Assembly (NCBI GenBank): GCA_018814305.1
Contig: JAHJAA010000046.1
Location: forward strand, 1 to 64,000
Direction of reading: 5' to 3'
DNA from: Pseudomonadota bacterium
Lineage (GTDB): Bacteria; Desulfobacterota; Desulfobulbia; Desulfobulbales; JAGXFP01
Length of the DNA stretch: 64,000 bases
Part shown: positions 1 to 64,000 of the stretch, one piece after another
Numbering within the stretch: position 1 is the stretch's first letter
How the letters are laid out: every line of letters starts with the position of its first letter
The notes under the pieces: generated by a model
Databases searched by the model: none
Told to the model about the DNA's origin: nothing
What the model saw: the letters and a program-made list of their open reading frames with translations, nothing else
Translations under genes and position numbers: made by a program

Positions 1-270
1 GGTTTGAACAACAAGGCAAAAGTGGTCACAAAAAGATCCTATGGTTTTAGGTCATTTGATGTGCTGAAAATCGCCTTGTATCATGCACTTGGCAATTTAC
101 CGGAACCAAAATCCACCCACAGATTCTGCTGAGGAGCCGGATTTTATAAGTGAAACGAGACCAGACCAGCGATCCTTTGAAAAAAATCTTCACCCAGGAG
201 TATCAGTATTGAAAAGAGGGAAAGGTTGGATCTTCAACAGACCATTCCCGACTCGGTGGGCTTCAAAAAA
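1..270. other. gene-free left edge
   Basis: About 270 bases before the terminator of the first gene. Only one short open frame is present (84 codons from 83, plus strand). Its composition is not protein-like and it runs through the terminator hairpin, so I do not call it. No recognisable RNA gene or repeat is seen here. Confidence 0.5.
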
Positions 271-298
271 GGGAGGAGACCCGGACGGGTCTCCTCCC
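265..298 (-). terminator. Rho-independent terminator of the 0.3-3.1 kb lipoprotein gene
   Basis: A perfect 13-bp stem (GGGAGGAGACCCG at 271-283 and its complement at 286-298) with a 2-nt loop. On the minus strand it is followed directly by six T residues (complement of 265-270). It sits 29 bases after the stop codon at 327, which fits intrinsic termination of the leftward lipoprotein transcript. Confidence 0.9.
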
Positions 299-326
299 AA
301 TGATTGCCTCATAATTGGAGAAAAGT

Positions 327-3143
327 TCAGCGATTAACCGGTAGCCCTTCGGAATATTTAACTACCACCCCTTGGGGCATTTCACCCATGGGCGGATCAG
401 ACTGACTGAAGGCCGGGATATCGTTAAAATCAATGACACTGGCGGCATTCAGATCAGGAACGGTGCCGCCGGCATTGGTGATATCATCCATGGTTACCGC
501 CTGGAGGAAGATACTGGTATTCACCGGTTTGAGGTAATAGCCAATTCCCTGGCTATCGGTTAGAGCCGTCCCGGACGGGATGTTGATAATCTTTTCTGAA
601 ATCGACGAACTCATCACCCAGGCGTTCTGCTCAAGGGCATCATACGGATAGGGCACCCCTCCCAGCCAGCCATCAAAGGTAAGCTGAAGATTCCGGTGGA
701 TGGTGGCACCGGTACCACTGAGCAGATCCACGGTATTTCCCAACGTTATACGGATTGCCTCATCGAGGATGACGTAATTGAGCGATTCATCCAGGAGGTA
801 GGTCTGGTAGTCATAGCAGGTGGAATCCAAAGACGGATCGCAGAAGCTCCAGGCAAAAAGGACCGGATAGGTCGTCGGATTCAAGGGATAGCCCCATTCG
901 TCGGTATCGACTGGAATCCCATTTAAATCCAGGGGTTGGCCCGACTGATTATAGGCCATCAGATCCCAGGAGGATTGGGTCTCCACCGCACCCGGCGCCA
1001 TCCCGGAGGAGGAGTTGTCACTCTGGACCCGTAATAGGAGATAGTTCTGGTCGGCAGGATTGGTCTCCAGATAGAGTTTCTTTCCGGTTTCCCATGGATT
1101 CATCAGGTAGCTGGTGCCAGGCGGGACAATGGTTGAACAGCCCCCAGCGGCCGAGCAGTTGGCCGGATTCGCCACCTTGCCAACCTCCATCTTCACATCG
1201 TAGTCGCCGGCTGAAAATCCAGTGGATTCGTTGACTCGCCAGATATTATAGCCAACGCCGTTGGCATCGAGATGATACTGCCTGCCCAGTAGTGGTTGGA
1301 ATTCGCTGTCCCCATTGATCGCGAAGATCGGCTGCCAGATATCTTCATCAAAGCCGGTCACCTGCTTGCGGACCCAGCCGGTAGTGGTCTGCCCAGTCAC
1401 TCCGGTATACATGATATAGATATCACCGGAGACATACACCCAGAATTCATCACCGGGCTTGATCACGTAGAGATCGCCGGTCGGGATCGGATTGTAATCG
1501 GCATCCATAGTAGCGCGATAAAACCCGTTTTCGCTGAAATTAACGCCGGGCCAGGCGGTGACCGTCGCGGCATCGAGATAGATCAGATGAACGAAATCCG
1601 TAGTCGCCTGATCAAAAACCAGCATCTCGACAGAAAAGGCGTCATCATTGAAATAGCCTTTGAGGCTGTTGAGTCCGGTATAGGGAACAAAGGATTTAGG
1701 TTGGTCATCATACCCCTTGCAGACCGGGACGGTCCGCTGATCATCCCAGGCAACCCATCCCCCGCGGCACTGCCACCATTCGCTGGTCTGGTCCTGGTTC
1801 AGATCGGCATAGACCAGGCCGAAATCATCGCCGTACCAGATTCCCGCCGGAATAGCCTTGATATCATCGAGAGACGCCTCCACATAACTGCGGACCGAAA
1901 AAATGCCGTTGATAGTCGGCGCCACTGTATAGGTTTGCCCGGTGGCGGTGGAATCCCAGTTTTCCCTTTCGACGACTGTCCCGGCCGGGATAGCGCCTTG
2001 TAAATCCGACCAGATAACATGTTGCCCCCCACCGGCAAAATAAAAGCCCCAGGTGTTCGTGCCATCATTCGCCGGAAAAGTAACCGGGAACCCAAATTCC
2101 TTGTGTTTGAGGACATTGTCGCCTGCCATCAAACCCTCAGGAGGATTCTCCGTATAGAACAAGCCATAGTCGTGAACCATTTCCACCGGGGTAGTCCGGT
2201 TCTTATAGGTCGTGGTCCCGTTTTTCAGGATCCCGAGATAGTCAGTGTTATAACTGTACTCGACGGTGAGCTGATTACAGGGCCAGTCCGGGCAATTATC
2301 ATAATCCGGGAACGTCAATTTGCCGTGACCGCTGGTCTCGGTGAGGGAGAGAATTCCCCGGGTTTCCTCATCACTGTCGTGATGGTTGACCATCTTGATC
2401 AAGCTTGATCCGTCAGCCTGGGGGGTAGCCGAGGCGACGAAATAGCCATTGCCCTCTTCGTCGAAGGCCACATTTAAGGTCCATTCACCATAATCGGAAA
2501 CATCACCTTGGGCCGTGAGCGTCGCCGCCTGGTAGATCAAAAATTCCGCCTTGCTGCCATCCTCAAGCCAACAGAGAACCCGGTTGATATCGCGGCCATT
2601 GTCCACAATCATCCTGGACTCAACCACCCAGGGCTCCATGGTCTTCACCTTGCGACCATCTTCATCACGGACCTGGGCGATCATTGCCCGATAGGGGCTC
2701 TGATTGATATTTTCAGAGTCGGAATACCTGGTCTGGGCCACGGCCTTTAATACGTCATCGACCACCTTGAAATGATCCAGGGTCTTCTCCTCAACATAGC
2801 GATTAGTCGGTGTCCTGACATAGTCGGAGGTAGACGGCAGGCTGCTCACCTCCCGGGACAAGGCCCGGAGACGTCGAGCCAAAGAGCCTCCGCCGCCATG
2901 CGAGGGGATCGTAGAAATCCCCAGAGGAAGCGGATAACCGGAGGTCAGGCTGGAAAGGGTCTCGCCGTGGGTATTGATCCCTTGGGTCGTGGTGGTTCCG
3001 GGCCCCATGGTGGTTGTGGTGGTCGGGCTGATTGATGTCGTGGACGACGATGATCCTCCGCTGCCCCCACACCCCCCAAGAAAGATCCCAAGACTGAGAC
3101 TAACGAGTGCGAACGAAACAGTTGATTTCCGGCTCTTTCCCAT
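327..3143 (-). CDS. large surface lipoprotein with Thr-rich linker, function unknown
   Basis: A 938-residue protein. A basic N-terminus and hydrophobic stretch end in a lipobox L22-G-G-C25, followed by a Gly/Ser-rich and then poly-Thr segment (about residues 26-55). This is the typical layout of an outer-membrane or surface lipoprotein with a flexible stalk. The remaining roughly 850 residues are rich in Asp, Gly, Tyr and Trp and probably form beta domains; I recognise no named domain. The start is fixed by a strong ribosome binding site (AAGGAGGG) six bases upstream. The gene ends at a clear terminator. It may be transcribed with the omptin-like gene 85 bases upstream. Lipidation is well supported; the function is unknown. 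The same linker style recurs in the 56.3 kb lipoprotein. Confidence 0.8.
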   Translation of the reverse strand: MGKSRKSTVSFALVSLSLGIFLGGCGGSGGSSSSTTSISPTTTTTMGPGTTTTQGINTHGETLSSLTSGYPLPLGISTIPSHGGGGSLARRLRALSREVSSLPSTSDYVRTPTNRYVEEKTLDHFKVVDDVLKAVAQTRYSDSENINQSPYRAMIAQVRDEDGRKVKTMEPWVVESRMIVDNGRDINRVLCWLEDGSKAEFLIYQAATLTAQGDVSDYGEWTLNVAFDEEGNGYFVASATPQADGSSLIKMVNHHDSDEETRGILSLTETSGHGKLTFPDYDNCPDWPCNQLTVEYSYNTDYLGILKNGTTTYKNRTTPVEMVHDYGLFYTENPPEGLMAGDNVLKHKEFGFPVTFPANDGTNTWGFYFAGGGQHVIWSDLQGAIPAGTVVERENWDSTATGQTYTVAPTINGIFSVRSYVEASLDDIKAIPAGIWYGDDFGLVYADLNQDQTSEWWQCRGGWVAWDDQRTVPVCKGYDDQPKSFVPYTGLNSLKGYFNDDAFSVEMLVFDQATTDFVHLIYLDAATVTAWPGVNFSENGFYRATMDADYNPIPTGDLYVIKPGDEFWVYVSGDIYIMYTGVTGQTTTGWVRKQVTGFDEDIWQPIFAINGDSEFQPLLGRQYHLDANGVGYNIWRVNESTGFSAGDYDVKMEVGKVANPANCSAAGGCSTIVPPGTSYLMNPWETGKKLYLETNPADQNYLLLRVQSDNSSSGMAPGAVETQSSWDLMAYNQSGQPLDLNGIPVDTDEWGYPLNPTTYPVLFAWSFCDPSLDSTCYDYQTYLLDESLNYVILDEAIRITLGNTVDLLSGTGATIHRNLQLTFDGWLGGVPYPYDALEQNAWVMSSSISEKIINIPSGTALTDSQGIGYYLKPVNTSIFLQAVTMDDITNAGGTVPDLNAASVIDFNDIPAFSQSDPPMGEMPQGVVVKYSEGLPVNR

Positions 3144-3228
3144 AACACCCTCCTTCTTTTGCCAACCAGATGACTCCTACGGATAGAGCACCGTCCTCGT
3201 ATGCATCCTGAAAAACATGAACACACCC

Positions 3229-4206
3229 TCAAAATAACAAGATCAGACCAAGTTCACCTCCCAGGGACTCCCAGTTAGCCTCGTTCAGACGAGTAACCGC
3301 CCTGGAACCATCAGTGAAGTAAACCGTATCCTTTCCGTTTTGGGCATGCCACCGCTCATAATTAAACTCCAACTTTACCCGAAGACGCCCTTCGCCAAGG
3401 CTGACCCCGACAATTTCCCTAAAACCGATGGCCTCATCTGATTCCTGAATAAAACTTACGGGATGGTTCAAGTCCGGTCGAAGATTCCAATCGGCTTCGG
3501 CATGATAGTGAACCAGGTGGACTTCCACTCCTCCGTATACTTTCAAAGAATCAGAGGAAATATATTCCAGATCACAACCAAGCCACCCCCCTTCCCACTC
3601 AGCCAGATAACTGCTGTCCAACCCGTGGAAAGGCCCTACCGGCTGTTGAACATACCCTGCCGGCGCGTAGCCCCCTTCGGATATGGTTTGATATCCGTCA
3701 TTCATGCGTAAATCCTGACTATGGTAGGAAAACCCGGCCAGCGGTGAAATTGTGAACGTTTCCCCTTTCAGAAAGAAAACCGGGCCGACCCCCAAGGTTA
3801 CATCCCAGACCCCTCCGGAATCAGAAAGATTATTGGATCGGGAAAATTCCCTGGTCCGGTTATCACCGTCATAATCTGAATCCTGGTTCTGACCGGCAAC
3901 GATAGCCCCATAAACCAGCCGTCCTCTGGCGACTCCACCGAGCTTCCAATGATCTTTTTTCAAGATCATTCGCCCCTGGGCCCCAACCTGCAGGATACTC
4001 AAGTCGGTCCAGGAAAGTTCGGATAAAATTTTGGGATTTTCACCATTCAGATCACCGGCAATGTTCCAGTCAAATTCTCCGGAACTAAACCCGGCCGCCA
4101 TGGTCAGCTCGGTCCGTAGATTTCGGTTCTCAGCCCCTGCGGAATGAGGCATCAATAAAAAAAGAAGACTCAGCGCCACCAAAACAAGAAAGAATAGTTT
4201 TTTCAT
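3229..4206 (-). CDS. omptin-like outer-membrane beta-barrel protein
   Basis: A 325-residue protein with a Sec signal peptide ending near A23-G-A25. It then alternates short polar and aromatic segments, and ends in Phe as outer-membrane barrels do. By eye the body follows the omptin protease pattern: a SELSW segment early, then an acidic loop DSDYD (residues 109-113) where OmpT has its catalytic D83-x-D85 pair, then a GVGPVFFL...SPLAGFSYHSQDL section. The second omptin catalytic pair (D210-x-H212 in OmpT) appears to be replaced by EADWN, so proteolysis is doubtful. The Protochlamydia outer-membrane protein group is an alternative family. It is the upstream partner of the lipoprotein gene. Confidence 0.6.
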   Translation of the reverse strand: MKKLFFLVLVALSLLFLLMPHSAGAENRNLRTELTMAAGFSSGEFDWNIAGDLNGENPKILSELSWTDLSILQVGAQGRMILKKDHWKLGGVARGRLVYGAIVAGQNQDSDYDGDNRTREFSRSNNLSDSGGVWDVTLGVGPVFFLKGETFTISPLAGFSYHSQDLRMNDGYQTISEGGYAPAGYVQQPVGPFHGLDSSYLAEWEGGWLGCDLEYISSDSLKVYGGVEVHLVHYHAEADWNLRPDLNHPVSFIQESDEAIGFREIVGVSLGEGRLRVKLEFNYERWHAQNGKDTVYFTDGSRAVTRLNEANWESLGGELGLILLF

Positions 4207-4345
4207 ATGTCAATACATTCCAGAACGGGTTTTATCCAAAAAAGGATGTTGTTTCAGGTGATCGTATTGCTTTTATATTAACGATAACTCGTTGGGATAA
4301 TCAAGATCATTTCATTTCTTCTTCATATCCCGGCACTGTCCCGGA

Positions 4346-4388
4346 TGTCTCAATCCGCCAGTGTCTCAGTATTAAGGGAAGCGAGACA
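4346..4388. promoter_or_regulatory. distal enhancer palindrome with an extra half-site
   Basis: TGTCTCA at 4362-4368 and CGAGACA at 4382-4388 form an inverted repeat with a 13-base spacer, one base short of perfect. A further direct TGTCTCA half-site lies at 4346-4352. The dyad centre (4375) is about 246 bases upstream of the start predicted from the -24/-12 promoter. It is 107 bases from the second palindrome, close to ten helical turns. This layout is typical of sites for NtrC-type activators; the cognate protein is not encoded in the window. Confidence 0.6.
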
Positions 4389-4468
4389 CACACTTCTCTC
4401 TAGCCCCCACCTTTGCTATGACTAGCAAGGAAGTCCAACTGCCAACCAGACGTCTTTGCCACCCATCA

Positions 4469-4495
4469 TGTCTCACAAAACGACACTTTGAGACA
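4469..4495. promoter_or_regulatory. proximal enhancer palindrome TGTCTCA-N13-TGAGACA
   Basis: A perfect 7-bp inverted repeat with a 13-base spacer. Its centre (4482) is about 139 bases upstream of the predicted sigma54-dependent start. Repetition of the same half-site and spacer in the distal palindrome is the evidence that these are real protein-binding sites. A role as activator sites for the island is inferred. Confidence 0.65.
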
Positions 4496-4594
4496 CATCT
4501 TTATTCCACTGGCCTCTTGATCTCACTTTCACAACACCAAATAACAGATTGATATAATTAGATCTTTTGTTTTTTATCCCCACAAAATCGGATT

Positions 4595-4610
4595 TGGCAC
4601 AACTCATGCT
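4595..4610 (+). promoter_or_regulatory. -24/-12 (sigma54) promoter
   Basis: TGGCAC at 4595-4600 and TGCT at 4607-4610, with the invariant GG (4596-4597) and GC (4608-4609) exactly 12 bases apart, as RpoN promoters require. The expected start of transcription is near 4621. Two spaced palindromes upstream support activator-dependent transcription. The -12 element is ATGCT rather than TTGCA, so it is good but not perfect. Confidence 0.65.
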
Positions 4611-4622
4611 AAAATGAAAGTC

Positions 4623-4862
4623 ATGAAACAATACAACCTATGCATAAAAAAGGTCCTTGAACTTGCCCGTGAGATGATAATCCTGGCAGATGAAGGACAG
4701 GGGGCTGCTGAGGATGATGGGTGCAGGCTTCTGTATAGTGTACTCCAGGACTGTGCCTATAAAATCCGCAAACAGGCCGAGGAAGAACGAGAAGGTCACT
4801 GCCGGACCGGAAAATGGGATGAGCCTGGTTCGGAGTGCGAAGCAACCAATTCATATCAATAA
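4623..4862 (+). CDS. small conserved helical protein heading the oxygen-defence island
   Basis: A 79-residue, mostly helical, acidic protein with a regular heptad-like pattern ([17 protein letters not shown], then [16 protein letters not shown]). It has Cys residues at about 7, 34 and 44. It looks like a real small family seen in Desulfobacterota, but I know no function. Two in-frame ATGs exist (4614 and 4623) and neither has a ribosome binding site. If the -24/-12 promoter is used, the message starts near 4621, so only 4623 would lie on it and translation would be practically leaderless. The stop is 25 bases before the peroxiredoxin start, which implies co-transcription. Confidence 0.55.
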
Positions 4863-4887
4863 TATATCAAAAACCAAGGAGAATACC

Positions 4888-5475
4888 ATGAGTGTACTTG
4901 TAACCCAAGAAGCCCCGGACTTCAGTGCCCAGGCTGTGATGCCCGATAATAGTTTTACCGAACTAACCCTCTCTTCATATCGGGGAAAATATGTTGTGTT
5001 ATTTTTCTACCCCCTGGACTTTACCTTTGTCTGTCCTTCGGAAATCCTGGCCTTTTCGAGACAACTTGATGAATTCAAAAAGCGCAACACCGAGGTCATC
5101 GGCATCTCGGTCGACTCCCATTTCACCCATCTGGCCTGGAAAAATACGGAAGTACAGTGCGGAGGGATCGGGAACATTCAATTCCCTTTGGTGGCGGACC
5201 TGGACAAGTCAATCGCGAAAAACTATGACGTATTGCTCCCCGACGGCATCGCACTGCGCGGTCTCTTTCTGCTCGACAAGGACGGTCTTGTCCAACACCA
5301 ACTGATCAACAACCTCCCCCTGGGGCGGAGTGTAGACGAAGCCCTGAGGGTCCTTGATGCTCTTCAGTTTACCGAACAGTATGGGGAAGTTTGCCCCGCC
5401 AACTGGAAACCTGGTGAAGATGCCATGAAACCGACAGCGGCAGGCGTTGCCGAGTATCTGACCAAACATCAGTAA
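4888..5475 (+). CDS. 2-Cys peroxiredoxin (AhpC/Prx1 type)
   Basis: A thiol peroxidase of 195 residues that reduces H2O2, organic peroxides or peroxynitrite in the cytoplasm. The peroxidatic cysteine is C49 in the signature [11 protein letters not shown], and the resolving cysteine is about C169 in EVCPANW, as in typical dimeric 2-Cys peroxiredoxins. The start is set by AAGGAG eight bases upstream of 4888; the frame stays open further upstream but without peroxiredoxin similarity. No AhpF or thioredoxin gene lies beside it, so the reductant may be a rubredoxin-linked or thioredoxin system encoded elsewhere. It is the first recognisable gene of the oxygen-defence cluster. Confidence 0.93.
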
Positions 5476-5587
5476 CTTTTGCTAAAAAATTCTCCGCGAT
5501 GCTTAGGGTATAAGAAGAGTCACCAGTAGCTTGACGGCAAATAGCCTGCTCCTGGTCGAATAAAAAACAAACAGAGAGGATAAAACG

Positions 5588-5746
5588 ATGGCTAAATACG
5601 AATGTCCCTGCGGATACATCTACGATCCTGCCGAAGGCGATTATGACAGTGGAATTGAACCGGGAACCGCCTTCGAAGACCTTCCCGAAGATTGGGTTTG
5701 TCCCAAATGCGGGGCAGAAAAAGGTGATTTCTGGAAAGTAGGCTGA
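5588..5746 (+). CDS. rubredoxin with shortened first knuckle (CxC)
   Basis: A 52-residue one-iron electron carrier. Family hallmarks are all present: [28 protein letters not shown] and the Phe/Trp C-terminus. The second Cys pair is the normal C38-x2-C41. The first pair is C6-P-C8-G, one residue shorter than the usual C-x2-C. The reading is unambiguous (tgt ccc tgc gga). Its likely role is electron donor to rubrerythrin, superoxide reductase and the flavodiiron protein encoded downstream. An AGAGAGGA ribosome binding site precedes the ATG. The odd knuckle could shift redox potential or mark a subfamily; it is not a frameshift, because the frame stays correct on both sides. Confidence 0.93.
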
Positions 5747-5865
5747 GCACACAACAGCCACCACCTTTCCGGACTAAAACCTCCGGGAAACTGGGCCATA
5801 CAGGGAACCAAGCTTATTGGGGCAAGCTGTTTTTGGAGAAGATCTTCAATGCAGGAGGTATTGCC

Positions 5866-6237
5866 ATGATGAACAAACAGGAATTAAAAGAAAACCGTCA
5901 GCTGATCAATGAAATAGACTGGGGGATGACTCCGGAAAAGGCGATTGAAATGTACCTTGAATGGGGGACCGGCTGGATCCGTGGGAATGACTTCGTCAGT
6001 AGCGCTGATCAGGAATCCTATTATTTCGTGGTTTATGACTGGGAAGATCCCCCCCAGGTCACCTTAATCCATCGGACAGTTGAGGGTGCCGAAGATATTG
6101 CCAAAGTTGAGGTTCCAGCCAATCTCTTTATTGATGCTGCCCGGGAAGACGGTTACAAGCCTGGGGTTGGGGTTCACCCCCTGCATCAACCACTACAGGA
6201 ATGGGTCAGCAAGGCCCTGAATGCCGTTCCCTATTGA
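5866..6237 (+). CDS. DVU0772-like conserved protein of the peroxide/oxygen stress set
   Basis: A cytoplasmic acidic protein of 123 residues without transmembrane segments. The motifs WGMTPEKAIEMYLEWG, YYFVVYDWEDPP and the Trp-rich C-terminus recall the family named after Desulfovibrio vulgaris DVU0772, which as I remember was predicted to belong to the PerR regulon there. The biochemical function is unknown. AGGAGGT six bases upstream of 5866 decides the start; a TTG further upstream (5833) keeps the frame open but lacks such a site. It lies between rubredoxin and rubrerythrin, which supports a role in oxygen or peroxide defence. Confidence 0.7.
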   Translation: MMNKQELKENRQLINEIDWGMTPEKAIEMYLEWGTGWIRGNDFVSSADQESYYFVVYDWEDPPQVTLIHRTVEGAEDIAKVEVPANLFIDAAREDGYKPGVGVHPLHQPLQEWVSKALNAVPY

Positions 6238-6364
6238 GAAAATTTTATTCCTGCCCCATGGAACTGTCTCTTCACAGAATCGGGGGGTAAATTTATTTTT
6301 CCAGAGGGGAAACGAGTATGATACCGTATGAGATAAATCAACCTTAAATTACTAGGAGAGAATA

Positions 6365-6940
6365 ATGGCAGCACTGAAGGGAACGAAGACGGAGAAAAAT
6401 CTTTTGACCGCTTTTGCGGGGGAATCACAAGCCAGGAACAGATACACCTTTTTCGCCAAAAAAGCCCTGAAAGAAGGATTCGTCCAGATCTCGGCAATTT
6501 TTGAAGAGACGGCGGAACAGGAAAGAGCCCATGCCAAAAGACTGTTTGGCTTTCTGGAGGGCGGAGAGGTCGAGATAACCGCATCATTTCCAGCCGGCAC
6601 CATCGCCTCTACAGTAGAAAACTTACGGGCCGCCGCCGCTGGTGAAAACCACGAACACACCGAGATGTACCCTGCCTTCGCCAAAATTGCTCGGGAAGAA
6701 GGTTTTCCGGGCATCGCGGCTGTGATGGAATCAATAGCCGTTGCTGAAAAGGGCCATGAGGAGAGATACCTTGCCCTGGCTGCCAATATCGACAACAAGA
6801 GCGTTTTCAAGAAGGGAGCAAAAACAACCTGGAAATGCAGGAAATGCGGATACATTCATCAGGGAGAAGAAGCTCCTGGATCCTGCCCGGCCTGCGCCCA
6901 CCCGCAAAGTTATTACGAAGTGGCGGCCGAAAATTGGTAA
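6365..6940 (+). CDS. rbr: rubrerythrin (NADH-linked peroxidase)
   Basis: A 191-residue two-domain rubrerythrin. The N-terminal diiron ferritin-like domain carries FAGESQARNRYTFFAKKA, the EETAEQERAHAKR helix and the second ExxH pair (MESIAVAEKGHEERY). The C-terminal rubredoxin-like domain binds one Fe through CRKCGYIH and CPACAHP. It reduces hydrogen peroxide to water with electrons from rubredoxin. AGGAGA precedes the ATG. The gene sits between the DVU0772-like gene and superoxide reductase in the same direction with short gaps, so it is probably in the same transcript. Confidence 0.95.
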   Translation: MAALKGTKTEKNLLTAFAGESQARNRYTFFAKKALKEGFVQISAIFEETAEQERAHAKRLFGFLEGGEVEITASFPAGTIASTVENLRAAAAGENHEHTEMYPAFAKIAREEGFPGIAAVMESIAVAEKGHEERYLALAANIDNKSVFKKGAKTTWKCRKCGYIHQGEEAPGSCPACAHPQSYYEVAAENW

Positions 6941-7002
6941 CACGATGAACACGTTATAACCCAGACGAACGTCTTAAATATTAATAATAAGGAGAACATC
7001 CC

Positions 7003-7377
7003 ATGGCTGAAAGAATGGAAGTGTACAAATGTGAGCTCTGCGGGAATATTGTCGAGGTCCTGCATGGTTCCAGTGGCGAACTGACCTGTTGCGGTCAAGC
7101 CATGACCTTGTTCAAGGAGAACACCGTTGATGCCGCCAAGGAAAAACATGTGCCGGTAATTGAAAAAATTGATGGCGGGTATCAGGTTAAGGTCGGCTCA
7201 GTTACCCACCCCATGGAAGCAAGCCATTATATTGAATGGATTGAACTCATCGCCGGAGCAACGATTCTGCGAAAATTCCTGAAGCCCGGCGACACACCTG
7301 AAGCGACCTTCATCACCGATGCCGAGAAAGTTGTCGCTCGGGAGTATTGCAACCTGCATGGGTTATGGAAGAACTAA
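7003..7377 (+). CDS. dfx: desulfoferrodoxin, two-iron superoxide reductase
   Basis: A 124-residue protein that reduces superoxide to H2O2 without releasing O2. The N-terminal desulforedoxin-like knuckle ([13 protein letters not shown]...CCGQ) binds centre I. The catalytic centre II ligands are visible: [22 protein letters not shown] and the C-terminal CNLHGLW. The Lys of EKHVP, important for catalysis, is present. AAGGAG lies upstream of the ATG. The peroxide produced would be removed by the neighbouring rubrerythrin and peroxiredoxin. The length and motif order match the two-iron class exactly. Confidence 0.96.
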
Positions 7378-7430
7378 GGGACTTGGAAAATACTGATGTA
7401 CCTGGATCGCGCCCGAATTTGGGTCAGGTT

Positions 7431-7560
7431 GGGTTGCGCCGATTGAGTAGGTAGCGCCAGACTCCGAAACCACAGGCGTAGCAGCGGACACCGCTGTCGC
7501 TGTTACGGCGAGGATTTCGGAGTCTCGATTCCTCGCTTACCTGCGATTGAGGCGCGACCC
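7431..7560. repeat. nested long palindromic element
   Basis: About 130 bases that can fold as one long imperfect hairpin. The outer arms GGGTTGCGCC (7431-7440) and GGCGCGACCC (7551-7560) differ by one wobble pair. The middle arms are near GTAGGTAGCG and CGCTTACCTGC. The inner arms GACTCCGAAA (7460-7469) and TTTCGGAGTC (7515-7524) are perfect. The apical arms lie around GTAGCAGCGG and CCGCTGTCGCTGTTAC. It has no coding potential. It could be a palindromic mobile repeat, or an RNA structure between the superoxide reductase and ferritin genes. Confidence 0.6.
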
Positions 7561-7619
7561 AAGATGGCCCGAAGGCGGGATGCGTTATGGTCTATCAGCA
7601 TTTTCTGAGCCCCTAAGGC

Positions 7620-7655
7620 TTTCGGGAAGCCATTTTAGGCCAGGGCTTCCCGAAA
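7620..7655. terminator. perfect hairpin in the superoxide reductase-ferritin gap
   Basis: TTTCGGGAAGCC (7620-7631) and its exact complement (7644-7655) around a 12-base loop. No run of T follows on the plus strand, so this is a strong hairpin rather than a textbook intrinsic terminator. It may attenuate or stabilise the transcript between dfx and ferritin. Confidence 0.4.
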
Positions 7656-7763
7656 TACTCCAACGCTCACGACCAAAATCACAGCGATGGAACTTAAAAA
7701 GACTTTCAGTTCTTCCCCCGGGGTCGTTTAGGGGGGAAGATTCATCCTCCTCGGAGAACACCA

Positions 7764-8279
7764 ATGTTAAGTAAAACTATTGAAAAAGCTCTCAACGGGC
7801 AAATCAACGCTGAAATCTACTCATCGTATCTCTATCTCGCCATGTCGGCCTGGTGTGAGTCGACCGGGTTAGCTGGCTTTGCAAACTGGATGCGGATGCA
7901 GGCCCAAGAGGAGATGTTCCATGCCATGAAGCTCTATGGCTTTGTTCATGAACGGGGTGGTCGGGTCTTTCTCGATGGGATCGCCGCACCTCCAAACGTC
8001 TGGAAGTCGCCCCTGGACGTGATCCAATCAACCCTTGAACATGAACAAAAAGTGACCGGGCTGATCAATGGGCTTGCGAATCTGGCCCAAGATGAACGGG
8101 ATCACGCAACCACGATCTTTCTCCAATGGTTTGTTTCAGAGCAGGTCGAAGAGGAAGCCAACGTCGGTGCTGTTCTGGATAAGCTTAAACTGATCGGCAT
8201 GGACACCAGCGGGCTCTTTGTGCTGGATCAGGAAATGGCGTCCAGGGTCTTCACCCCACCGACCACCTCTGCCAAATAA
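7764..8279 (+). CDS. ftnA: bacterial non-heme ferritin
   Basis: An iron-storage ferritin of 171 residues. The four-helix bundle starts with LNGQINAEIYSSYLYLAMSAW. The ferroxidase centre residues sit in the expected motifs: E in NAEIY, ExxxH in QAQEEMFHAMKLY, and the EHEQKVT and WFVSEQVEEEANV helices. It stores Fe(II) oxidised by O2 or H2O2, which limits Fenton chemistry alongside the preceding detoxification enzymes. GGAG lies eight bases before the ATG. It is separated from superoxide reductase by about 385 bases carrying two palindromic structures, so it may also have its own promoter. Confidence 0.93.
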   Translation: MLSKTIEKALNGQINAEIYSSYLYLAMSAWCESTGLAGFANWMRMQAQEEMFHAMKLYGFVHERGGRVFLDGIAAPPNVWKSPLDVIQSTLEHEQKVTGLINGLANLAQDERDHATTIFLQWFVSEQVEEEANVGAVLDKLKLIGMDTSGLFVLDQEMASRVFTPPTTSAK

Positions 8280-8335
8280 GCTGTTGCATCGATCGCGTTA
8301 CTTCCTATAATCTCAATACAGCAATGAGCGTTATC

Positions 8336-8370
8336 GCAAGCCCCTGATCACTCAGTCAGGGGCTTGCCTT
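8336..8370 (+). terminator. terminator after ferritin
   Basis: GCAAGCCCCTGA (8336-8347) and TCAGGGGCTTGC (8356-8367) form a perfect 12-bp stem with an 8-base loop, 57 bases after the ferritin stop. The following T tract is short (CTT), so efficiency is uncertain. Confidence 0.65.
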
Positions 8371-8458
8371 GAAATTGCCCAAACTCTCTTTTTGGTTAAG
8401 AGCCAGTGCTTGAGTAAAAATGGAATTCATTCTCTCACGCTATGCTTCTGCATTACTG

Positions 8459-8516
8459 CTCGAATTGATAATTATCGAGTTTTGTGACACTCTAAAAAAG
8501 AATATACTGTAGCGAG
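8459..8516 (+). promoter_or_regulatory. operator-like palindrome and promoter of the flavodiiron gene
   Basis: CTCGA (8459-8463) and TCGAG (8475-8479) flank a perfect GATAATTATC palindrome (8468-8477), which resembles Fur/PerR-type half-sites. A TATACT hexamer around 8503 could be the -10 of the promoter driving the gene that starts at 8637, which would put the palindrome near or above the -35. The regulator is not known. Confidence 0.4.
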
Positions 8517-8636
8517 TGCTACCCATTAAATTGGAACCCACCTCCAATAACCGTTCGAAGTCATTAACGGCTATTGAGAAGAACCTTAAAAAATAATGGT
8601 CACCATCCGTTTTGACCTGGACCAATGGAGGAAATG

Positions 8637-9833
8637 ATGAGCGTTATCGAAATCAAAAAAAATGTATTTTCAGTCGGTGCTGTGGACTGGAACATCAGGG
8701 ATTTTCATGGATACTCAACGTCACTGGGTACGACCTATAACTCCTATCTGATCAAGGATGAAAAGATTGCTCTGTTCGATACGGTGAAACGAGACTTCAA
8801 GGATGACCTCCTCTATCATATCGGTCAAATTGTCGACCCGGAAAAGATTGACTACATCATCGTCAACCATGTGGAAATGGATCACTCCGGCTCCCTGCCG
8901 GAACTCATCAACATCATCAAGCCGGAAAAGCTTTTCTGCTCAAAAAACGGCCACCGGGCGCTCTTAGAACATTTTCACCAGGACGACTGGCCCTACGAGA
9001 TCGTCAAGACAGGAGACACCCTGAACCTCGGCAGCAAGACCGTTACCTTTATTGAAACCCCGATGCTCCACTGGCCCGATTCCATGTTTTCCTATATAGC
9101 CGAGGATAAACTGTTAATCTCCTCCGATGCCTTTGGCCAACACGTGGCTTCCACCGAGAAATATGCTGACGAATTGGACGTCTGCGACCTGATGCATCAG
9201 GCGGCAAAATATTACGCCAACATCCTGACGGTTTTTTCACCCAACATCCAGCGCCTGTTAGTGAAGGTTGCTGAAATGGGGATTGAGATCGACATGATCG
9301 CCCCAGACCATGGGGTAATCTGGCGAGATGAAAAATGCGGCGAAATCCTTGCGGCCTATGACCACTGGAGCCGTTATCAGTCAGCCGATAAGGTTCTGGT
9401 TATCTACGAATCCATGTGGAAAAGCACCGAAAAAATGGCGAATGCCATCGCCAGCGAGCTGTCCAAAGGGGGCCTGGAGGTAAAGATGTTGAACCTCAAG
9501 GTGAACCATCGCAGTGATATTATGACTGAGGTCCTCGATGCCAAGGCCATGATCCTGGGCTCATCAACCCTGAACAACAACATGTTACCGGTAATGGCCG
9601 ATTTTCTTACCTACTTCAAGGGGTTGCGACCCAAAAATAAAGTCATGGCCGCCTTTGGTTCCTATGGCTGGAGTGGTGAAGCGGTCAAGCACATCAATCA
9701 AGCCATCGAAGGGATCAATCTCCCCTTGGCCCATCCAGGTGTCCGGGTAAAAAATGTCCCGACCGAAGAGAACTTTGAAGAGTGCCGGGAACTGGCTCGG
9801 GCCGTTGTCGCTGCCGTTAAAGAGTTGGAATGA
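8637..9833 (+). CDS. A-type flavodiiron protein (rubredoxin:O2/NO oxidoreductase)
   Basis: A 398-residue cytoplasmic enzyme that reduces O2 to water, or NO to N2O, using electrons from rubredoxin. The N-terminal metallo-beta-lactamase domain (about 1-245) carries the diiron ligand motif HVEMDHSG, then LHWPDSM, SSDAFGQH and APDHGVIW. The C-terminal flavodoxin domain (about 250-398) starts at IYESMWKSTEKMA with the FMN phosphate loop. There is no extra rubredoxin or flavin reductase domain. GGAGGA just before the double ATG at 8634/8637 decides the start. Its stop overlaps the start of the DUF3786 gene by four bases, so the two are translationally coupled. Confidence 0.93.
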   Translation: MSVIEIKKNVFSVGAVDWNIRDFHGYSTSLGTTYNSYLIKDEKIALFDTVKRDFKDDLLYHIGQIVDPEKIDYIIVNHVEMDHSGSLPELINIIKPEKLFCSKNGHRALLEHFHQDDWPYEIVKTGDTLNLGSKTVTFIETPMLHWPDSMFSYIAEDKLLISSDAFGQHVASTEKYADELDVCDLMHQAAKYYANILTVFSPNIQRLLVKVAEMGIEIDMIAPDHGVIWRDEKCGEILAAYDHWSRYQSADKVLVIYESMWKSTEKMANAIASELSKGGLEVKMLNLKVNHRSDIMTEVLDAKAMILGSSTLNNNMLPVMADFLTYFKGLRPKNKVMAAFGSYGWSGEAVKHINQAIEGINLPLAHPGVRVKNVPTEENFEECRELARAVVAAVKELE

Positions 9834-10642
9834 ACCCTCTGGAAATTGTCCGCCGCACGCCCAAAAGTAATTGTGGGGAGTGCGGCTTTCCAACGTGTCT
9901 AGCCTTTGGGGCGGCAGTTTCAGCCACCGGCACCGATCCGAAGAGATGCCCTTATCTAAATCTGGACAACCTGGAAATTGAGCCCGTGTCTATCAACCTT
10001 GAGGATCCGACCAGACAACGGGATCTTGCCCTGGTCGAGCATCTCAAGGGGAAAATAGCCGATTTGAATTTTAAAACGCTGGCTCCTCTGCTCGGGGCAA
10101 CCCTGGTGGGGATAGCACCGGATACGCTGACCTTTCCCTTTCTGGGGCAGAAAGTACTCCTAAGTAAAACAGGAATTCTACTGGACAAACAGGAGCCTGA
10201 AGATCCAAGGGACCAGATTTTACTCTATAACTACATCGCTTCAGGGGGAGGCCGTCTCCTTGGTGGTAATTGGGTAGGTTTGGAGAGTTTACCGAACTCC
10301 ATTTCCAAGGTCAGGACCCTTTCCGTATACAGTGAAGCGCCCCTGGCCCGTCTCCTCGTCGATGCTGGCCGCAGTGAACATCTGAGAAACGCTATCCGCT
10401 TGGCAGGTGGGATCGAGCAGGATAGTATTTCCGCTTCCCAGACCTATCTCTTTCACGTCCTGCCCATGGTCCCCCAACAGGTTCTGTTCTGGGCCGAAGA
10501 ACCGGAGGATGGTTTTGAGGCCAAGGTCAAAATCCTTTTTGACCAGCATGTTCTCGACTTCCTTGATATTGAATCGTTGGTCTTCGCCAGTGAACGACTC
10601 GCCGAACGACTCACCGCCCTGGTCAAAGAACCTTACCCCTGA
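9830..10642 (+). CDS. iron-sulfur protein with DUF3786 domain
   Basis: A 270-residue soluble protein. The N-terminus has the Cys pattern C15-x2-C18-G-x3-C23 and a fourth Cys at 40, like the small [4Fe-4S] domain of corrinoid/iron-sulfur proteins. The rest matches the DUF3786 type (DQILLYNYIASGGG, then a GNWVGLESLPNSISK stretch). The function is unknown; an electron-transfer or cofactor role is inferred from the cluster. The start overlaps the flavodiiron stop (ATGA), which suggests a functional link with O2 reduction. The C-terminal part is rich in Leu and Glu and has no membrane segment. Confidence 0.75.
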   Translation: MNPLEIVRRTPKSNCGECGFPTCLAFGAAVSATGTDPKRCPYLNLDNLEIEPVSINLEDPTRQRDLALVEHLKGKIADLNFKTLAPLLGATLVGIAPDTLTFPFLGQKVLLSKTGILLDKQEPEDPRDQILLYNYIASGGGRLLGGNWVGLESLPNSISKVRTLSVYSEAPLARLLVDAGRSEHLRNAIRLAGGIEQDSISASQTYLFHVLPMVPQQVLFWAEEPEDGFEAKVKILFDQHVLDFLDIESLVFASERLAERLTALVKEPYP

Positions 10643-10744
10643 GGTTTCACTCAACAAGGACAGGCTCGCTTCGGTGCCTTTCACCTCGGCCAACCCCAAC
10701 GACTTCCAATTTTATTCAAATATTACTGTTCCGAAAATACTGTT

Positions 10745-11425
10745 ATGCGTGACCGTGCCCTCAAAAAAGAATTACAAAACTTATTAAGCGATGGGGCTTT
10801 CCCTGCAGTCGCTTCACTGGTGGACCGAATTTCTCCCGCCAAAGCCCTCAACCCCCTCATCTCCTTACTCTGCAGCACCGATGAACTCCTTAAATTTAGA
10901 GCCATAGAGGTCCTTGGCCAGGCCCTGCAGGATATTGCCAATCAGGAAATGGAAGATGCCCGGGTGGTCATGCGCCGTTTCATGTGGATGCTCAACGACG
11001 AGTCGGGAGGGATTGGTTGGGGAGTACCGGAGGCCATGGCCGAAGCCATGTGCTGCCACCAGCAACTGGCGGAAGAATATGCCCATATACTGGTGGCAAA
11101 CATGCGGGAGGAAGGCAACTTTCTCGAACTTGAAATGCTGCAGAGAGGACTGATGTGGGGGCTTGGGCGACTGGCTGAGCGCCGGGTAAATTTAATGAGC
11201 AAAAAGAATGCAGGGCTTTACCTACCGCCGTACCTGAACTCACCCGATCCAATGGTTCGCGGGCGTGCCGCCTTTGCCTTGGGCCATCTCCAAACAGAAG
11301 CTTCACGAGAGACCCTCCAGCGTCTTACCACCGACCCGGGGGAGGTAACCCTCTATCGTGACCATAAGCTTGTACTCTTTAGCGTGGGTGAACTCGCCTC
11401 CCAAGCACTCTTGCGAATGGAGTGA
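10745..11425 (+). CDS. HEAT-repeat protein, DVU0298-like
   Basis: A 226-residue all-helical protein with HEAT/PBS-lyase-like repeats, for example KALNPLISLLCSTDELLKFRA and DPMVRGRAAFALGHLQ. A highly conserved-looking core MRRFMWMLNDESGGIGWG is followed by PEAMAEAMCCH. This core recalls the DVU0298 family of sulfate reducers; the identification is from memory. The function is unknown; HEAT proteins usually act as scaffolds, or help load cofactors. It is the last gene of the rightward block, 102 bases after the DUF3786 gene, and converges on the FadL-type gene with 42 bases between the stops. Confidence 0.7.
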   Translation: MRDRALKKELQNLLSDGAFPAVASLVDRISPAKALNPLISLLCSTDELLKFRAIEVLGQALQDIANQEMEDARVVMRRFMWMLNDESGGIGWGVPEAMAEAMCCHQQLAEEYAHILVANMREEGNFLELEMLQRGLMWGLGRLAERRVNLMSKKNAGLYLPPYLNSPDPMVRGRAAFALGHLQTEASRETLQRLTTDPGEVTLYRDHKLVLFSVGELASQALLRME

Positions 11426-11467
11426 CCACCAATCCAGAGCAAAGAATCATGCCATGAAACCAAATTC

Positions 11468-12775
11468 TTAATAGTTGTATGACGTGGCAAGATAGATCGT
11501 ATATGACAACTGATCAACTTTCTGGACCATCGGAGCATTGGCGAAGATCTGAGCTTCACCGCTCCCCATGGAAAGACTGGCCCCCCCTGTAAGCGTTGAG
11601 TTCTTGGTAAAACGGGTCAAACTCAAACTACCCCCGTACAGATCAATATGTTCAGCCTGATTTACCTTTCCGGTTACCACGTCCGGCGTGTTGGCATTCT
11701 GGGTGAATAATCCTGCCCGCAAAGCCAATTTCGGGGAAAAATACCACTCGCTTCCCACAGCTACATCCCAGGTTGCCTCCCGATCACCGAAATAATTATC
11801 ATCGGTGGCAGTATAATAGGAAAAATCACCGGTAAACATCAGGCTTTCCGATAAAAAGTAGCCAACCCCCACCCTTACATTCACCGGATGTTCACGCTTT
11901 TTATGGCTTGCCTTCTCAACGGTGTCATCATAGGAGAAATTGGTTATATTTCCTAATATTTCTGACCGATATGTAGTCTGGGGCACCGTCTCGGAAGTAA
12001 ATATCGCGACCTTACTTATCCTGAGTCCCAACGACAGCTTATCCACCGGGCTCCACATCAACCCGAGGATGGGTTCAAAACCGTACTCGTTGGACTCGTA
12101 ATAATAGTTCGTCCATTCATAGTCATTATAGGTGTTGGGTGATGAGCTGTAATCCAGCATGACATATTCATTTTTGATATAATCCTTACTCCGGTAATGA
12201 AAATACCCGGTCAGACCCACTGAAAAATTATCAGTAATACTCATCCCAAAAGACGGCCCAAATTTATAGGTTTCATCCTGTTTTTTGATATTGATTGTAT
12301 ATTGGGTGATATCAAGCCCTTGAAGACTCGACGGGAAGTTCGTGGTAAAATTCTGATCCTGATCCTCGATAATGGAATCCGGAACGGCGAAGGATAATCC
12401 GAGAATCCCCTTCCAGAACGGCTGGGTGATGCCGAAGTAGTTGGGCATCAGCGAGGCGCTTTCCCGACGCCAATCATAACGCCCTCCCAGCACCTCAGAA
12501 TAGGTTTTTTCAATAACCGTAAAGGCATTTACACTGGCGGTCAGATTGCTGGCTTGGGCGTAGACGGCCCCGGCGGGATTATAATAAAGACCGGCGGGAT
12601 CATCTGAGATGGCGGTATAAGCCCCTCCCATCCCCGAGGCTCGATTCCCGATCAACTGGTTAAAATAATGAAACTCATCGGCCTGGGCTGAGGCCAACGG
12701 CAAAAATAATGCCACCAGGAAGGGAAAGGCTACCCTATACGAAAAAACGGGACGAAAATCATCGAATCTGCGCAT
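11468..12775 (-). CDS. FadL/OMPP1-type outer-membrane transport protein
   Basis: A 435-residue beta-barrel protein that would let hydrophobic molecules cross the outer membrane. A signal peptide (ending near ASAQA) is followed by the family's N-terminal hatch motif: NRASGMGGAYTAISDDPAGLYYNPAG. Many alternating strands follow, with an aromatic C-terminus (TSYNY). The ATG at 12775 is chosen because AAGGAG lies just upstream; the codon before it is a TTG. It overlaps the end of the M48 peptidase gene and is the last gene of the leftward block. The substrate is not evident. Confidence 0.8.
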   Translation of the reverse strand: MRRFDDFRPVFSYRVAFPFLVALFLPLASAQADEFHYFNQLIGNRASGMGGAYTAISDDPAGLYYNPAGAVYAQASNLTASVNAFTVIEKTYSEVLGGRYDWRRESASLMPNYFGITQPFWKGILGLSFAVPDSIIEDQDQNFTTNFPSSLQGLDITQYTINIKKQDETYKFGPSFGMSITDNFSVGLTGYFHYRSKDYIKNEYVMLDYSSSPNTYNDYEWTNYYYESNEYGFEPILGLMWSPVDKLSLGLRISKVAIFTSETVPQTTYRSEILGNITNFSYDDTVEKASHKKREHPVNVRVGVGYFLSESLMFTGDFSYYTATDDNYFGDREATWDVAVGSEWYFSPKLALRAGLFTQNANTPDVVTGKVNQAEHIDLYGGSLSLTRFTKNSTLTGGASLSMGSGEAQIFANAPMVQKVDQLSYTIYLATSYNY

Positions 12776-13613
12776 CAAACCTCTCCTTTACCACGGGATT
12801 ACGGAGTTGATCCAACCCCTCTACCACCATAAGAGTATTCAGAGCGGCGATCCGCTCTTCAAACGGAGGATGGGTCTTGCTTAATATCTTAATCCTATCT
12901 GCCTCTCCTTGACCGGCCTTCTCCAAATAACGTTTAAAGGCAAAAGAGTCATAACCAGTAGTTGCCAACAGGATCTCGCCGACTTGATCAGCTTCAAACT
13001 CATCCTCCCGCTGGTAGCCTTTTTCAAACAAAATGTCCATGGCCTGATCCACGGCCTGCATAAAGGCGACCCTGGTGGGATCACCAATGGCCCCGAGAAG
13101 ATGGGCGAGCCCCGCCTGGGCCGCATCCTCGCTCCCCTGAAGATGCAACTCTTTCACGATATGACGTTGAGAAGTATGGGCAATTTCATGGGCGAGAACC
13201 GCCGCAAGTTCAGCCTCATCTGCCATCAACTTCATAGCCCCCTGCGTGACAAAAACGTACCCGCCAGGCGCGGCATAGGCATTGACTGTCGGAGAATCAA
13301 GGATGGCGAACTTAAAATCGAGTTCCGGTCGATTGCTGGACATACTCACTGCCCGACCAACCAAGCCAACGTAGCGGAGCAACTTGGGGTCGTCTAAGAT
13401 TTTGTACCGTCCGAGTATCCTTGCGGCCACCTCCCGACCGAAATTGATCTCAACCTCAACATCTGAAGTGGTCACATTCTCCATGGCCGCTATATCGGAA
13501 ATCCGCATCCGGAAATCCTGGGATTCAGCCCGAGTCGTATTCACCTGAAACATAAATCCCAGGCAAATCGCAGGGAGGATCATCAACATTCGACAAGAGT
13601 TGATCGACTTCAT
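12759..13613 (-). CDS. M48-family zinc metalloprotease, exported
   Basis: A 284-residue periplasmic peptidase. A signal peptide spans about residues 1-29. The zinc motif H142-E-I-A-H146 lies in LAAVLAHEIAHTSQRH, and a downstream Glu in FEADQVG supplies the third ligand. The family includes BepA/LoiP/YfgC, which degrade or refold misassembled outer-membrane proteins. There is no C-terminal TPR domain, so it is shorter than BepA. The start codon overlaps the stop of the SH3 gene (ATGA), and its 3' end overlaps the FadL-type gene. This supports a role in outer-membrane protein quality control for the co-transcribed barrel. Confidence 0.88.
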   Translation of the reverse strand: MKSINSCRMLMILPAICLGFMFQVNTTRAESQDFRMRISDIAAMENVTTSDVEVEINFGREVAARILGRYKILDDPKLLRYVGLVGRAVSMSSNRPELDFKFAILDSPTVNAYAAPGGYVFVTQGAMKLMADEAELAAVLAHEIAHTSQRHIVKELHLQGSEDAAQAGLAHLLGAIGDPTRVAFMQAVDQAMDILFEKGYQREDEFEADQVGEILLATTGYDSFAFKRYLEKAGQGEADRIKILSKTHPPFEERIAALNTLMVVEGLDQLRNPVVKERFDAQIR

Positions 13614-14131
13614 TGCGCGAACCCCCTTTGCAAAAAATCCACCGCTTCGCTATCGGTAACCTTCAGGTTTTCCATCTCTGCCAGAGCAGGATAATTGGCT
13701 AACCCGCCCTCAACCGTCCTTTTCCGATCTTCCGCCGCCAATCCCCTCGCTGCTCCAGCAGTAGCCACCGCCGAGGCCCGGCGGCGGGCATGGGTACCGA
13801 TCTCGGAATCAGCCTGAATTGCCCCTTGCTTTTCCATGGGAGGATATGAAGCTACCAGAAGCTTGGACAGCCACCCCTCCTTATCCTGATAACGAACCCT
13901 GTACCAGGATCCTTGTTGCTCAAGTGGATCAACCGAGGTGCCTTTGGCAACCTCGATCAACACTGGGGCGCTAAATTTTGGATTGGCCAGAATCTTGGCT
14001 TTGGTACTCTGAATAAACAGAGGTTCAGCTGCGTTCACGATTGTCGCAGCCCCCAGGAGGACAACCACCACCCAAAGTACGTGTCGAACCCAGCCGGTCA
14101 AATCTTTTCCGTGAGCCATATCAACCCCCAT
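13610..14131 (-). CDS. exported SH3-like domain protein
   Basis: A 173-residue protein with an N-terminal hydrophobic export signal (LWVVVVLLGAATIVNAA). A bacterial SH3 fold follows at about residues 38-95: KAKILANPKFSAPVLIEVAKG, QQGSWYRVRYQDKEGWLSKLLV. The C-terminal Ala/Arg-rich part (about 105-173) is probably helical. Such domains often bind peptidoglycan or peptides. A second ATG 12 bases downstream is an equally possible start. The stop overlaps the M48 protease start, so the products likely work together in the envelope. Confidence 0.75.
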   Translation of the reverse strand: MGVDMAHGKDLTGWVRHVLWVVVVLLGAATIVNAAEPLFIQSTKAKILANPKFSAPVLIEVAKGTSVDPLEQQGSWYRVRYQDKEGWLSKLLVASYPPMEKQGAIQADSEIGTHARRRASAVATAGAARGLAAEDRKRTVEGGLANYPALAEMENLKVTDSEAVDFLQRGFAQ

Positions 14132-14259
14132 AAGTAACGAAGATGCCGCAGGTTATGAACGTACCTATTATTGCCCGAGGAGCACCCGTCTGTCAACAAA
14201 CTCTCGGGGTGAAAAAATATTAATCCCCCCGTTCTCCGCTTCAGCTCATCCCTCTTCTG

Positions 14260-16443
14260 CTACTTCGTTGTCATGGTAAAAACACCATCCCATTCCGGCG
14301 GGGGCGGCGATTGCTTAAAAAAGGCACATCGCTCCCGGTATATCTCACCCAGGAGCGTATTATCCAAACTTCGATAAAGGTCCATACATAAATCCCATTG
14401 CCGGGCTTGATATAAACGAAAAGCCTCCTCTCCAACGGCGACCTTCTCGCGGGCTGCGGCAAGCTGCGCATCGGGCCCATCGGGAGAGGCCAGTGGGGCA
14501 TAAATTTTGATCGGCTTTTTTTTCCCCTTCACCCGGATCTGGTCCACGACCATACAGGGAATATCCGTTACCAGCTTCTGCCAGGTATATTCGGAAATGA
14601 TCACCGGGTAGCCATACTGTTTGGTTACCCCCTCCAACCGGGAAGCCAGATTGACATTATCGCCGATTACGGTGTAGTCCATCTTCCGCTCACTTCCAAT
14701 ATTACCCAAAATCACCTTGCCGCTGTTCAAACCGATCCCGATCTTGATCTCGGGATACTTCCGGCGTTTCAGTTCCGCATTGACTTCATCCAGTTTTTCA
14801 ACCATGGCCAGGGCCGCCATGACGGCATGATCCGCGTGATTTTCCACCCGGAGCGGCGCCCCCCAAAAGGCCATCATCGCATCCCCGATAAATTTATCCA
14901 AGGTTCCCTGATGCTCGAAAACCACCTCAGTCATGGCGCCAAAATGACAGTTGAGCAGATCAACAATCTGGGCCGCATCAAGGATCTCGGACATGGAGGT
15001 GAAACCACGTAAATCGGAAAAGAGAATCGTCATATCTTCCTGTCGACCAACTTCACCCATGCTGTACAGCTCCGACTTATCAAGCAATTCAGTCAATATT
15101 TCCGGGGAGACATAACGGGAAAAAACCTGCCGCACCTTTTTCTTATCGCGCCCTTCGGTAAAGCTCAGATAGGTAAAAGAGCCCAACAGAGTCAATAGGA
15201 CCGAGGCCGTAGGCGCCACCAGGTCATAGACCCTGTTGCCGGCATACGCGGAAAATCCAAAGTAGAGGTAGCCGCCCAGCACAAAAAAGGGGAAACCCGA
15301 CCTGATCATAAAATGGCGCCCATGGAAAATGGCCAGCGCTGAAACAAGAGAAAAAATCAGGATCAGCCAATGGGTCAGAGCCGGATCGGCTTTTTTAAGA
15401 AAATCATTCTGGAGAATATTGGAGGCGGCCCAGACATGAACCATTACCCCAGGGATCTTGGCAGACATGGGAGTCGTCTTAATATCTTCCAGCCCGGCCG
15501 CATTGGCCCCGATATAGACAATCTTCCCGGCAAATTCATCCGGGTAAATTAAAAGATTTTCTACCTCCCCGGTTTTGATCATCTTCAACGAATGAAAGAT
15601 CCCACTGACCGAATACTCCTGCACCATCCCATAGGGATTGACCAGATAGTCCTCAGCCAGATCAAGGGGGATACTTTTATCTCCCAGGGCAAGGTTTCCG
15701 GGGGTATACACCACGCCTTTCTCGGTGAGCAAATCGTCCAGCAGGGGGACCACAGCCATGGATGGAAAAAGCTCACCCTGATATTCACGAAACAGTCGAA
15801 CCCTCCGGATCACCCCATCCGGATCGGCATCAAGGCCAACTATCCCAATCCCCTTAGAGGCCTGAGAAAGCCCCTGAAATGGTAAAAAATAATTATTATG
15901 AATATGACGCCGAAAACCTGAAGCCGGTCGGACTGCAAATTTTTCTCTAAAATCGTCCGGCAGGGGCAAATCCAACCCCCGCCCCTTGGCTTCATCTTCC
16001 CGGTCGATGATAATCTGGGCTGAATGATAGGCAACGCCGGTTTCGCTGGTCTGATCAATCAAATATTGGTCACTGGCATTGGGGGCAATTATACCTCTTT
16101 CAGTGTGACTCTCATTTTGGGTCAACAGGATATCAAAAAGGACCGCCTTGGCCCCGCCCATGACCATGAATTCAAGGAGATCCCCATAGACTGAGCGGGG
16201 CCATGGCCATCGTCCCAACTCACTGTTCATATCCTGGAGTGAGGCCTCATCGATCATTACCGTGACAATCTCGGGGGTGACCTTTTTCGTGGATCGATAA
16301 ACCTTCATCCGCTGATCAAGGGTCATCCATTCGAGACGCTGAAAAAAACCGGACTGGTATAAACCGGATATCAGTCCGGTTACCGCCAAAACAATCAACA
16401 ATTCCCAAAGTAGATTTTTCTTTTTCAACTGCTGAAGGATCAT
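14260..16443 (-). CDS. membrane sensor adenylate/guanylate cyclase with CHASE2 domain
   Basis: A 727-residue class III nucleotide cyclase. One transmembrane helix at about 12-32 is followed by a large extracytoplasmic CHASE2 sensor (about 35-345), three membrane helices (about 355-445), and a catalytic domain (about 465-645). Catalytic signatures are DMTILFSDLRGFTS, GDAMMAFWGAP, GIGLNSGKVILGNIG and YTVIGDNVNLASRLE. The C-terminal tail of about 80 residues is helical. It should make cAMP (or cGMP) in response to a periplasmic signal. It lies 16 bases after the DUF3108 gene in a leftward block; a cNMP-binding HDOD protein encoded at 47.3 kb is a candidate receptor. Confidence 0.9.
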   Translation of the reverse strand: MILQQLKKKNLLWELLIVLAVTGLISGLYQSGFFQRLEWMTLDQRMKVYRSTKKVTPEIVTVMIDEASLQDMNSELGRWPWPRSVYGDLLEFMVMGGAKAVLFDILLTQNESHTERGIIAPNASDQYLIDQTSETGVAYHSAQIIIDREDEAKGRGLDLPLPDDFREKFAVRPASGFRRHIHNNYFLPFQGLSQASKGIGIVGLDADPDGVIRRVRLFREYQGELFPSMAVVPLLDDLLTEKGVVYTPGNLALGDKSIPLDLAEDYLVNPYGMVQEYSVSGIFHSLKMIKTGEVENLLIYPDEFAGKIVYIGANAAGLEDIKTTPMSAKIPGVMVHVWAASNILQNDFLKKADPALTHWLILIFSLVSALAIFHGRHFMIRSGFPFFVLGGYLYFGFSAYAGNRVYDLVAPTASVLLTLLGSFTYLSFTEGRDKKKVRQVFSRYVSPEILTELLDKSELYSMGEVGRQEDMTILFSDLRGFTSMSEILDAAQIVDLLNCHFGAMTEVVFEHQGTLDKFIGDAMMAFWGAPLRVENHADHAVMAALAMVEKLDEVNAELKRRKYPEIKIGIGLNSGKVILGNIGSERKMDYTVIGDNVNLASRLEGVTKQYGYPVIISEYTWQKLVTDIPCMVVDQIRVKGKKKPIKIYAPLASPDGPDAQLAAAREKVAVGEEAFRLYQARQWDLCMDLYRSLDNTLLGEIYRERCAFFKQSPPPPEWDGVFTMTTK

Positions 16444-16459
16444 CTACGTTTTCTCCGCA

Positions 16460-17260
16460 TCAATCACCCTCTTCAACCAATGTCCCACTGAATGAGCCGA
16501 CGAAGACCTTACTTTTGATCTTGACCAAGGTTTGCTTATCATCTGCAGTTATCCATAGTTGAATTTTCGAGTCATTACTTTTCTCAAAGACCCCTTTAAC
16601 CTTCTTCAGATCCGGCTCAACCAGATAGGTATCATAGAATTTACCATTAATATCAATGGTTTCCCGTCGAACAACCAGAGCTCTACCCAATGCATTTTCC
16701 TTCCCATCGGTAATCGGTCTGGTTATGGCCATATTCGGGGTTAGGGGCTGGGATAGAACAAAGAAAAGGGCCGCCAAGGGATCAACGGTTCCGGGCATAA
16801 TCGATATGGCATCGCGGGTCTTGCCGTAATTGGCATAAATAGCGGTAAGCTTTTGGTGATCAAGCTGCACCACTTCCTGGCGCCGCGAATGCCCTTCCTG
16901 CTGCTTTTTTTTGTAGAAAAGGGACTTGGTCAAGGACAAATCAGTGAATGATTCTATACGGTCCCTAACCTTATAAAAAAAATCGACAAATTTATTGGTA
17001 TTGACGGATAAGGAAAAATGCAGGCTCTGGACATCCCCAATAGTGGTCTGAGGCAACACCTCCAGTACGGCGTATCCGGCTGGAATATTTCCCCAACTGA
17101 TCTGATAAACCAGTCGCTCTCCGGGCCCAAAGGGAAGAACTCTTGGTTCCGAAGCCGAACTTGCTACCATGGGCGGACCGAAAGTCAGTAGCAGCACGGT
17201 CAGCATCAGGCAAAAACTTTTATACCGTCGTCCGCAGAAGACGGTTGGAACCTTAACCAT
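16460..17260 (-). CDS. exported DUF3108 protein
   Basis: A 266-residue periplasmic protein. The signal peptide (FCLMLTVLLLTFGPPMVASSA) is followed by the DUF3108 pattern: PFGPGERLVYQISWGNIPAGYAVLEV and later repeated beta strands, ending with WITADDKQTLVKIKSKVFVGSFSGTLV. Structure predictions for this family suggest a lipid-binding-like beta fold, but the function is not established. The ATG at 17260 is chosen over upstream in-frame starts (17278, 17290) because GAGAGG lies before it. It is co-directional and closely spaced with the cyclase and the Sfum_1244-type gene. Confidence 0.7.
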   Translation of the reverse strand: MVKVPTVFCGRRYKSFCLMLTVLLLTFGPPMVASSASEPRVLPFGPGERLVYQISWGNIPAGYAVLEVLPQTTIGDVQSLHFSLSVNTNKFVDFFYKVRDRIESFTDLSLTKSLFYKKKQQEGHSRRQEVVQLDHQKLTAIYANYGKTRDAISIMPGTVDPLAALFFVLSQPLTPNMAITRPITDGKENALGRALVVRRETIDINGKFYDTYLVEPDLKKVKGVFEKSNDSKIQLWITADDKQTLVKIKSKVFVGSFSGTLVEEGD

Positions 17261-17302
17261 GACATCCCTCTCTCTCATCTCCCCGGACACCTTCTCTGAA
17301 AT

Positions 17303-18373
17303 TCATAGACCTAGGGGCGCCAAAAGCTTCTGCTCGATGTGCCCCTTAATCATTTCAGGAGATTCCGTATCCAGCGCCTGAACAATCTCAGTCAAAACAT
17401 CCACCCTTTGTTGAATTGCTGTTCGGCACCGGAGTCGAGCTTCCTCCACCAGAGCCCAGTCCTTCGTCTCTAAAAATTTTTCGAAAACACCTGACATCTC
17501 AGGAAACAGGACCTTCCGCAACCCATCCAAAAATCCGACATACCAGGCCAATGAACTTTCGCGACGCTCCTTGATTATGTATCCAAGCATCCCGGAAGGA
17601 TTTGTATCGGTGAGCAGATCTCTCAGGGCCCGGACCAACAGCTCGATGGGGGAATGGGGAAAAACCGTGACTATCCGATGTAGGGCTGCACGAGAGAACC
17701 CTGTTTCGACAAATTCGCCAATCTCATGATGAATGAAGGAAGGAATTTCATGATCGACAATCTCATCAAGTTTTTCCCGGAACTTTTGCTGATCAAGCCC
17801 TGCTGCACCAATCAGACCATACAATCCCAGGACATGATGAAAAGGGGCACGATTGGTCGCCCTGATTTCCTGAATCTGGTCCCAAAAAAAGAAACGCAAC
17901 GATTCTCGACGAATGATAATTTCATTCTCTAGCAACATGGCAAAAGGACTGGAGAGCTCACGGGCCAATTCACGACCGAGGATAAAAACCTGACAGCCAC
18001 CCAATGGACGTTCTTCAAGTATTTCAGCCAGAAAAAAAATCGCCTTTAATGAGCGACCATAGCCCGCCCCATACCTGAGGTTATCCGCCCGCAAGACCTC
18101 ATTGATCGTTGAGACTTCAAACGGATCCATCCTCCAGTCGTTGATGGGAACGGTCAAATAATCATTTTCAGCAATTTGAGCCCATTCATTTTCCCTGGCA
18201 TCAATCCAATCCAATAAAACCTTAGGTTCCGGCTCATCCCACGGCTCTAGACCTTTTTGCCACTTGTAGAGATTGCGGAGCTTTAAAACCAGGGTACAGA
18301 GGGAATAGATCCCGTTGTCCCTGGCATCGGATAGCGTACAATTCTGTTGAATGATATTGGTCGGATTACTCAT
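17303..18373 (-). CDS. Sfum_1244-like protein of unknown function
   Basis: A 356-residue soluble, helix-rich protein. Recognisable stretches are LCTLVLKLRNLYKWQKGLEPWDEPEP near the N-terminus, RYGAGYGRSLKAIFFLAE, and HHEIGEFVETGF in the middle. These recall a Desulfobacterota-specific family named after Syntrophobacter Sfum_1244; this is from memory. No catalytic motif or membrane segment stands out, though several His/Glu (HHVLG, DHEIPSFIHHE) could bind metal. It lies eight bases after the UDP-glucuronate decarboxylase stop, so it is probably in the same operon. Confidence 0.6.
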   Translation of the reverse strand: MSNPTNIIQQNCTLSDARDNGIYSLCTLVLKLRNLYKWQKGLEPWDEPEPKVLLDWIDARENEWAQIAENDYLTVPINDWRMDPFEVSTINEVLRADNLRYGAGYGRSLKAIFFLAEILEERPLGGCQVFILGRELARELSSPFAMLLENEIIIRRESLRFFFWDQIQEIRATNRAPFHHVLGLYGLIGAAGLDQQKFREKLDEIVDHEIPSFIHHEIGEFVETGFSRAALHRIVTVFPHSPIELLVRALRDLLTDTNPSGMLGYIIKERRESSLAWYVGFLDGLRKVLFPEMSGVFEKFLETKDWALVEEARLRCRTAIQQRVDVLTEIVQALDTESPEMIKGHIEQKLLAPLGL

Positions 18374-18381
18374 GAATCCAA

Positions 18382-19350
18382 CTATCCGAATGATTCCTGA
18401 CCGCTCAAAAGCCGATCAAAATAATGGATGGTCTTTTTTAATCCCTGGCGAAGAGGCACGCCTGGTTCCCAACCCAAATCCTCACGGGCCCGTGTTATGT
18501 CGGGGCACCGTCGAACCGGATCATCGCCAGGCAGAGGTCGGTTGACCAGGGTCGAAGAAGAGCCGGTCTCTTCAATAATCATCAAGGCCAACTCTTTGAT
18601 CGAGAATTCGGTGGGATTTCCCAGGTTCACCGGACCGGTATATCCCTCCGGGGAGCCCATCAAGGCCAGAAATCCGTCGATCAAGTCATCAACATAACAG
18701 AACGAGCGGGTCTGGGTGCCGTTTCCATATATCGTGATTGGCTGATTCTGCAAGGCCTGAACAATAAAATTTGACACAACCCGTCCATCATCGGGCAACA
18801 TTCTTGGCCCGTAAGTATTGAATATTCTAGCAACTTTAACGGACATCCCATGTTGCCGGGAATAATCAAAAAACAGCGTTTCCGCACACCGTTTACCTTC
18901 ATCGTAACAGGAACGAATACCTATGGGATTGACATGTCCCCAGTAATCCTCTCTCTGAGGGTGGACCTCTGGATCGCCGTAGACTTCACTGGTCGAGGCC
19001 TGTAAAATCGGGGCCTTGATCCGCCGGGCCAATCCAAGCATGTTAATAGCCCCATGGACACTAGTCTTGGTCGTTTGAACCGGATCATACTGATAATGAA
19101 CCGGTGAAGCCGGGCAAGCCAGGTTATAGATCTCATCCACTTCCACATAGAGGGGAAAAGTGATATCATGTCGAATCAATTCGAACCGGGGGTTGCCCAG
19201 GCAATCAGCCAGATTGGCCTTGCTCCCGGTGAAAAAATTATCCACACAGACGACCTCATGCCCCCCGGCCAATAAGCGAGCACAGAGATGAGAGCCAAGA
19301 AAGCCTGCCCCGCCGGTGATCAATACCTGTTTTGAATCAATTTTTTTCAT
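18382..19350 (-). CDS. UDP-glucuronate decarboxylase (UDP-xylose synthase), SDR family
   Basis: A 322-residue NAD-dependent enzyme that converts UDP-glucuronate to UDP-xylose, a nucleotide-sugar donor. The Rossmann motif GGAGFLGSH is near residue 12, the catalytic Tyr-x3-Lys is in CYDEGKR, and the family motif [10 protein letters not shown] follows. ATG 19350 is chosen because it comes one base after the stop of the glycosyltransferase gene and starts right before the Rossmann strand; a longer frame exists upstream but would overlap that gene. The product could feed pentose into the glycoconjugate made by the two neighbouring glycosyltransferases. Confidence 0.88.
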
Positions 19351-19351
19351 T

Positions 19352-20083
19352 TCAATCACCAAGCAAATTATACCGCAGGATACACCGTAAGGCAGAAACC
19401 CCATCCCGCCACCCTATCTTCTTGCCCTCTTCATAGGTCCGTCCGTAATACGAAATCGGCACTTCATAAATTCGGACGCCCCTCACCCGCGACAGCTTGG
19501 CGGTCAGTTCCGGCTCGACCCCGAATCGTTTCTCTCGAATGGAAATCCCTGCCAGAACTTCCCTCCGGAAGACCTTATAGCAGGTCTCCATATCGGTCAG
19601 GTTAAGGTTGGTAAAGAGGTTGGATAGGAGCGTCAAAAATCGATTACCCACATAATGCCAAAAGTAAAGGACCCGATGGGCCCCATGGCCGGCAAAACGA
19701 GAACCATAGACCACATCGGCTTTTCCATCAAATATCGGTTGTAAAAGAATGGAATATTCACCAGGGTCATACTCAAGGTCAGCGTCCTGGATTAAAACGA
19801 TATCACCCTGGGCCGCTTCAAAGCCAGTTTGGAGGGCCCGCCCCTTACCCTTGTTCTTTTCATGAAACAGAACCACCAAATCGGGCCAGGAAAACGTTTT
19901 CAACAGCTCCATCGTTCCATCAGTTGATCCATCATCAATAACAACAACCTCTTTTCGATAAGGGGTTGCCAATACAGCCTGAAGGGTTTCACGGATTGTC
20001 TCAACCTCGTTATATACCGGGATCACGATTGTGATAAGGGTGGTAGCCGGATCAAGGGTCTTTTTTTTCATCTCAATTGTCAT
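19352..20083 (-). CDS. GT2-family glycosyltransferase, dolichyl-phosphate mannosyltransferase-like
   Basis: A 243-residue GT-A transferase. The motifs [37 protein letters not shown] (the DxD-like acidic pair) and YGSRF match the DPM1-like group that transfers a sugar from a nucleotide donor to a polyprenyl phosphate. No membrane helices are seen. It sits between the membrane GT39-type enzyme and the UDP-glucuronate decarboxylase. A pathway is therefore likely in which this enzyme charges a lipid carrier and the GT39 enzyme uses it. The acceptor is unknown. Confidence 0.85.
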
Positions 20084-20160
20084 TATAGTTCCGGATTATC
20101 TTAATATCTCTATTCTACTGCTGCCTGTTGACACCGCAGACTCCATTGTAACCAGTAGGT

Positions 20161-22002
20161 TTATTCTTCAACCCGCTCGCTTCGACTGAGGATATCGAGC
20201 CTTGCTTGAGCTTTATTGAGCAAATCAGGATCAACATTATTAAGCGCTACCACCTGACGATAGATTTCAACCGCTGCCTCCGGTTGATCCGTAGCCTCAA
20301 AGGTCTCGGCAAGGGAATACATAAATTTTGGATCGACCTTGAGCATTAGAGCGCGCTCGATACTCTCCCGGGCTTTGAGTGGTTGGTTCATCATCAGATA
20401 TGACACCCCGAGATGATGATAGGCCGTGGCGTTGTTTTTATCAATGGCAATGGCTGCCTGATTGGCCTTGGCTGCTGCCGCTGGTTGATCATGAACTAAA
20501 GCTATAATCCCTAAGAGTATCGGAAAATTTACATTTCCAGGATATCGTTCAGCCCCCCTGCTTGCCATTTCAGTGGCCCGCTCGGTATCACTGATCGCCC
20601 AATAGGCCCGCGCCAGAAGAAGCTCCTCGAAACCGTTTTTAACCGGAGGGCCGATGGGAAGAATGATCATTCCGATGAGCACTGATCCGAGTAGTACCAA
20701 GGCTGGTTTTCGCCAAGGAGCCCGTTCACGCACCCATACATATGTTGTATCAAACATAATTCCGCCGCCAATCAATAAAAACGGGATGGCTGGCATCCGA
20801 AAACGGGACGAAGCATAGAAAACAATCATGGTGGTGAAGGCCGTGATGATGGGAACAAGTAACCACATCACCTCTCGTCGACGCCAACAACCGACGATCA
20901 ATCCCGGAATCCCAAGCATGGCCACCACCAAAAAATTCAGCGGTGAAAAGGACAGGAGGGTGGAGAAAGAAGCATACACCGGGAATGAGTTGTTTACCGG
21001 GATCTCATATGTACTGATTGCCCATTTTACTTTATGTGCAAGCCCAGTCAAAAAAAACTTTGGTTGCTCACGGACGTAGCGCCAGGTCTCACCCTGCCAA
21101 TACCGGGAAACCTCACGGACCGTTAGGGTCCTGCCGAGATCGTGTTCAGCCCTCAGACGAAAATCCACTTCTGACTCCTGTGGCCGTGGTTTTACAAAGG
21201 ATGGTGTACCATAGGTTCCGGTTAGATTTTCTGGATTATTTGAACTATAGAGAAGGCGCCCCGATTGGCTGTTTAAGAAGAGGAATTCTCCCGCCACCAG
21301 TTTGTTCCGCGCTGCCCCACAGCTCAATATGGTCATGAGACCAATTCCAAACACGACAGAACAGAGGAGAAAGGAATTGGTCTTGCCCTTCTGAATGAAC
21401 CATGAAAAGAGCAAAGTTAGTGGGACAATCAACACGAAATTAGCCCGTAAAAACACCAAGATTCCCGCCAAAAGACCAAGCAGAAACCAATCCGACTTTT
21501 TTTCTCTGATCCGGGTCAAGGCCAAGACATAAAACAGCGACCCGCTCACGGCTAAGGTCGTTTTAAGGATCACCAGAGTGTAATACATCGCCGGCGGATA
21601 AGCCGCATAGAGTAGAGCGCCAAGGCACCCTGCCCTCCTATTCCAGAGCCTGCTTCCTATTTGAAATATCAAAATCGTGCTCAGTCCATCGAGCAGGATC
21701 TGAACAATGCGAACTATGGCCAGATTGGTGCCACCCAACTTAAAAATGAAGGCCAAGAAATATCCGTACAACGGATCCATGTAAAATGGTCCCGGCTCCC
21801 CTGCCCAGAAACCAGAAATAATTCGCTGAGCCAGGGTAATGTAATAGTTCTCATCCAGATCATTACTGTACAGCAGAGGATTTTCCAGGCACTGAGCGAG
21901 CACAACTAACCGCAACAACAAGGCAAAGACAAACAGGAGCAGCGGAACTTTCCGCCACCATCGCCCCACCGATTGTTCTACATCCAGCTCTACTGAATTC
22001 AA
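20161..22002 (-). CDS. GT39-type membrane glycosyltransferase with C-terminal TPR
   Basis: A 613-residue integral membrane protein with about ten hydrophobic helices. The luminal-loop acidic motif SNDLDENYY is near residue 45, where ArnT/PMT enzymes have their catalytic Asp. A TPR-like tail (about 460-600: LLGIIALVHDQPAAAAKANQ, AYHHLGVSYLMMNQPLKARESIERAL) follows. Such enzymes move a sugar from polyprenyl phosphate to lipid or protein outside the cytoplasmic membrane. The start is a TTG with GGGGGA upstream; no in-frame ATG lies nearby. It is the first gene of the leftward block, 77 bases before the GT2 gene. Confidence 0.82.
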   Translation of the reverse strand: MNSVELDVEQSVGRWWRKVPLLLFVFALLLRLVVLAQCLENPLLYSNDLDENYYITLAQRIISGFWAGEPGPFYMDPLYGYFLAFIFKLGGTNLAIVRIVQILLDGLSTILIFQIGSRLWNRRAGCLGALLYAAYPPAMYYTLVILKTTLAVSGSLFYVLALTRIREKKSDWFLLGLLAGILVFLRANFVLIVPLTLLFSWFIQKGKTNSFLLCSVVFGIGLMTILSCGAARNKLVAGEFLFLNSQSGRLLYSSNNPENLTGTYGTPSFVKPRPQESEVDFRLRAEHDLGRTLTVREVSRYWQGETWRYVREQPKFFLTGLAHKVKWAISTYEIPVNNSFPVYASFSTLLSFSPLNFLVVAMLGIPGLIVGCWRRREVMWLLVPIITAFTTMIVFYASSRFRMPAIPFLLIGGGIMFDTTYVWVRERAPWRKPALVLLGSVLIGMIILPIGPPVKNGFEELLLARAYWAISDTERATEMASRGAERYPGNVNFPILLGIIALVHDQPAAAAKANQAAIAIDKNNATAYHHLGVSYLMMNQPLKARESIERALMLKVDPKFMYSLAETFEATDQPEAAVEIYRQVVALNNVDPDLLNKAQARLDILSRSERVEE

Positions 22003-22389
22003 ACAGAATATCCCCCTTCAGCAACATTCAGGTAAAATCCACCAGAGTTCGAAACCTCGGGTGGAGAATATCTGGGATAGAGCCTTTTAACTGTCATGAT
22101 CCCTTTAGTGAGCCTCAAAATTGAAACATGTTTACAGGACATAGATATTAGCGCGAGAACCTCAGGAGTGCGAACCCTCGGCCGGAAATGGTTCAGAAAC
22201 CACCGAACATTTGTCTGCGCGCCCATTCTTTCAGTAAAGCCCCCAGATATCATCATTCCAAGAAAATTTCATACCATGTTTTTTGAATCCTGTCATGAGC
22301 AACACGAGCACGAACAATGGCAAAAGCCGACGAGAAGCCCCATCATTTAGAAGGGAAGATCATTTTATAATACACTATTAAAGCCAGTC

Positions 22390-22707
22390 AGATATATCGG
22401 TAGATCTCAGGTTTCTTTTCTTTCATTTTCCCTTCTTCCAAGCAAGCGAGTTTCACCTCCAGAATTCCATCCTTGTAGTTCGTTCAATTCTGGCGGTATC
22501 GCCTCAATTGTCAAATCAACGATACGCCCTTGAACCTCTGAGAACAAAGCTACTCTTGTTCCTGCTTAACTTTTTTCTCCTCGCGAAAGACAAGAGGTCA
22601 TAATCCATAGTGATATCTTTATTCGCTTCATCAATGCTGAGAATTATTTTGCCACAAGAACTTTGTCTGCACCACCGAGATCCACGCTGGTGCCCACAGG
22701 ATCTCAA
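22390..22707 (-). pseudogene. possible decayed gene fragments
   Basis: The minus strand reads like protein in pieces. One frame gives KIILSIDEANKDITMDYDLL and then LSFARRKKLSRN. After a frame change another frame gives YKDGILEVKL near 22455, which resembles the last beta strands of Hsp20-type chaperones. Stops and shifts separate the pieces and no intact start-to-stop gene exists. The resemblance is short, so this is a weak call. Confidence 0.25.
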
Positions 22708-23054
22708 GCTGATGTAAAATTACAAAGAATGATCTCTGCTAAAAAATTCCAAAAAATCTTTTTTGCGATCACCGGCTATTCATCCACCTTCTAATGTCCT
22801 TTTTATCTAGATTTCACACCCCCCCCTTTCGATAAACATTTCAGCTCGCGCTCAAGGTGAATCAAAAAGATGAAACCTCATTCTAACTCCCCCCAAACCA
22901 GCCCGAAACCGACCCTAACGCTATGAAATAACGACCAATATAGCGAGTCACCCAAGCCCCCCACCGACTTTAACTATTTTTGGACCCCTCAACACCTATA
23001 AATCTAAATAAATTGAATGTCCTTTGGTCCAGCCCTCACGGAATACACCTCGAT

Positions 23055-23070
23055 TGTTTCACGTGAAACA
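23055..23070. promoter_or_regulatory. parS: parS centromere site 1
   Basis: A perfect 16-bp palindrome TGTTTCACGTGAAACA, identical to the universal chromosomal parS consensus. It nucleates ParB spreading for origin segregation. It lies 173 bases upstream of parA, close to the parB gene whose product binds it. Confidence 0.96.
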
Positions 23071-23092
23071 ATGTTGACCGATAGTGCTACTA

Positions 23093-23108
23093 TGTTTCAC
23101 GTGAAACA
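23093..23108. promoter_or_regulatory. parS: parS centromere site 2
   Basis: A second perfect copy of TGTTTCACGTGAAACA, 38 bases centre-to-centre from the first. Two tightly spaced consensus sites directly upstream of parA make this a primary ParB loading site, and place the replication origin nearby. Confidence 0.96.
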
Positions 23109-23242
23109 AACACTAAAAACACTTAGGGCGAAGGAAAAGATGGTGTGTTTCGGGGTTCACTGTTGCGGAAGGTATAAATTCAGAGTAGAAAGGAAATATG
23201 GCTGTGTGAAAAGTAGCCCCCCCCAAAGGAGAATGTAAACGG

Positions 23243-24049
23243 ATGGAAAACATGGGCAAAAAAGGGAAGGTCATAGCAATGGCCAACCAAAAGGGCGGGG
23301 TTGGAAAAACAACCACTGCGATCAATCTGGCGGCTTCACTCGCCTTTCTTGGCCAAAAGATCCTGCTGGTTGATTCCGACCCCCAGGGGAACTCCTCAAG
23401 CGGCCTTGGGATTAGCTGCCAAGACCGCGAAAACCACCTGTACCATTGCTTCTTGGGGGAATCTGAAACCCAGGAAAGCATCTGCCAAATTGCAGACCAG
23501 AAAAACCTGTCCCTTCTCCCGACCCATATAGACCTCATCGGGGTTGAGGTTGAACTTATGGCCGCTCCTCGGCGAGAAAGATTTATGGATCAAATTCTGG
23601 CCCCGATTAAAACCGAATATGATTATATCTTTATTGACTGCCCACCCTCCCTCGGCCTCCTCACTTTAAACGCGCTGGCCGCTGCCGATTCAGTGATCAT
23701 CCCCATGCAGTGTGAGTATTTTGCCTTGGAGGGTCTTAGTCAATTGGTCCGAACCATCCGCCTCGTCAAAAACTCATACAACGACCGTTTAGTCATTGAA
23801 GGCGTACTCCTCACCATGTTTGACCGCCGCAACAAACTGACATTCCAAGTAGCCAAGGAGCTCCGGGATCATTTCAAAGAAACGGTCTACGACACCCACA
23901 TCCCCCGTAATGTCAGACTCAGTGAGTGCCCCAGTCATGGGCTGCCTGTTCTGCTCTATGACAAGGATTCCACTGGCGCATTGAGCTATTTGAGTCTGGC
24001 CAAAGAATTTTATCGAAAGCAACAAAAAAGCCGGAGAACGGAAAAATGA
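23243..24049 (+). CDS. parA: chromosome-partitioning ATPase ParA (Soj)
   Basis: A 268-residue Walker-type ATPase that drives origin segregation together with ParB and parS. The deviant Walker A motif KGGVGKTTT is at about residues 18-26, Walker A' VDSDPQGN follows, and Walker B is in YDYIFIDCPPSLG. The length equals chromosomal Soj and there is no plasmid-type N-terminal HTH. AAAGGAG upstream supports the start, though the spacing to 23243 is a little long; 23252 is an alternative ATG. The stop overlaps the parB start by four bases. Confidence 0.95.
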   Translation: MENMGKKGKVIAMANQKGGVGKTTTAINLAASLAFLGQKILLVDSDPQGNSSSGLGISCQDRENHLYHCFLGESETQESICQIADQKNLSLLPTHIDLIGVEVELMAAPRRERFMDQILAPIKTEYDYIFIDCPPSLGLLTLNALAAADSVIIPMQCEYFALEGLSQLVRTIRLVKNSYNDRLVIEGVLLTMFDRRNKLTFQVAKELRDHFKETVYDTHIPRNVRLSECPSHGLPVLLYDKDSTGALSYLSLAKEFYRKQQKSRRTEK

Positions 24050-24942
24050 CCAGACCCAAGGCCTTGGGTAAAGGATTAAGCGCCCTGCTACCCCCGGATG
24101 AAAAACCCGAAAACAACGCGGATAATCCCTATTTTTTGTGCCCAACCGATCAAATCCAACCAAACCCCTACCAGCCAAGGAAGAACTTCAGCGAAGAGGC
24201 GTTACGGCAGTTGTCCGAATCAATTCGCGACAAAGGCATCCTTCAGCCCTTGGTTGTCCGAAAGCGGCAGAATGCTAATGGATATGAATTAATCGCCGGG
24301 GAACGCCGTTTACAAGCGGCAAAAATGGCTGGTCTTACGGAGGTCCCGGCCCTACTTAAGGATGTCAGCACTGTTGATCGCCTTGAAATCGCCATCATTG
24401 AAAACATTCAACGCCAAAACCTAAACCCTCTGGAAGAAGGTGAGGCCTATGCCCGCCTAATGGATGAATTTGGCCACACCCAGGAGGAAGTTGCAAGACA
24501 GGTTGGGAAACAACGATCAACAGTCGCAAACACCCTCCGGCTCTTGCAGCTCCCCGAATATGCCAAGGATGATGTGGTTAACGGCGCAATAAGTACTGGA
24601 CACGCACGTGTTTTACTTGCAGCTCCAGATCTGGCGAGCATGAGAGTAATTCGTGATGAAATCATCTCACGAAAACTCTCGGTTCGCCAAGCTGAAGCTC
24701 TCGTGAAAAAATTAAAAAGGGGGAGCTTCAGCACCGGCCAGCCCTTGGAAACGACTGGAACTAAAAGTTTTATTCCAGATTCGTACAGAACGTCTCTAGC
24801 TAACACATTGGCTAGCCACTTAGGGACTCGCTGTAAAATTATCCAGAATGGCGACCGTGGAAAAGTTGAATTGGAATACTTCTCCCTTGATGATCTGGAG
24901 CGCCTGGTAAGCCTCATTACCGGAGATCGTGCCATCTCCTAA
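24046..24942 (+). CDS. parB: chromosome-partitioning protein ParB (Spo0J)
   Basis: A 298-residue CTP-dependent clamp that loads at parS. The N-terminus RPKALGKGLSALLP is the ParA-contact peptide. The ParB/Srx CTPase fold carries NPYQPRK and the box GERRLQAAKMAG, followed by the helix-turn-helix region (EEVARQVGKQRSTVANTLRLLQLP) and a C-terminal dimerisation domain. It is coupled to parA by an ATGA overlap. The two parS sites upstream of parA are its binding targets. Confidence 0.95.
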   Translation: MTRPKALGKGLSALLPPDEKPENNADNPYFLCPTDQIQPNPYQPRKNFSEEALRQLSESIRDKGILQPLVVRKRQNANGYELIAGERRLQAAKMAGLTEVPALLKDVSTVDRLEIAIIENIQRQNLNPLEEGEAYARLMDEFGHTQEEVARQVGKQRSTVANTLRLLQLPEYAKDDVVNGAISTGHARVLLAAPDLASMRVIRDEIISRKLSVRQAEALVKKLKRGSFSTGQPLETTGTKSFIPDSYRTSLANTLASHLGTRCKIIQNGDRGKVELEYFSLDDLERLVSLITGDRAIS

Positions 24943-25076
24943 TCTGTCTTTATGATGTGTTCATGGGGAATTATTGTATATTTTATCCTCGGGTCTTTGG
25001 CCTTGCAATTCCCCTCTCCACTGGCATACTATTTAAGAAATCTTTTTTTCTAACCAATCATTAGCCCTGTAATCAA

Positions 25077-25883
25077 ATGACTTCATACCAAACCAATGCT
25101 GAGATCCTTCGCAAAGAACAGATCACCGGAGATATTTTCCGCTTGACCCTAAATTGTCCGGAAATAGCGGATCAAGCCCGTCCCGGTCAATTCATTATGC
25201 TTAAAGCCTCAGCGAAAAACACCCCCTTCCTGCGGCGACCTTTTTCGGTTCATCAGACATCAATAAATGGACGGGTCCAAGTTTTATTCAAGGTTCTAGG
25301 CAAGGGAACCGAGTATCTGGCAAGTTGTACCAGCGGCACTCTTTTAAGTGTGGTGGGTCCACTTGGCCGTGGTTTTACCTTACCCCAAAAAGGGACGAGC
25401 GTCTGCCTCATCGGGGGCGGAATGGGTATTGCCCCTCTTTTTTTTCTGGCCAAAAGGCTCAGCCGACATCATGACCATTACACCTCCATCAAGGTTATGC
25501 TCGGTGCAGCAACCGCCAAGGAGTTACTCACTTTAAAATCTGATTTTGAACAATTGGGTATGCCGGTGGAAATGGCGACGGATGACGGAAGTGCCGGCCA
25601 TCATGGTTTTGTAACGGATTTGGTTCAATCCACTATTGGGGAGAATCCCCCCTGGGCCTTTTATACCTGTGGTCCTCATCCAATGATGAAAAAAATCGCT
25701 CTTCTTTGCCGGGAAAAAGACTGCTTCTGTGAAGCGTCTCTCGAAACTATGATGGCCTGTGGAATTGGCGCCTGCCTCGGTTGTGTTATTCCTCGACCAT
25801 TGCCGACCGAATCGGGGGAACAATATTTTCATGTATGTAAGGATGGCCCGGTTTTTGACGCAGGAGATATCTTATGGAAATAG
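25077..25883 (+). CDS. pyrK: dihydroorotate dehydrogenase electron-transfer subunit
   Basis: A 268-residue FAD and [2Fe-2S] protein that passes electrons from the PyrD FMN to NAD+ in the class 1B enzyme. FAD is bound by the ferredoxin-reductase beta barrel (RPGQFIMLK, RRPFSVH) and NAD by the GGGMGIAPLF loop. The cluster ligands are in MACGIGACLGC and HVCKDGPVF near the C-terminus. It overlaps pyrD by ten bases. It belongs to de novo pyrimidine synthesis (dihydroorotate to orotate). The start at 25077 has no strong ribosome binding site but lies at the usual distance from the FAD domain. Confidence 0.92.
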   Translation: MTSYQTNAEILRKEQITGDIFRLTLNCPEIADQARPGQFIMLKASAKNTPFLRRPFSVHQTSINGRVQVLFKVLGKGTEYLASCTSGTLLSVVGPLGRGFTLPQKGTSVCLIGGGMGIAPLFFLAKRLSRHHDHYTSIKVMLGAATAKELLTLKSDFEQLGMPVEMATDDGSAGHHGFVTDLVQSTIGENPPWAFYTCGPHPMMKKIALLCREKDCFCEASLETMMACGIGACLGCVIPRPLPTESGEQYFHVCKDGPVFDAGDILWK

Positions 25884-26800
25884 GCAAACCAAAATTAAAG
25901 GTTCAACTCGGTTCGATCCAACTGAAAAACCCCGTGATGACAGCTTCCGGGACCTTCGGGTACGGGAATGAATTCACCAACTATGTGAATCTCCATCATC
26001 TGGGGGGAATTGTGGTCAAGGGGATATCTCTCCTACCCCGCCCTGGGAACCCCCCTCCGCGAATCGTTGAAACCGAGGGTGGGATGCTGAATGCCATCGG
26101 ACTTGAAAATGTCGGAGTTCTGGCCTTTATCAATGATAAAATGCCTTTTCTCAAAGAGGCCGGCACCGAAGTAATAGTGAATATCCTGGGTGACACCGTC
26201 GATGAATATGCCGAAATAGCCAATAAATTAAATAATATCAAAGGGATATCAGCAATTGAAGTGAATATATCCTGTCCCAATGTCAAAAAAGGCGGGGTTG
26301 CGTTCGGTGCCGATCCGAAAATGGTGAGCGCAGTCACCAGAGCGGTAAAAGACAATACCAACCTACCGGTCATCATGAAATTGTCACCAAATGTAACAGA
26401 TATAACCGCCACAGCCATGGCCGCTGAACAGGCCGGGGCTGATGCCGTTTCTTTGATCAACACCTTGATGGCCATGGCTATCGACTCCGAAACCCGCAGA
26501 CCTCGTCTGGCAAACATCATTGGCGGTCTGTCCGGTCCGGCGATCAAACCAGTGGCCTTAAGAATGGTCTGGCAGGTTGCCAAAACCGTAAAAATTCCGG
26601 TGATCGGAATCGGGGGGATTATGAATACCGAGGATGCCCTTGAGTTTTTAATTGCAGGAGCAACCGCAATTGAGGTGGGAACTGCAAATCTGATAAATCC
26701 GGCAATCACTGGTGAAATAGTCCAAGGTATTTCTGATTATCTATCGGCCCATCGACTGGAATCGGTTCAAGAAATCATCGGCTCATTGATAACCGAATAA
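25874..26800 (+). CDS. pyrD: dihydroorotate dehydrogenase, class 1B catalytic subunit
   Basis: A 308-residue FMN-dependent TIM-barrel enzyme that oxidises dihydroorotate to orotate. Seen are NPVMTASGTFGYG, the catalytic-Cys motif VNISCPNVKKGG (class 1 uses Cys as the base), and the phosphate-binding GIGGIMNTEDALEF. AGGAGA lies before the ATG inside the end of pyrK, so the pair is translationally linked, as expected for the heterotetrameric NAD-linked enzyme. Confidence 0.95.
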   Translation: MEIGKPKLKVQLGSIQLKNPVMTASGTFGYGNEFTNYVNLHHLGGIVVKGISLLPRPGNPPPRIVETEGGMLNAIGLENVGVLAFINDKMPFLKEAGTEVIVNILGDTVDEYAEIANKLNNIKGISAIEVNISCPNVKKGGVAFGADPKMVSAVTRAVKDNTNLPVIMKLSPNVTDITATAMAAEQAGADAVSLINTLMAMAIDSETRRPRLANIIGGLSGPAIKPVALRMVWQVAKTVKIPVIGIGGIMNTEDALEFLIAGATAIEVGTANLINPAITGEIVQGISDYLSAHRLESVQEIIGSLITE

Positions 26801-26891
26801 ACTTTTGGTCCCTCTTTTGGCCACCCTGACTTTCTTTTTGGGGGAGTAATTTCCTTTTGCTAAAACCCTTTCTTACCCAGCCAACACCTTC

Positions 26892-27560
26892 ATGATCGAT
26901 GATTTAAATCATTTTTGGGAAAGGATCCACCACGTTCTCCTTGATATGGATGGAACCCTTCTCGATCGATATTTCGACGATTATTTCTGGGAACACTATC
27001 TTCCGAATATTTTCGCAAAAAAAAACGGATTGCCTGAAGCCGAGGCTCTTGATCATCTTCTTTCACGGTACAAACAAAGGGAGGGTACCTTAGATTGGAC
27101 CGATCTTGATTTCTGGTCTACCCAACTTGATTTAGATATTCCGGCCCTCAAATTAAGTATCGATCACCTGATAAAGGTCCATCCATTCGTCATTGCTTTT
27201 CTCAATTTTTGTCGCAGGACTGGAAAAAGGGTGTTCTTAGTAACCAATGCCCACGGCAAAACACTTGATATAAAGATGAAAAAAACAGCCCTCACCGGAT
27301 ATTTTGATCGAATTGTCTGTTCTCAAGAGGTTGGGATGGCCAAAGAAAATCCTTTGTTCTGGGAAAAATTGGGTGGCATAATCCCTTATGACCCGGACCA
27401 TGCCCTCCTGGCAGATGACACAGAAGCAGTGCTCGCCTCGGCACAACTTTTCGGAATCCGTGAGTTAATCTATGTGGCAAGACCGAGCAGCAGAAAATCA
27501 CCCGAACCATCTTTGAATTTTCGTTCCATTCACTATTTCAGCGAACTCATCCCTGAATAA
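26892..27560 (+). CDS. HAD-family phosphatase, YrfG-like GMP/IMP nucleotidase
   Basis: A 222-residue HAD hydrolase. Motif I is LDMDGTLLDRYFDDYFW, motif II is the Thr in LVTNAHGK, motif III is the Lys in GMAKENP, and motif IV is the Asp pair in LLADDTEAV. The tyrosine- and Trp-rich cap region and the YFDDYFWEHYLP stretch resemble the Escherichia coli nucleotidase YrfG, which dephosphorylates GMP and IMP. The substrate is inferred by resemblance only. It follows pyrD after 91 bases. Confidence 0.75.
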   Translation: MIDDLNHFWERIHHVLLDMDGTLLDRYFDDYFWEHYLPNIFAKKNGLPEAEALDHLLSRYKQREGTLDWTDLDFWSTQLDLDIPALKLSIDHLIKVHPFVIAFLNFCRRTGKRVFLVTNAHGKTLDIKMKKTALTGYFDRIVCSQEVGMAKENPLFWEKLGGIIPYDPDHALLADDTEAVLASAQLFGIRELIYVARPSSRKSPEPSLNFRSIHYFSELIPE

Positions 27561-27854
27561 AGCAGAGAAATCTGCGCTTTGTCCCCCCACTGCAACGACC
27601 AGCAACTCTTTGACATATCAGAATGGTCCATGCTATATTCCTCGCTTTACTTCCTTGATCGCTTACCATAGGCTTTCCCGCCCCCAAGGTGTTTGGGAAA
27701 GAACCTCAGACAAAACGAATTCTAGTGATGACACAAAAACATATCGTCCAAGGCGCCCCTTAAAACAATCTCAATTACAACAGATATTTAGGTGCGTCTA
27801 GCCGTCCCATATCAGGCTAACAGTCAAGCCCATCAACTTCCAGAAGGAGATCAT

Positions 27855-29144
27855 ATGAATACCACCGTTTCCAAGCAGCTTTTCGCCAAGGCCCAGACTC
27901 TGATTCCAGGAGGTGTTAACAGTCCGGTTCGCGCCTGCAAGTCAGTGGGGTGTGATCCTGTGTTTATCAAAAAAGCCAACGGCGCCACAATCACCGATAT
28001 GGACAATAACCAATACATCGATTTTGTCGGATCCTGGGGTCCGATGATTCTGGGCCACAACCACCCTGCCGTGATTGAGGCCATCACCCGGGCCATGGCA
28101 AACGGAACCAGCTATGGAGCCCCCTGTGAACTTGAAATTGAATTGGCTGAAATGGTCATTGACGCTGTTCCTTCCGTTGAAATGGTTCGATTTGTCAGCT
28201 CCGGCACCGAGGCCACCATGAGCGCCATTCGCCTGGCCCGAGGATATACCGGCCGGAAAATGATCGTAAAATTCGACGGTGGCTTTCATGGGCATGCCGA
28301 TTCCTTTCTGGTCAAAGCGGGTTCCGGGGTCATCACTTTAGGTATTCCGGGAAGCCCGGGAGTTCCCGATGATATTGTTAAAAACACCATATCGATTCCA
28401 TACAACAATCCGGCGAAGCTGGAAGAGACGCTGCGTAATCCCGATCTCGAAATTGCCTCTGTCATTATCGAGCCGGTGGCCGGCAATATGGGCGTGGTCC
28501 ATCCAGCTCCTGGCTTTCTGCAAAAACTTCGTGATCTGACCAAGGAACTCGGAATCGTCCTGATCTTCGATGAAGTCATCACCGGATTCAGGGCGAGCTA
28601 CGGTGGTGCTCAAGCTAAATTCGGAATAACCCCTGATCTAACCTGCCTCGGCAAGATCATTGGTGGTGGTCTTCCGGTGGGCGCCTATGGTGGGAAAAAA
28701 GAAATCATGTCCATGATCGCTCCCACTGGTCCTGTTTACCAGGCTGGAACCCTTTCGGGGAATCCACTGGCCATGGCCGCCGGCAAAGCAACCTTGACCG
28801 AGCTCAAAAAGCCTGGTTTCTATGAGGCCCTTAATCAAAAAGCGGAGCAATTCGGCGGAGAACTATTAGCTCTAGCCAAAAAGTCTCTCGGCGAACAAGT
28901 GTGCATGAATCAAGCTGGATCGGTCCTGACCCTTTTCTTTGCTAAGGGTCCGGTGTACGACTTTGACTCGGCAATGACCTCGGACACCGAGAGATATGGC
29001 CATTATTACCGTGAAATGCGCGCAGCAGGTATCTATCTCGCCCCGGCTCAATTTGAAGGGATGTTCTTCTCTGCGGCACACACCTCGGAACAGCTTGAAA
29101 TGACGCTGGAAAAAACTGAATCAGTATTCAAAAAGTTGGCGTAA
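27855..29144 (+). CDS. hemL: glutamate-1-semialdehyde 2,1-aminomutase
   Basis: A 429-residue PLP enzyme that makes 5-aminolevulinate from glutamate semialdehyde, the C5 route of tetrapyrrole synthesis. Motifs seen are LIPGGVNSPVRA, FVSSGTEATMSA, LIFDEVITGFR and the PLP-Lys in LGKIIGGGLPVGAYGG. AAGGAGAT upstream of 27855 sets the start; the frame is open 21 codons further upstream without family similarity. The enzyme for the preceding step (hemA) is encoded at 40.1 kb. Confidence 0.96.
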   Translation: MNTTVSKQLFAKAQTLIPGGVNSPVRACKSVGCDPVFIKKANGATITDMDNNQYIDFVGSWGPMILGHNHPAVIEAITRAMANGTSYGAPCELEIELAEMVIDAVPSVEMVRFVSSGTEATMSAIRLARGYTGRKMIVKFDGGFHGHADSFLVKAGSGVITLGIPGSPGVPDDIVKNTISIPYNNPAKLEETLRNPDLEIASVIIEPVAGNMGVVHPAPGFLQKLRDLTKELGIVLIFDEVITGFRASYGGAQAKFGITPDLTCLGKIIGGGLPVGAYGGKKEIMSMIAPTGPVYQAGTLSGNPLAMAAGKATLTELKKPGFYEALNQKAEQFGGELLALAKKSLGEQVCMNQAGSVLTLFFAKGPVYDFDSAMTSDTERYGHYYREMRAAGIYLAPAQFEGMFFSAAHTSEQLEMTLEKTESVFKKLA

Positions 29145-29243
29145 TCGGGCAAAAACCATTGACTTTACCAGGGAGCCGTGCTAGAAATTGAACGCTTATT
29201 CAGTAGCCATGCGTTCCCGCGCCGCCAGTATGAAAGGAGCGGA

Positions 29244-29483
29244 ATGACCAAGACCGGAATTCGAAAGGAAATGACCAAACTTATCGCCGATTTCAGTACC
29301 ATCGGCATGACAGTTTCTTTTTCCATCTTTATCGGAGTCGGTTTTGGTTATTATCTTGACCATAAGCTTTTCGAAGGAAAAACCTCTCCTTGGTTTACCT
29401 TGATTTTCCTTGGTTTTGGGGTTGCTGCTGCCTTTCTGAATCTCTACCGGATGGCGACTAGAAAAGATATTCGCGATGAGTAA
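29244..29483 (+). CDS. atpZ: AtpZ/AtpI-family F0 accessory protein
   Basis: A 79-residue protein with two transmembrane helices: MTVSFSIFIGVGFGYYLDH and PWFTLIFLGFGVAAAFLNLY. The GYYLD motif between them is typical of AtpZ/AtpQ-type proteins encoded at the front of F0 operons. Possible roles are Mg2+/Ca2+ transport or assembly of the c ring. AAGGAGC before 29244 sets the start. It overlaps atpI by eight bases. Confidence 0.82.
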   Translation: MTKTGIRKEMTKLIADFSTIGMTVSFSIFIGVGFGYYLDHKLFEGKTSPWFTLIFLGFGVAAAFLNLYRMATRKDIRDE

Positions 29484-29862
29484 AGCGCAACATTTCCCCC
29501 TACGTAAGATTCATTTGTATAGCTGGGGATTACTGCTGTTTCTGGTAGTAATAAGCCGAGTCTTTACCACTGGCCTGGTTAGCCAATCCATTTTAATTGG
29601 TGGACTGGTGGCCAATATCAGTTTCTGGTTGTTGAAAAAGGATCTCCTTGGACTCATCCAAGGGAATCTCGCAGTCGTTAAAACAAAGTTTTTTATCAAG
29701 TATTATGCCCGCTTATCCTTACTGGCCGTGATCTTGTTCGTGATCATTAAGTATCGACCGGTAAATATCATCGGGCTACTCATCGGACTGTCAACCGTCA
29801 TGGTCAGCATCGTTCTGACCGCTGTTGGCATGGCACGGAAGGAAGAGAAGGAGGCACCATAA
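29476..29862 (+). CDS. atpI: ATP synthase subunit I
   Basis: A 128-residue membrane protein with four hydrophobic helices (for example SWGLLLFLVVISRVFTTGL and LLAVILFVIIKYRPVNIIGLL). The size and place between atpZ and atpB are typical of the AtpI chaperone, which helps c-ring assembly. Sequence conservation in this family is low, so position carries much of the evidence. It starts within the end of atpZ and stops five bases before atpB. Confidence 0.82.
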   Translation: MSKAQHFPLRKIHLYSWGLLLFLVVISRVFTTGLVSQSILIGGLVANISFWLLKKDLLGLIQGNLAVVKTKFFIKYYARLSLLAVILFVIIKYRPVNIIGLLIGLSTVMVSIVLTAVGMARKEEKEAP

Positions 29863-29867
29863 CCGCA

Positions 29868-30599
29868 ATGGAACATCCGATACTATTTATTTCTGTTATT
29901 CTGCAAGCTCTTGGTTTGCCAGTACCCCATGCGGCTCCACAGCCGGGCCATTTTGGGGATTTAACCCAATTATTATCACCGCATATGACCTATACCTGGC
30001 TGGTCATGATCTTTCTGATCCTCATGCCGAAGATTACCATGGGCAAAATCGAAATGATCCCCGGTAAGGGCCAAAACTTCTGGGAAGCCATCATCAGCGG
30101 CATGGAAGGCTTCATGGCCGACAATATGGGAAAGGAAGGTGCCCGGATGATGTTCCCCATGCTGGCCACCTTTGCCCTTTTTATTCTTGTGGGCAACATG
30201 ATCGGACTCATGCCGGGCTTCATGTCGCCCACCTCGAATCTGAACATCACCCTGGGATGTACCCTGATCGTTTTCTTTACTACTCATATTCTGGGATTTA
30301 AATTCCACGGGGTTAAGTACTATAAGCACTTTCTCGGACCGGTCTGGTGGCTCATCCCGCTGATTGCGCCCATTGAAATAATCAGCCATTTCGCCCGAAT
30401 CCTGTCGCTGTCAATCCGACTTTTCGGGAACATCATGGCCAAAGAAACCTTGCTCGGCATCCTCTTCATGCTGGCCGGAGCATATTTTGCTCCCCTACCG
30501 ATCCTCTGTTTGGGTGTTTTTGTTTCCATTGTCCAGGCATTAGTTTTTGTGCTTCTATCGATCCTGTATTTCTCCGCATCCATGGAGCATGCCCATTAA
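29868..30599 (+). CDS. atpB: F0F1 ATP synthase subunit a
   Basis: A 243-residue polytopic membrane protein that forms the ion half-channels next to the c ring. The essential Arg is in SLSIRLFGNIMAKE (helix 5), and the conserved C-terminal helix VQALVFVLLSILYFSASMEHAH is present. GGAGG lies 12 bases before the ATG. It is followed by atpE. F1 and the b-subunit genes are not in this window, so the F0 a/c genes are separated from the rest, as in several Desulfobacterota. Confidence 0.95.
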   Translation: MEHPILFISVILQALGLPVPHAAPQPGHFGDLTQLLSPHMTYTWLVMIFLILMPKITMGKIEMIPGKGQNFWEAIISGMEGFMADNMGKEGARMMFPMLATFALFILVGNMIGLMPGFMSPTSNLNITLGCTLIVFFTTHILGFKFHGVKYYKHFLGPVWWLIPLIAPIEIISHFARILSLSIRLFGNIMAKETLLGILFMLAGAYFAPLPILCLGVFVSIVQALVFVLLSILYFSASMEHAH

Positions 30600-30666
30600 G
30601 TTATACCCGTTCATCAACCGGCTCTTGTGAGCTGATGAGAAAGAAGGCCAAATAAATAATCTGTAA

Positions 30667-31014
<348 letters not shown>

Positions 31015-31048
31015 TTCAGTATCTGGTAGAACCGCGAGAGTTACCAAA

Positions 31049-31082
31049 GGGCTGCAGGTACCAACCTGCAGCCCTTTTTTTA
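31049..31082 (+). terminator. Rho-independent terminator of the atp group
   Basis: GGGCTGCAGGT (31049-31059) and ACCTGCAGCCC (31064-31074) form a perfect 11-bp stem with a four-base loop, followed by eight T residues. It is 35 bases after the atpE stop and closes the atpZ-I-B-E unit, so F1 genes are not transcribed from here. Confidence 0.95.
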
Positions 31083-31193
31083 TTTTTCTTTAATGGCTAT
31101 GACTTGAACATTAAAGCCAAAAGCAACCCTTGATGAATCAAAGAATGTGCTCTGGAAAGAAAAAATTCTAGAAAAGGTCCCCGGGATCTCGTT

Positions 31194-31940
31194 ATGACGG
31201 ATGGTATTCTGATCAATCCCCAATCTGAGCCTGGTGACCCAAGACTTCCCTCCAATGGTTTTTTCAATATTCTTCCCAGTCAGGCCCGTCAGGCTGACCA
31301 ATGGCTGAGCCAACTGGGCGGGAAACCAAAATTCCTGTTCAACAGTCATCTCCGCCTGCTTACCGAAAAAGATTCTCCCAACCCCTTCTTTGTGGCAGGA
31401 CCTGCCGTTGGCGCTCCCATGGCAGTCATGACCCTTGAAAAATTGATTGCTCTCGGCGCGACAAAGGTTATCGTATACGGATGGTGTGGGAGTCTCCACC
31501 CTGAGTTAAAAACCGGGGACATTCTGCTGCCGACCACGGCCTTAAGTGAAGAAGGGACATCAAGTCATTATCCCGGTCACGGTCAAGACTTAGGAAGCAG
31601 CCCCAAGTTACGGGAAAAACTCGTTAATCTTTTATATCGTGAAGGATGGACGCCCCGCGAAGGGCGGATCTGGACCACGGACGCCCCATATCGGGAGACC
31701 CGTGACAAGGTAAACCGTTATACCGCCCAGGGAATTCTCGCTGTGGATATGGAGTTTTCTGCCATCACTACCGTGGCAAGGTTTAGAAATATCGAACTGG
31801 CCGCTGTAATGCTCGTTTCAGATGAACTTTGGAGGACAACCTGGCAACCAGGCTATAAGAATAAAAATTTTATCCGGAAGGACAAAACACTTATCAGTCT
31901 TCTGCTTGAACACAATCCCATCCTCTTTAAAAATGAATAA
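31194..31940 (+). CDS. nucleoside phosphorylase family protein
   Basis: A 248-residue member of the purine/uridine phosphorylase superfamily. The phosphate and ribose motifs are visible: FFVAGPAVGAPMAVMTLEKLIALGA, VIVYGWCGSLHPELKTGDILLP and the nucleoside-binding AVDMEFSAITTVA, where the Met-Glu pair contacts ribose. It cleaves nucleosides with phosphate for base salvage; the base specificity cannot be read from the sequence. A related activity in futalosine or S-adenosylhomocysteine metabolism is less likely. It has its own unit after the atp terminator and precedes rimO by 57 bases. Confidence 0.8.
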   Translation: MTDGILINPQSEPGDPRLPSNGFFNILPSQARQADQWLSQLGGKPKFLFNSHLRLLTEKDSPNPFFVAGPAVGAPMAVMTLEKLIALGATKVIVYGWCGSLHPELKTGDILLPTTALSEEGTSSHYPGHGQDLGSSPKLREKLVNLLYREGWTPREGRIWTTDAPYRETRDKVNRYTAQGILAVDMEFSAITTVARFRNIELAAVMLVSDELWRTTWQPGYKNKNFIRKDKTLISLLLEHNPILFKNE

Positions 31941-31997
31941 GCCACAGGACCTGCTTTTTTGGACCCCACACGATCATTTTCTCTACACACAAAAATT

Positions 31998-33359
31998 ATG
32001 ACCCAAAAAGTATTCATTCAAAGCCTTGGATGCCCAAAAAACTTAGTCGATTCTGAAGTCATCACTGGCTGTCTGCAGGAGGCCGGAATGAGCATTACCG
32101 ACAATCCTGAAGAGGCTGATATTCTACTGGTAAACACCTGTGGCTTTATCCAACCAGCTGTTGAAGAAGGAATAGAGGCGATATTGGCCCTGGTGGCGAT
32201 CAAGGGAAAAAAACCTGGGAGCAAGCTGGTGGTTACCGGTTGCATGGTCCAGCGGTACGGCCTACAACTCGCCAAAGAACTTCCCGAGGTTGATCTGTTT
32301 CTCGGGGTTGATGGGGTTCCCGAAGTTGCAGCCCGCCTGGCTGATCTAACATCTGAACCAGAATTTACCTTGTCTGAATCAGCCCCTTCTTACCTCATGG
32401 ACAGCCTGATCCCACGAACACTATCCACTCCACCGTTCCGGGCCTATCTGAAGGTAACGGAGGGCTGTTCAAATCGATGCACCTACTGCCTGATCCCGTC
32501 TCTCAGAGGGCCGCTCCGCAGCAGACCTATTGAGGATCTTTTGATCGAGGCCAGACTCCTGGCCGATTCTGGAGTCAAAGAATTAACTCTGGTGGCCCAG
32601 GACCTAACCGCATATGGCATGGATTTCGGCCCTGGCAGGGAGAGGCTTCTTGATCTTCTCCAAGGACTTCTTCAAGAAACGAATATACCCTGGATTCGGA
32701 TGCTCTATCTCTATCCCATGCGGGTCAAAGATGCCCTGCTTGATTTCGTGGCGGCCTATCCCCGAATATTGCCCTATTTTGATATTCCCTTACAGCACAT
32801 CAGTGATCGGATTCTCCAGGCAATGAACCGCCCATATACCAGGGTATCGGTGGAGAAACTGATCAGAGATATCCGGGCCAGGATCCCCGGGGCGGCCTTG
32901 CGCACCACCTTCATGGTGGGCTTTCCCGGAGAAAACGAAACCGATGTTAATCAGCTCTCAGATTTCATGGATGAATTCAAAATTGACCATGTAGGTATCT
33001 TTACCTATTCCAACGAAGAGGGCTGTGCTGCGGCAGAGCTGGCAGATCAATGCCCTGAAGAGGTCAAGCTGGCCCGTAAAGCCTTGCTGATGGAAAAACA
33101 AAGCCAGTTGGCCTTGACCTCGAATCAACAGCTGATTGGATCAATACAAGAGGTTCTGGTGGAAGGCACCAGTCGGGAGACCGAGTTACTCCTAGAGGGG
33201 CGGACCAGATTTCAGGCTGCGGATATTGATGGATGTGTCTATATCACCTCCGGGTTTTGCAACCCAGGTGATCTGGTGAAGGTCCGCATCACGGAAGCAC
33301 ATCCCTATGACTTGGTCGGAGAAATTCTCGGGTCGGAAGATGAACAGTCGGAGAAATAA
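31998..33359 (+). CDS. rimO: ribosomal protein S12 methylthiotransferase
   Basis: A 453-residue radical-SAM enzyme that adds a methylthio group to the Asp of ribosomal protein S12. The N-terminal UPF0004 domain has three cluster Cys (SLGCPKN, VNTCGF, TGCMVQ). The radical-SAM motif CSNRCTYC is central, and a TRAM domain lies at the C-terminus. QSLGCPKNLVDSE distinguishes RimO from MiaB. ATG 31998 is used because it starts at the conserved N-terminus; the frame is open 13 codons upstream. No good ribosome binding site is visible. Confidence 0.94.
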   Translation: MTQKVFIQSLGCPKNLVDSEVITGCLQEAGMSITDNPEEADILLVNTCGFIQPAVEEGIEAILALVAIKGKKPGSKLVVTGCMVQRYGLQLAKELPEVDLFLGVDGVPEVAARLADLTSEPEFTLSESAPSYLMDSLIPRTLSTPPFRAYLKVTEGCSNRCTYCLIPSLRGPLRSRPIEDLLIEARLLADSGVKELTLVAQDLTAYGMDFGPGRERLLDLLQGLLQETNIPWIRMLYLYPMRVKDALLDFVAAYPRILPYFDIPLQHISDRILQAMNRPYTRVSVEKLIRDIRARIPGAALRTTFMVGFPGENETDVNQLSDFMDEFKIDHVGIFTYSNEEGCAAAELADQCPEEVKLARKALLMEKQSQLALTSNQQLIGSIQEVLVEGTSRETELLLEGRTRFQAADIDGCVYITSGFCNPGDLVKVRITEAHPYDLVGEILGSEDEQSEK

Positions 33360-33398
33360 CAGATTGTTTTCGTAGGCAAAAAAAGAACTCAGATGTGA

Positions 33399-33680
33399 TC
33401 AAGCTCCATCATTCACCCGTTCTTTTAACTCCTTTCCAACTTTAAAGAAAGGCAATCTTTTGGGTGGAACTTCAATGCTGATACCGCTTTTGGGATTCCG
33501 TCCAACATAGGATTCATACTCCTTCACTACAAAACTTCCGAAACCCCTAATTTCAATACTATCACCGGCAGCCAAGGCGTTAATCATGGTCTCCAAAATG
33601 GTATTGGTGACAGGACTTGCCTCTCGGAGAGGGATATTAACCTCTTGCGCCAAAGCCTCAATAAGCTCCGATTTATTCAT
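33399..33680 (-). CDS. HU/IHF-family DNA-binding protein
   Basis: A 93-residue nucleoid protein that bends DNA as a dimer. The N-terminal MNKSELIEALAQE helix, the core IEIRGFGSFVVKEYESYVGRNPKSG and the arm GISIEVPPKRLPFFKVGKELKERV are all conserved; the length and arm suggest an IHF-beta/HU type. AAGGGA precedes the ATG. IHF-like proteins help loop DNA at sigma54 promoters, which may matter for the 4.6 kb control region. It is transcribed towards rimO. Confidence 0.92.
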   Translation of the reverse strand: MNKSELIEALAQEVNIPLREASPVTNTILETMINALAAGDSIEIRGFGSFVVKEYESYVGRNPKSGISIEVPPKRLPFFKVGKELKERVNDGA

Positions 33681-34035
33681 ATTTCCCTTCCTCGTTTTGC
33701 CACAGCGTTGTCTTGTCCAAATGGCACTTTGTCTACGCCTTGGCAGTTACAAAAAAAAACTGATGCTCTGACCGGGGTCAGAAAAAAAAGTTTAAGTGAA
33801 TATAGTGAATATTTGGAATGAGAAATCGCGAAACATTGACCGACAATAACACGCTAAGAACTTCCCCAACCCCCAACATATTATTTACTCAAATAATAAT
33901 CTTAAAAACGCACCCTCACTCTCCTTTAACCCACCTAATCACATAAACACTTGAAACAAATACGCTAATTCGAAAACACCCAAAAAAACAGAAATTAATT
34001 GATATCGTGTAAATCATCGAATGTAAAGACTTTTT
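33681..34035. other. AT-rich intergenic region upstream of the HU/IHF gene
   Basis: About 355 bases with no gene on either strand. It lies between the HU/IHF start (leftward) and the end of the rluB-type gene, so it should carry the HU/IHF promoter. Direct GTGAATAT copies at 33796-33803 and 33805-33812 are the only structure I see. Confidence 0.5.
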
Positions 34036-34743
34036 TTATTTAAACACATTTTCTAGTTCTTTTTGAGAGATTTTCCTGAAAGAACCCACCCGCAAACCAC
34101 CCAGTCCCAGTTGCCCGTATTTGATACGCCTCAGAGTCACAACCGGATGACCAATAGCCTCGAACATTTTCCGAACCTGACGCTTCCTCCCCTCATGAAT
34201 GATAATTTCGAGGGTGGTTTGCTTAGAATTAGAATTGAGAATTCGAACCTGAGCCGGCCAGGTTTTACGCCCTTCAATGTCAATCCCCTGGGTCAGTAAA
34301 TCAAGCTTCGATTGCATGGGGCGAGCGGCAACTTCCAGTTCATACGTTCTCATAATCTCATTACTGGGGTGGAGGATACGATGGGCGAGTTCACCATCAT
34401 TGGTCAACAGAAGAGCACCTTCGGTATCAAGATCAAGTCGACCAACCGGGTAAACCCTCTCACGAACCCCTTTCAAAAGGTCGGTAACGACTGGTCGACC
34501 CTGGGGGTCATCCATGGTTGTGACGTAGCCCTTGGGTTTATTCAGGAGGTAACAAACCTTTTCCGGTTGGGGCAGCATCTTACCTCGAAAGGTAATTTGC
34601 TGGGTCAAGGGATCAACCCGCGTACCGAGTTCGGTGGTAATAACACCATCAACGGAAATATCGCCACCGACGATATGCTTTTCAGCCTGACGTCGTGAAC
34701 AGATTCCGGCGGCGGCAATAACCTTTTGTAACCGTTCTTTCAT
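34036..34743 (-). CDS. rluB: ribosomal-RNA pseudouridine synthase, RluB/RsuA family
   Basis: A 235-residue enzyme that isomerises uridine in rRNA (RluB modifies U2605 of 23S rRNA). It has an N-terminal S4 domain (ERLQKVIAAAGICSRRQAEKHIVGG), the catalytic motif with Asp in VYPVGRLDLDTEGALLLTNDG, and the C-terminal HEGRKRQVRKMFEAIGHPV motif. The ATG at 34743 is chosen because the longer frame (to 34782) begins inside the terminator hairpin of the upstream gene. No clear ribosome binding site is seen. Confidence 0.9.
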   Translation of the reverse strand: MKERLQKVIAAAGICSRRQAEKHIVGGDISVDGVITTELGTRVDPLTQQITFRGKMLPQPEKVCYLLNKPKGYVTTMDDPQGRPVVTDLLKGVRERVYPVGRLDLDTEGALLLTNDGELAHRILHPSNEIMRTYELEVAARPMQSKLDLLTQGIDIEGRKTWPAQVRILNSNSKQTTLEIIIHEGRKRQVRKMFEAIGHPVVTLRRIKYGQLGLGGLRVGSFRKISQKELENVFK

Positions 34744-34762
34744 GGGAGGAATGGTAAAATTG

Positions 34763-34802
34763 GTTAAAAAAACCGGCACCATCTATCTGATGATGCCGGT
34801 TT
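34763..34802 (-). terminator. Rho-independent terminator of the 34.9 kb gene
   Basis: AAACCGGCA and TGCCGGTTT (34770-34778 and 34794-34802) form a 9-bp stem. On the minus strand the hairpin is followed by a T-rich run (complement of 34766-34772). It separates the small unknown gene from rluB, whose message must start between here and 34743 or by readthrough. Confidence 0.75.
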
Positions 34803-34852
34803 GAACAAATAATAGATGAGCAGGTGATTAGAGAATATGGATCCGAAGACAC

Positions 34853-35293
34853 TTAAGCGGAATAATCACCGCGACGGTATTTGACGCTTTCCATATAACT
34901 AAGCGACGCGACGCGATCAAGCAATTGCCCAAGTGAATCCTCTGGGGCAAGATGGCTCCGAATTTCAAGCATGGCGAGGGTTTCTTCTTCGAGCGCTGAG
35001 ACATACGGCTCTAAATCGCTGATCTCCAAAGTCGTGTTGGAAAGAGCGGAACCGTATTTTTCGAGAGTATCGAGAATGGTTTCAGTGAGGGTCAATCCTT
35101 CAACCCTGACAGAAGACATCCCTGCTTCAGTTGACGGGGCAACCGGCACAGGACTCGATACCGGTGCGGTTTCAATGGTTTGAGAAAGTTGACTTTCAAG
35201 AAGATACCTGAAGTCAAGACTCGTTCCAGAGTTGCTTCCCTTTGCAGAGGATATACGCCTTCCCGTAGCAGGATCGATTGATTGAATTTTCAT
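34853..35293 (-). CDS. conserved hypothetical protein with C-terminal helical domain
   Basis: A 146-residue soluble protein. The N-terminal 70 residues are Ser/Pro/Thr-rich and probably unstructured; the C-terminal 75 are helical (LTLTETILDTLEKYGSALSN, SALEEETLAMLEIRSHL) and end in YRRGDY. I know no domain for it. AAGGAC lies before the ATG. It has its own terminator. The layout (disordered start, helical hairpin, charged end) resembles small adaptor or chaperone-type proteins, but no function can be assigned. Confidence 0.6.
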   Translation of the reverse strand: MKIQSIDPATGRRISSAKGSNSGTSLDFRYLLESQLSQTIETAPVSSPVPVAPSTEAGMSSVRVEGLTLTETILDTLEKYGSALSNTTLEISDLEPYVSALEEETLAMLEIRSHLAPEDSLGQLLDRVASLSYMESVKYRRGDYSA

Positions 35294-35462
35294 CGTTTTG
35301 TCCTTGTTCTTACAATAAAAAGCTTACCTATAATATCTTTCGGCGACTTCCCGGTCAAGCTTTAATCTTTTTTCCAACGAAGAACGATTCAAGGCACCGT
35401 GATATTAATCACGTAAGACGTCACCCGGCTTCAGGACATAACCTTCTGGTTTTTTATTCTGC

Positions 35463-37226
35463 TCAGAGCCATTGGGAAGGTATCAGCCCGGATATTTTTT
35501 TATCAACCAATTGACGGGTAACAGGATCCACCTCAAGAACCTCCGGATACCATGGCTTCATCCGGCAATCAAAGACCACCGGCGGGGTCAATCCCACATG
35601 AAATCGATGAACCAAAGTCACTGCACCATGAATATCAGCCGCTGGTTCAAACCGGGTAAAAAATGACCAGATAAATTCCTGCAGGTTCAGGGTTGCAGCC
35701 CGACTATCATCAACCAAAATAATCACCGGCCACTCCACCAAGGAGGGGTAGGCGGCAAGACGTTTGGGGAGTTCCTGATCCTTCTGCCAGGAAGGACCGG
35801 AGACCACCAGAGTACCGGGAAGAAAAACCACGGGATCGGCAACTTCTGCCGGCAACTCACCTGAAAATGATTCGGGCAGGACCCGCTTTGGCTCCTTGCC
35901 AAGGCCCATCAGCATGGCCTTTGAACCCTTGTTAACCGAAGGGCCGGTGTAATCCAGGGTATCCTGGGAGACATTGGCAAAAATAAAGAGATCGGTGCGC
36001 CAATCCACCCGCTCCAGAAGATGAACCCACAGCCGGGGAAAATCAGCAACATCCAACTCACCATCGGTAATCAAGAGAAATTTGGTCAGAGAAAGTTGGC
36101 CTTCTCCCAGAATCCTCAAACCACTGGCAAAAGCCTCTCGGGGATAGCGATCTGCAACCCGGGCCGCGGCCAGACAATGAAAACCAGCCTCGCCAAAGGT
36201 TTTCAACTGCCGAACACCACTCATCACCAGCGGGAAAAGAGGAGACAACAGATCCTGCAGGAAGTCACCGATATAAAAATCTTCCTGGCGGGGACGGCCA
36301 ACCACCGTTGCTGGGTAGATGGCATCCCGACGATGATAAATCCGATCAACCTGGAAAATGGGGTAATCATGCTGCAGTGAATTATAACCATAATGATCGC
36401 CGAATGGCCCTTCAGGACGGCGAACATGGGGGGGAACAGAACCCTTGACGGCAAACTCGACAAAAGCTGGGAGAACGTGGCCACCTCGGGGATCCCGAGT
36501 CAGGGGAAACTTGCCACCCTGGAGGAGGGACGCAAGCATCAATTCCGGCAGATTTTCAGGCAGGGGGGCGATGGCCGCAAGCATTAAGGCGGGAGGACCT
36601 CCGATAAAAAGGGATACCGGCAGACTCTGATTCTTTTTTTCAGCTTCATGGTAATGAAAACCTCCGCCCTTATGGATCTGCCAGTGGATCCCAGTGGTCG
36701 TATCATCATAGCGATGAATGCGGTACATCCCAAGATTATGGCCCTTACCTTCAGGATGTTCGGTATAGATCAAAGGTAAGGTCACAAAAGGCCCGCCATC
36801 GGAGGCCCACGAAGTCAGCATGGGGAGTTCGGTTAAACGGGGTGGAATCATACAGGATTCAAGAATTGGTCCGCTTCGTTGAATAGAGGTCCCGATTTTC
36901 AGCATTGAGCGGATCAGCCCCCGCATCTCCCATACTTTCTTTAAGGAAGGGGACAGTTGTTCGGCAGCCCGGACCAGATCAGCGACAAAGTCAAGGGGAC
37001 GACGACCGAAAGCCAGTTCCATCCGCCGGTTGGAACCAAACAGATTGGTGACCACCGGGAACGTGCTGCCTCGAACCTTGGTAAAGAGGAGGGCAGGGCC
37101 CCCGCGGGCGATGACCCGTCGATGAATCTCGGCAATTTCCAAGTGGGGGTCAACCTCACCTTCAACCACATGTAACTCACCTTCCCGTTGTAAAATTTCA
37201 AGAAATTCGCGCAGATCCTTTATCAT
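35463..37226 (-). CDS. UbiD-family decarboxylase
   Basis: A 587-residue member of the prenylated-FMN-dependent decarboxylases. Visible landmarks are the N-terminal LREFLEILQREGEL, the FGSNRRMELAFG region, EGPFGDHYGYNS with the conserved acidic and Arg residues near the active site, and PARPRQEDFYIGDF-like segments in the middle (read here as GRPRQEDFYIGDF). It probably acts in quinone synthesis (UbiD/MqnL-type) or aromatic-acid decarboxylation. ATG 37226 begins two bases after the stop of the 81-residue gene, so the two are coupled. No UbiX gene is seen here. Confidence 0.85.
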   Translation of the reverse strand: MIKDLREFLEILQREGELHVVEGEVDPHLEIAEIHRRVIARGGPALLFTKVRGSTFPVVTNLFGSNRRMELAFGRRPLDFVADLVRAAEQLSPSLKKVWEMRGLIRSMLKIGTSIQRSGPILESCMIPPRLTELPMLTSWASDGGPFVTLPLIYTEHPEGKGHNLGMYRIHRYDDTTTGIHWQIHKGGGFHYHEAEKKNQSLPVSLFIGGPPALMLAAIAPLPENLPELMLASLLQGGKFPLTRDPRGGHVLPAFVEFAVKGSVPPHVRRPEGPFGDHYGYNSLQHDYPIFQVDRIYHRRDAIYPATVVGRPRQEDFYIGDFLQDLLSPLFPLVMSGVRQLKTFGEAGFHCLAAARVADRYPREAFASGLRILGEGQLSLTKFLLITDGELDVADFPRLWVHLLERVDWRTDLFIFANVSQDTLDYTGPSVNKGSKAMLMGLGKEPKRVLPESFSGELPAEVADPVVFLPGTLVVSGPSWQKDQELPKRLAAYPSLVEWPVIILVDDSRAATLNLQEFIWSFFTRFEPAADIHGAVTLVHRFHVGLTPPVVFDCRMKPWYPEVLEVDPVTRQLVDKKISGLIPSQWL

Positions 37227-37228
37227 AT

Positions 37229-37474
37229 TCAAATCTCCGGGGCGGTTGGTTCATCGAGAAACAGGTGATGATACTCTTCCTCAACCAAATGACGCTGCAT
37301 GGTCATGGTAAGATGATCAAGTATTCCAATGAGTTCATCATCGGTCAGCCGGGAAACCAGAACGGACAGAAAACGTGGTTGAGCAAACCTTTCGATGAAG
37401 GCGACCAAAGATTTTTCATCGGTCTGCCGATCCAGCCCAAAGACAATCGGTGGGACCTCTTTTCTTTTTTTCAT
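37229..37474 (-). CDS. small conserved cytoplasmic protein coupled to ubiD
   Basis: An 81-residue acidic protein with no membrane segment. Its pattern (SLVAFIERFAQPRFLSVLVSRLTDDELIGILDHLT, then RHLVEEEYHHLFL) is a helical arrangement found, as far as I recall, in small uncharacterised proteins of this phylum. The gene is directly upstream of and coupled to the UbiD decarboxylase gene (TGA-AT-ATG), so its function may relate to that enzyme. No motif gives a mechanism. Confidence 0.6.
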   Translation of the reverse strand: MKKRKEVPPIVFGLDRQTDEKSLVAFIERFAQPRFLSVLVSRLTDDELIGILDHLTMTMQRHLVEEEYHHLFLDEPTAPEI

Positions 37475-37770
37475 AGAACACCAATTATTTTTAAAAAAAC
37501 AACCTGATCATTTTCAAGCATAACACTTTAAGCCTGCCCCCACGGAAGTAATGTACCCAGATCCCACCCATGCCCCCAGTGTTGTGTCAAGGATGAAATG
37601 TGCTAAATCAGGCAGACATTTTTTCTGTATGCAACGAGCGTCTTCAAGAGCATAGCACCGCTCTGTGACTGAAGGCGGGACAGAGCAGACAAGAAAAGTG
37701 GCAAGCGATATACCCCATTTCAGAGTTGACACGACTCTAAGATTAACATGACATGCTCTACTCTTAGCGA

Positions 37771-38178
37771 CTATTCCATATCAACTTGCAGGTGATACCA
37801 GACCCGCCGCGTTCGAGGCCCGTCAAATTCACAGAAAAAGATTTTCTGCCAGGTGCCCAACTGAAGTCGTCCCTCGGTAACCAGCAGCGAGACGGAACTG
37901 CCCATGAGCGAGGCCATTAAATGGGACGGGGAATTTCCTTCATTATGCCGGTAAGGGTATTCCAGAGGTAAAATCTTCTGGATGGCCCCGACCAAGTCAT
38001 CGCGAACCGCCGGATCAGCACCTTCATTAATTGTCAACCCGGCAGTGGTATGGGGATTAAATACACAACAGAGGCCATTGATCTTCCCATAACTCACGAT
38101 AGCCTCGGTCAACTGCCTGGTGATATCAATAAATTCCATCTGTCGTTTTGACGTGATTGAAAATTCGCCCCTCGGCAT
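37771..38178 (-). CDS. YjbQ/UPF0047 family protein
   Basis: A 135-residue protein of the very widespread YjbQ family, described as a secondary thiamine-phosphate synthase. Hallmarks seen are FNPHTTAGLTINEGADPAVRDD, the HNEGNSPSHLMASLMG His cluster and the C-terminal FCEFDGPRTRRV. The conserved His/Glu residues are thought to bind metal. AGGAGA precedes the ATG. The biological role is still unsettled. It is a monocistronic leftward gene facing the siroheme gene. Confidence 0.9.
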   Translation of the reverse strand: MPRGEFSITSKRQMEFIDITRQLTEAIVSYGKINGLCCVFNPHTTAGLTINEGADPAVRDDLVGAIQKILPLEYPYRHNEGNSPSHLMASLMGSSVSLLVTEGRLQLGTWQKIFFCEFDGPRTRRVWYHLQVDME

Positions 38179-38504
38179 AATAATTCTCCTGGCTCGAATG
38201 CAGTAGATCTACTATTGAAGAATGTCTTGGAAAGTATAAAGGTTCCTCTTCCGGTGTCAAACGCTAACTGGTGTCAATCCGGGAAGTCATTACTTTTTCT
38301 GAAAAAAGAAAGCTCTTTCCAGCCGGGCTCATCACCTTTGTGAATCCAAGTATCCCGATGGAGAAAAATGATTACATTGAAGATCTCATAGGTCGGTGTT
38401 GTTTCATGACTGGGAATATGCTAGAAAGGATCTTTGTCCATTTCGCTTTTACTACAAACGACTGAAGGTTTGGTGTGTTGACGGATGCATCTGCGGAACG
38501 CGCT
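38179..38504. other. divergent intergenic region between yjbQ and the siroheme synthase gene
   Basis: 326 bases that should carry the promoters of both flanking genes. A short plus-strand open frame (38271-38465) lacks protein-like composition and a ribosome binding site, so it is not called. I see no repeat or RNA structure of note. Confidence 0.5.
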
Positions 38505-39236
38505 ATGAATTATTTCCCCATTAATCTCAATATACACGGACGCACCTGCACCGTGATCGGTGGTGGGCGAGTTGCTGCCCGCAAGGTTGCCGCATTGATT
38601 GATTACGGTGGCCGGGTGGTGGTGATCAGCCCCAAACTGACCGAAGAGTTACGGCAACTAAAAGAGCAGAATAAAATCTCTTGGTGCGCCAGAACCTATC
38701 GCCATGGGGACCTGCACGATTCATTTCTGGTTATCGCCGCCACCGATGACGAAAAGGTCCAACAAGAGGTTCAGGCAGAAGCAGAAGCAGCTGGCACCCT
38801 CTTAAATGTTGCCGATGTCCCTGATCGATGTAATTTCATCCTGCCAGCCACTGTCCGGCATGGTGATTTTGCGATCGCCATCTCCACCGGCGGCAACAGC
38901 CCGGCCTTAGCCAAACATTTACGGCGGGAAATCTCTACTCACTATGGCCCGGAATACGGGCTACTCTGTGAAATACTTGGATGCCTCCGCCCTTTCATCC
39001 TGGCCTTAGGCCGAGGGCATCAAGAAAATAAAAAAATTTTTGCCACCCTTCTCCATGACCAATTCCCGGACTGGATCAGAGAAAAAAATTACGGTAAGAT
39101 AGAAAATCATCTTTGGTCTATTCCTGGGTGGCAGCCGGATCAAGAGGTCATGTTTAAGATTAGAGGCCTTCTCGACCCGAACCTGTTATACAATTTTAAA
39201 GCACGTGGGAATCCCACAACCAGTTATGAATACTGA
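38505..39236 (+). CDS. precorrin-2 dehydrogenase/sirohydrochlorin ferrochelatase
   Basis: A 243-residue bifunctional siroheme synthase of the Met8/CysG-N type, making siroheme from precorrin-2. The NAD motif VIGGGRVAARKVAALIDYGG is at about residues 17-36. The dimerisation and catalytic region NVADVPDRCNFILPATVRHGDFAIAISTGGNSPALAKHLR carries the Asp of family catalysis. Siroheme is the cofactor of sulfite and nitrite reductases. ATG 38505 is preferred to upstream non-ATG starts because the family begins right there (FPINLNIHGR). It precedes the ccsA-type gene by 77 bases. Confidence 0.9.
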   Translation: MNYFPINLNIHGRTCTVIGGGRVAARKVAALIDYGGRVVVISPKLTEELRQLKEQNKISWCARTYRHGDLHDSFLVIAATDDEKVQQEVQAEAEAAGTLLNVADVPDRCNFILPATVRHGDFAIAISTGGNSPALAKHLRREISTHYGPEYGLLCEILGCLRPFILALGRGHQENKKIFATLLHDQFPDWIREKNYGKIENHLWSIPGWQPDQEVMFKIRGLLDPNLLYNFKARGNPTTSYEY

Positions 39237-39313
39237 GTTCCTGCCCCCGGACGGGAGCATTTACGATCCATTGCAGCTCTCTTTTTCAGCCCTCTCCATA
39301 GGAGCTTGAAAGT

Positions 39314-40129
39314 ATGATTCTCATTTTTCAACTGACGTTCTTTCTCTACCTGTTCGCCGCCGCCACATATCTCGTGTTTTTTTTCAATCAAAACGATCGG
39401 TTAAGAACAATGGCCCGGATTACCACAATCACGGCCGGCGTCATTCACCTGACATACACGGCCGCACGCTTCATCCACTCCGGCCATACCCCGATAACCA
39501 GCAATCATGAAGCGGTATCGTTTTTTGCCCTGGCGGTAACCTGGGGGTATCTTTCCTTCCGCTGGCGCTACAAGGTCAAAAACTTCGGAGTCTTTGTCAG
39601 CCCGATTGTCGCCGTCCTGATGTTTGTAGCCTCTAGGGCCTCACAACAACTCACCGAACTGCCCCCTGCCCTGCAAAGCCTCTGGCTTCCAGTTCATGCC
39701 AGCATCGCGGTCATGGCCAACGCCTTTCTGGCCCTGGCCTTCTGCGGCGGTATCATGTACCTCCTCCAGGAACGGGAGATAAAAAATAAAAAATTCGGTC
39801 TCTTCTACAGCCGCCTCCCATCACTTGAAGCCCTCGACAATCTCAACCGTCATTGCCTGGCCGTCGGCTTTCCATTGATGACCCTCGGCATCATCACCGG
39901 CTCAATCTGGGCAAAGCAGGCCTGGGGAGCATACTGGCAATGGGATCCCAAGGAGACTTGGTCGCTAATAACCTGGTTCATCTATGCCGCTATCCTTCAC
40001 CAGCGCTTTACCGCCGGTTGGCGCCGCCGGAGAGTTGCCATCATGGCGATCATCGGCTTTGCTTCCGCCCTTTTCACCCTGTGGGGGGTAAATTTTTTAC
40101 TTGAAGGACTCCATTCCTATGCAGGCTGA
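39314..40129 (+). CDS. CcsA/HemX-type cytochrome c assembly membrane protein
   Basis: A 271-residue protein with about eight transmembrane helices. The tryptophan-rich heme-handling motif WGAYWQWDPKETWSLITWF with flanking His residues is typical of CcsA/CcsB and HemX proteins. It either delivers heme to apocytochromes c (system II) or regulates glutamyl-tRNA reductase as HemX does in some bacteria; the neighbour hemA keeps both options open. GGAG lies before the ATG. Its 3' end overlaps hemA by 11 bases. Confidence 0.88.
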   Translation: MILIFQLTFFLYLFAAATYLVFFFNQNDRLRTMARITTITAGVIHLTYTAARFIHSGHTPITSNHEAVSFFALAVTWGYLSFRWRYKVKNFGVFVSPIVAVLMFVASRASQQLTELPPALQSLWLPVHASIAVMANAFLALAFCGGIMYLLQEREIKNKKFGLFYSRLPSLEALDNLNRHCLAVGFPLMTLGIITGSIWAKQAWGAYWQWDPKETWSLITWFIYAAILHQRFTAGWRRRRVAIMAIIGFASALFTLWGVNFLLEGLHSYAG

Positions 40130-41405
40130 AAATATTTTTGTCCTTGGGGTCAATCATAAAACAGCCCCGGTCGCCATCAGGGAACAACTCGCCTTTTCCG
40201 GTGAAACCCTCCCCCTTAAGGAACTCCTGGCCATTGATGGATGCACGGAATGCTGCATCCTTTCCACCTGCAACAGGGTGGAGATCATCTTCGTGACCAG
40301 AAATCCCGACTCAACCCCTTTAACGATCAGAAATTTTCTGTTCGGCAAGAGCCTTCTTTCCGATAGCGACTATGACCGCTACACCTATCTCCATCAGGGA
40401 CAGGATGCGATCAACCATCTCTTCCGAGTCGGTGCCAGCCTGGACTCAATGATCGTCGGCGAGCCCCAGATTCTCGGCCAGTTGAAACAAGCCTACAAAG
40501 TTGCCAATGATAATCAATGTACTGGGACCGTGCTCAATCGATTTCTGCATAAATCGTTCTCGGTAGCCAAAAGGATCAGGACCGAGACCAACATCGGCGG
40601 CAGTGCGGTTTCCATCAGCTATGCCGCTGTGGAACTGGCCAAAAAGATTTTCGGTGAACTCAAGGATAAAGTGGTCATGTTGGTAGGAGCCGGAGAAATG
40701 GCCGAACTGGCCGCCGAACATCTGATCACCCAGGGCATCAGCCAGGTGGTCGTGGTGAACCGGACCTTTGAAAACGCCGTCAAACTTGCCAAACGTTTTA
40801 ACGGCAAGGCCGCCGGTCTCGATGATCTGATTCCCCAGCTTACCGATGTGGACATTCTCATCAGTTCCACCGGGGCCCAGGGCCTGGTGTTGAAACGGGA
40901 CGATGTCAAGCCGGCCATGAAACAACGGATGAACCGGCCCCTTTTCCTCATTGATATTGCCGTACCCCGGGATCTGGACCCAGAACTGAACAATCTGGAC
41001 AATGTCTATCTGTACGACATTGATGACCTGAAAAATGTGGTTGATATCAATAAAGCTGAACGGGACAAAGAGGCGGCCCGAGGAGAGCGGATCGTCATCG
41101 AAGAAACCATGAAATTCATGCAATGGCTCGCAGGTCTTGCCCTGGCACCGACCATCATGGACCTTCGCACCAAGGCCGATGGTATCTGCAGAGCTGAGAT
41201 TGACCGAACCTTGTCTCACCTCAAGGAACTTTCTCCCAAAGAAATGAAATCATTAGAAAAAATGGCCGAAGCCATCACCAACAAACTACTCCATGATCCC
41301 ATCCTCTACCTGAAAGGAGAGATACACAAGGAGGCACCGGGGCAAAAACTCGCCTCTATCCGGCAAATCTTCGGACTGGACCACGACCACGATCAGGAAA
41401 ATTGA
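40119..41405 (+). CDS. hemA: glutamyl-tRNA reductase
   Basis: A 428-residue NADPH enzyme that reduces glutamyl-tRNA to glutamate-1-semialdehyde, the first committed step of tetrapyrrole synthesis. The catalytic motif is in GCTECCILSTCNRVEI (Cys50-type residue in STCNRVE), the NADPH motif is VVMLVGAGEMAELAAEHL, and a C-terminal dimerisation domain follows. The start at 40119 is within the ccsA end and has GAAGGA upstream. HemL, which takes its product, is encoded 11 kb upstream. Confidence 0.95.
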   Translation: MQAENIFVLGVNHKTAPVAIREQLAFSGETLPLKELLAIDGCTECCILSTCNRVEIIFVTRNPDSTPLTIRNFLFGKSLLSDSDYDRYTYLHQGQDAINHLFRVGASLDSMIVGEPQILGQLKQAYKVANDNQCTGTVLNRFLHKSFSVAKRIRTETNIGGSAVSISYAAVELAKKIFGELKDKVVMLVGAGEMAELAAEHLITQGISQVVVVNRTFENAVKLAKRFNGKAAGLDDLIPQLTDVDILISSTGAQGLVLKRDDVKPAMKQRMNRPLFLIDIAVPRDLDPELNNLDNVYLYDIDDLKNVVDINKAERDKEAARGERIVIEETMKFMQWLAGLALAPTIMDLRTKADGICRAEIDRTLSHLKELSPKEMKSLEKMAEAITNKLLHDPILYLKGEIHKEAPGQKLASIRQIFGLDHDHDQEN

Positions 41406-41511
41406 ACGATTAACGATAAGACCTTCGCAACAACAAAATGTTCTCGCTCTCCCAAGGCCCCACCCACCCATTAACACGTATTCATAATTTAGGGCTTGGG
41501 ACCCCAAACTT

Positions 41512-41539
41512 CATCATCAGCTGTCCCGCCCTGATGATG
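41512..41539 (+). terminator. hairpin after hemA
   Basis: CATCATCAG (41512-41520) and CTGATGATG (41531-41539) form a perfect 9-bp stem with a 10-base loop, 107 bases after the hemA stop. The following sequence is A/T-rich (CCAAATTTATTT) but not a clean T run, so termination is likely but not certain. Confidence 0.4.
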
Positions 41540-41555
41540 CCAAATTTATTTCCAT

Positions 41556-41584
41556 TTGACAGTCAATTAAATAGCGGGTAAATT
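41556..41584 (+). promoter_or_regulatory. sigma70-type promoter upstream of rpmH
   Basis: TTGACA at 41556-41561, a 17-base spacer, then TAAATT at 41579-41584. The -35 is consensus, the spacing is ideal and the -10 matches four of six bases. It would give an rpmH message with a leader of roughly 340 bases. Confidence 0.6.
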
Positions 41585-41928
41585 GTTCGGTTTCGGTGAC
41601 TCGAGCCAGAGGGGTTTAGATCAAATAAGCCCGCTCTTTTCGCTTGAATCGCGGTCGTAAAAACCTCAAGTCAACTCCAGCCTAAACAGGGCGGGATCAT
41701 CCCGGGTTTCATCGGCCATAGAAGTCAATTTTAGACACATAGAATAGATGGTGCCTGATTTTTTCAGGATTAGTCCTGGATAAATAGGACCCGGCATTTG
41801 GCACACGTTCCGGAAACTCCGGATCATAACTTAAGAAGCAGGTTGTTGTAATCCCACCGGGCATTTCCTCGGCCCAGCCATTTTTCAACAGCCATAGGCT
41901 TAGCAGAAGCAGAGAAAAGGAAAACGAC

Positions 41929-42066
41929 ATGAGCAAAAGAACATTTCAGCCCAGTAACACCAAACGTCATCGAACTCACGGCTTCCGGGCCAGAATGAAA
42001 ACCAAGGCGGGCCGCACCATTATCAACCGCCGCCGGGCGAAAGGACGCCAACGGCTTGCAGTTTAA
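41929..42066 (+). CDS. rpmH: 50S ribosomal protein L34
   Basis: A 45-residue, strongly basic ribosomal protein. The whole family pattern is visible: [20 protein letters not shown], then [27 protein letters not shown] lies just before the ATG. It opens the conserved rpmH-rnpA-yidD-yidC-jag-mnmE cluster found near the replication origin of many bacteria. It is too short for many automatic gene lists but unmistakable. Confidence 0.97.
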
Positions 42067-42159
42067 TTAATAACTGTCAGTAAATGAAATTTGCCGTTTC
42101 TGCGTGCAATGATTTCTTTTTCCAAACAAGAGTAGGATATCGCCCCTCTTCAAAAGGGC

Positions 42160-42209
42160 TTCGGTCCGAGATCCCCCCAGAAGCAAAAACTCGTGGCTCT
42201 TGGACCGAA
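42160..42209. repeat. inverted repeat in the rpmH-rnpA gap
   Basis: TTCGGTCC (42160-42167) and GGACCGAA (42202-42209), 34 bases apart. It occupies the unusually long 200-base gap between rpmH and rnpA. It might be an RNA-processing or attenuation structure; this is only a structural observation. Confidence 0.4.
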
Positions 42210-42267
42210 AATATCAAACCGATGATCTGGAACTTAGAATAAAAGCCTTGAGGCTCCTTTCCTTGAA

Positions 42268-42633
42268 ATGCAACCATTGCCTCTTCCCAAATCAATTTTA
42301 CTCCGCAAACCTTGGGAATATAGGGCGGTATATGGCAATGGCCGACGGATCAGGGGAAATCATCTGACCATTATTTACGCGCCGAACGGTACCGATCAAA
42401 ACAGGCTTGGAATCAGTATCCACGGGATAAAAAAAGCTGTTACCAGAAACAGGATCAAGCGAATCATTAGAGAATTTTTCCGGAGCAACCGTTCCTTTAT
42501 CTCTCCGTCTTCGGACATCGTCTTTGCAGTACGCAACGGTTTCAACGTCGATTCTCCTCTTATGATCAAAAAAATGATAGGCCATATGGTTCGGAGCACC
42601 TCAACGAAGCAATCCCGAACCGAGTCCCTCTGA
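42268..42633 (+). CDS. rnpA: ribonuclease P protein component
   Basis: A 121-residue basic protein that assists RNase P RNA in maturing tRNA 5' ends. The signature KKAVTRNRIKRIIREFFR (the RNR motif) is at about residues 55-72. The N-terminal LRKPWEYRAVYGNGRRIRG stretch matches the family's opening. The ATG at 42268 gives a slightly extended N-terminus (MQPLPLPKSI) with no strong ribosome binding site. It is followed by yidD. Confidence 0.93.
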   Translation: MQPLPLPKSILLRKPWEYRAVYGNGRRIRGNHLTIIYAPNGTDQNRLGISIHGIKKAVTRNRIKRIIREFFRSNRSFISPSSDIVFAVRNGFNVDSPLMIKKMIGHMVRSTSTKQSRTESL

Positions 42634-42777
42634 ATTCCTGTTTGCTTACCGATTATCACTTGTACCCCGTTGATCCTGCATTCCGCCACGACTGGGAGAC
42701 GAGCTTCCGTCCTGCGGGAGCTTTACGTTCATTATGACTTCTGTTGCACCCTTCGTATCCCTGGAGACCAGGGATCA

Positions 42778-42993
42778 ATGATTCGAAATATTTGTATCGC
42801 TCTCATCAGGCTCTACAGGGGCATGCTTTCCCCCCTGGTGCCTCCCTGCTGCCGATTTACTCCCACCTGTTCCCAATACGCCATCGACGCCATTGAACTC
42901 CATGGCCTTCCTCGGGGCATATACCTCGCCGTTCGCCGGATTCTTCGTTGTCATCCATTCCATAGAGGGGGATACGATCCGGTCAAAAACTGA
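42778..42993 (+). CDS. yidD: membrane protein insertion efficiency factor YidD
   Basis: A 71-residue protein with an amphipathic start and the diagnostic core [26 protein letters not shown], then [17 protein letters not shown]. YidD helps insertion of membrane proteins by YidC. ATG 42778 is chosen as it starts at the family N-terminus ([14 protein letters not shown]) and GGAGACCAGGGA precedes it; the frame is open 36 codons further upstream without similarity. Confidence 0.95.
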
Positions 42994-43084
42994 CCATCGA
43001 CCAATTACGGGCCACCGGCTCTGCCGGTATTAGCCACAATTCAGGTGAAATCACCTGTTCACTTCCCGCAAGGACATCAGCATC

Positions 43085-44728
43085 ATGGAGACCAAAAACG
43101 CTTTTCTCGCCATTATCCTGTCAATGTTTGTAATTTTTGGCTATCAGTATCTCTTCCCGACCCAGCAGGCCCCCGTGCAACCGGCGCCTGTGAACTCTGC
43201 GCCGGTCTCCGTAGAAGCCACTCCACCTCCGGTGTCACCTGTCTTCACTCCAGCCGACCCAGTTGTCGACCAGACCACACCAAGCATACCTGCCCGCGAC
43301 ATTCCCATTGAAACCTCATTGTACCGAGCCGTTGTTTCGGAAAACGGTGGAACCATCAAAAGTTTTGAGCTGAAAGAATATAAGGAAACACCTGGGAAAA
43401 ATGCCCTGGACAAACAACTCATCCGGGACAGCGAGTCACCCAACCTGCCCTTTTTCTTTTCCTGGGGCAAGGATCCGGAGTTAGTAATTAAACGACCGAT
43501 CATGACTGCCGACCAATCCCAACTCTCCAGGGGCGGAACTCTTGCCTTGACCGGCTCGCCGGGCCCCGGTTTATCCATCACCAAACAGCTGAGTTTTTCT
43601 GATAATGCCTATCAGATTGAACTCACCGTCGATGTAACCAATAAATCGGAAGAAGCCCTGAAGGGCTCACCTTATTTAACTGTTTCAAGCAAACCTCTGT
43701 CCCCCGAGGCCACTGACAGCCGTTATCTGTTTAGCGGCCCGGTCGCTCTTGTGGACGGCTCCCTCGAACAGGTCAAAATACCCGACCTGAAAAAAGAAGG
43801 TCCCAAGACCATGCAAGGACAGGTGGCCTGGACCTCTTTTGAGGATACCTACTTCATGCTGGCTGCCGCTGCAGATCAGGAGGAAGCCACCCCCCAAACA
43901 GTCCGCATGACTACCGGGACCGCCGAACAGGTCAATACCGTTTTATCCGGTCAACCTGATATTATCGCTTCCGGTCAGGTCAAACAGTATCGCTACACGA
44001 TCTACATCGGTCCGAAGAAGATGGAAGCCCTGGAACAAGCCGGGCATGATTTTGACCGGGCCATCAACTTCGGCTGGTTTGGGATGGTGGCCAAACCGGT
44101 CCTGGTGCTCCTCAATCTCATCTATCGGTACATCCATAATTACGGGGTTGCCATCATCCTCGTTACAGTCCTCATCAAAATGGTCTTCTGGCCCATCACC
44201 CATAAGGGGATGAAGTCCATGAAGGATATGCAGAAACTGCAGCCTAAACTTGCCAAACTCAAGGAAAAATACAAGGACGATAAAGAACGCCAAGCCCAGG
44301 AGCAGATGAAGCTCTACAAGACCTACAAGATTAATCCTTTAGGTGGCTGTCTACCCATGCTCCTGCAAATTCCGGTCTTCTTTGCCCTCTATCGGGTCCT
44401 GATGCAGGCCATCGAACTGCGTCATGCCCCCTTTATGTTGTGGATAACCGACCTGTCCGCACCGGAGCGATTGGCCGTGGGTTTTCAAATCCCTTACGTG
44501 GGGGGGCTTCCGGTCCTGACCCTCTTGATGGGCGGGTCCATGTTTCTCCAACAAAAAATGACCCCGCAATCCGCGGCTAACCCGGAAATGGCTAAGGCAA
44601 TGATGTTCATGCCGGTGATCTTCACCTTCCTGTTCATCAATTTCGCCTCCGGTCTGGTACTTTACTTTATTGTGAACAATCTTTTGTCCATGACCCAGCA
44701 ATATTTTATCAACAAACACACCGGCTGA
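43085..44728 (+). CDS. yidC: membrane protein insertase YidC
   Basis: A 547-residue Oxa1-type insertase of the Gram-negative form. TM1 lies at residues 6-24 (FLAIILSMFVIFGYQYLF). A Pro-rich linker and the large periplasmic beta-sandwich domain (about 70-330) follow, then the core of five helices (about 340-540) with NYGVAIILVTVLIKMVFWPITHKGMKSM and INPLGGCLPMLLQIPVFFALY. AAGGA lies before the ATG. It is flanked by yidD and jag as usual. Confidence 0.96.
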   Translation: METKNAFLAIILSMFVIFGYQYLFPTQQAPVQPAPVNSAPVSVEATPPPVSPVFTPADPVVDQTTPSIPARDIPIETSLYRAVVSENGGTIKSFELKEYKETPGKNALDKQLIRDSESPNLPFFFSWGKDPELVIKRPIMTADQSQLSRGGTLALTGSPGPGLSITKQLSFSDNAYQIELTVDVTNKSEEALKGSPYLTVSSKPLSPEATDSRYLFSGPVALVDGSLEQVKIPDLKKEGPKTMQGQVAWTSFEDTYFMLAAAADQEEATPQTVRMTTGTAEQVNTVLSGQPDIIASGQVKQYRYTIYIGPKKMEALEQAGHDFDRAINFGWFGMVAKPVLVLLNLIYRYIHNYGVAIILVTVLIKMVFWPITHKGMKSMKDMQKLQPKLAKLKEKYKDDKERQAQEQMKLYKTYKINPLGGCLPMLLQIPVFFALYRVLMQAIELRHAPFMLWITDLSAPERLAVGFQIPYVGGLPVLTLLMGGSMFLQQKMTPQSAANPEMAKAMMFMPVIFTFLFINFASGLVLYFIVNNLLSMTQQYFINKHTG

Positions 44729-44958
44729 GACGGCCCTTGAAAATCGGTCAGACCATCATTTTTCCATCAGGCCCATCCCGAATGGAAAAATTGGCCTTAT
44801 TCGCACCACTGGAAAGATTTACGGCCGCAGGCAATAAAGAAGCGAATCAGCCCCCCGGGCAGCCGACCAGAACGGAATGAATATGGCAGAGAACAAGGAT
44901 CTCCGATGACCGATCCCCTTCGACCAGGCCATTGATGAAAAAAGTGGGAGGATTTACC

Positions 44959-45747
44959 ATGTCTGAAAAAATCAAATACTCAGGAAAAGATGTCACCGAG
45001 GCTATCTCAATGGCCTGTTCCGCGCTCAATGTATCCCAGGACCAACTGGCAATCGATGTCCTTTCGCCAGGCTCGGCCGGTCTATTCGGACTCGGACGGA
45101 AAAAGGCGATGATCGCCGTCTCGATCAAGGGTTCTGCACGAACTGCAACGGAACCGGCAGAAACAACCGAACATAAACGACCACGCAAAGAAGGCGGGCG
45201 CCGGCGTCAACCGAGCCAAAGCAGCCCACGAGCCCCTCGACGTGCCGCTTCCTCAGAATCGAGTCATGAACCAGCAACCATTACCAATGTGGACCTTGAC
45301 TGGATCAAAAATCATCTGGTAAAAATTCTCGCAATGGTCGGCTTTCCGGTCGAGGTGACGATCACCAGTAATGACAATAAGATCAAGGCCCACATCACCG
45401 GGGCAGCCATGGAAGAAGTTGTCGGTTCTGAGGGCCAGACCTTGGACAGCCTCCAATATTTAATGCGGAAAATCATCAGCCGACGGATCCAGGGCAGAGT
45501 GATGTTTTCCCTTGATGCCGGCGATTACCGGGACCGCCGCCGACAGGACCTTGAGGAGCAGGCCGATACCTTGGCCGCTGAGGTTCGAGAATCCGGTCGG
45601 ACCAAGAGTATTCCCGCCCTCAACCCTGCAGAACGCCGAATCGTCCATATGCGCCTGCAGGATGACACCTCCATCCGCAGCCGGAGTGTTGGCGAGGGTC
45701 ATTTCAAGAAGATCCTGATTTACGTTCCCGGCCGCAAGAAGCGATAA
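44959..45747 (+). CDS. jag: RNA-binding protein Jag/KhpB (EloR)
   Basis: A 262-residue cytoplasmic protein with three domains: Jag-N (about 1-50: SEKIKYSGKDVTEAISMACSAL), a basic Arg/Ser linker (about 75-110), a KH-II domain (about 120-195) and an R3H domain at the end (NPAERRIVHMRLQDDTSIRS). It binds RNA and influences cell-wall elongation and division in other bacteria. GGGAGG upstream of 44959 decides the start. The stop is two bases before mnmE. Confidence 0.92.
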   Translation: MSEKIKYSGKDVTEAISMACSALNVSQDQLAIDVLSPGSAGLFGLGRKKAMIAVSIKGSARTATEPAETTEHKRPRKEGGRRRQPSQSSPRAPRRAASSESSHEPATITNVDLDWIKNHLVKILAMVGFPVEVTITSNDNKIKAHITGAAMEEVVGSEGQTLDSLQYLMRKIISRRIQGRVMFSLDAGDYRDRRRQDLEEQADTLAAEVRESGRTKSIPALNPAERRIVHMRLQDDTSIRSRSVGEGHFKKILIYVPGRKKR

Positions 45748-45749
45748 AA

Positions 45750-47147
45750 TTGCAGCTCAGACCGTCCGATCATAACGCGGCTACCATCGCCGCCATCAGC
45801 ACCCCACCGGGCGTTGGTGGGATTGGGATCGTGAGGATCAGTGGAACTTTGGCCCGTCCCATCCTCACGAAGCTCTTTGCCCCCAGCCATCACGCCGGAA
45901 TCATTCCCCATCGTCTTTCCCACGGCTGGATCAACTCACCGGACGGTCGTCCCCTGGACGAGGTAATGTCAGTCTATCTCCCGGCCCCCCATACCTACAC
46001 CAGGGAAGATGTCGTTGAAATCCAGTGCCATGGTTCGACCATGGTCCTGCAGGCCATTCTTGCCGAAGTCCTGGCTGCCGGAGCCATTGTCGCCGATCCC
46101 GGAGAATTCACCAAACGAGCCTTTCTCAACGGCCGCATCGACCTGACCCAGGCGGAAGCGGTTATTGACCTGTTATCAGCCCGAACCGGTCAGGGCATGG
46201 AGCTTGCTCTCTCCCAACTCCAGGGGGGCCTCAACGAACACCTGACCATCATCCGGGAAGGACTAATGGCCATGAAGGCGGTGATTGAGGTCGCCATCGA
46301 TTTCCCCGACGAAGAGGTAGAGATCATCAACCCGGAAACCATGCTGACCAAGCTCCGCGCCGCGGTCATCACCCCCCTCGACCGGCTGGTGACCACGGCA
46401 GATCGAGGGAAAATAATCCGGGAAGGAATCGGGGTCGTTATTCTGGGACGCCCCAATGTGGGCAAATCAAGCCTGCTCAACAGCCTCCTCCGAGAGGATC
46501 GGGCCATCGTGACCGACCTCCCTGGCACCACCCGTGACATCATCGAAGAGTATCTTGATATCCGTGGTATTCCGGTTCGGATCGTCGATACCGCCGGGAT
46601 CCGCGAGGACCCGGAAGCGGTGGAGGAAATCGGAATCAAAAAGGCTCGCCAACAACAGGAAAAGGCCGATCTGGTCTTGCTGGTGGTGGACGGTTCGATC
46701 CCCCCGACCAGAGAAGACCAGGCCATCCTGAACGGTTTTGAACGGCAACCGGTTATCCTGGTCATCAACAAAATCGATCTGGTCGACACCCAAACCTATC
46801 CCGAGATCATCAACGCCTTTCCGGATCTCCCCAAGGTCAAGTTATCAGCCAAGACCGGAACCGGGCTCTCCGATCTTGAAGAGGCCATTCGAACCGCAGT
46901 GATCGGCACCGACCGCCCCCGAGAGACCGACCATAACTGCCTCCCCAATATCCGCCATCGCGCCGCCCTGATCAAGGCTTTAGAAGCTGCCCGTCGGATC
47001 GAGGGCGCCATCACCAAAAACCTCCCGGCCGACCTTCTGGCTATCGACCTCCAATCCGTACTCGATCACCTCGGCGACATCATCGGCGAGACCACCACCG
47101 AAGATATCCTTGACCTGATTTTCGAAAAGTTCTGTCTGGGAAAATAG
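45750..47147 (+). CDS. mnmE: tRNA modification GTPase MnmE
   Basis: A 465-residue enzyme that, with MnmG, modifies U34 of certain tRNAs (cmnm5U). The N-terminal THF-binding domain has TIAAISTPPGVGGIGIVRISG. The G domain carries GRPNVGKSSLLN, DLPGTTRD, DTAGIRE and NKID, and the C-terminal CLGK ends the protein as the family CxGK motif does. The start is a TTG; no in-frame ATG or GTG lies before the conserved region. It begins two bases after jag. mnmG and rsmG are not adjacent. Confidence 0.95.
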   Translation: MQLRPSDHNAATIAAISTPPGVGGIGIVRISGTLARPILTKLFAPSHHAGIIPHRLSHGWINSPDGRPLDEVMSVYLPAPHTYTREDVVEIQCHGSTMVLQAILAEVLAAGAIVADPGEFTKRAFLNGRIDLTQAEAVIDLLSARTGQGMELALSQLQGGLNEHLTIIREGLMAMKAVIEVAIDFPDEEVEIINPETMLTKLRAAVITPLDRLVTTADRGKIIREGIGVVILGRPNVGKSSLLNSLLREDRAIVTDLPGTTRDIIEEYLDIRGIPVRIVDTAGIREDPEAVEEIGIKKARQQQEKADLVLLVVDGSIPPTREDQAILNGFERQPVILVINKIDLVDTQTYPEIINAFPDLPKVKLSAKTGTGLSDLEEAIRTAVIGTDRPRETDHNCLPNIRHRAALIKALEAARRIEGAITKNLPADLLAIDLQSVLDHLGDIIGETTTEDILDLIFEKFCLGK

Positions 47148-47295
47148 CATCCTCTCTCCTGCTTTTCTCCTGGTTCAAAGCCCTTTCCCATTGACGGCGG
47201 CAGCGGTTCGTCGCTATAGTTTTGACAGGCGGCAGCGCTGTCCTGATCATGGATTGACGGAGGGCTCCTGCCACTGGCTCAAGAGTAATAAAGCC

Positions 47296-48777
47296 ATGGC
47301 CGACAACCATTTTTCCGAAACGGATTTCGCCAAAAAGATCAATTTCCTAAAGAACATTCCGTTCTTTTCCGATTTTGATGATTCCGAACTCCGCCAGTTT
47401 CTAACGGTATCCACCTGGTTGAAGGTACCGAAAGACACCATGATCATCCAGGAAGAGGCCTTGGAGAAGGTTTTCTATATTTTGGTCAAGGGCGAGGTTT
47501 CGGTTTTTAAAAACCGCCAGGACAGCACCGAACCGATCCATCTGACCACCCTTACCACCGGCGACTGTTTCGGCGAGATGGCCCTGGTCAGTGAGGTCCG
47601 ACGCACCGCCGGAGTAATAACCACCACCGAATGTTTTATCCTCAGGGTGGAACCGGATATCATCAACACCTCCAGTGTCTTTCTCCAACTCAAGTTCTAC
47701 AAACGCTTCTGCGAGATCATGGTCAGTCGGCTCGACCTGGCCAACCGGCGGATGGCCGCCTGGAACCGAGTGAACAAGTCGGCAAATCAGGCAGGGAGCT
47801 CTCCTCAGACCAAAGCCCGGTCCCGTTCCGAAGACCACTCGGAAACCGAAGACGCACCCGTTCCACCCATGCCCGAGCGTAAGGAAAAGTCTGCCCAGGT
47901 CCGCATCCAGAATCACATCGATCCCGCGATCCCGCTTCCGATCAACCCGATAGTGGCGGCCCAGTTGGCGCCCTTTCTGTCCGGATCTTGGTCCAACACC
48001 AGGCTCCTGGCCGACCTGATCCATCTGGACCCGGCCATCAGTTTCCGGGTGCTCAAAGTGGCTAATTCTTCGTTATACCGCCGCTCATGTCAGGTTATTT
48101 CAGTACCCCACGCCCTGGTTTCGTTGGGCCCGGCAGTAATCCAGGAAGAACTGGGCCGGGCCATCGCCGACTCCCGGGATCTCCTTCCTTTTGGCGGCTC
48201 ATCGCTCCTGGGTGATGAATTCTGGCGTCATGGAGTGGTGGTCGGCAAGATCGCTGCTCTGCTCCGTGATATCCTCCGCTTGACCAACGTGTTACCCGAT
48301 GTCTACCTGGCCGGGCTCCTTCATGATATCGGCATGCTGGTCCTGGACCCGTTCGAGCCAGATTTCTATCCCCAGCTAATCCGCGAGGATCATGGTTTTA
48401 CCCGCATCAACCTGGCAGAAAAAGAGTATATCGGGATGGATCATGGCCTGGCCGGTAAATGGCTGGCGGAAAAAAGCGGCATTCCAGCTCCCTATCAGGA
48501 TGTCATGCGGTTTCACCATGAGCCGACCAAGGCGGCTGGAGACCATCTGGTGCTGATCTGTCTGGTCCACCTGGCCAACCTCTTTGCCGCTTCCCGGGGG
48601 GCCTGCCCCGGCGATCCAGAACTCATCGGCAGTGATCCGGTTCAGTCGGAGGCCTGGGATTTCTTGAAAAGAGAAATTAAAACCTTTACCGAGGTTAAGC
48701 CATCCGAGTTCGTTGCCGATGTCAACCGTGAGCTGGATCGATCCTGGGGCCAGATCACCGGCGAAATCATTTTCTAA
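47296..48777 (+). CDS. cyclic-nucleotide-binding HDOD-domain regulator
   Basis: A 493-residue signalling protein. The N-terminal cNMP-binding domain (about 15-135) reads NIPFFSDFDDSELRQFL, then YILVKGEVSVFK and GDCFGEMALVSEVRRTA, which is the phosphate-binding cassette. A Pro/Ser-rich linker (about 160-200) precedes an HDOD domain (about 205-410) with LDPAISFRVLKVANSSLYRR and the metal-type HD pair in LAGLLHDIGMLVL. It could be the receptor of a cAMP signal, such as that from the CHASE2 cyclase at 14.3 kb. ATG 47296 has no strong ribosome binding site. Confidence 0.88.
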   Translation: MADNHFSETDFAKKINFLKNIPFFSDFDDSELRQFLTVSTWLKVPKDTMIIQEEALEKVFYILVKGEVSVFKNRQDSTEPIHLTTLTTGDCFGEMALVSEVRRTAGVITTTECFILRVEPDIINTSSVFLQLKFYKRFCEIMVSRLDLANRRMAAWNRVNKSANQAGSSPQTKARSRSEDHSETEDAPVPPMPERKEKSAQVRIQNHIDPAIPLPINPIVAAQLAPFLSGSWSNTRLLADLIHLDPAISFRVLKVANSSLYRRSCQVISVPHALVSLGPAVIQEELGRAIADSRDLLPFGGSSLLGDEFWRHGVVVGKIAALLRDILRLTNVLPDVYLAGLLHDIGMLVLDPFEPDFYPQLIREDHGFTRINLAEKEYIGMDHGLAGKWLAEKSGIPAPYQDVMRFHHEPTKAAGDHLVLICLVHLANLFAASRGACPGDPELIGSDPVQSEAWDFLKREIKTFTEVKPSEFVADVNRELDRSWGQITGEIIF

Positions 48778-48790
48778 CCGATTGAAACCC

Positions 48791-49312
48791 ATGGGAAACA
48801 AAGAGATATGTCTATCCCGGGAAACTATTGCCCAACGGGTCAGAGATCTTGGGGAAGAGATCGACCGTGATTACCCGGGAGGATCCTTGCTGGTGGTGGG
48901 CGTTCTAACTGGGGCCTTTATCTTTACCGCCGATCTGGTTAGGGCCGTCTCTGTCCCCCTGGAGGTTGATTTTATCCGGCTAGCCAGCTACGGTACCGGA
49001 ACTTCCCCTGGCGAACTGCGACTGACCAAGGATATTGAAACAGAGGTCAGGGGCCGCGATCTTCTGCTGGTCGAGGATATTGTCGATACCGGCCGAACCC
49101 TGGCCTGGCTCGTGGAGTTTTTGGCCAAGAAAGAACCCAAGAGCATCAAGATCTGTGCCCTGATCGACAAACGGGAACGGCGGGAAAAAGAGATCCGGAT
49201 CGACTACCCTGGCTTCACGGTGGAACAGGGTTTTCTGGTGGGCTACGGTCTGGACTACGCCGGTCGGGACCGCCATCTGCCCGGCATTTACAGGATGAAA
49301 TCAACCCCATGA
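48791..49312 (+). CDS. hpt: hypoxanthine phosphoribosyltransferase
   Basis: A 173-residue purine-salvage enzyme that makes IMP and GMP from hypoxanthine or guanine and PRPP. The PRPP motif LLLVEDIVDTGRTLAWLVEFL, the loop SYGTGTSPGELR and the C-terminal VGYGLDYAGRDRHLPGIY (purine-stacking and Mg-binding) are all present. The ATG at 48791 is just after the regulator stop (13 bases). The stop overlaps the bioA start by four bases. Confidence 0.93.
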   Translation: MGNKEICLSRETIAQRVRDLGEEIDRDYPGGSLLVVGVLTGAFIFTADLVRAVSVPLEVDFIRLASYGTGTSPGELRLTKDIETEVRGRDLLLVEDIVDTGRTLAWLVEFLAKKEPKSIKICALIDKRERREKEIRIDYPGFTVEQGFLVGYGLDYAGRDRHLPGIYRMKSTP

Positions 49313-50664
49313 ATCTTCAGGACCTTGATAAACAGGTGCTCTGGCACCCCTATACCCAGATGCATGACTATGCCTCAAGGGACCTGCTGCTCATCGACCG
49401 AGCCCTGGGGATTAAACTTTATGACCAGGATGGACGGGAGTATTACGATACGATTTCCTCATGGTGGTGTATCCTCCACGGCCATGGTCATCCGACCATC
49501 CGAGAAGCGATCCATGGCCAACTGGACCGATTGGAACAGGTGCTCCTGGCTGGCACCACCCACGAACCGGCCATCCGGCTGGCGGAACAACTGGTGGAAA
49601 TCACCCAACCACCTTTAACCAGGGTCTTTTTTTCCGATAACGGCTCCTGTGCCTGTGAAATCGCCATCAAGATGTCACTCCAGTACTGGCAACAGACCGG
49701 GCGTCCCCAGCGGAAAGAACTGGTGGCTCTGACCCGGGGCTACCACGGCGACACTATCGGCACCATGAGCCTGGGTGGAGTTCCGGAATTCCACCAGGCC
49801 TTTGGTGGCTTGATGTTTCCCTCCCACCGGTTGCCTTCACCCTACTGCTACCGTTGTCCCATGCACCGGGAACCCAGGACCTGCGATCTGGCCTGCCTTG
49901 ATCCACTGGCCGCACTCTTGGAAAAGCAAGGTGACCGGATCGCCGCCCTGATCGTCGAACCCCTGATCCAGGCGGCGGGTGGAATGATCATATATCCCAC
50001 CGCCTACCTTACGCGCCTTGCCGCCATGACCACCGAGTTTGGGGTTCATTTGATTCTCGACGAGGTGGCCACCGGTTTTGGCCGCACCGGAACGATGTTC
50101 GCCATGGAGCAGGCCGGTGTGGAACCAGATTTCCTCTGTCTCTCCAAGGGCCTCACCGGCGGGTTCATGCCTTTAGCCGCAACCATGGCGACCGAAGAGG
50201 TCTTTCAGGCCTTTTACGCTCCTTATCAGGAAAACCAGACTTTTTACCATGGCCACACCTTTACCGGCAATCCCCTGGGCTGTGCCGCAGGGCTAGGTTC
50301 TCTCCAGGTATTTGCCGAAGAAGCAACCATGGTAGCGCTCCCGACCAAGATCGACCATTTCCATCGGGGAATGGAACGATTTCGCACCCTTCCCTGGGTC
50401 GGCGACCTCCGTAAACTGGGAATGATTGCTGCCCTGGAACTGGTCATGGATAAGGAATCCAAGGAGCCCTTCGCCTTCGAAGATCGAGTGGGCTGGGCCC
50501 TGTATCTTGCCGGACTCAACGAAGGTCTCCTGCTCCGGCCCTTGGGCAACGTCATCTATCTCTGGTTGCCTCTGTCCACTACTACGACGGAAATTGATGA
50601 TATCCTCGAGCGGACCTGGCGGGTACTGGCCGATCCGGCCAACCTGCCATTCCGACATCTTTAG
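49309..50664 (+). CDS. bioA: adenosylmethionine-8-amino-7-oxononanoate aminotransferase
   Basis: A 451-residue PLP aminotransferase of biotin synthesis that makes 7,8-diaminopelargonate with SAM as amino donor. Diagnostic motifs are VLWHPYTQMHDY at the N-terminus, YYDTISSWWCILHGHGHP, FFSDNGSCACEIAIKMSLQY, LDEVATGFGRTG and the PLP-Lys in LCLSKGLTGGFMPLA. It begins inside the hpt stop (ATGA). No other bio gene is nearby, so the pathway is split across the chromosome. Confidence 0.95.
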   Translation: MNLQDLDKQVLWHPYTQMHDYASRDLLLIDRALGIKLYDQDGREYYDTISSWWCILHGHGHPTIREAIHGQLDRLEQVLLAGTTHEPAIRLAEQLVEITQPPLTRVFFSDNGSCACEIAIKMSLQYWQQTGRPQRKELVALTRGYHGDTIGTMSLGGVPEFHQAFGGLMFPSHRLPSPYCYRCPMHREPRTCDLACLDPLAALLEKQGDRIAALIVEPLIQAAGGMIIYPTAYLTRLAAMTTEFGVHLILDEVATGFGRTGTMFAMEQAGVEPDFLCLSKGLTGGFMPLAATMATEEVFQAFYAPYQENQTFYHGHTFTGNPLGCAAGLGSLQVFAEEATMVALPTKIDHFHRGMERFRTLPWVGDLRKLGMIAALELVMDKESKEPFAFEDRVGWALYLAGLNEGLLLRPLGNVIYLWLPLSTTTTEIDDILERTWRVLADPANLPFRHL

Positions 50665-50690
50665 AACGAATCACCTCAAGGAGGGTGGTC

Positions 50691-52907
50691 ATGAAAACAA
50701 CAATCCCGGTTCTCTTTCTCCTGCTCCTGCTACTCGGCTGCCACGGCTCAGGAGCCCCCACCGCAACTGATCCATCAACCAGCGATTCCTTCCAATTGGT
50801 CCGAATCGCCAATGAAGAAGAGCTCACCGATCAGCTCAAACAGGGCATCACCAAACGGACCGGAGCCACCTCCTCCTGGGAGATGGATACCTCCGCACCG
50901 GTGGCTTCCAATGGGAATGAGGCTGGAGGTTCCGACCAGACTACCACCTCTACCACCAACCTCCAGGTAAGCGGGGTGGATGAGGCGGATTCAATCAAGA
51001 GTGACGGAACCTACCTCTATCAGCTGGTGAGTTCTCCGGAAATTTTCTATTACGGTGGTATCGAGACCGGAGGAGTAGCGATCGATCCGGCGACTCCGAC
51101 CACTAATTCCGACCCGTTCGCCCCAGTCCCGACCTCCGACACCGGCAACAAGGTCAGGATCCTCCGCATGCTCTCCCAGCCGACCCGGACCGAACTGGTC
51201 ACCGAGCTCAGTCTGGGGTCGTCGAACGATCCTCGGACCGACGGCCTCTATCTGGTTACCGGCAGATCCGCCCAGCAGCCGGATCTGTTGATCACCCTGG
51301 CCGGGCGAACCTCGAACTGGCAAGGAATGTGGTTCGAGCCCTGGTACTGGTCCAGCGGCAAAACCCAGGTCACAGTCATCAACGTGAGTGACCCAACCAC
51401 TCCGACCACCTCAACCACCCTGGAACTGGACGGATCCCTGATCAGCAGTCGAAGGATCGAGGAAACCCTCTATCTGATCACCCGCTATCAGCCTGGACTC
51501 ACCGGTTATCAACCCTATCCATACACCACTGAGCAGATCGCCGAAAACCAACGACTCGTCGGCCAGGCAACCCTCGATGACCTGCTGCCCGGATATTCGG
51601 TCAACAGTGGCCCGGATCAACCTCTGGTTGAAGCCACCGCCTGCTACGGGGTGCCCAGCTCCACCGAGAACGAGCTGTCCGGTGATCTGATCACCATCAC
51701 CGCCATCGACCTGGCCGATCCGGAACACCCGGTCAGCCAATGTCTGGTCGGGGCCACCGAGACCATCTTCGTCTCCAGCCAATCACTCTACCTGGCCTCA
51801 ACCCGCTACCAATATGATCAAATAATCGCCCTTGACGATCAGGTCGGATCTTCTGATGGGACGGTCATCACCAGTACTCCTCCCACGACCCCGCCCAGTA
51901 TAGCATCGCTGACGTATCCGGAAACGGTCTATACCGATCTCCATAAATTCAGCCTCAGCGCCATCACCATGAATTATCGTGGTTCCGCCACCGTGGCTGG
52001 CCATCTTGGTTGGGAGCAGGATAAAAAATCCTTCCGTCTGGGTGAGGAAAACGACGTCCTGGGAGTGGTGACCTCCACCGGTGAAACCTGGTTAGGGAAT
52101 GCCTCCACCCACCTGACCATGCTCAAGGAAAGTGGTGATAATGCCACCTTGGCCATGGTCAGCGAGTTACCCAATAGCACCCGCTCTGACCCCATCGGCA
52201 AGACCGGGGAAAATCTGTATGCCGCCCGCTTCCTTGGTAACCGTCTCTACCTGGTGACCTTCCTGGTCACCGACCCGCTCTATGCCATTGATCTGACCGA
52301 TCCAGCCGATCCGGTTATCCTGGGCGAACTTTCCATCCCGGGTTACTCCGACTACCTCCACCCGGTGAATGAAAATCTCCTGCTGGGGATCGGCAAGGAT
52401 GCCCAGTCCTCGGGCAGCGATGGCGACGGGCGCGGGGCCTGGTACCAAGGGATCAAGATAGCCCTCTTTGATGTCTCCCAACCGGCCGCACCGGTGGCGA
52501 TTGATACTCTGACCATTGGGAAAAGGGGGAGCGATTCCACCGTCTTGAGCGACCATCACGGTTTCAGCTTTCTGCAGGGGGCGGACGGCATCTTCCGTTT
52601 CGCCATGCCGCTCAGCCGAAATGACGGCTCACCCAGCTATGGTGATCCCACCGAACCGTGGACCTATTACAACTGGAGCGACACCGGTCTGGGGCTCTTC
52701 GAGATCAATGGCGAGGGCAGTGAGGCAACCTTAACCCATACCGGTACCCTGGTGGTTGAAACAGCAACTTCAACCGGGAGTTATCCCACCGGGTCGTTGA
52801 CCGACGATCGTTCAGTGCTCACCACCGACGGGGTCTATTATTCCCACAATGGAATGATCTGGTCCGCTGATTGGCTGACCCCGATGACCCCTTTAGGACC
52901 AGAATAA
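50691..52907 (+). CDS. secreted lipoprotein with beta-propeller domain (PF09826 type)
   Basis: A 738-residue lipoprotein. The signal peptide ends in the lipobox LLGC (about residue 17). A Thr-rich stretch leads into the hallmark TSTTNLQVSGVDEADSIKSDGTYLY of this beta-propeller family, and many propeller-like repeats follow over about 600 residues (for example GNRLYLVTFLVTDPLYAIDLTDPADPVILGEL). The family is found on bacterial and archaeal surfaces; the ligand is unknown. AAGGAGG lies six bases before the ATG. It is encoded 26 bases after bioA. Confidence 0.9.
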   Translation: MKTTIPVLFLLLLLLGCHGSGAPTATDPSTSDSFQLVRIANEEELTDQLKQGITKRTGATSSWEMDTSAPVASNGNEAGGSDQTTTSTTNLQVSGVDEADSIKSDGTYLYQLVSSPEIFYYGGIETGGVAIDPATPTTNSDPFAPVPTSDTGNKVRILRMLSQPTRTELVTELSLGSSNDPRTDGLYLVTGRSAQQPDLLITLAGRTSNWQGMWFEPWYWSSGKTQVTVINVSDPTTPTTSTTLELDGSLISSRRIEETLYLITRYQPGLTGYQPYPYTTEQIAENQRLVGQATLDDLLPGYSVNSGPDQPLVEATACYGVPSSTENELSGDLITITAIDLADPEHPVSQCLVGATETIFVSSQSLYLASTRYQYDQIIALDDQVGSSDGTVITSTPPTTPPSIASLTYPETVYTDLHKFSLSAITMNYRGSATVAGHLGWEQDKKSFRLGEENDVLGVVTSTGETWLGNASTHLTMLKESGDNATLAMVSELPNSTRSDPIGKTGENLYAARFLGNRLYLVTFLVTDPLYAIDLTDPADPVILGELSIPGYSDYLHPVNENLLLGIGKDAQSSGSDGDGRGAWYQGIKIALFDVSQPAAPVAIDTLTIGKRGSDSTVLSDHHGFSFLQGADGIFRFAMPLSRNDGSPSYGDPTEPWTYYNWSDTGLGLFEINGEGSEATLTHTGTLVVETATSTGSYPTGSLTDDRSVLTTDGVYYSHNGMIWSADWLTPMTPLGPE

Positions 52908-52930
52908 TAAAAGATTTTGGTAAGTATACA

Positions 52931-52950
52931 GCTCCTGCCGAAACAGGAGC
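52931..52950 (+). terminator. hairpin after the beta-propeller gene
   Basis: GCTCCTG (52931-52937) and CAGGAGC (52944-52950) form a perfect 7-bp stem with a six-base loop, 24 bases after the stop. No T run follows, so it is a weak or Rho-assisted terminator at best. Confidence 0.4.
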
Positions 52951-52964
52951 AAATATCCTGAACT

Positions 52965-53074
52965 GTAACTGTTCAGCAGCGCCGCAGATTGCGGTAAGCG
53001 GGCTGGCGATGCGTAGCCCGCCTACGTGAGCCGGCCCGATCGCCGCAAGATGTGGTGCTGATGGATAGTTACAG
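52965..53074. repeat. compound palindromic element with GTAAC-type ends
   Basis: A 110-base element that starts with GTAACTGTTCAG (52965-52976) and ends with TGGATAGTTACAG (53062-53074), so its ends are an imperfect inverted repeat. Inside lies a smaller perfect hairpin GCGGGCT / AGCCCGC (52998-53004 and 53015-53021). No protein is encoded. It resembles the REP-like palindromic elements that spread in bacterial genomes. Confidence 0.55.
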
Positions 53075-53175
53075 ATTTTGAAACTTTTTCATTTCCATGG
53101 ATTCTATAAACTTGATCTCCCGTAATAGCTGTATTATTGTCCCCACCTCTTAACCCTATAACGGAGGATCGCTTC

Positions 53176-53652
53176 ATGAAGAAACTATGGTTTATCGGAT
53201 TTTCACTGGCATTCACCCTGTTGGCAGGAACTGTCATGCCCGCCCTGGCCGATCTGCAGCTTGGTCAACCCTTAACCTTAACCGAAATCACCAAGGTTTC
53301 GGATATCGAGAAAAATCCCACGGCCTATGTGGGAAAAAAAATCCAAATCAGTGGCACGGTGGTCGAGGTCTGTTCATCCCGCGGGTGCTGGATGAATCTA
53401 GCCAGTGACACCCCCTTTGAAAAATTTCAAGTCAAGGTCACCGACGGGGTTATCATCTTCCCGATGAGTGCCAGGGGACATGCCGCCCGGGCAGAAGGGG
53501 TGGTGGAAGAATTAAAATTAAGCCAGAAAGAGGCTCTGGATTACTACCAGCATAAGGCGGCGGAAAAGAGAGAATCATTTGATCCCCAAACGGTCACTGG
53601 TCCTGAAACAATTTACCGTCTCCGGGCCATGGGCGCGGTCATCAAAGACTGA
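53176..53652 (+). CDS. exported DUF4920 protein
   Basis: A 158-residue protein with a clear Sec signal (FSLAFTLLAGTVMPALADLQ). The DUF4920 core reads KNPTAYVGKKIQISGTVVEVCSSRGCWMNLAS, which is an OB-fold-like strand pattern with the conserved Cys and GCWM. A C-terminal helix follows (KLSQKEALDYYQHKAAEK). The conserved cysteines suggest metal or redox binding, but the function is unknown. GGAGGA lies before ATG 53176. It is followed five bases later by the PepSY-type membrane gene, so the two form a unit. Confidence 0.82.
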   Translation: MKKLWFIGFSLAFTLLAGTVMPALADLQLGQPLTLTEITKVSDIEKNPTAYVGKKIQISGTVVEVCSSRGCWMNLASDTPFEKFQVKVTDGVIIFPMSARGHAARAEGVVEELKLSQKEALDYYQHKAAEKRESFDPQTVTGPETIYRLRAMGAVIKD

Positions 53653-53657
53653 TTGCG

Positions 53658-54209
53658 ATGAATTGGCGGCGCCTCAACACCATCATCCACCGGGACCTCG
53701 GGTACCTCTGTTTCGGGTTGACCATGATCTACGCGATCTCTGGAATTGCAGTCAATCACATTCACAGCTGGAACCCCAACTACCTCATCAACCAGGAGCG
53801 CGGAACGATCGACAATCTGCCCGGTGGCCCTGCCGATGCTGCGCTTACCACAGAGATCCTCAAACGGATCGAGGCCACGGGAGAGGTGAAAAACACCTTC
53901 CAGCCGGACCCTAACACTCTGCAGATCTTCCTCGAAGGCAACACCGTAACGGTAAATCTTAATACCGGCGAGACCCTCCAGGAAAAGGTAACCAATCGCC
54001 CGCTGCTCCGGCAGATGAACTATCTTCACCTGAATCATCCGAAAAAGCTCTGGACCTGGTTCGCCGATCTCTATGCCCTCTGCCTGGGGGTATTGGCCTG
54101 TTCGGGACTTTTTATCCTCAAGGGAAAAAACGGGATGAAGGGGAGGGGAGGGTGGTTGACCGGAGCGGGCCTTCTCATCCCGCTCTTCTTTCTCTGGCTC
54201 TATTTTTAA
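53658..54209 (+). CDS. PepSY-associated transmembrane protein
   Basis: A 183-residue membrane protein. TM1 (about 11-31: LGYLCFGLTMIYAISGIAVNHIH) includes the conserved HRDLG and HIHSW pattern of PepSY-associated TM proteins. A periplasmic PepSY-like segment follows, then two helices near the C-terminus (WFADLYALCLGVLACSGLF, LTGAGLLIPLFFLWLY). His residues facing the membrane edge could bind heme or metal. The family is often tied to iron or copper uptake and reduction. It is paired with the DUF4920 gene. Confidence 0.8.
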   Translation: MNWRRLNTIIHRDLGYLCFGLTMIYAISGIAVNHIHSWNPNYLINQERGTIDNLPGGPADAALTTEILKRIEATGEVKNTFQPDPNTLQIFLEGNTVTVNLNTGETLQEKVTNRPLLRQMNYLHLNHPKKLWTWFADLYALCLGVLACSGLFILKGKNGMKGRGGWLTGAGLLIPLFFLWLYF

Positions 54210-54321
54210 ATTCAGCTAAAATCGGGACCAGTACAGCTGCATCCCATCTCCGCACCATCTGTCCACCCGGCATCCAGGAAGTATTGACTGGTCGGTCAGA
54301 TAGCGCGAATCCGAGGCACAT

Positions 54322-54387
54322 CTGAACAGTTACGGTTCGCGGTTCTTGTCCTCGCAATGCGATTATGCTTCTTCTCCTGGATAGTTA
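54322..54387. repeat. second copy of the GTAACTGTTCAG motif, inverted
   Basis: CTGAACAGTTAC (54322-54333) is the exact reverse complement of GTAACTGTTCAG at 52965, and TGGATAGTTA (54378-54387) also occurs in the element at 53062. The two copies bracket the DUF4920/PepSY gene pair. There is no coding potential in the 175-base gap 54210-54384. Confidence 0.5.
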
Positions 54388-54987
54388 AAAATCGGCGAAG
54401 TCCTTGAGGATCATTTCAGCGATAGTCATCTTAATCCGGGAGCGGGGTCGACCGGTGGCGGCATGGATTTCTTGCTCAAGACCCGCCAGTTCTCGGTAGA
54501 GGGGGGTCCGGTCCACCTCTGGGAGAGGTTGGGGGGGGTGGGGGATTTCCTGACAGCGGAAACAGCCAGGAAACCGGATCGATTGGCCATCGGGCCGGGT
54601 TATCTGCGATGGGACCCCATGCATCCGGCAGATCATCAGCCGGTATCGGTAGAGGATGCAGCGTCCGCTTTCATTCAAGGGGCACATGACCACCGGTCGC
54701 TGCCCCTTTTCCAGTTGGGCATCACAGGCCTTGCCATAGGCAGTTGCCCGCTCGCGAACCTCGCGCTGACGTTCAGGGGGCAACTCCCTCAACCCCCTCT
54801 GCAGATACCACCATTCAACCACCGTATGGTGCTGAAAATAACTGTCGCAACAGTTATCCGGGCAACCGTCACAAGTGAAGTTTAAGATCTGGGCCACCCG
54901 ATCATAGGCCGCCTCCATTCTGGCATAGAGCTCCGCCAGCCGAGCGACCAGCTCGGTTTCTTCTTTGCTATCCAAACGGGACCTCAC
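54385..54987 (-). CDS. YkgJ-like cysteine-cluster protein
   Basis: A 200-residue soluble protein rich in Cys. An early CDGCPDNCCDSYF cluster, a middle CPLNESGRCILYRYRLMICRMHG and a late GCFRCQEI match the zinc- or iron-sulfur-binding YkgJ family layout. The N-terminal helix and C-terminal helix are Glu/Arg-rich. The start codon is a GTG that overlaps the stop of the preceding lipoprotein gene (GTGA), which fixes it and shows translational coupling. The exact function is unknown; metal or oxygen sensing has been suggested for such proteins. Confidence 0.75.
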   Translation of the reverse strand: MRSRLDSKEETELVARLAELYARMEAAYDRVAQILNFTCDGCPDNCCDSYFQHHTVVEWWYLQRGLRELPPERQREVRERATAYGKACDAQLEKGQRPVVMCPLNESGRCILYRYRLMICRMHGVPSQITRPDGQSIRFPGCFRCQEIPHPPQPLPEVDRTPLYRELAGLEQEIHAATGRPRSRIKMTIAEMILKDFADF

Positions 54988-56048
54988 AGGGAAAGGTCTT
55001 CCCCAAATTTCACAGAAGAGAGATCAATCTTAAAGTTGGAACTTTTCGGTGGATCATAAATCGTCGGGTTATCCGGGGCCGGTCCCAAAGGACGAGCCGA
55101 GTCCTCAGCGCTATAGAGCGGTGTCCAATTACTCACCACCACATAAGTCGGGGTCAGCAGGGACCCATCGGTATCAAAGCGCAGGATATAACGGGCCGGC
55201 TCAGGGTTGTCCGGATCACTGCCCCCCACCTGCTGGCCGTTATCCACCTCCACATAGAGCGACCAAGTGTTGGCCAGACCGCCGGTCAAGGGATCACTGC
55301 TATCCAGATCTTCCTTCACGAAGAAAAGATTGACGGTATGAGAAAACCCGAAACTGTCATCAATGATAAAAGATCGAGTAAGATTATAGGAAGTAGCCTC
55401 GGTGGAGGTGAATGTTGCCTCCACCGGAAGTGACCAACGGGGATCAAGATTCTGGATCAATTTATAGATATGGTTTGCAGCAGCATGGGCTTCCAAGTGG
55501 TAATCACGAATAACTTCGGCAAAATGGGCCTCCGCCACCAATTGAGTGACCAGGATCTTTGCCATGGTTTGATCGGCGATAAAATCATCCAGACTGGTAT
55601 CCGCCTCAAATTCAGCCACCGGGCGATCGAAGTCAATACTCATTCCGATGGCAGCGGTCCGAACCGACTCGGAAATTTCAATACCATTCGCTGGATTATT
55701 ATCCTTATCCAGGGTCTGGAGAAAACGGAGTCGATTACTCACCGAGGGATGACTGACCCCATCTGCACCCAGGACAAGCTCAAAAGGTGAAACTATCGCC
55801 TGCCCGACTGATACACCAAGTTCAATATCGCCGATCCGAAATGTAACCGACTCATTTTCCCGATAGCGAAATTGTCCCTGATCGTTGGTCCGACCGGAAT
55901 GAGAAGGGGAGGTATAGGAGAGATTTTTCACCGGCGCATCCAGAAAAACCCCAAAATGATCCCGGGAAGAATCATCCGAACCACCACCACAGCCCATGGC
56001 CGTTAGGCCAGAAAAGAGGACCACCAGATAATAAAATCGTCTTCGCAT
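54984..56048 (-). CDS. lipoprotein with G-x-F-x-Y beta domain, function unknown
   Basis: A 354-residue lipoprotein. The signal peptide ends in the lipobox AMGC (C20) followed by GGGSDDSS. The segment FLDAPVKNLSYTSPSHSGRTNDQGQFRYRENESVTFRIGDIELG is a beta-sandwich motif I have seen in many Desulfobacterota exported proteins. A mostly helical middle (HFAEVIRDYHLEAHAAANHIY) and a beta-rich C-terminus (about 200-354) follow. No enzyme motif is visible. ATG 56048 is preferred, with AAGGTG upstream; a GTG at 56057 is also in frame. It is the first gene of a two-gene unit. Confidence 0.72.
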   Translation of the reverse strand: MRRRFYYLVVLFSGLTAMGCGGGSDDSSRDHFGVFLDAPVKNLSYTSPSHSGRTNDQGQFRYRENESVTFRIGDIELGVSVGQAIVSPFELVLGADGVSHPSVSNRLRFLQTLDKDNNPANGIEISESVRTAAIGMSIDFDRPVAEFEADTSLDDFIADQTMAKILVTQLVAEAHFAEVIRDYHLEAHAAANHIYKLIQNLDPRWSLPVEATFTSTEATSYNLTRSFIIDDSFGFSHTVNLFFVKEDLDSSDPLTGGLANTWSLYVEVDNGQQVGGSDPDNPEPARYILRFDTDGSLLTPTYVVVSNWTPLYSAEDSARPLGPAPDNPTIYDPPKSSNFKIDLSSVKFGEDLSL

Positions 56049-56269
56049 AGTGTTCACACCTTAATCCAAACATGAAGAATGGGTAACGATAAAATTGACT
56101 CACTCTCATTCTTCGGAAGATACTCACTTCTTCTCAAGAAAAAATCCATTTATTTAAAAACTTCTTAGGGAAATTACTGGATTTTTACTATAATTTTTTC
56201 ACAATGAAGCAGAGGTTCAGGTTTCCCTTAACCGGGAAATATCATACTAAAGAAGCTTTGGAGGGTACT

Positions 56270-59200
56270 ATGAAGAAATTATACACAATCGGGCTTGCCA
56301 TGCTCATGGTCACCTCGTTGTCCGCCTGTGGCGGAGGAGGGGGGGGATCCTCGTCGACGACCAGCACTACCGCCGGCGGCTCAACCACCACAACGAGCTC
56401 CACCACCACCACGTTAACTCCGATTGCCGATGCTGGACCAGACCGAACCGGGGTCACCGCCCAAAACACCTCCAGCCCCGATACCCAGGAAATCCTCTTC
56501 CTGGATGGTTCGGCTAGTACCGCCACCGAAGTCTCCTGGACCGTTACCTCAAATCCCACCTCGGCTCAAGCCACCCTGACCTCTACCAACACCCCGGTTA
56601 CCGGTTTCTATGCCGATACCCCCGGTGATTATGTCTTGACCCTGCAGGTGGGCAACGGATCCGGGCTCTCCGATACCGATACCGTGACCGTTAAACTCAT
56701 TGACGATATGGATGGAGACGGATTGGAAGACAGCGCCGATCTGGACAAGGACGGCGACGGTTTTCTGAATTCCGATGATCTGTTCCCCACCAACAAGGCC
56801 GCCCATTACGACACCAACAATGACGGGATCAGCAACTACGCGACAACCGACGTTGATGGCGATGGAACCAGTGATATCAATGATGACTTTCCCCTCGACG
56901 CCACTCGAACGACCTACAGCTCCTACAGTGAAACCACCGAAACTTCGGCCTCCAACAGCAATGACGGAATCACGGTCTCAGAGAATGCCGGCACCGTGCC
57001 ACGAAAAATTACCGGAGCCATTTCCGCCACCGGCAATATCGTGGATATCGATTATTACAAGATCACCTTCAATACCACCGGACGCTTTTCCGTGGTCCTG
57101 ACCGGTGCCACCACAGCAATGAGCCCCTCAATTGCCGTCATGGACATCACCGGCACCCCGGTCAATACGACCTCGGGCAATATGCCGCTGCAGGGTGGCA
57201 TGGCAGCCATTTCCATTGCCATCGCCGCAACCGGTGATTATTACCTGAGCGCCCTGGACACCTCCGGTTCCAGCTCTACTGACTGGACCTATACCATCAA
57301 GATCTTCCCGGATGAAGATCTTGATGGGGTTCCCGATGATCTTGAAAAGGCCATCGACGCCAACCACCTCACTGCGGATAGTGACGGCGACTCCATCCCT
57401 GATTTTATCGAAATTAACCAGGCCATCAACAACTGGTCGAATTACAAGGATGGCGACAGTGATGGACTCCCCTGCTGGTGGGACCTTGACTCGGATGGTG
57501 ACGGGATCGCAGATGCCGTCGAATATATCACCAAGGATGACCGTCCCGATCTCACCACTACCGAACTAGCCGCCTTAAACGATGTGGATGACGACGGAGT
57601 CCCCAATTTCCTCGACACCGACAGTGACGGCAACGGGGTCAGCGACGCCAGTGAGGTCGGTAGCAACCCAACCAACCCGGACGATACGGATCAAGACCAG
57701 ATTCCCGATTTTCTGGATACCGATGACGATGGCGATGGTCTGCTGGATGTCAACGAAATCTCCAGTGGCCGGCTAACCCCCATGGATCCGGCCGAAACCG
57801 CAACCGCAGAGCAGGCCGGGGCGGTAAAGTCCATCGCTTCACTCTACAACAGCACCCTCAAAGTCGATAATCTGGCCCAATCCGGCAACTCGGTCGCCAT
57901 TAAAGGGTACAATCTGCCAACGACAACCTCGGGGACCTGGATTATCCTGCGCGGCACCAACGCCGTCATGAATATCCGGCCAACCAGCGCAGCAACCGAC
58001 AGTCTTGACTTCACCTGGCCCGATGATATCTCCAGTGGCCAGATCGAGGTCCTGGTCGCTTCCAGCGGGACCCATACCAATTCTATCCCGGTCATGATCC
58101 CGGCGAGCACCGCACCGATTCTTACCGGGGTAAGTATTGATGCCTATTACGGCCAAGTGACCCTCACCGGTGAAAACCTGGACGATGACCTGACCATCCA
58201 CCTGACCGGAGCCGACACCACAGCCTATGGCAGTTCCGGATCGGTAACCTTTTACATGCCATACGGCGCTGTCCGAGGAGAGGCCTACGTCACCAGCAGC
58301 GGCGGTGACTCCAATATGATCTGGCTGGATCTGGCCAGGAACCTCTATGGTTCCATTACAGAGCCCTCCGGCTCCTCGGTGGATCTCACCACTCTGGATG
58401 TCTCCTGGTCCATGGACCCCAATGATGAAACCAATCCCGACAGTTCCGGCAATTTTACCACCACCGCCGATCTCACCGGCCCCACCGTGATCACCGCTTT
58501 GGTTGAAGACACCAGTGCTGCCAATTACAGTTATGCCGTGTTTCTGGAGGCCCTAGCCCTGCCTGGAGATTACTCCGTTACCCTCAACAGCTTTAACACT
58601 GCAGTCGCCCTTACCTGGGACGGCCTTGGGGTACAGGGGCTAGTCGATGACGGCTCCCTTGATGATGCCCGGACCATGATCGAAGGCCTCGCTGATGTGG
58701 TCGACCTTGGGACACTCCTCGAAACCAAACTGGCCGCTGATCCCTTTATTCTCTCCAAGAGTGATTCAACGATTAATAGCGCCAAGGAAAAAGCAATCCT
58801 GGCGGCAGCAAACGCCATGCAGTCGGCGCTCAATAGTGGCAGTCTGACGGCCCGCTCTTACCGGAGCCTCAGCTACAGGGCTGCCCAGGCCGCCACCGTC
58901 ACCCCCTCGGGCAAGGTTGACGATCTCCAGGTTATCGAGCGGAGCGGTACCGGGAATATCAATATTATCAACGATACCCAGCTCTACGTTTCTGCCAAGG
59001 TCACAGCAGAAGACGGCACCGTCCTGCAACCCCATATTACCGGTCTTTCCGGCATGGCTGGTCCCCAGGGTTGGGGTCTGCTGTTCTGGGCTTCCACAAC
59101 GGAACTCCAGCAACCTAAAGGGCAGAACTGCACCGTTCAGATCATCACCCCGGGAACCGATCGGGAATATGAGCCCCAGATCGGTTCTTCGGCAAATTAC

Positions 59201-60643
59201 ACGGTCTTCAAATGGCTGGCCTTCCGAACCGTCATTGAGCGGGTTATCTGGCCACCCATTTCATCAATCCTATCAATCGGGATCGATCCCGGTACCCTGG
59301 CCAGTATTGTCATGAACAATGTCACCAATGTCTACGATATTGTTGATAATTTTCAAAACGGAAACTGGGGGGACGGCACCAAAGGGCTGTTCTCCGCAAT
59401 CTTAAGTGACGTGGCCAGTGTACCTCCTGGTCCGATCACCAAGGCCTTGGCCGTACAATACGGTGAGGATCTGGCCGAACGGGTGCTGGCCAAAATGGCA
59501 GCCAAAATCGGCGCCAAACTGGTGCCGGGAATTGGGCAAATCTCTCTGGCCTATGAAGTTGCCGGTCACCTGAGTAACGGGATCAATGCAGCGGTGGCCT
59601 TCTCCGATCTGATCGGTACGGACACAGTGATTGAATACAAGGTCGAATTCCCTTTGCAGATCGATGAAGTTATCCCCTCTAAAGTCAAACCGGACGGCAA
59701 AGATAAGAAGTTTCAAATCAAGGGTGTGGGCTTCTCGGATATTACCCGAGGCTGGCTCAGCAAAACCACCCTGAGGCCGGAGATCACCTTCACCGATAAT
59801 AAGGGCTATACCACGACCATGAAGCCCGACTTCACCAATGCCAACGGAACCCAGATGACGGTGACCGTTCCTGGCTGGTTCCTGGATGAATATACCGAAG
59901 GGCCGCTTGATGTGAGCGTCCATCACCCCACCGACCAGGCCGGTTCGGTGACGACCAAGAATGATGCGGTCACCATCGTCACCAAGGTGGAAATCTCTTC
60001 GATTTCTCCCGATTCAGGCGGAGTCGGCACCCCGGCCACCGTCTATGGTGCCGGCTTCAGCAATATCATCTCGGACAACGAGGTCCAGATCGGTTCGGCC
60101 ACAGCCCTGATCAGTAGTGCCTCAGACAGCGCTCTGGATGTGGTCATCCCGACCTCCCTAACCACCGGCACCTATCAGGTTAAGGCCCGCAGCCGTTTTG
60201 ATGGGATCTGGTCTGATTGGTCAAACACCGTGAGCTATGAGGTGATCGAGGGCGAGATCCAGATCACCGTCTCGGATAACGGTGGTGCCAAGGATGACGC
60301 CTTTGCCCTCTACGTGGATGGGCTCTACAAAGGCACCATGTATGCGACCAACAGCGACTACACCGATATATACACCATGAGCCTTTCCCCTGGCCCCCAT
60401 ACCGCCATGCTGGTCGGGGTGGAGGCACCGGACAGTGTCGGCACTTACTCCATCAGCTTCAGCGGAGTCACTGGGGTTCAAGGCGATTCCACCAGCGGAA
60501 GCGACCTGGTACCCGGGGTAAGGAAATATTACACCTTTACCGTAAGTGTCGGCTCGACAACTTCAGCGTTCAAGGTGCATCCAGCTCCCTATAAACCGAA
60601 GGTCCTTGATCCAGAAACCATGCTGATGCGCAAGGCCCGATAA
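56270..60643 (+). CDS. giant lipoprotein with calcium-type TSP3 repeats, PPC-like and IPT/TIG domains
   Basis: A 1457-residue surface lipoprotein. A signal peptide leads to the lipobox LSAC (about residue 20), then a Gly/Ser and Thr-rich linker (about 21-48) and a PKD-like domain (about 50-150). Asp-rich DxDxDG repeats of the thrombospondin type-3 kind lie at about 150-220 and 360-510, with a PPC-like beta domain between. IPT/TIG-like segments (IDAYYGQVTLTGENL; SSISPDSGGVGTPATVYGAGF) are in the middle and near the C-terminus. A likely adhesin or matrix protein that binds calcium. GGAGG lies before ATG 56270. The frame is open upstream but not needed. Confidence 0.85.
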   Translation: MKKLYTIGLAMLMVTSLSACGGGGGGSSSTTSTTAGGSTTTTSSTTTTLTPIADAGPDRTGVTAQNTSSPDTQEILFLDGSASTATEVSWTVTSNPTSAQATLTSTNTPVTGFYADTPGDYVLTLQVGNGSGLSDTDTVTVKLIDDMDGDGLEDSADLDKDGDGFLNSDDLFPTNKAAHYDTNNDGISNYATTDVDGDGTSDINDDFPLDATRTTYSSYSETTETSASNSNDGITVSENAGTVPRKITGAISATGNIVDIDYYKITFNTTGRFSVVLTGATTAMSPSIAVMDITGTPVNTTSGNMPLQGGMAAISIAIAATGDYYLSALDTSGSSSTDWTYTIKIFPDEDLDGVPDDLEKAIDANHLTADSDGDSIPDFIEINQAINNWSNYKDGDSDGLPCWWDLDSDGDGIADAVEYITKDDRPDLTTTELAALNDVDDDGVPNFLDTDSDGNGVSDASEVGSNPTNPDDTDQDQIPDFLDTDDDGDGLLDVNEISSGRLTPMDPAETATAEQAGAVKSIASLYNSTLKVDNLAQSGNSVAIKGYNLPTTTSGTWIILRGTNAVMNIRPTSAATDSLDFTWPDDISSGQIEVLVASSGTHTNSIPVMIPASTAPILTGVSIDAYYGQVTLTGENLDDDLTIHLTGADTTAYGSSGSVTFYMPYGAVRGEAYVTSSGGDSNMIWLDLARNLYGSITEPSGSSVDLTTLDVSWSMDPNDETNPDSSGNFTTTADLTGPTVITALVEDTSAANYSYAVFLEALALPGDYSVTLNSFNTAVALTWDGLGVQGLVDDGSLDDARTMIEGLADVVDLGTLLETKLAADPFILSKSDSTINSAKEKAILAAANAMQSALNSGSLTARSYRSLSYRAAQAATVTPSGKVDDLQVIERSGTGNINIINDTQLYVSAKVTAEDGTVLQPHITGLSGMAGPQGWGLLFWASTTELQQPKGQNCTVQIITPGTDREYEPQIGSSANYTVFKWLAFRTVIERVIWPPISSILSIGIDPGTLASIVMNNVTNVYDIVDNFQNGNWGDGTKGLFSAILSDVASVPPGPITKALAVQYGEDLAERVLAKMAAKIGAKLVPGIGQISLAYEVAGHLSNGINAAVAFSDLIGTDTVIEYKVEFPLQIDEVIPSKVKPDGKDKKFQIKGVGFSDITRGWLSKTTLRPEITFTDNKGYTTTMKPDFTNANGTQMTVTVPGWFLDEYTEGPLDVSVHHPTDQAGSVTTKNDAVTIVTKVEISSISPDSGGVGTPATVYGAGFSNIISDNEVQIGSATALISSASDSALDVVIPTSLTTGTYQVKARSRFDGIWSDWSNTVSYEVIEGEIQITVSDNGGAKDDAFALYVDGLYKGTMYATNSDYTDIYTMSLSPGPHTAMLVGVEAPDSVGTYSISFSGVTGVQGDSTSGSDLVPGVRKYYTFTVSVGSTTSAFKVHPAPYKPKVLDPETMLMRKAR

Positions 60644-60659
60644 ACCTCAACCAACCCAT

Positions 60660-60704
60660 AAAAAAAGACCCGGGTCCCTTTTCATGAGGGATCCGGGTCT
60701 TTTA
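60660..60704. terminator. bidirectional Rho-independent terminator
   Basis: GACCCGGGTCCC (60667-60678) and GGGATCCGGGTC (60688-60699) form a 12-bp stem with one mismatch, flanked by an A run (60660-60666) and a T run (60700-60703). It can therefore stop both the giant lipoprotein gene and the leftward gene at 60.8 kb. Confidence 0.88.
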
Positions 60705-60832
60705 TGTTTACTTATCCTTTAAAGGAGATAGAGCGTTGTAAAACGCACCTTGAAGGCAGAAGGAAATTTTTCCCGAACGGGCTTGAAGCAACAAAGGCGG
60801 CCTCCGAACAGCAACGAAAGGCCAGTTCCAGA

Positions 60833-61264
60833 TCAATCCCCTTTGCCGGTGAAAATATATCTCCCCTCGGCATCCTGCCCAATAAGCCCTTTATTTATCC
60901 CCCATCGCATTGCACGTTGCATTACCTTCCGGCGTTTCCAGTCGGCGAGGTCGGTGTTGCCGCCAAGTGCCGTGACCCGTTGTAGTCTAATCAGATCACA
61001 AAAGAGCAAAACTGCCACGGCCAAGGTAATGCCTCCCGCCAGAACGAGGGGCATGCTCAACTCGGGGAACTCCTCTTTAAACCTATAGGCAAGAACGACA
61101 CATCCCAAACCCATAATGACCAGAGATACCCCGACCGCGCCATAATAGATCATTCTGTGCTGCGGACTGTCATGACACCCCGCCCCAGCCAGGGGTCCCC
61201 GGGTCGCATGATAACGACGGCCAATTCCTTCATACCACACCCGAATTACATCTTTATCATCCAT
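60833..61264 (-). CDS. small two-helix membrane protein, unknown
   Basis: A 143-residue protein. Two transmembrane helices lie at about 38-60 (MIYYGAVGVSLVIMGLGCVVLAY) and 70-92 (MPLVLAGGITLAVAVLLFCDL). The N-terminal part (WYEGIGRRYHATRGPLAGAGCHDS) and the basic C-terminus (KRRKVMQRAMRWGINKGL) face the same side. I know no family. The start has only a weak ribosome binding site. The frame has normal protein composition and a terminator on its 3' side, so I consider it real. Confidence 0.6.
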   Translation of the reverse strand: MDDKDVIRVWYEGIGRRYHATRGPLAGAGCHDSPQHRMIYYGAVGVSLVIMGLGCVVLAYRFKEEFPELSMPLVLAGGITLAVAVLLFCDLIRLQRVTALGGNTDLADWKRRKVMQRAMRWGINKGLIGQDAEGRYIFTGKGD

Positions 61265-61665
61265 TCCAAGTCACCCATATCCTTTTCCCAAAAGACCTAC
61301 CCTAATATTTGGTCTTTCGTGATACTTTTCGAAAGAAAAATGCATGGGCACCAAGCCCTCATTTCCATAGCTTTTCTTAGGGAGTGTTTTATAATAACAT
61401 CCCCCAAATAACAAACACACCCTTTCGATTCACCACCTTCATCCTTAGTTAAACTACCCTGGTCTTCGTTATACTTCCTTGACTATACGTTAATTTTCGA
61501 ATAAAAGAAGAGGTTCGCGGGAGTCTCATCAACTCATGACCGGCTCGATGGTTATCAGCTTCATTAACCTGAAGGTGATCCACCTTTCCCGACGCCATCA
61601 TCACCAATTTAACCAATAGAGGTTTCGTCGGAGCACGGCTGTTAATCTAGCCCCTCCCTTTTCCC
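61265..61665. other. divergent intergenic region in front of the DEAD-box gene
   Basis: 401 bases with no gene. It must hold the promoters of the small membrane protein (leftward) and of the helicase. Several short hairpins are possible in the part next to the helicase (for example GGTGATCCACC near 61574). Long leaders are common before cold-shock DEAD-box genes, but I see no defined element. Confidence 0.45.
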
Positions 61666-63192
61666 ATGGTAAGAAAATTCCTAAAATTCATCCGAAGCGG
61701 CCTGAAAAAATTTTCAGGCTCGTCCCACCCTCAGCACGAAGAATCTGTCCGTACATTGGACGCAATCCCCGATAATGCTCAGCCTGAAACTTCCCAAAAG
61801 AAACGTAGACGTCGTAAGAAAAAAACGTCTTCTGAGCCTTCAGCGGTACTCATTGCCCCGCTTGTTAAAGAAAAATGGGACCTCTCTGAGTTTGAAGTAA
61901 CTCCAGCCGAGGGTAAGGCGCGTTTTCATGATTTCAACCTGCCCCATGAAATCATGCATGCCATTTCTGATATGGGTTTTGAATACTGCACTCCGATCCA
62001 GGCAGAGTCCCTCCCCGTAACCCTTGAAGGGAATGATGCCATCGGCCAGGCCCAAACCGGAACGGGTAAAACCGCCGCCTTTCTGATAACAATCCTCACC
62101 GACCTTATCCGGAACAGACATCAAAACCAACGCCCCAACGGAAAACCACATTCATTGATTCTTGCTCCAACCAGGGAACTGGTCATCCAGATTGCCAAGG
62201 ATGCCGATGCCCTTTCCCGTTATGCCAATATCAATGTCGTATCGGTCTACGGTGGCATTGACTATCAAAAACAACAAAACCAGATCATTGATAAAACCGT
62301 GGATATGGTTGTAGCCACCCCCGGGCGCCTCCTGGATTTTATCGGACAAAGAATACTCAACCTTGACCAAGTCAAATTTCTGGTCATTGACGAGGCGGAC
62401 CGCATGCTTGACATGGGATTTATTCCCGATGTCAGAAAAATCGTCAATTCCACTCCCCATAAAGATAAACGCCAAACCATGATGTTCAGCGCCACCATCA
62501 CCTCTGACGTCAGTCATCTCGCTTCCCAGTGGACAAAAAAACCGGTCATTTTTGAAATTAAACCGGAACAGGTCACGGTTGATACTGTTCAACAGGTGGT
62601 CTATTTAACCACGGCTAAAGAAAAATATACCTTGTTGTACAACACCATCATGAACAACAACCTGGAAAGGGTGATGGTTTTTACCAACCGTAAGGATGAA
62701 ACCCGCCGTTTAACCGAACGCCTCAAGAGAAACGAAATCAGCTGTGAAATGATCTCCGGAGATGTCTCCCAGAACAAAAGGATCAGTACCCTGGAAGATT
62801 TCAGAAACGGCAAAATTCGCATTCTGGTTGCAACAGATGTGGCAGGCCGAGGGATCCATATCGATGGCGTCACCCATGTTATCAACTATACCCTGCCCTA
62901 TGAACCGGAAGATTATGTCCATCGTATCGGCCGAACCGGCCGGGCCGGTGCCAGTGGAACATCAATCAGTTTTGCCTGCGAGGAAGGGGCCTTTTATATC
63001 CCTGAGATAGAAGCATATATCGGGGCGAAACTCCCCTGTGTTACCCCGGATGCGGATCTTTTAGTAGACCCCCCCAGAGGTACAGGAAAACCGGAAAAAG
63101 AGCCCTTCCGCTCTCCCAAGGGTGGTTCTTGGAAAAATCAAACTCCGGGCCGGCGTCGTCCATCAAGGCCCGCCCACCCCAGAGGGCGGTAA
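61666..63192 (+). CDS. DEAD-box RNA helicase
   Basis: A 508-residue ATP-dependent RNA helicase of the RhlB/RhlE group. After a basic, disordered N-terminus (about 1-75, KKRRRRKKK), the core has the Q motif ([13 protein letters not shown]), [33 protein letters not shown], and motif [12 protein letters not shown]. The C-terminal tail is Arg/Pro/Gly-rich. It remodels mRNA or ribosome intermediates, often in the cold. The ATG at 61666 has no clear ribosome binding site. ComF follows 48 bases later. Confidence 0.93.
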
Positions 63193-63240
63193 TCGATTTT
63201 TTTATTACCGCTCTTTTTGGGAATAACTCGGACTGTTCCG

Positions 63241-63981
63241 ATGAAATTCAGCCCGCTTTTCACCGAACTTTTCAATACCCTGATCAATCTGATTTATCCG
63301 CCTTTCTGCCTTTTCTGTGAAGTGCCTCTCCCGTCGAACGCTCAACTGATGCTTTGCTCGACGTGTCTTTCCCTGGTCAAAATAGTGACAGAGCCCCTCT
63401 GTCTTTGTTGTGGACACCCCTTTACAAAGTATGGAGGTGCCAGCCACCTATGTGGTACCTGCCTCTCATCTCCTCCATTTTTTGATCAGGCCCGCGCCCT
63501 GTTTCTCTATGAAGACCCGATCAAAACAATTATCCACAAGTTTAAATACAATGATCAGGCCGCCGGTTTAAAGATCGCTCCCTATTCTATGGCACAGTGT
63601 AACCACCTTTCCGGCCTTATCAATCCAGATATTATTATCCCCGTACCTGTTCATAAAAATCGTTTGCGAAAAAGAGGATTTAATCAATCCGTTCGTCTTG
63701 CTCAAATATTTTATCCCACGAGTATCCATAAGATTAACACCACAACTCTAATCAGGGCTGTTGACTCGGCCCCCCAAACATCTCTCAGTGGTATGGCACG
63801 ACGAACGAATCTTAAAAATGCCTTTCTGATTCGAAATGGGGATGAATTATCTGCCAAAAAAATAGTTTTGGTGGATGATGTATTCACCACCGGCACAACA
63901 GTGAATGAATGTGCCAAACTCCTTAAGAAAAACGGAGCCGCAGAGGTCAAGGTCTTGACGCTGGCCAGGGTCAAAGACTAA
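63241..63981 (+). CDS. ComF-family phosphoribosyltransferase-like protein
   Basis: A 246-residue protein. The N-terminal zinc-ribbon pairs (CLFCEVP, LCSTC, CLCCGHPF, CGTC) are typical of ComF/GntX. The C-terminal domain carries the PRPP-binding motif KKIVLVDDVFTTGTTVNECA. In competent bacteria ComF helps import single-stranded DNA; in others the role is unknown. It has an upstream in-frame TTG, but the ATG at 63241 is nearer the family start. The gene is complete before the right edge. Confidence 0.9.
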   Translation: MKFSPLFTELFNTLINLIYPPFCLFCEVPLPSNAQLMLCSTCLSLVKIVTEPLCLCCGHPFTKYGGASHLCGTCLSSPPFFDQARALFLYEDPIKTIIHKFKYNDQAAGLKIAPYSMAQCNHLSGLINPDIIIPVPVHKNRLRKRGFNQSVRLAQIFYPTSIHKINTTTLIRAVDSAPQTSLSGMARRTNLKNAFLIRNGDELSAKKIVLVDDVFTTGTTVNECAKLLKKNGAAEVKVLTLARVKD

Positions 63982-64000
63982 CCATTTTGACCCCTTTACT

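Follow-up and report, generated by a model that had tools for sequence, protein, structure and literature searches.

A putative sigma54-dependent enhancer and promoter ahead of an oxygen-defence operon in a Desulfobulbales genome

The closest described sigma54 activator of the kind considered here is OrpR, which reportedly senses redox through an Fe-S cluster. How strict anaerobes switch superoxide reductase, rubrerythrin and flavodiiron proteins is so far only partly understood. OrpR (DVU2106) of Desulfovibrio vulgaris is, like the activator discussed below, a one-component sigma54 activator of a sulfate reducer, and the orp operons have palindromic upstream sites, sigma54 promoters and IHF between them, a layout similar to the one at our locus (PMC3897727). 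PerR regulons of delta-proteobacteria contain peroxide-defence genes, among them rbr, ahpC and roo, and no conserved regulatory element was reported for the Desulfovibrio rbo/rub/roo operon (PMC545781). The available part of the D. vulgaris sigma54 regulome lists 37 enhancer-binding proteins (EBPs), several with PAS domains, whose regulons mostly comprise one to four operons, and no oxygen-defence regulon was found among its categories there (PMC4641369). Peroxiredoxin is enriched among sigma54 targets in Proteobacteria, according to the part of a broad survey available to us (PMC12316311).

We analyzed a 64,000-nucleotide stretch of DNA from a member of the Desulfobulbales (contig JAHJAA010000046.1 of assembly GCA_018814305.1), here called the window. 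Comparison with related genomes makes it highly probable that the region ahead of its oxygen-defence genes serves as enhancer and promoter for a sigma54-dependent operon under the control of an EBP whose gene lies elsewhere in this genome, on contig C26. An earlier note on this DNA had described two inverted repeats of TGTCTCA and one more half-site, and direct reading found all three in place. The putative distal enhancer palindrome (TGTCTCA-N13-CGAGACA, 4362-4388) has one mismatch, the putative proximal one (TGTCTCA-N13-TGAGACA, 4469-4495) is perfect, both are unstranded and were also identified by comparison, and the extra distal half-site TGTCTCA lies on the plus strand at 4346-4352. A single copy of the perfect palindrome is present in the 64 kb of the window, where 0.01 copies are expected by chance. 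If one mismatch is allowed, the whole 4.15-Mb genome has just one more copy, which falls within a coding sequence on contig C86. Among the palindrome matches with one or two mismatches, those on C86 and C7 were inspected as possible additional regulon members in this genome. The former falls within a patatin-like gene, the latter upstream of a rho-like gene, and both were judged to be chance matches.

The -24/-12 promoter box with exact GG/GC spacing that had been reported downstream of these sites was confirmed by direct reading as TGGCACAACTCATGCT on the plus strand at 4595-4610 (GG 4596-4597, GC 4608-4609, N10 between). The box scores 9 of 11. Because six further positions in the window reach an equal score, the box by itself is weak evidence, and its conservation bears the weight. 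The genome encodes RpoN (Sigma54_DBD match, E 1.8e-63). From the promoter geometry, transcription is predicted to start at 4621 on the plus strand, 12 nt downstream of the C in the -12 GC.

The first gene behind the promoter is a small ORF (4623-4862, plus strand), which was absent from the earlier note. It encodes a conserved 79-aa protein and is predicted to be leaderless. Homologs were found in 14 of the 96 genomes of the window's order that formed our comparison set (the window's own included), and these 14 small-ORF genomes span 10 genera. We used the ATG at 4623, which is common to the orthologs, and set aside an alternative ATG at 4614. The ATG lies 14 nt past the C of the -12 GC in the window and 13-16 nt past it in 14/14 genomes. 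A sigma54 start about 12 nt past the -12 C would put the AUG at about +2 to +5, with a leader of about 1-4 nt, too short to contain a Shine-Dalgarno sequence, and the 14 genomes are accordingly predicted to share a leaderless sigma54 message. The N-terminus of the small protein appears to be translated, because codons 2-19 have a pN/pS of 0.17 in five same-family genomes, equal to that of the remaining gene, compared with about 1.7 in the two shifted frames. Several small-ORF homologs outside the order instead have their start codon 37-46 nt past the -12 C. The protein is predicted to form a two-helix hairpin, and residues D31, C34, D43 and E55 are invariant. It had no match in Pfam or NCBIfam, and the best E value in a fold search of the PDB was not below 1.4. 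In each of the 14 order-level genomes the small ORF is the first gene of the unit, and in other phyla it is again found next to the EBP gene.

The genes that follow, all on the plus strand, encode a peroxiredoxin (4888-5475; domain match to AhpC-TSA with a 1-Cys Prx C-terminal domain), a rubredoxin (5588-5746), a DVU0772-family protein (NCBIfam NF045682; 5869-6237), a rubrerythrin (6365-6940) and a desulfoferrodoxin/superoxide reductase (7003-7377). The DVU0772-family gene thus lies between those for rubredoxin and rubrerythrin, and a protein of this family (NF045682) is also encoded near the peroxiredoxin in several relatives. Genes for a ferritin (7764-8279, after a 386-bp gap) and a flavodiiron protein (ODP family plus flavodoxin; 8625-9833, after a 345-bp gap) are only candidate members of the transcript. 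The intergenic gap between the superoxide reductase and ferritin genes (7378-7763) could carry a separate ferritin promoter.

A scan of related genomes, proposed in the earlier note, detected the half-site array together with a -24/-12 box in every order-level small-ORF genome. In unbiased counting of 6-mers over the 14 orthologous promoters, TGTCTC/GAGACA ranked top. Altogether 72 such half-sites were present in 14 x 300 bp, compared with 2.2 +/- 1.4 in dinucleotide shuffles, and each promoter had 4-6 of them within 300 bp upstream. The box is retained in 14/14 small-ORF genomes, start-codon geometry included; the -12 dinucleotide is GT or GA rather than GC in G028, G018, G043, G017 and G064. 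The earlier note had named absence of the palindrome from close relatives with the same gene order as a refuting outcome; of the same-family genomes with the small ORF-peroxiredoxin order, 4/4 keep array and box.

Measured from the -24/-12 box, most loci have a proximal palindrome about 77-137 bp upstream and, about 167-290 bp upstream, a distal cluster that often includes tandem half-sites at intervals of 9-10 bp. The two palindromes of the window had been credited with an identical 13-base spacer. Their spacers are indeed of equal length, but the spacer sequences differ, and the proximal palindromes of relatives have spacers of 11-14 bp. The pitch of 107 bp, or "ten helical turns", is not conserved either, since the distance from distal to proximal sites is about 90-131 bp in relatives. 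The comparison rules out a fixed 13-bp spacer and a ten-turn pitch as functional features. A weak match to the IHF consensus, TATCAATCTGTTA, is present between enhancer and promoter on the minus strand (4542-4554). It recurs as a strict match at the window's offset in G011 and with one mismatch there in G002 and G038, and is absent from most others. A conserved IHF site was rejected, as a strict match in 2/14 genomes and a relaxed one at the same offset in two more were considered too weak.

As a negative control, we used 25 order-level genomes without the activator, and for the 13 of these with a closely related peroxiredoxin we inspected the 700-bp upstream regions. Several of the control peroxiredoxins are encoded beside superoxide reductase, rubrerythrin or rubredoxin genes. 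Upstream of the peroxiredoxin, these 13 EBP-lacking genomes had 5 half-sites in a total of 9.1 kb, about as many as expected by chance, and in the 700 bp before this gene no -24/-12 box reached the score threshold.

Most genomes with the EBP show the array pattern almost nowhere but at this locus. Of the one-mismatch palindromes at other places in relatives, most lie in coding sequence, and the intergenic ones comprise one in G093 and a few in family f5. Those at position 1501 of L031, L032, L033 and L034 (family f5, without the EBP) are of the type TGTCTCG...CTCCCTGG...TGAGACA, and the intergenic palindromes of this family likely represent an element unrelated to the system described here. 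A second array with a -24/-12 box was found in G064 ahead of genes for a 108-aa protein, a ferritin and a flavodiiron protein (G064:C5, L050:6700-7000), which suggests a multi-operon regulon in that genome, and in G017 cytochrome bd genes sit between the small ORF and the peroxiredoxin gene. The regulon therefore seems to be oxygen-centred, yet variable in content.

The activator is encoded outside the window, as the earlier note had said. A search for a co-occurring NtrC-family activator, also proposed there, was successful: a candidate gene lies on C26, another contig of the window's genome (about 12639-14366), and EBP and small ORF occur together in 13/14 genomes. The EBP is a one-component protein of about 575 aa, composed of a degenerate ArsC/LMW-phosphatase domain, a PAS domain, an AAA+ domain and a Fis-type HTH (Pfam matches PAS, Sigma54_activat and HTH_8). 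All NtrC-class features, namely the Sigma54_activat AAA+ domain, the GAFTGA loop and the Fis-type HTH, are present. Among 24 strong EBP candidates in the window's genome, the ortholog on C26 matched with 56% identity over positions 3-577, and the runner-up with 39% identity over the C-terminal three quarters only. The N-terminal/PAS region was detected in 14/96 order-level genomes, 13 of them small-ORF genomes (Fisher p ~3e-15, uncorrected for shared ancestry). The small-ORF genome G043, which is 78% complete, had no EBP match, and the match in G010, not counted as a small-ORF genome, is a GAF-PAS-AAA paralog. This paralog (G010:C10, L085:592-2436) has a GAF-like N-terminus, a PAS cysteine motif of the same type and a similar HTH, and its gene adjoins a small ferredoxin-like gene.

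The EBP gene is not adjacent to the array in the window's genome; it stops directly upstream of the array in G011, G017, G036, G038 and G062. From conservation, adjacency and co-occurrence, we infer that the EBP recognises TGTCTCA half-sites. The spacer length of 11-14 bp, which is unusual for a rigid dimer site, counts against this model.

In an alignment of 12 EBPs, the GAFTGA motif and the helix RATLYRFL were invariant in 12/12. The PAS domain carries cysteines in the pattern C-x8-C-x3-C-x2-C, three of them invariant and the fourth present in 11/12, and the simplest reading is that they form an Fe-S or disulfide redox sensor. They are not universally needed, because a Verrucomicrobia relative (L130) that keeps site and small ORF lacks the PAS cysteines, and the EBP of G064 lacks the fourth. 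The PAS part resembles FixL, NifL and LOV domains. For the first ~135 residues, an arsenate reductase/LMW phosphatase fold is predicted (model of the G011 homolog, mean pLDDT 84; Z 16.2 and rmsd 2.3 over 132 residues against B. subtilis ArsC), and EBP homologs of Lentisphaerales, Kiritimatiellae and Verrucomicrobia exceed the Pfam LMWPc cut-off. The C-x5-R catalytic loop is kept in the Lentisphaerales homolog L102. The N-terminus was considered and rejected as an LMW-PTP/ArsC enzyme, since the fold is present, but the catalytic loop and its cysteine are lost in the window's order.

When named genomes were scanned, relatives of the EBP N-terminal/PAS region turned up in uncultured Desulfobulbales, Desulfobacterales, Lentisphaerales, Kiritimatiellae, Planctomycetes-group, Verrucomicrobia and Fibrobacter assemblies. 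The layout of EBP, half-sites and small ORF beside oxygen-defence genes was found in other Desulfobacterota, Lentisphaerae, Kiritimatiellae and Verrucomicrobia. Small-ORF homologs are located near the EBP gene in many outside genomes, Rbr, SOR, ferritin, FprA or Rd genes are near several, and a CydA gene is also among the neighbours. At 39 EBP loci outside the order, there were 63 exact copies of TGTCTCA/TGAGACA in the 550 bp past the EBP stop compared with 5 in the 550 bp before. At least one exact 7-mer was present within 550 bp downstream in 22/39 loci, and none within 550 bp downstream of the EBP stop in 17/39. Of 395 genomes sampled from the phylum, 37 matched the N-terminal/PAS profile, many of them with a shorter PAS-AAA-HTH form.

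The comparative genomics of array, box, EBP and RpoN supports the earlier proposal of an activator-dependent RpoN promoter. Sites, promoter, conservation, co-occurrence, adjacency and domain make-up, all read from the sequence, suggest the following mechanism. The EBP encoded on contig C26 would bind directly to the TGTCTCA half-sites of two clusters, one lying about 100 bp and the other about 215-250 bp ahead of the -24/-12 box. The intervening DNA would loop, perhaps aided by IHF, and so carry the AAA+ ring of the EBP to the RNA polymerase-sigma54 complex, and ATP hydrolysis by the EBP would open the promoter. The transcript would begin beside the AUG of the small helical-hairpin protein and would run on through the genes for peroxiredoxin, rubredoxin, DVU0772-family protein, rubrerythrin and superoxide reductase. 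Oxygen or redox is the most likely signal; it would be sensed by the PAS cysteine cluster, which would probably hold an Fe-S centre, and expression would be expected to be on under oxidising conditions.

Alternatively, the TGTCTCA sites might bind another regulator, such as a repressor of a different family, while another EBP drives the sigma54 promoter. The 24 strong EBP candidates in the genome leave room for this, as does the inferred nature of the binding specificity, and the distance between half-sites varies more than is usual with Fis-type dimers. We nevertheless consider this scenario improbable, because the EBP described here is the only regulator that an unsystematic look at the neighbourhood showed adjoining the sites in many lineages and phyla, and because it tracks site presence in 13/14 genomes. 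Still less credence can be given to an operon mainly under a sigma70 promoter with PerR-type control, in which the sigma54 box would be accessory. PerR with sigma70 is the described control of rbr/ahpC in several delta-proteobacteria (PMC545781), and there is a weak -35/-10-like match at 4272-4301. However, this match is upstream of the array, and no sigma70-like match was found on the plus strand between array and small ORF. The sites are, by inspection, unlike the PerR boxes of Table 7 in PMC545781, and -24/-12 box and start-codon geometry are conserved in 14/14 genomes.

A possible, though rather unlikely, variant is that the activator senses sulfur species, nitric oxide, a metal or, through the ArsC-like domain, arsenate, and that the defence genes respond only secondarily. 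This would change the signal step only and leave the sigma54 mechanism in place. Flavodiiron proteins can reduce NO too, so that an NO signal would fit this activity, and the N-terminal domain of the EBP has the ArsC/LMW-PTP fold, with an intact C-x5-R loop in the Lentisphaerales homolog. However, the window's order has lost the catalytic cysteine, most targets belong to oxygen and peroxide defence or encode cytochrome bd, and the conserved PAS cysteines suggest redox sensing.

Whether the locus belongs to a cross-phylum sigma54 regulon not described before is, in our judgement, evenly balanced. In such a regulon, an ArsC-PAS(4-Cys)-AAA+-Fis activator would serve anaerobes as a dedicated oxygen/redox switch and would recognise TGTCTCA half-sites at variable spacing; the first product in Desulfobulbales would be a leaderless small protein. 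It is not mentioned in the available parts of three sigma54 surveys (PMC4641369, PMC6615313, PMC12316311), and the accessible text of the one on Clostridiales (PMC6615313) does not mention rubrerythrin, superoxide or flavodiiron; our literature was open-licence, and an earlier description is possible. The open-licence literature also yielded nothing relevant on the TGTCTCA motif or DVU0772. With a candidate activator, a 7-bp half-site and a defined promoter at hand, a sigma54-based oxygen switch can be tested directly, and this set recurs across unrelated anaerobe lineages.

Compared with known systems, the operon shares peroxide-defence targets with PerR, but PerR belongs to the Fur family, recognises other boxes and involves no ATP-driven sigma54 step. 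The AAA+ and HTH parts of the EBP match the NifA, NorR and PrdR models of NCBIfam, with scores far below the curated cut-offs and matches that begin past the sensory region. Some motifs in the available part of the D. vulgaris sigma54 regulome also consist of TGT...ACA half-sites, separated by 9, 11 or 12 bp as opposed to 21 bp here (PMC4641369). In the same part of that source, OrpR has a GAFTDA loop and the orp targets are listed under cell division, whereas the loop is GAFTGA in 12/12 of our EBPs. With this different loop and other targets, membership of the EBP in the OrpR group was rejected. The EBP further differs from OrpR by its extra ArsC-like domain, its TGTCTCA sites and its oxygen-defence targets.
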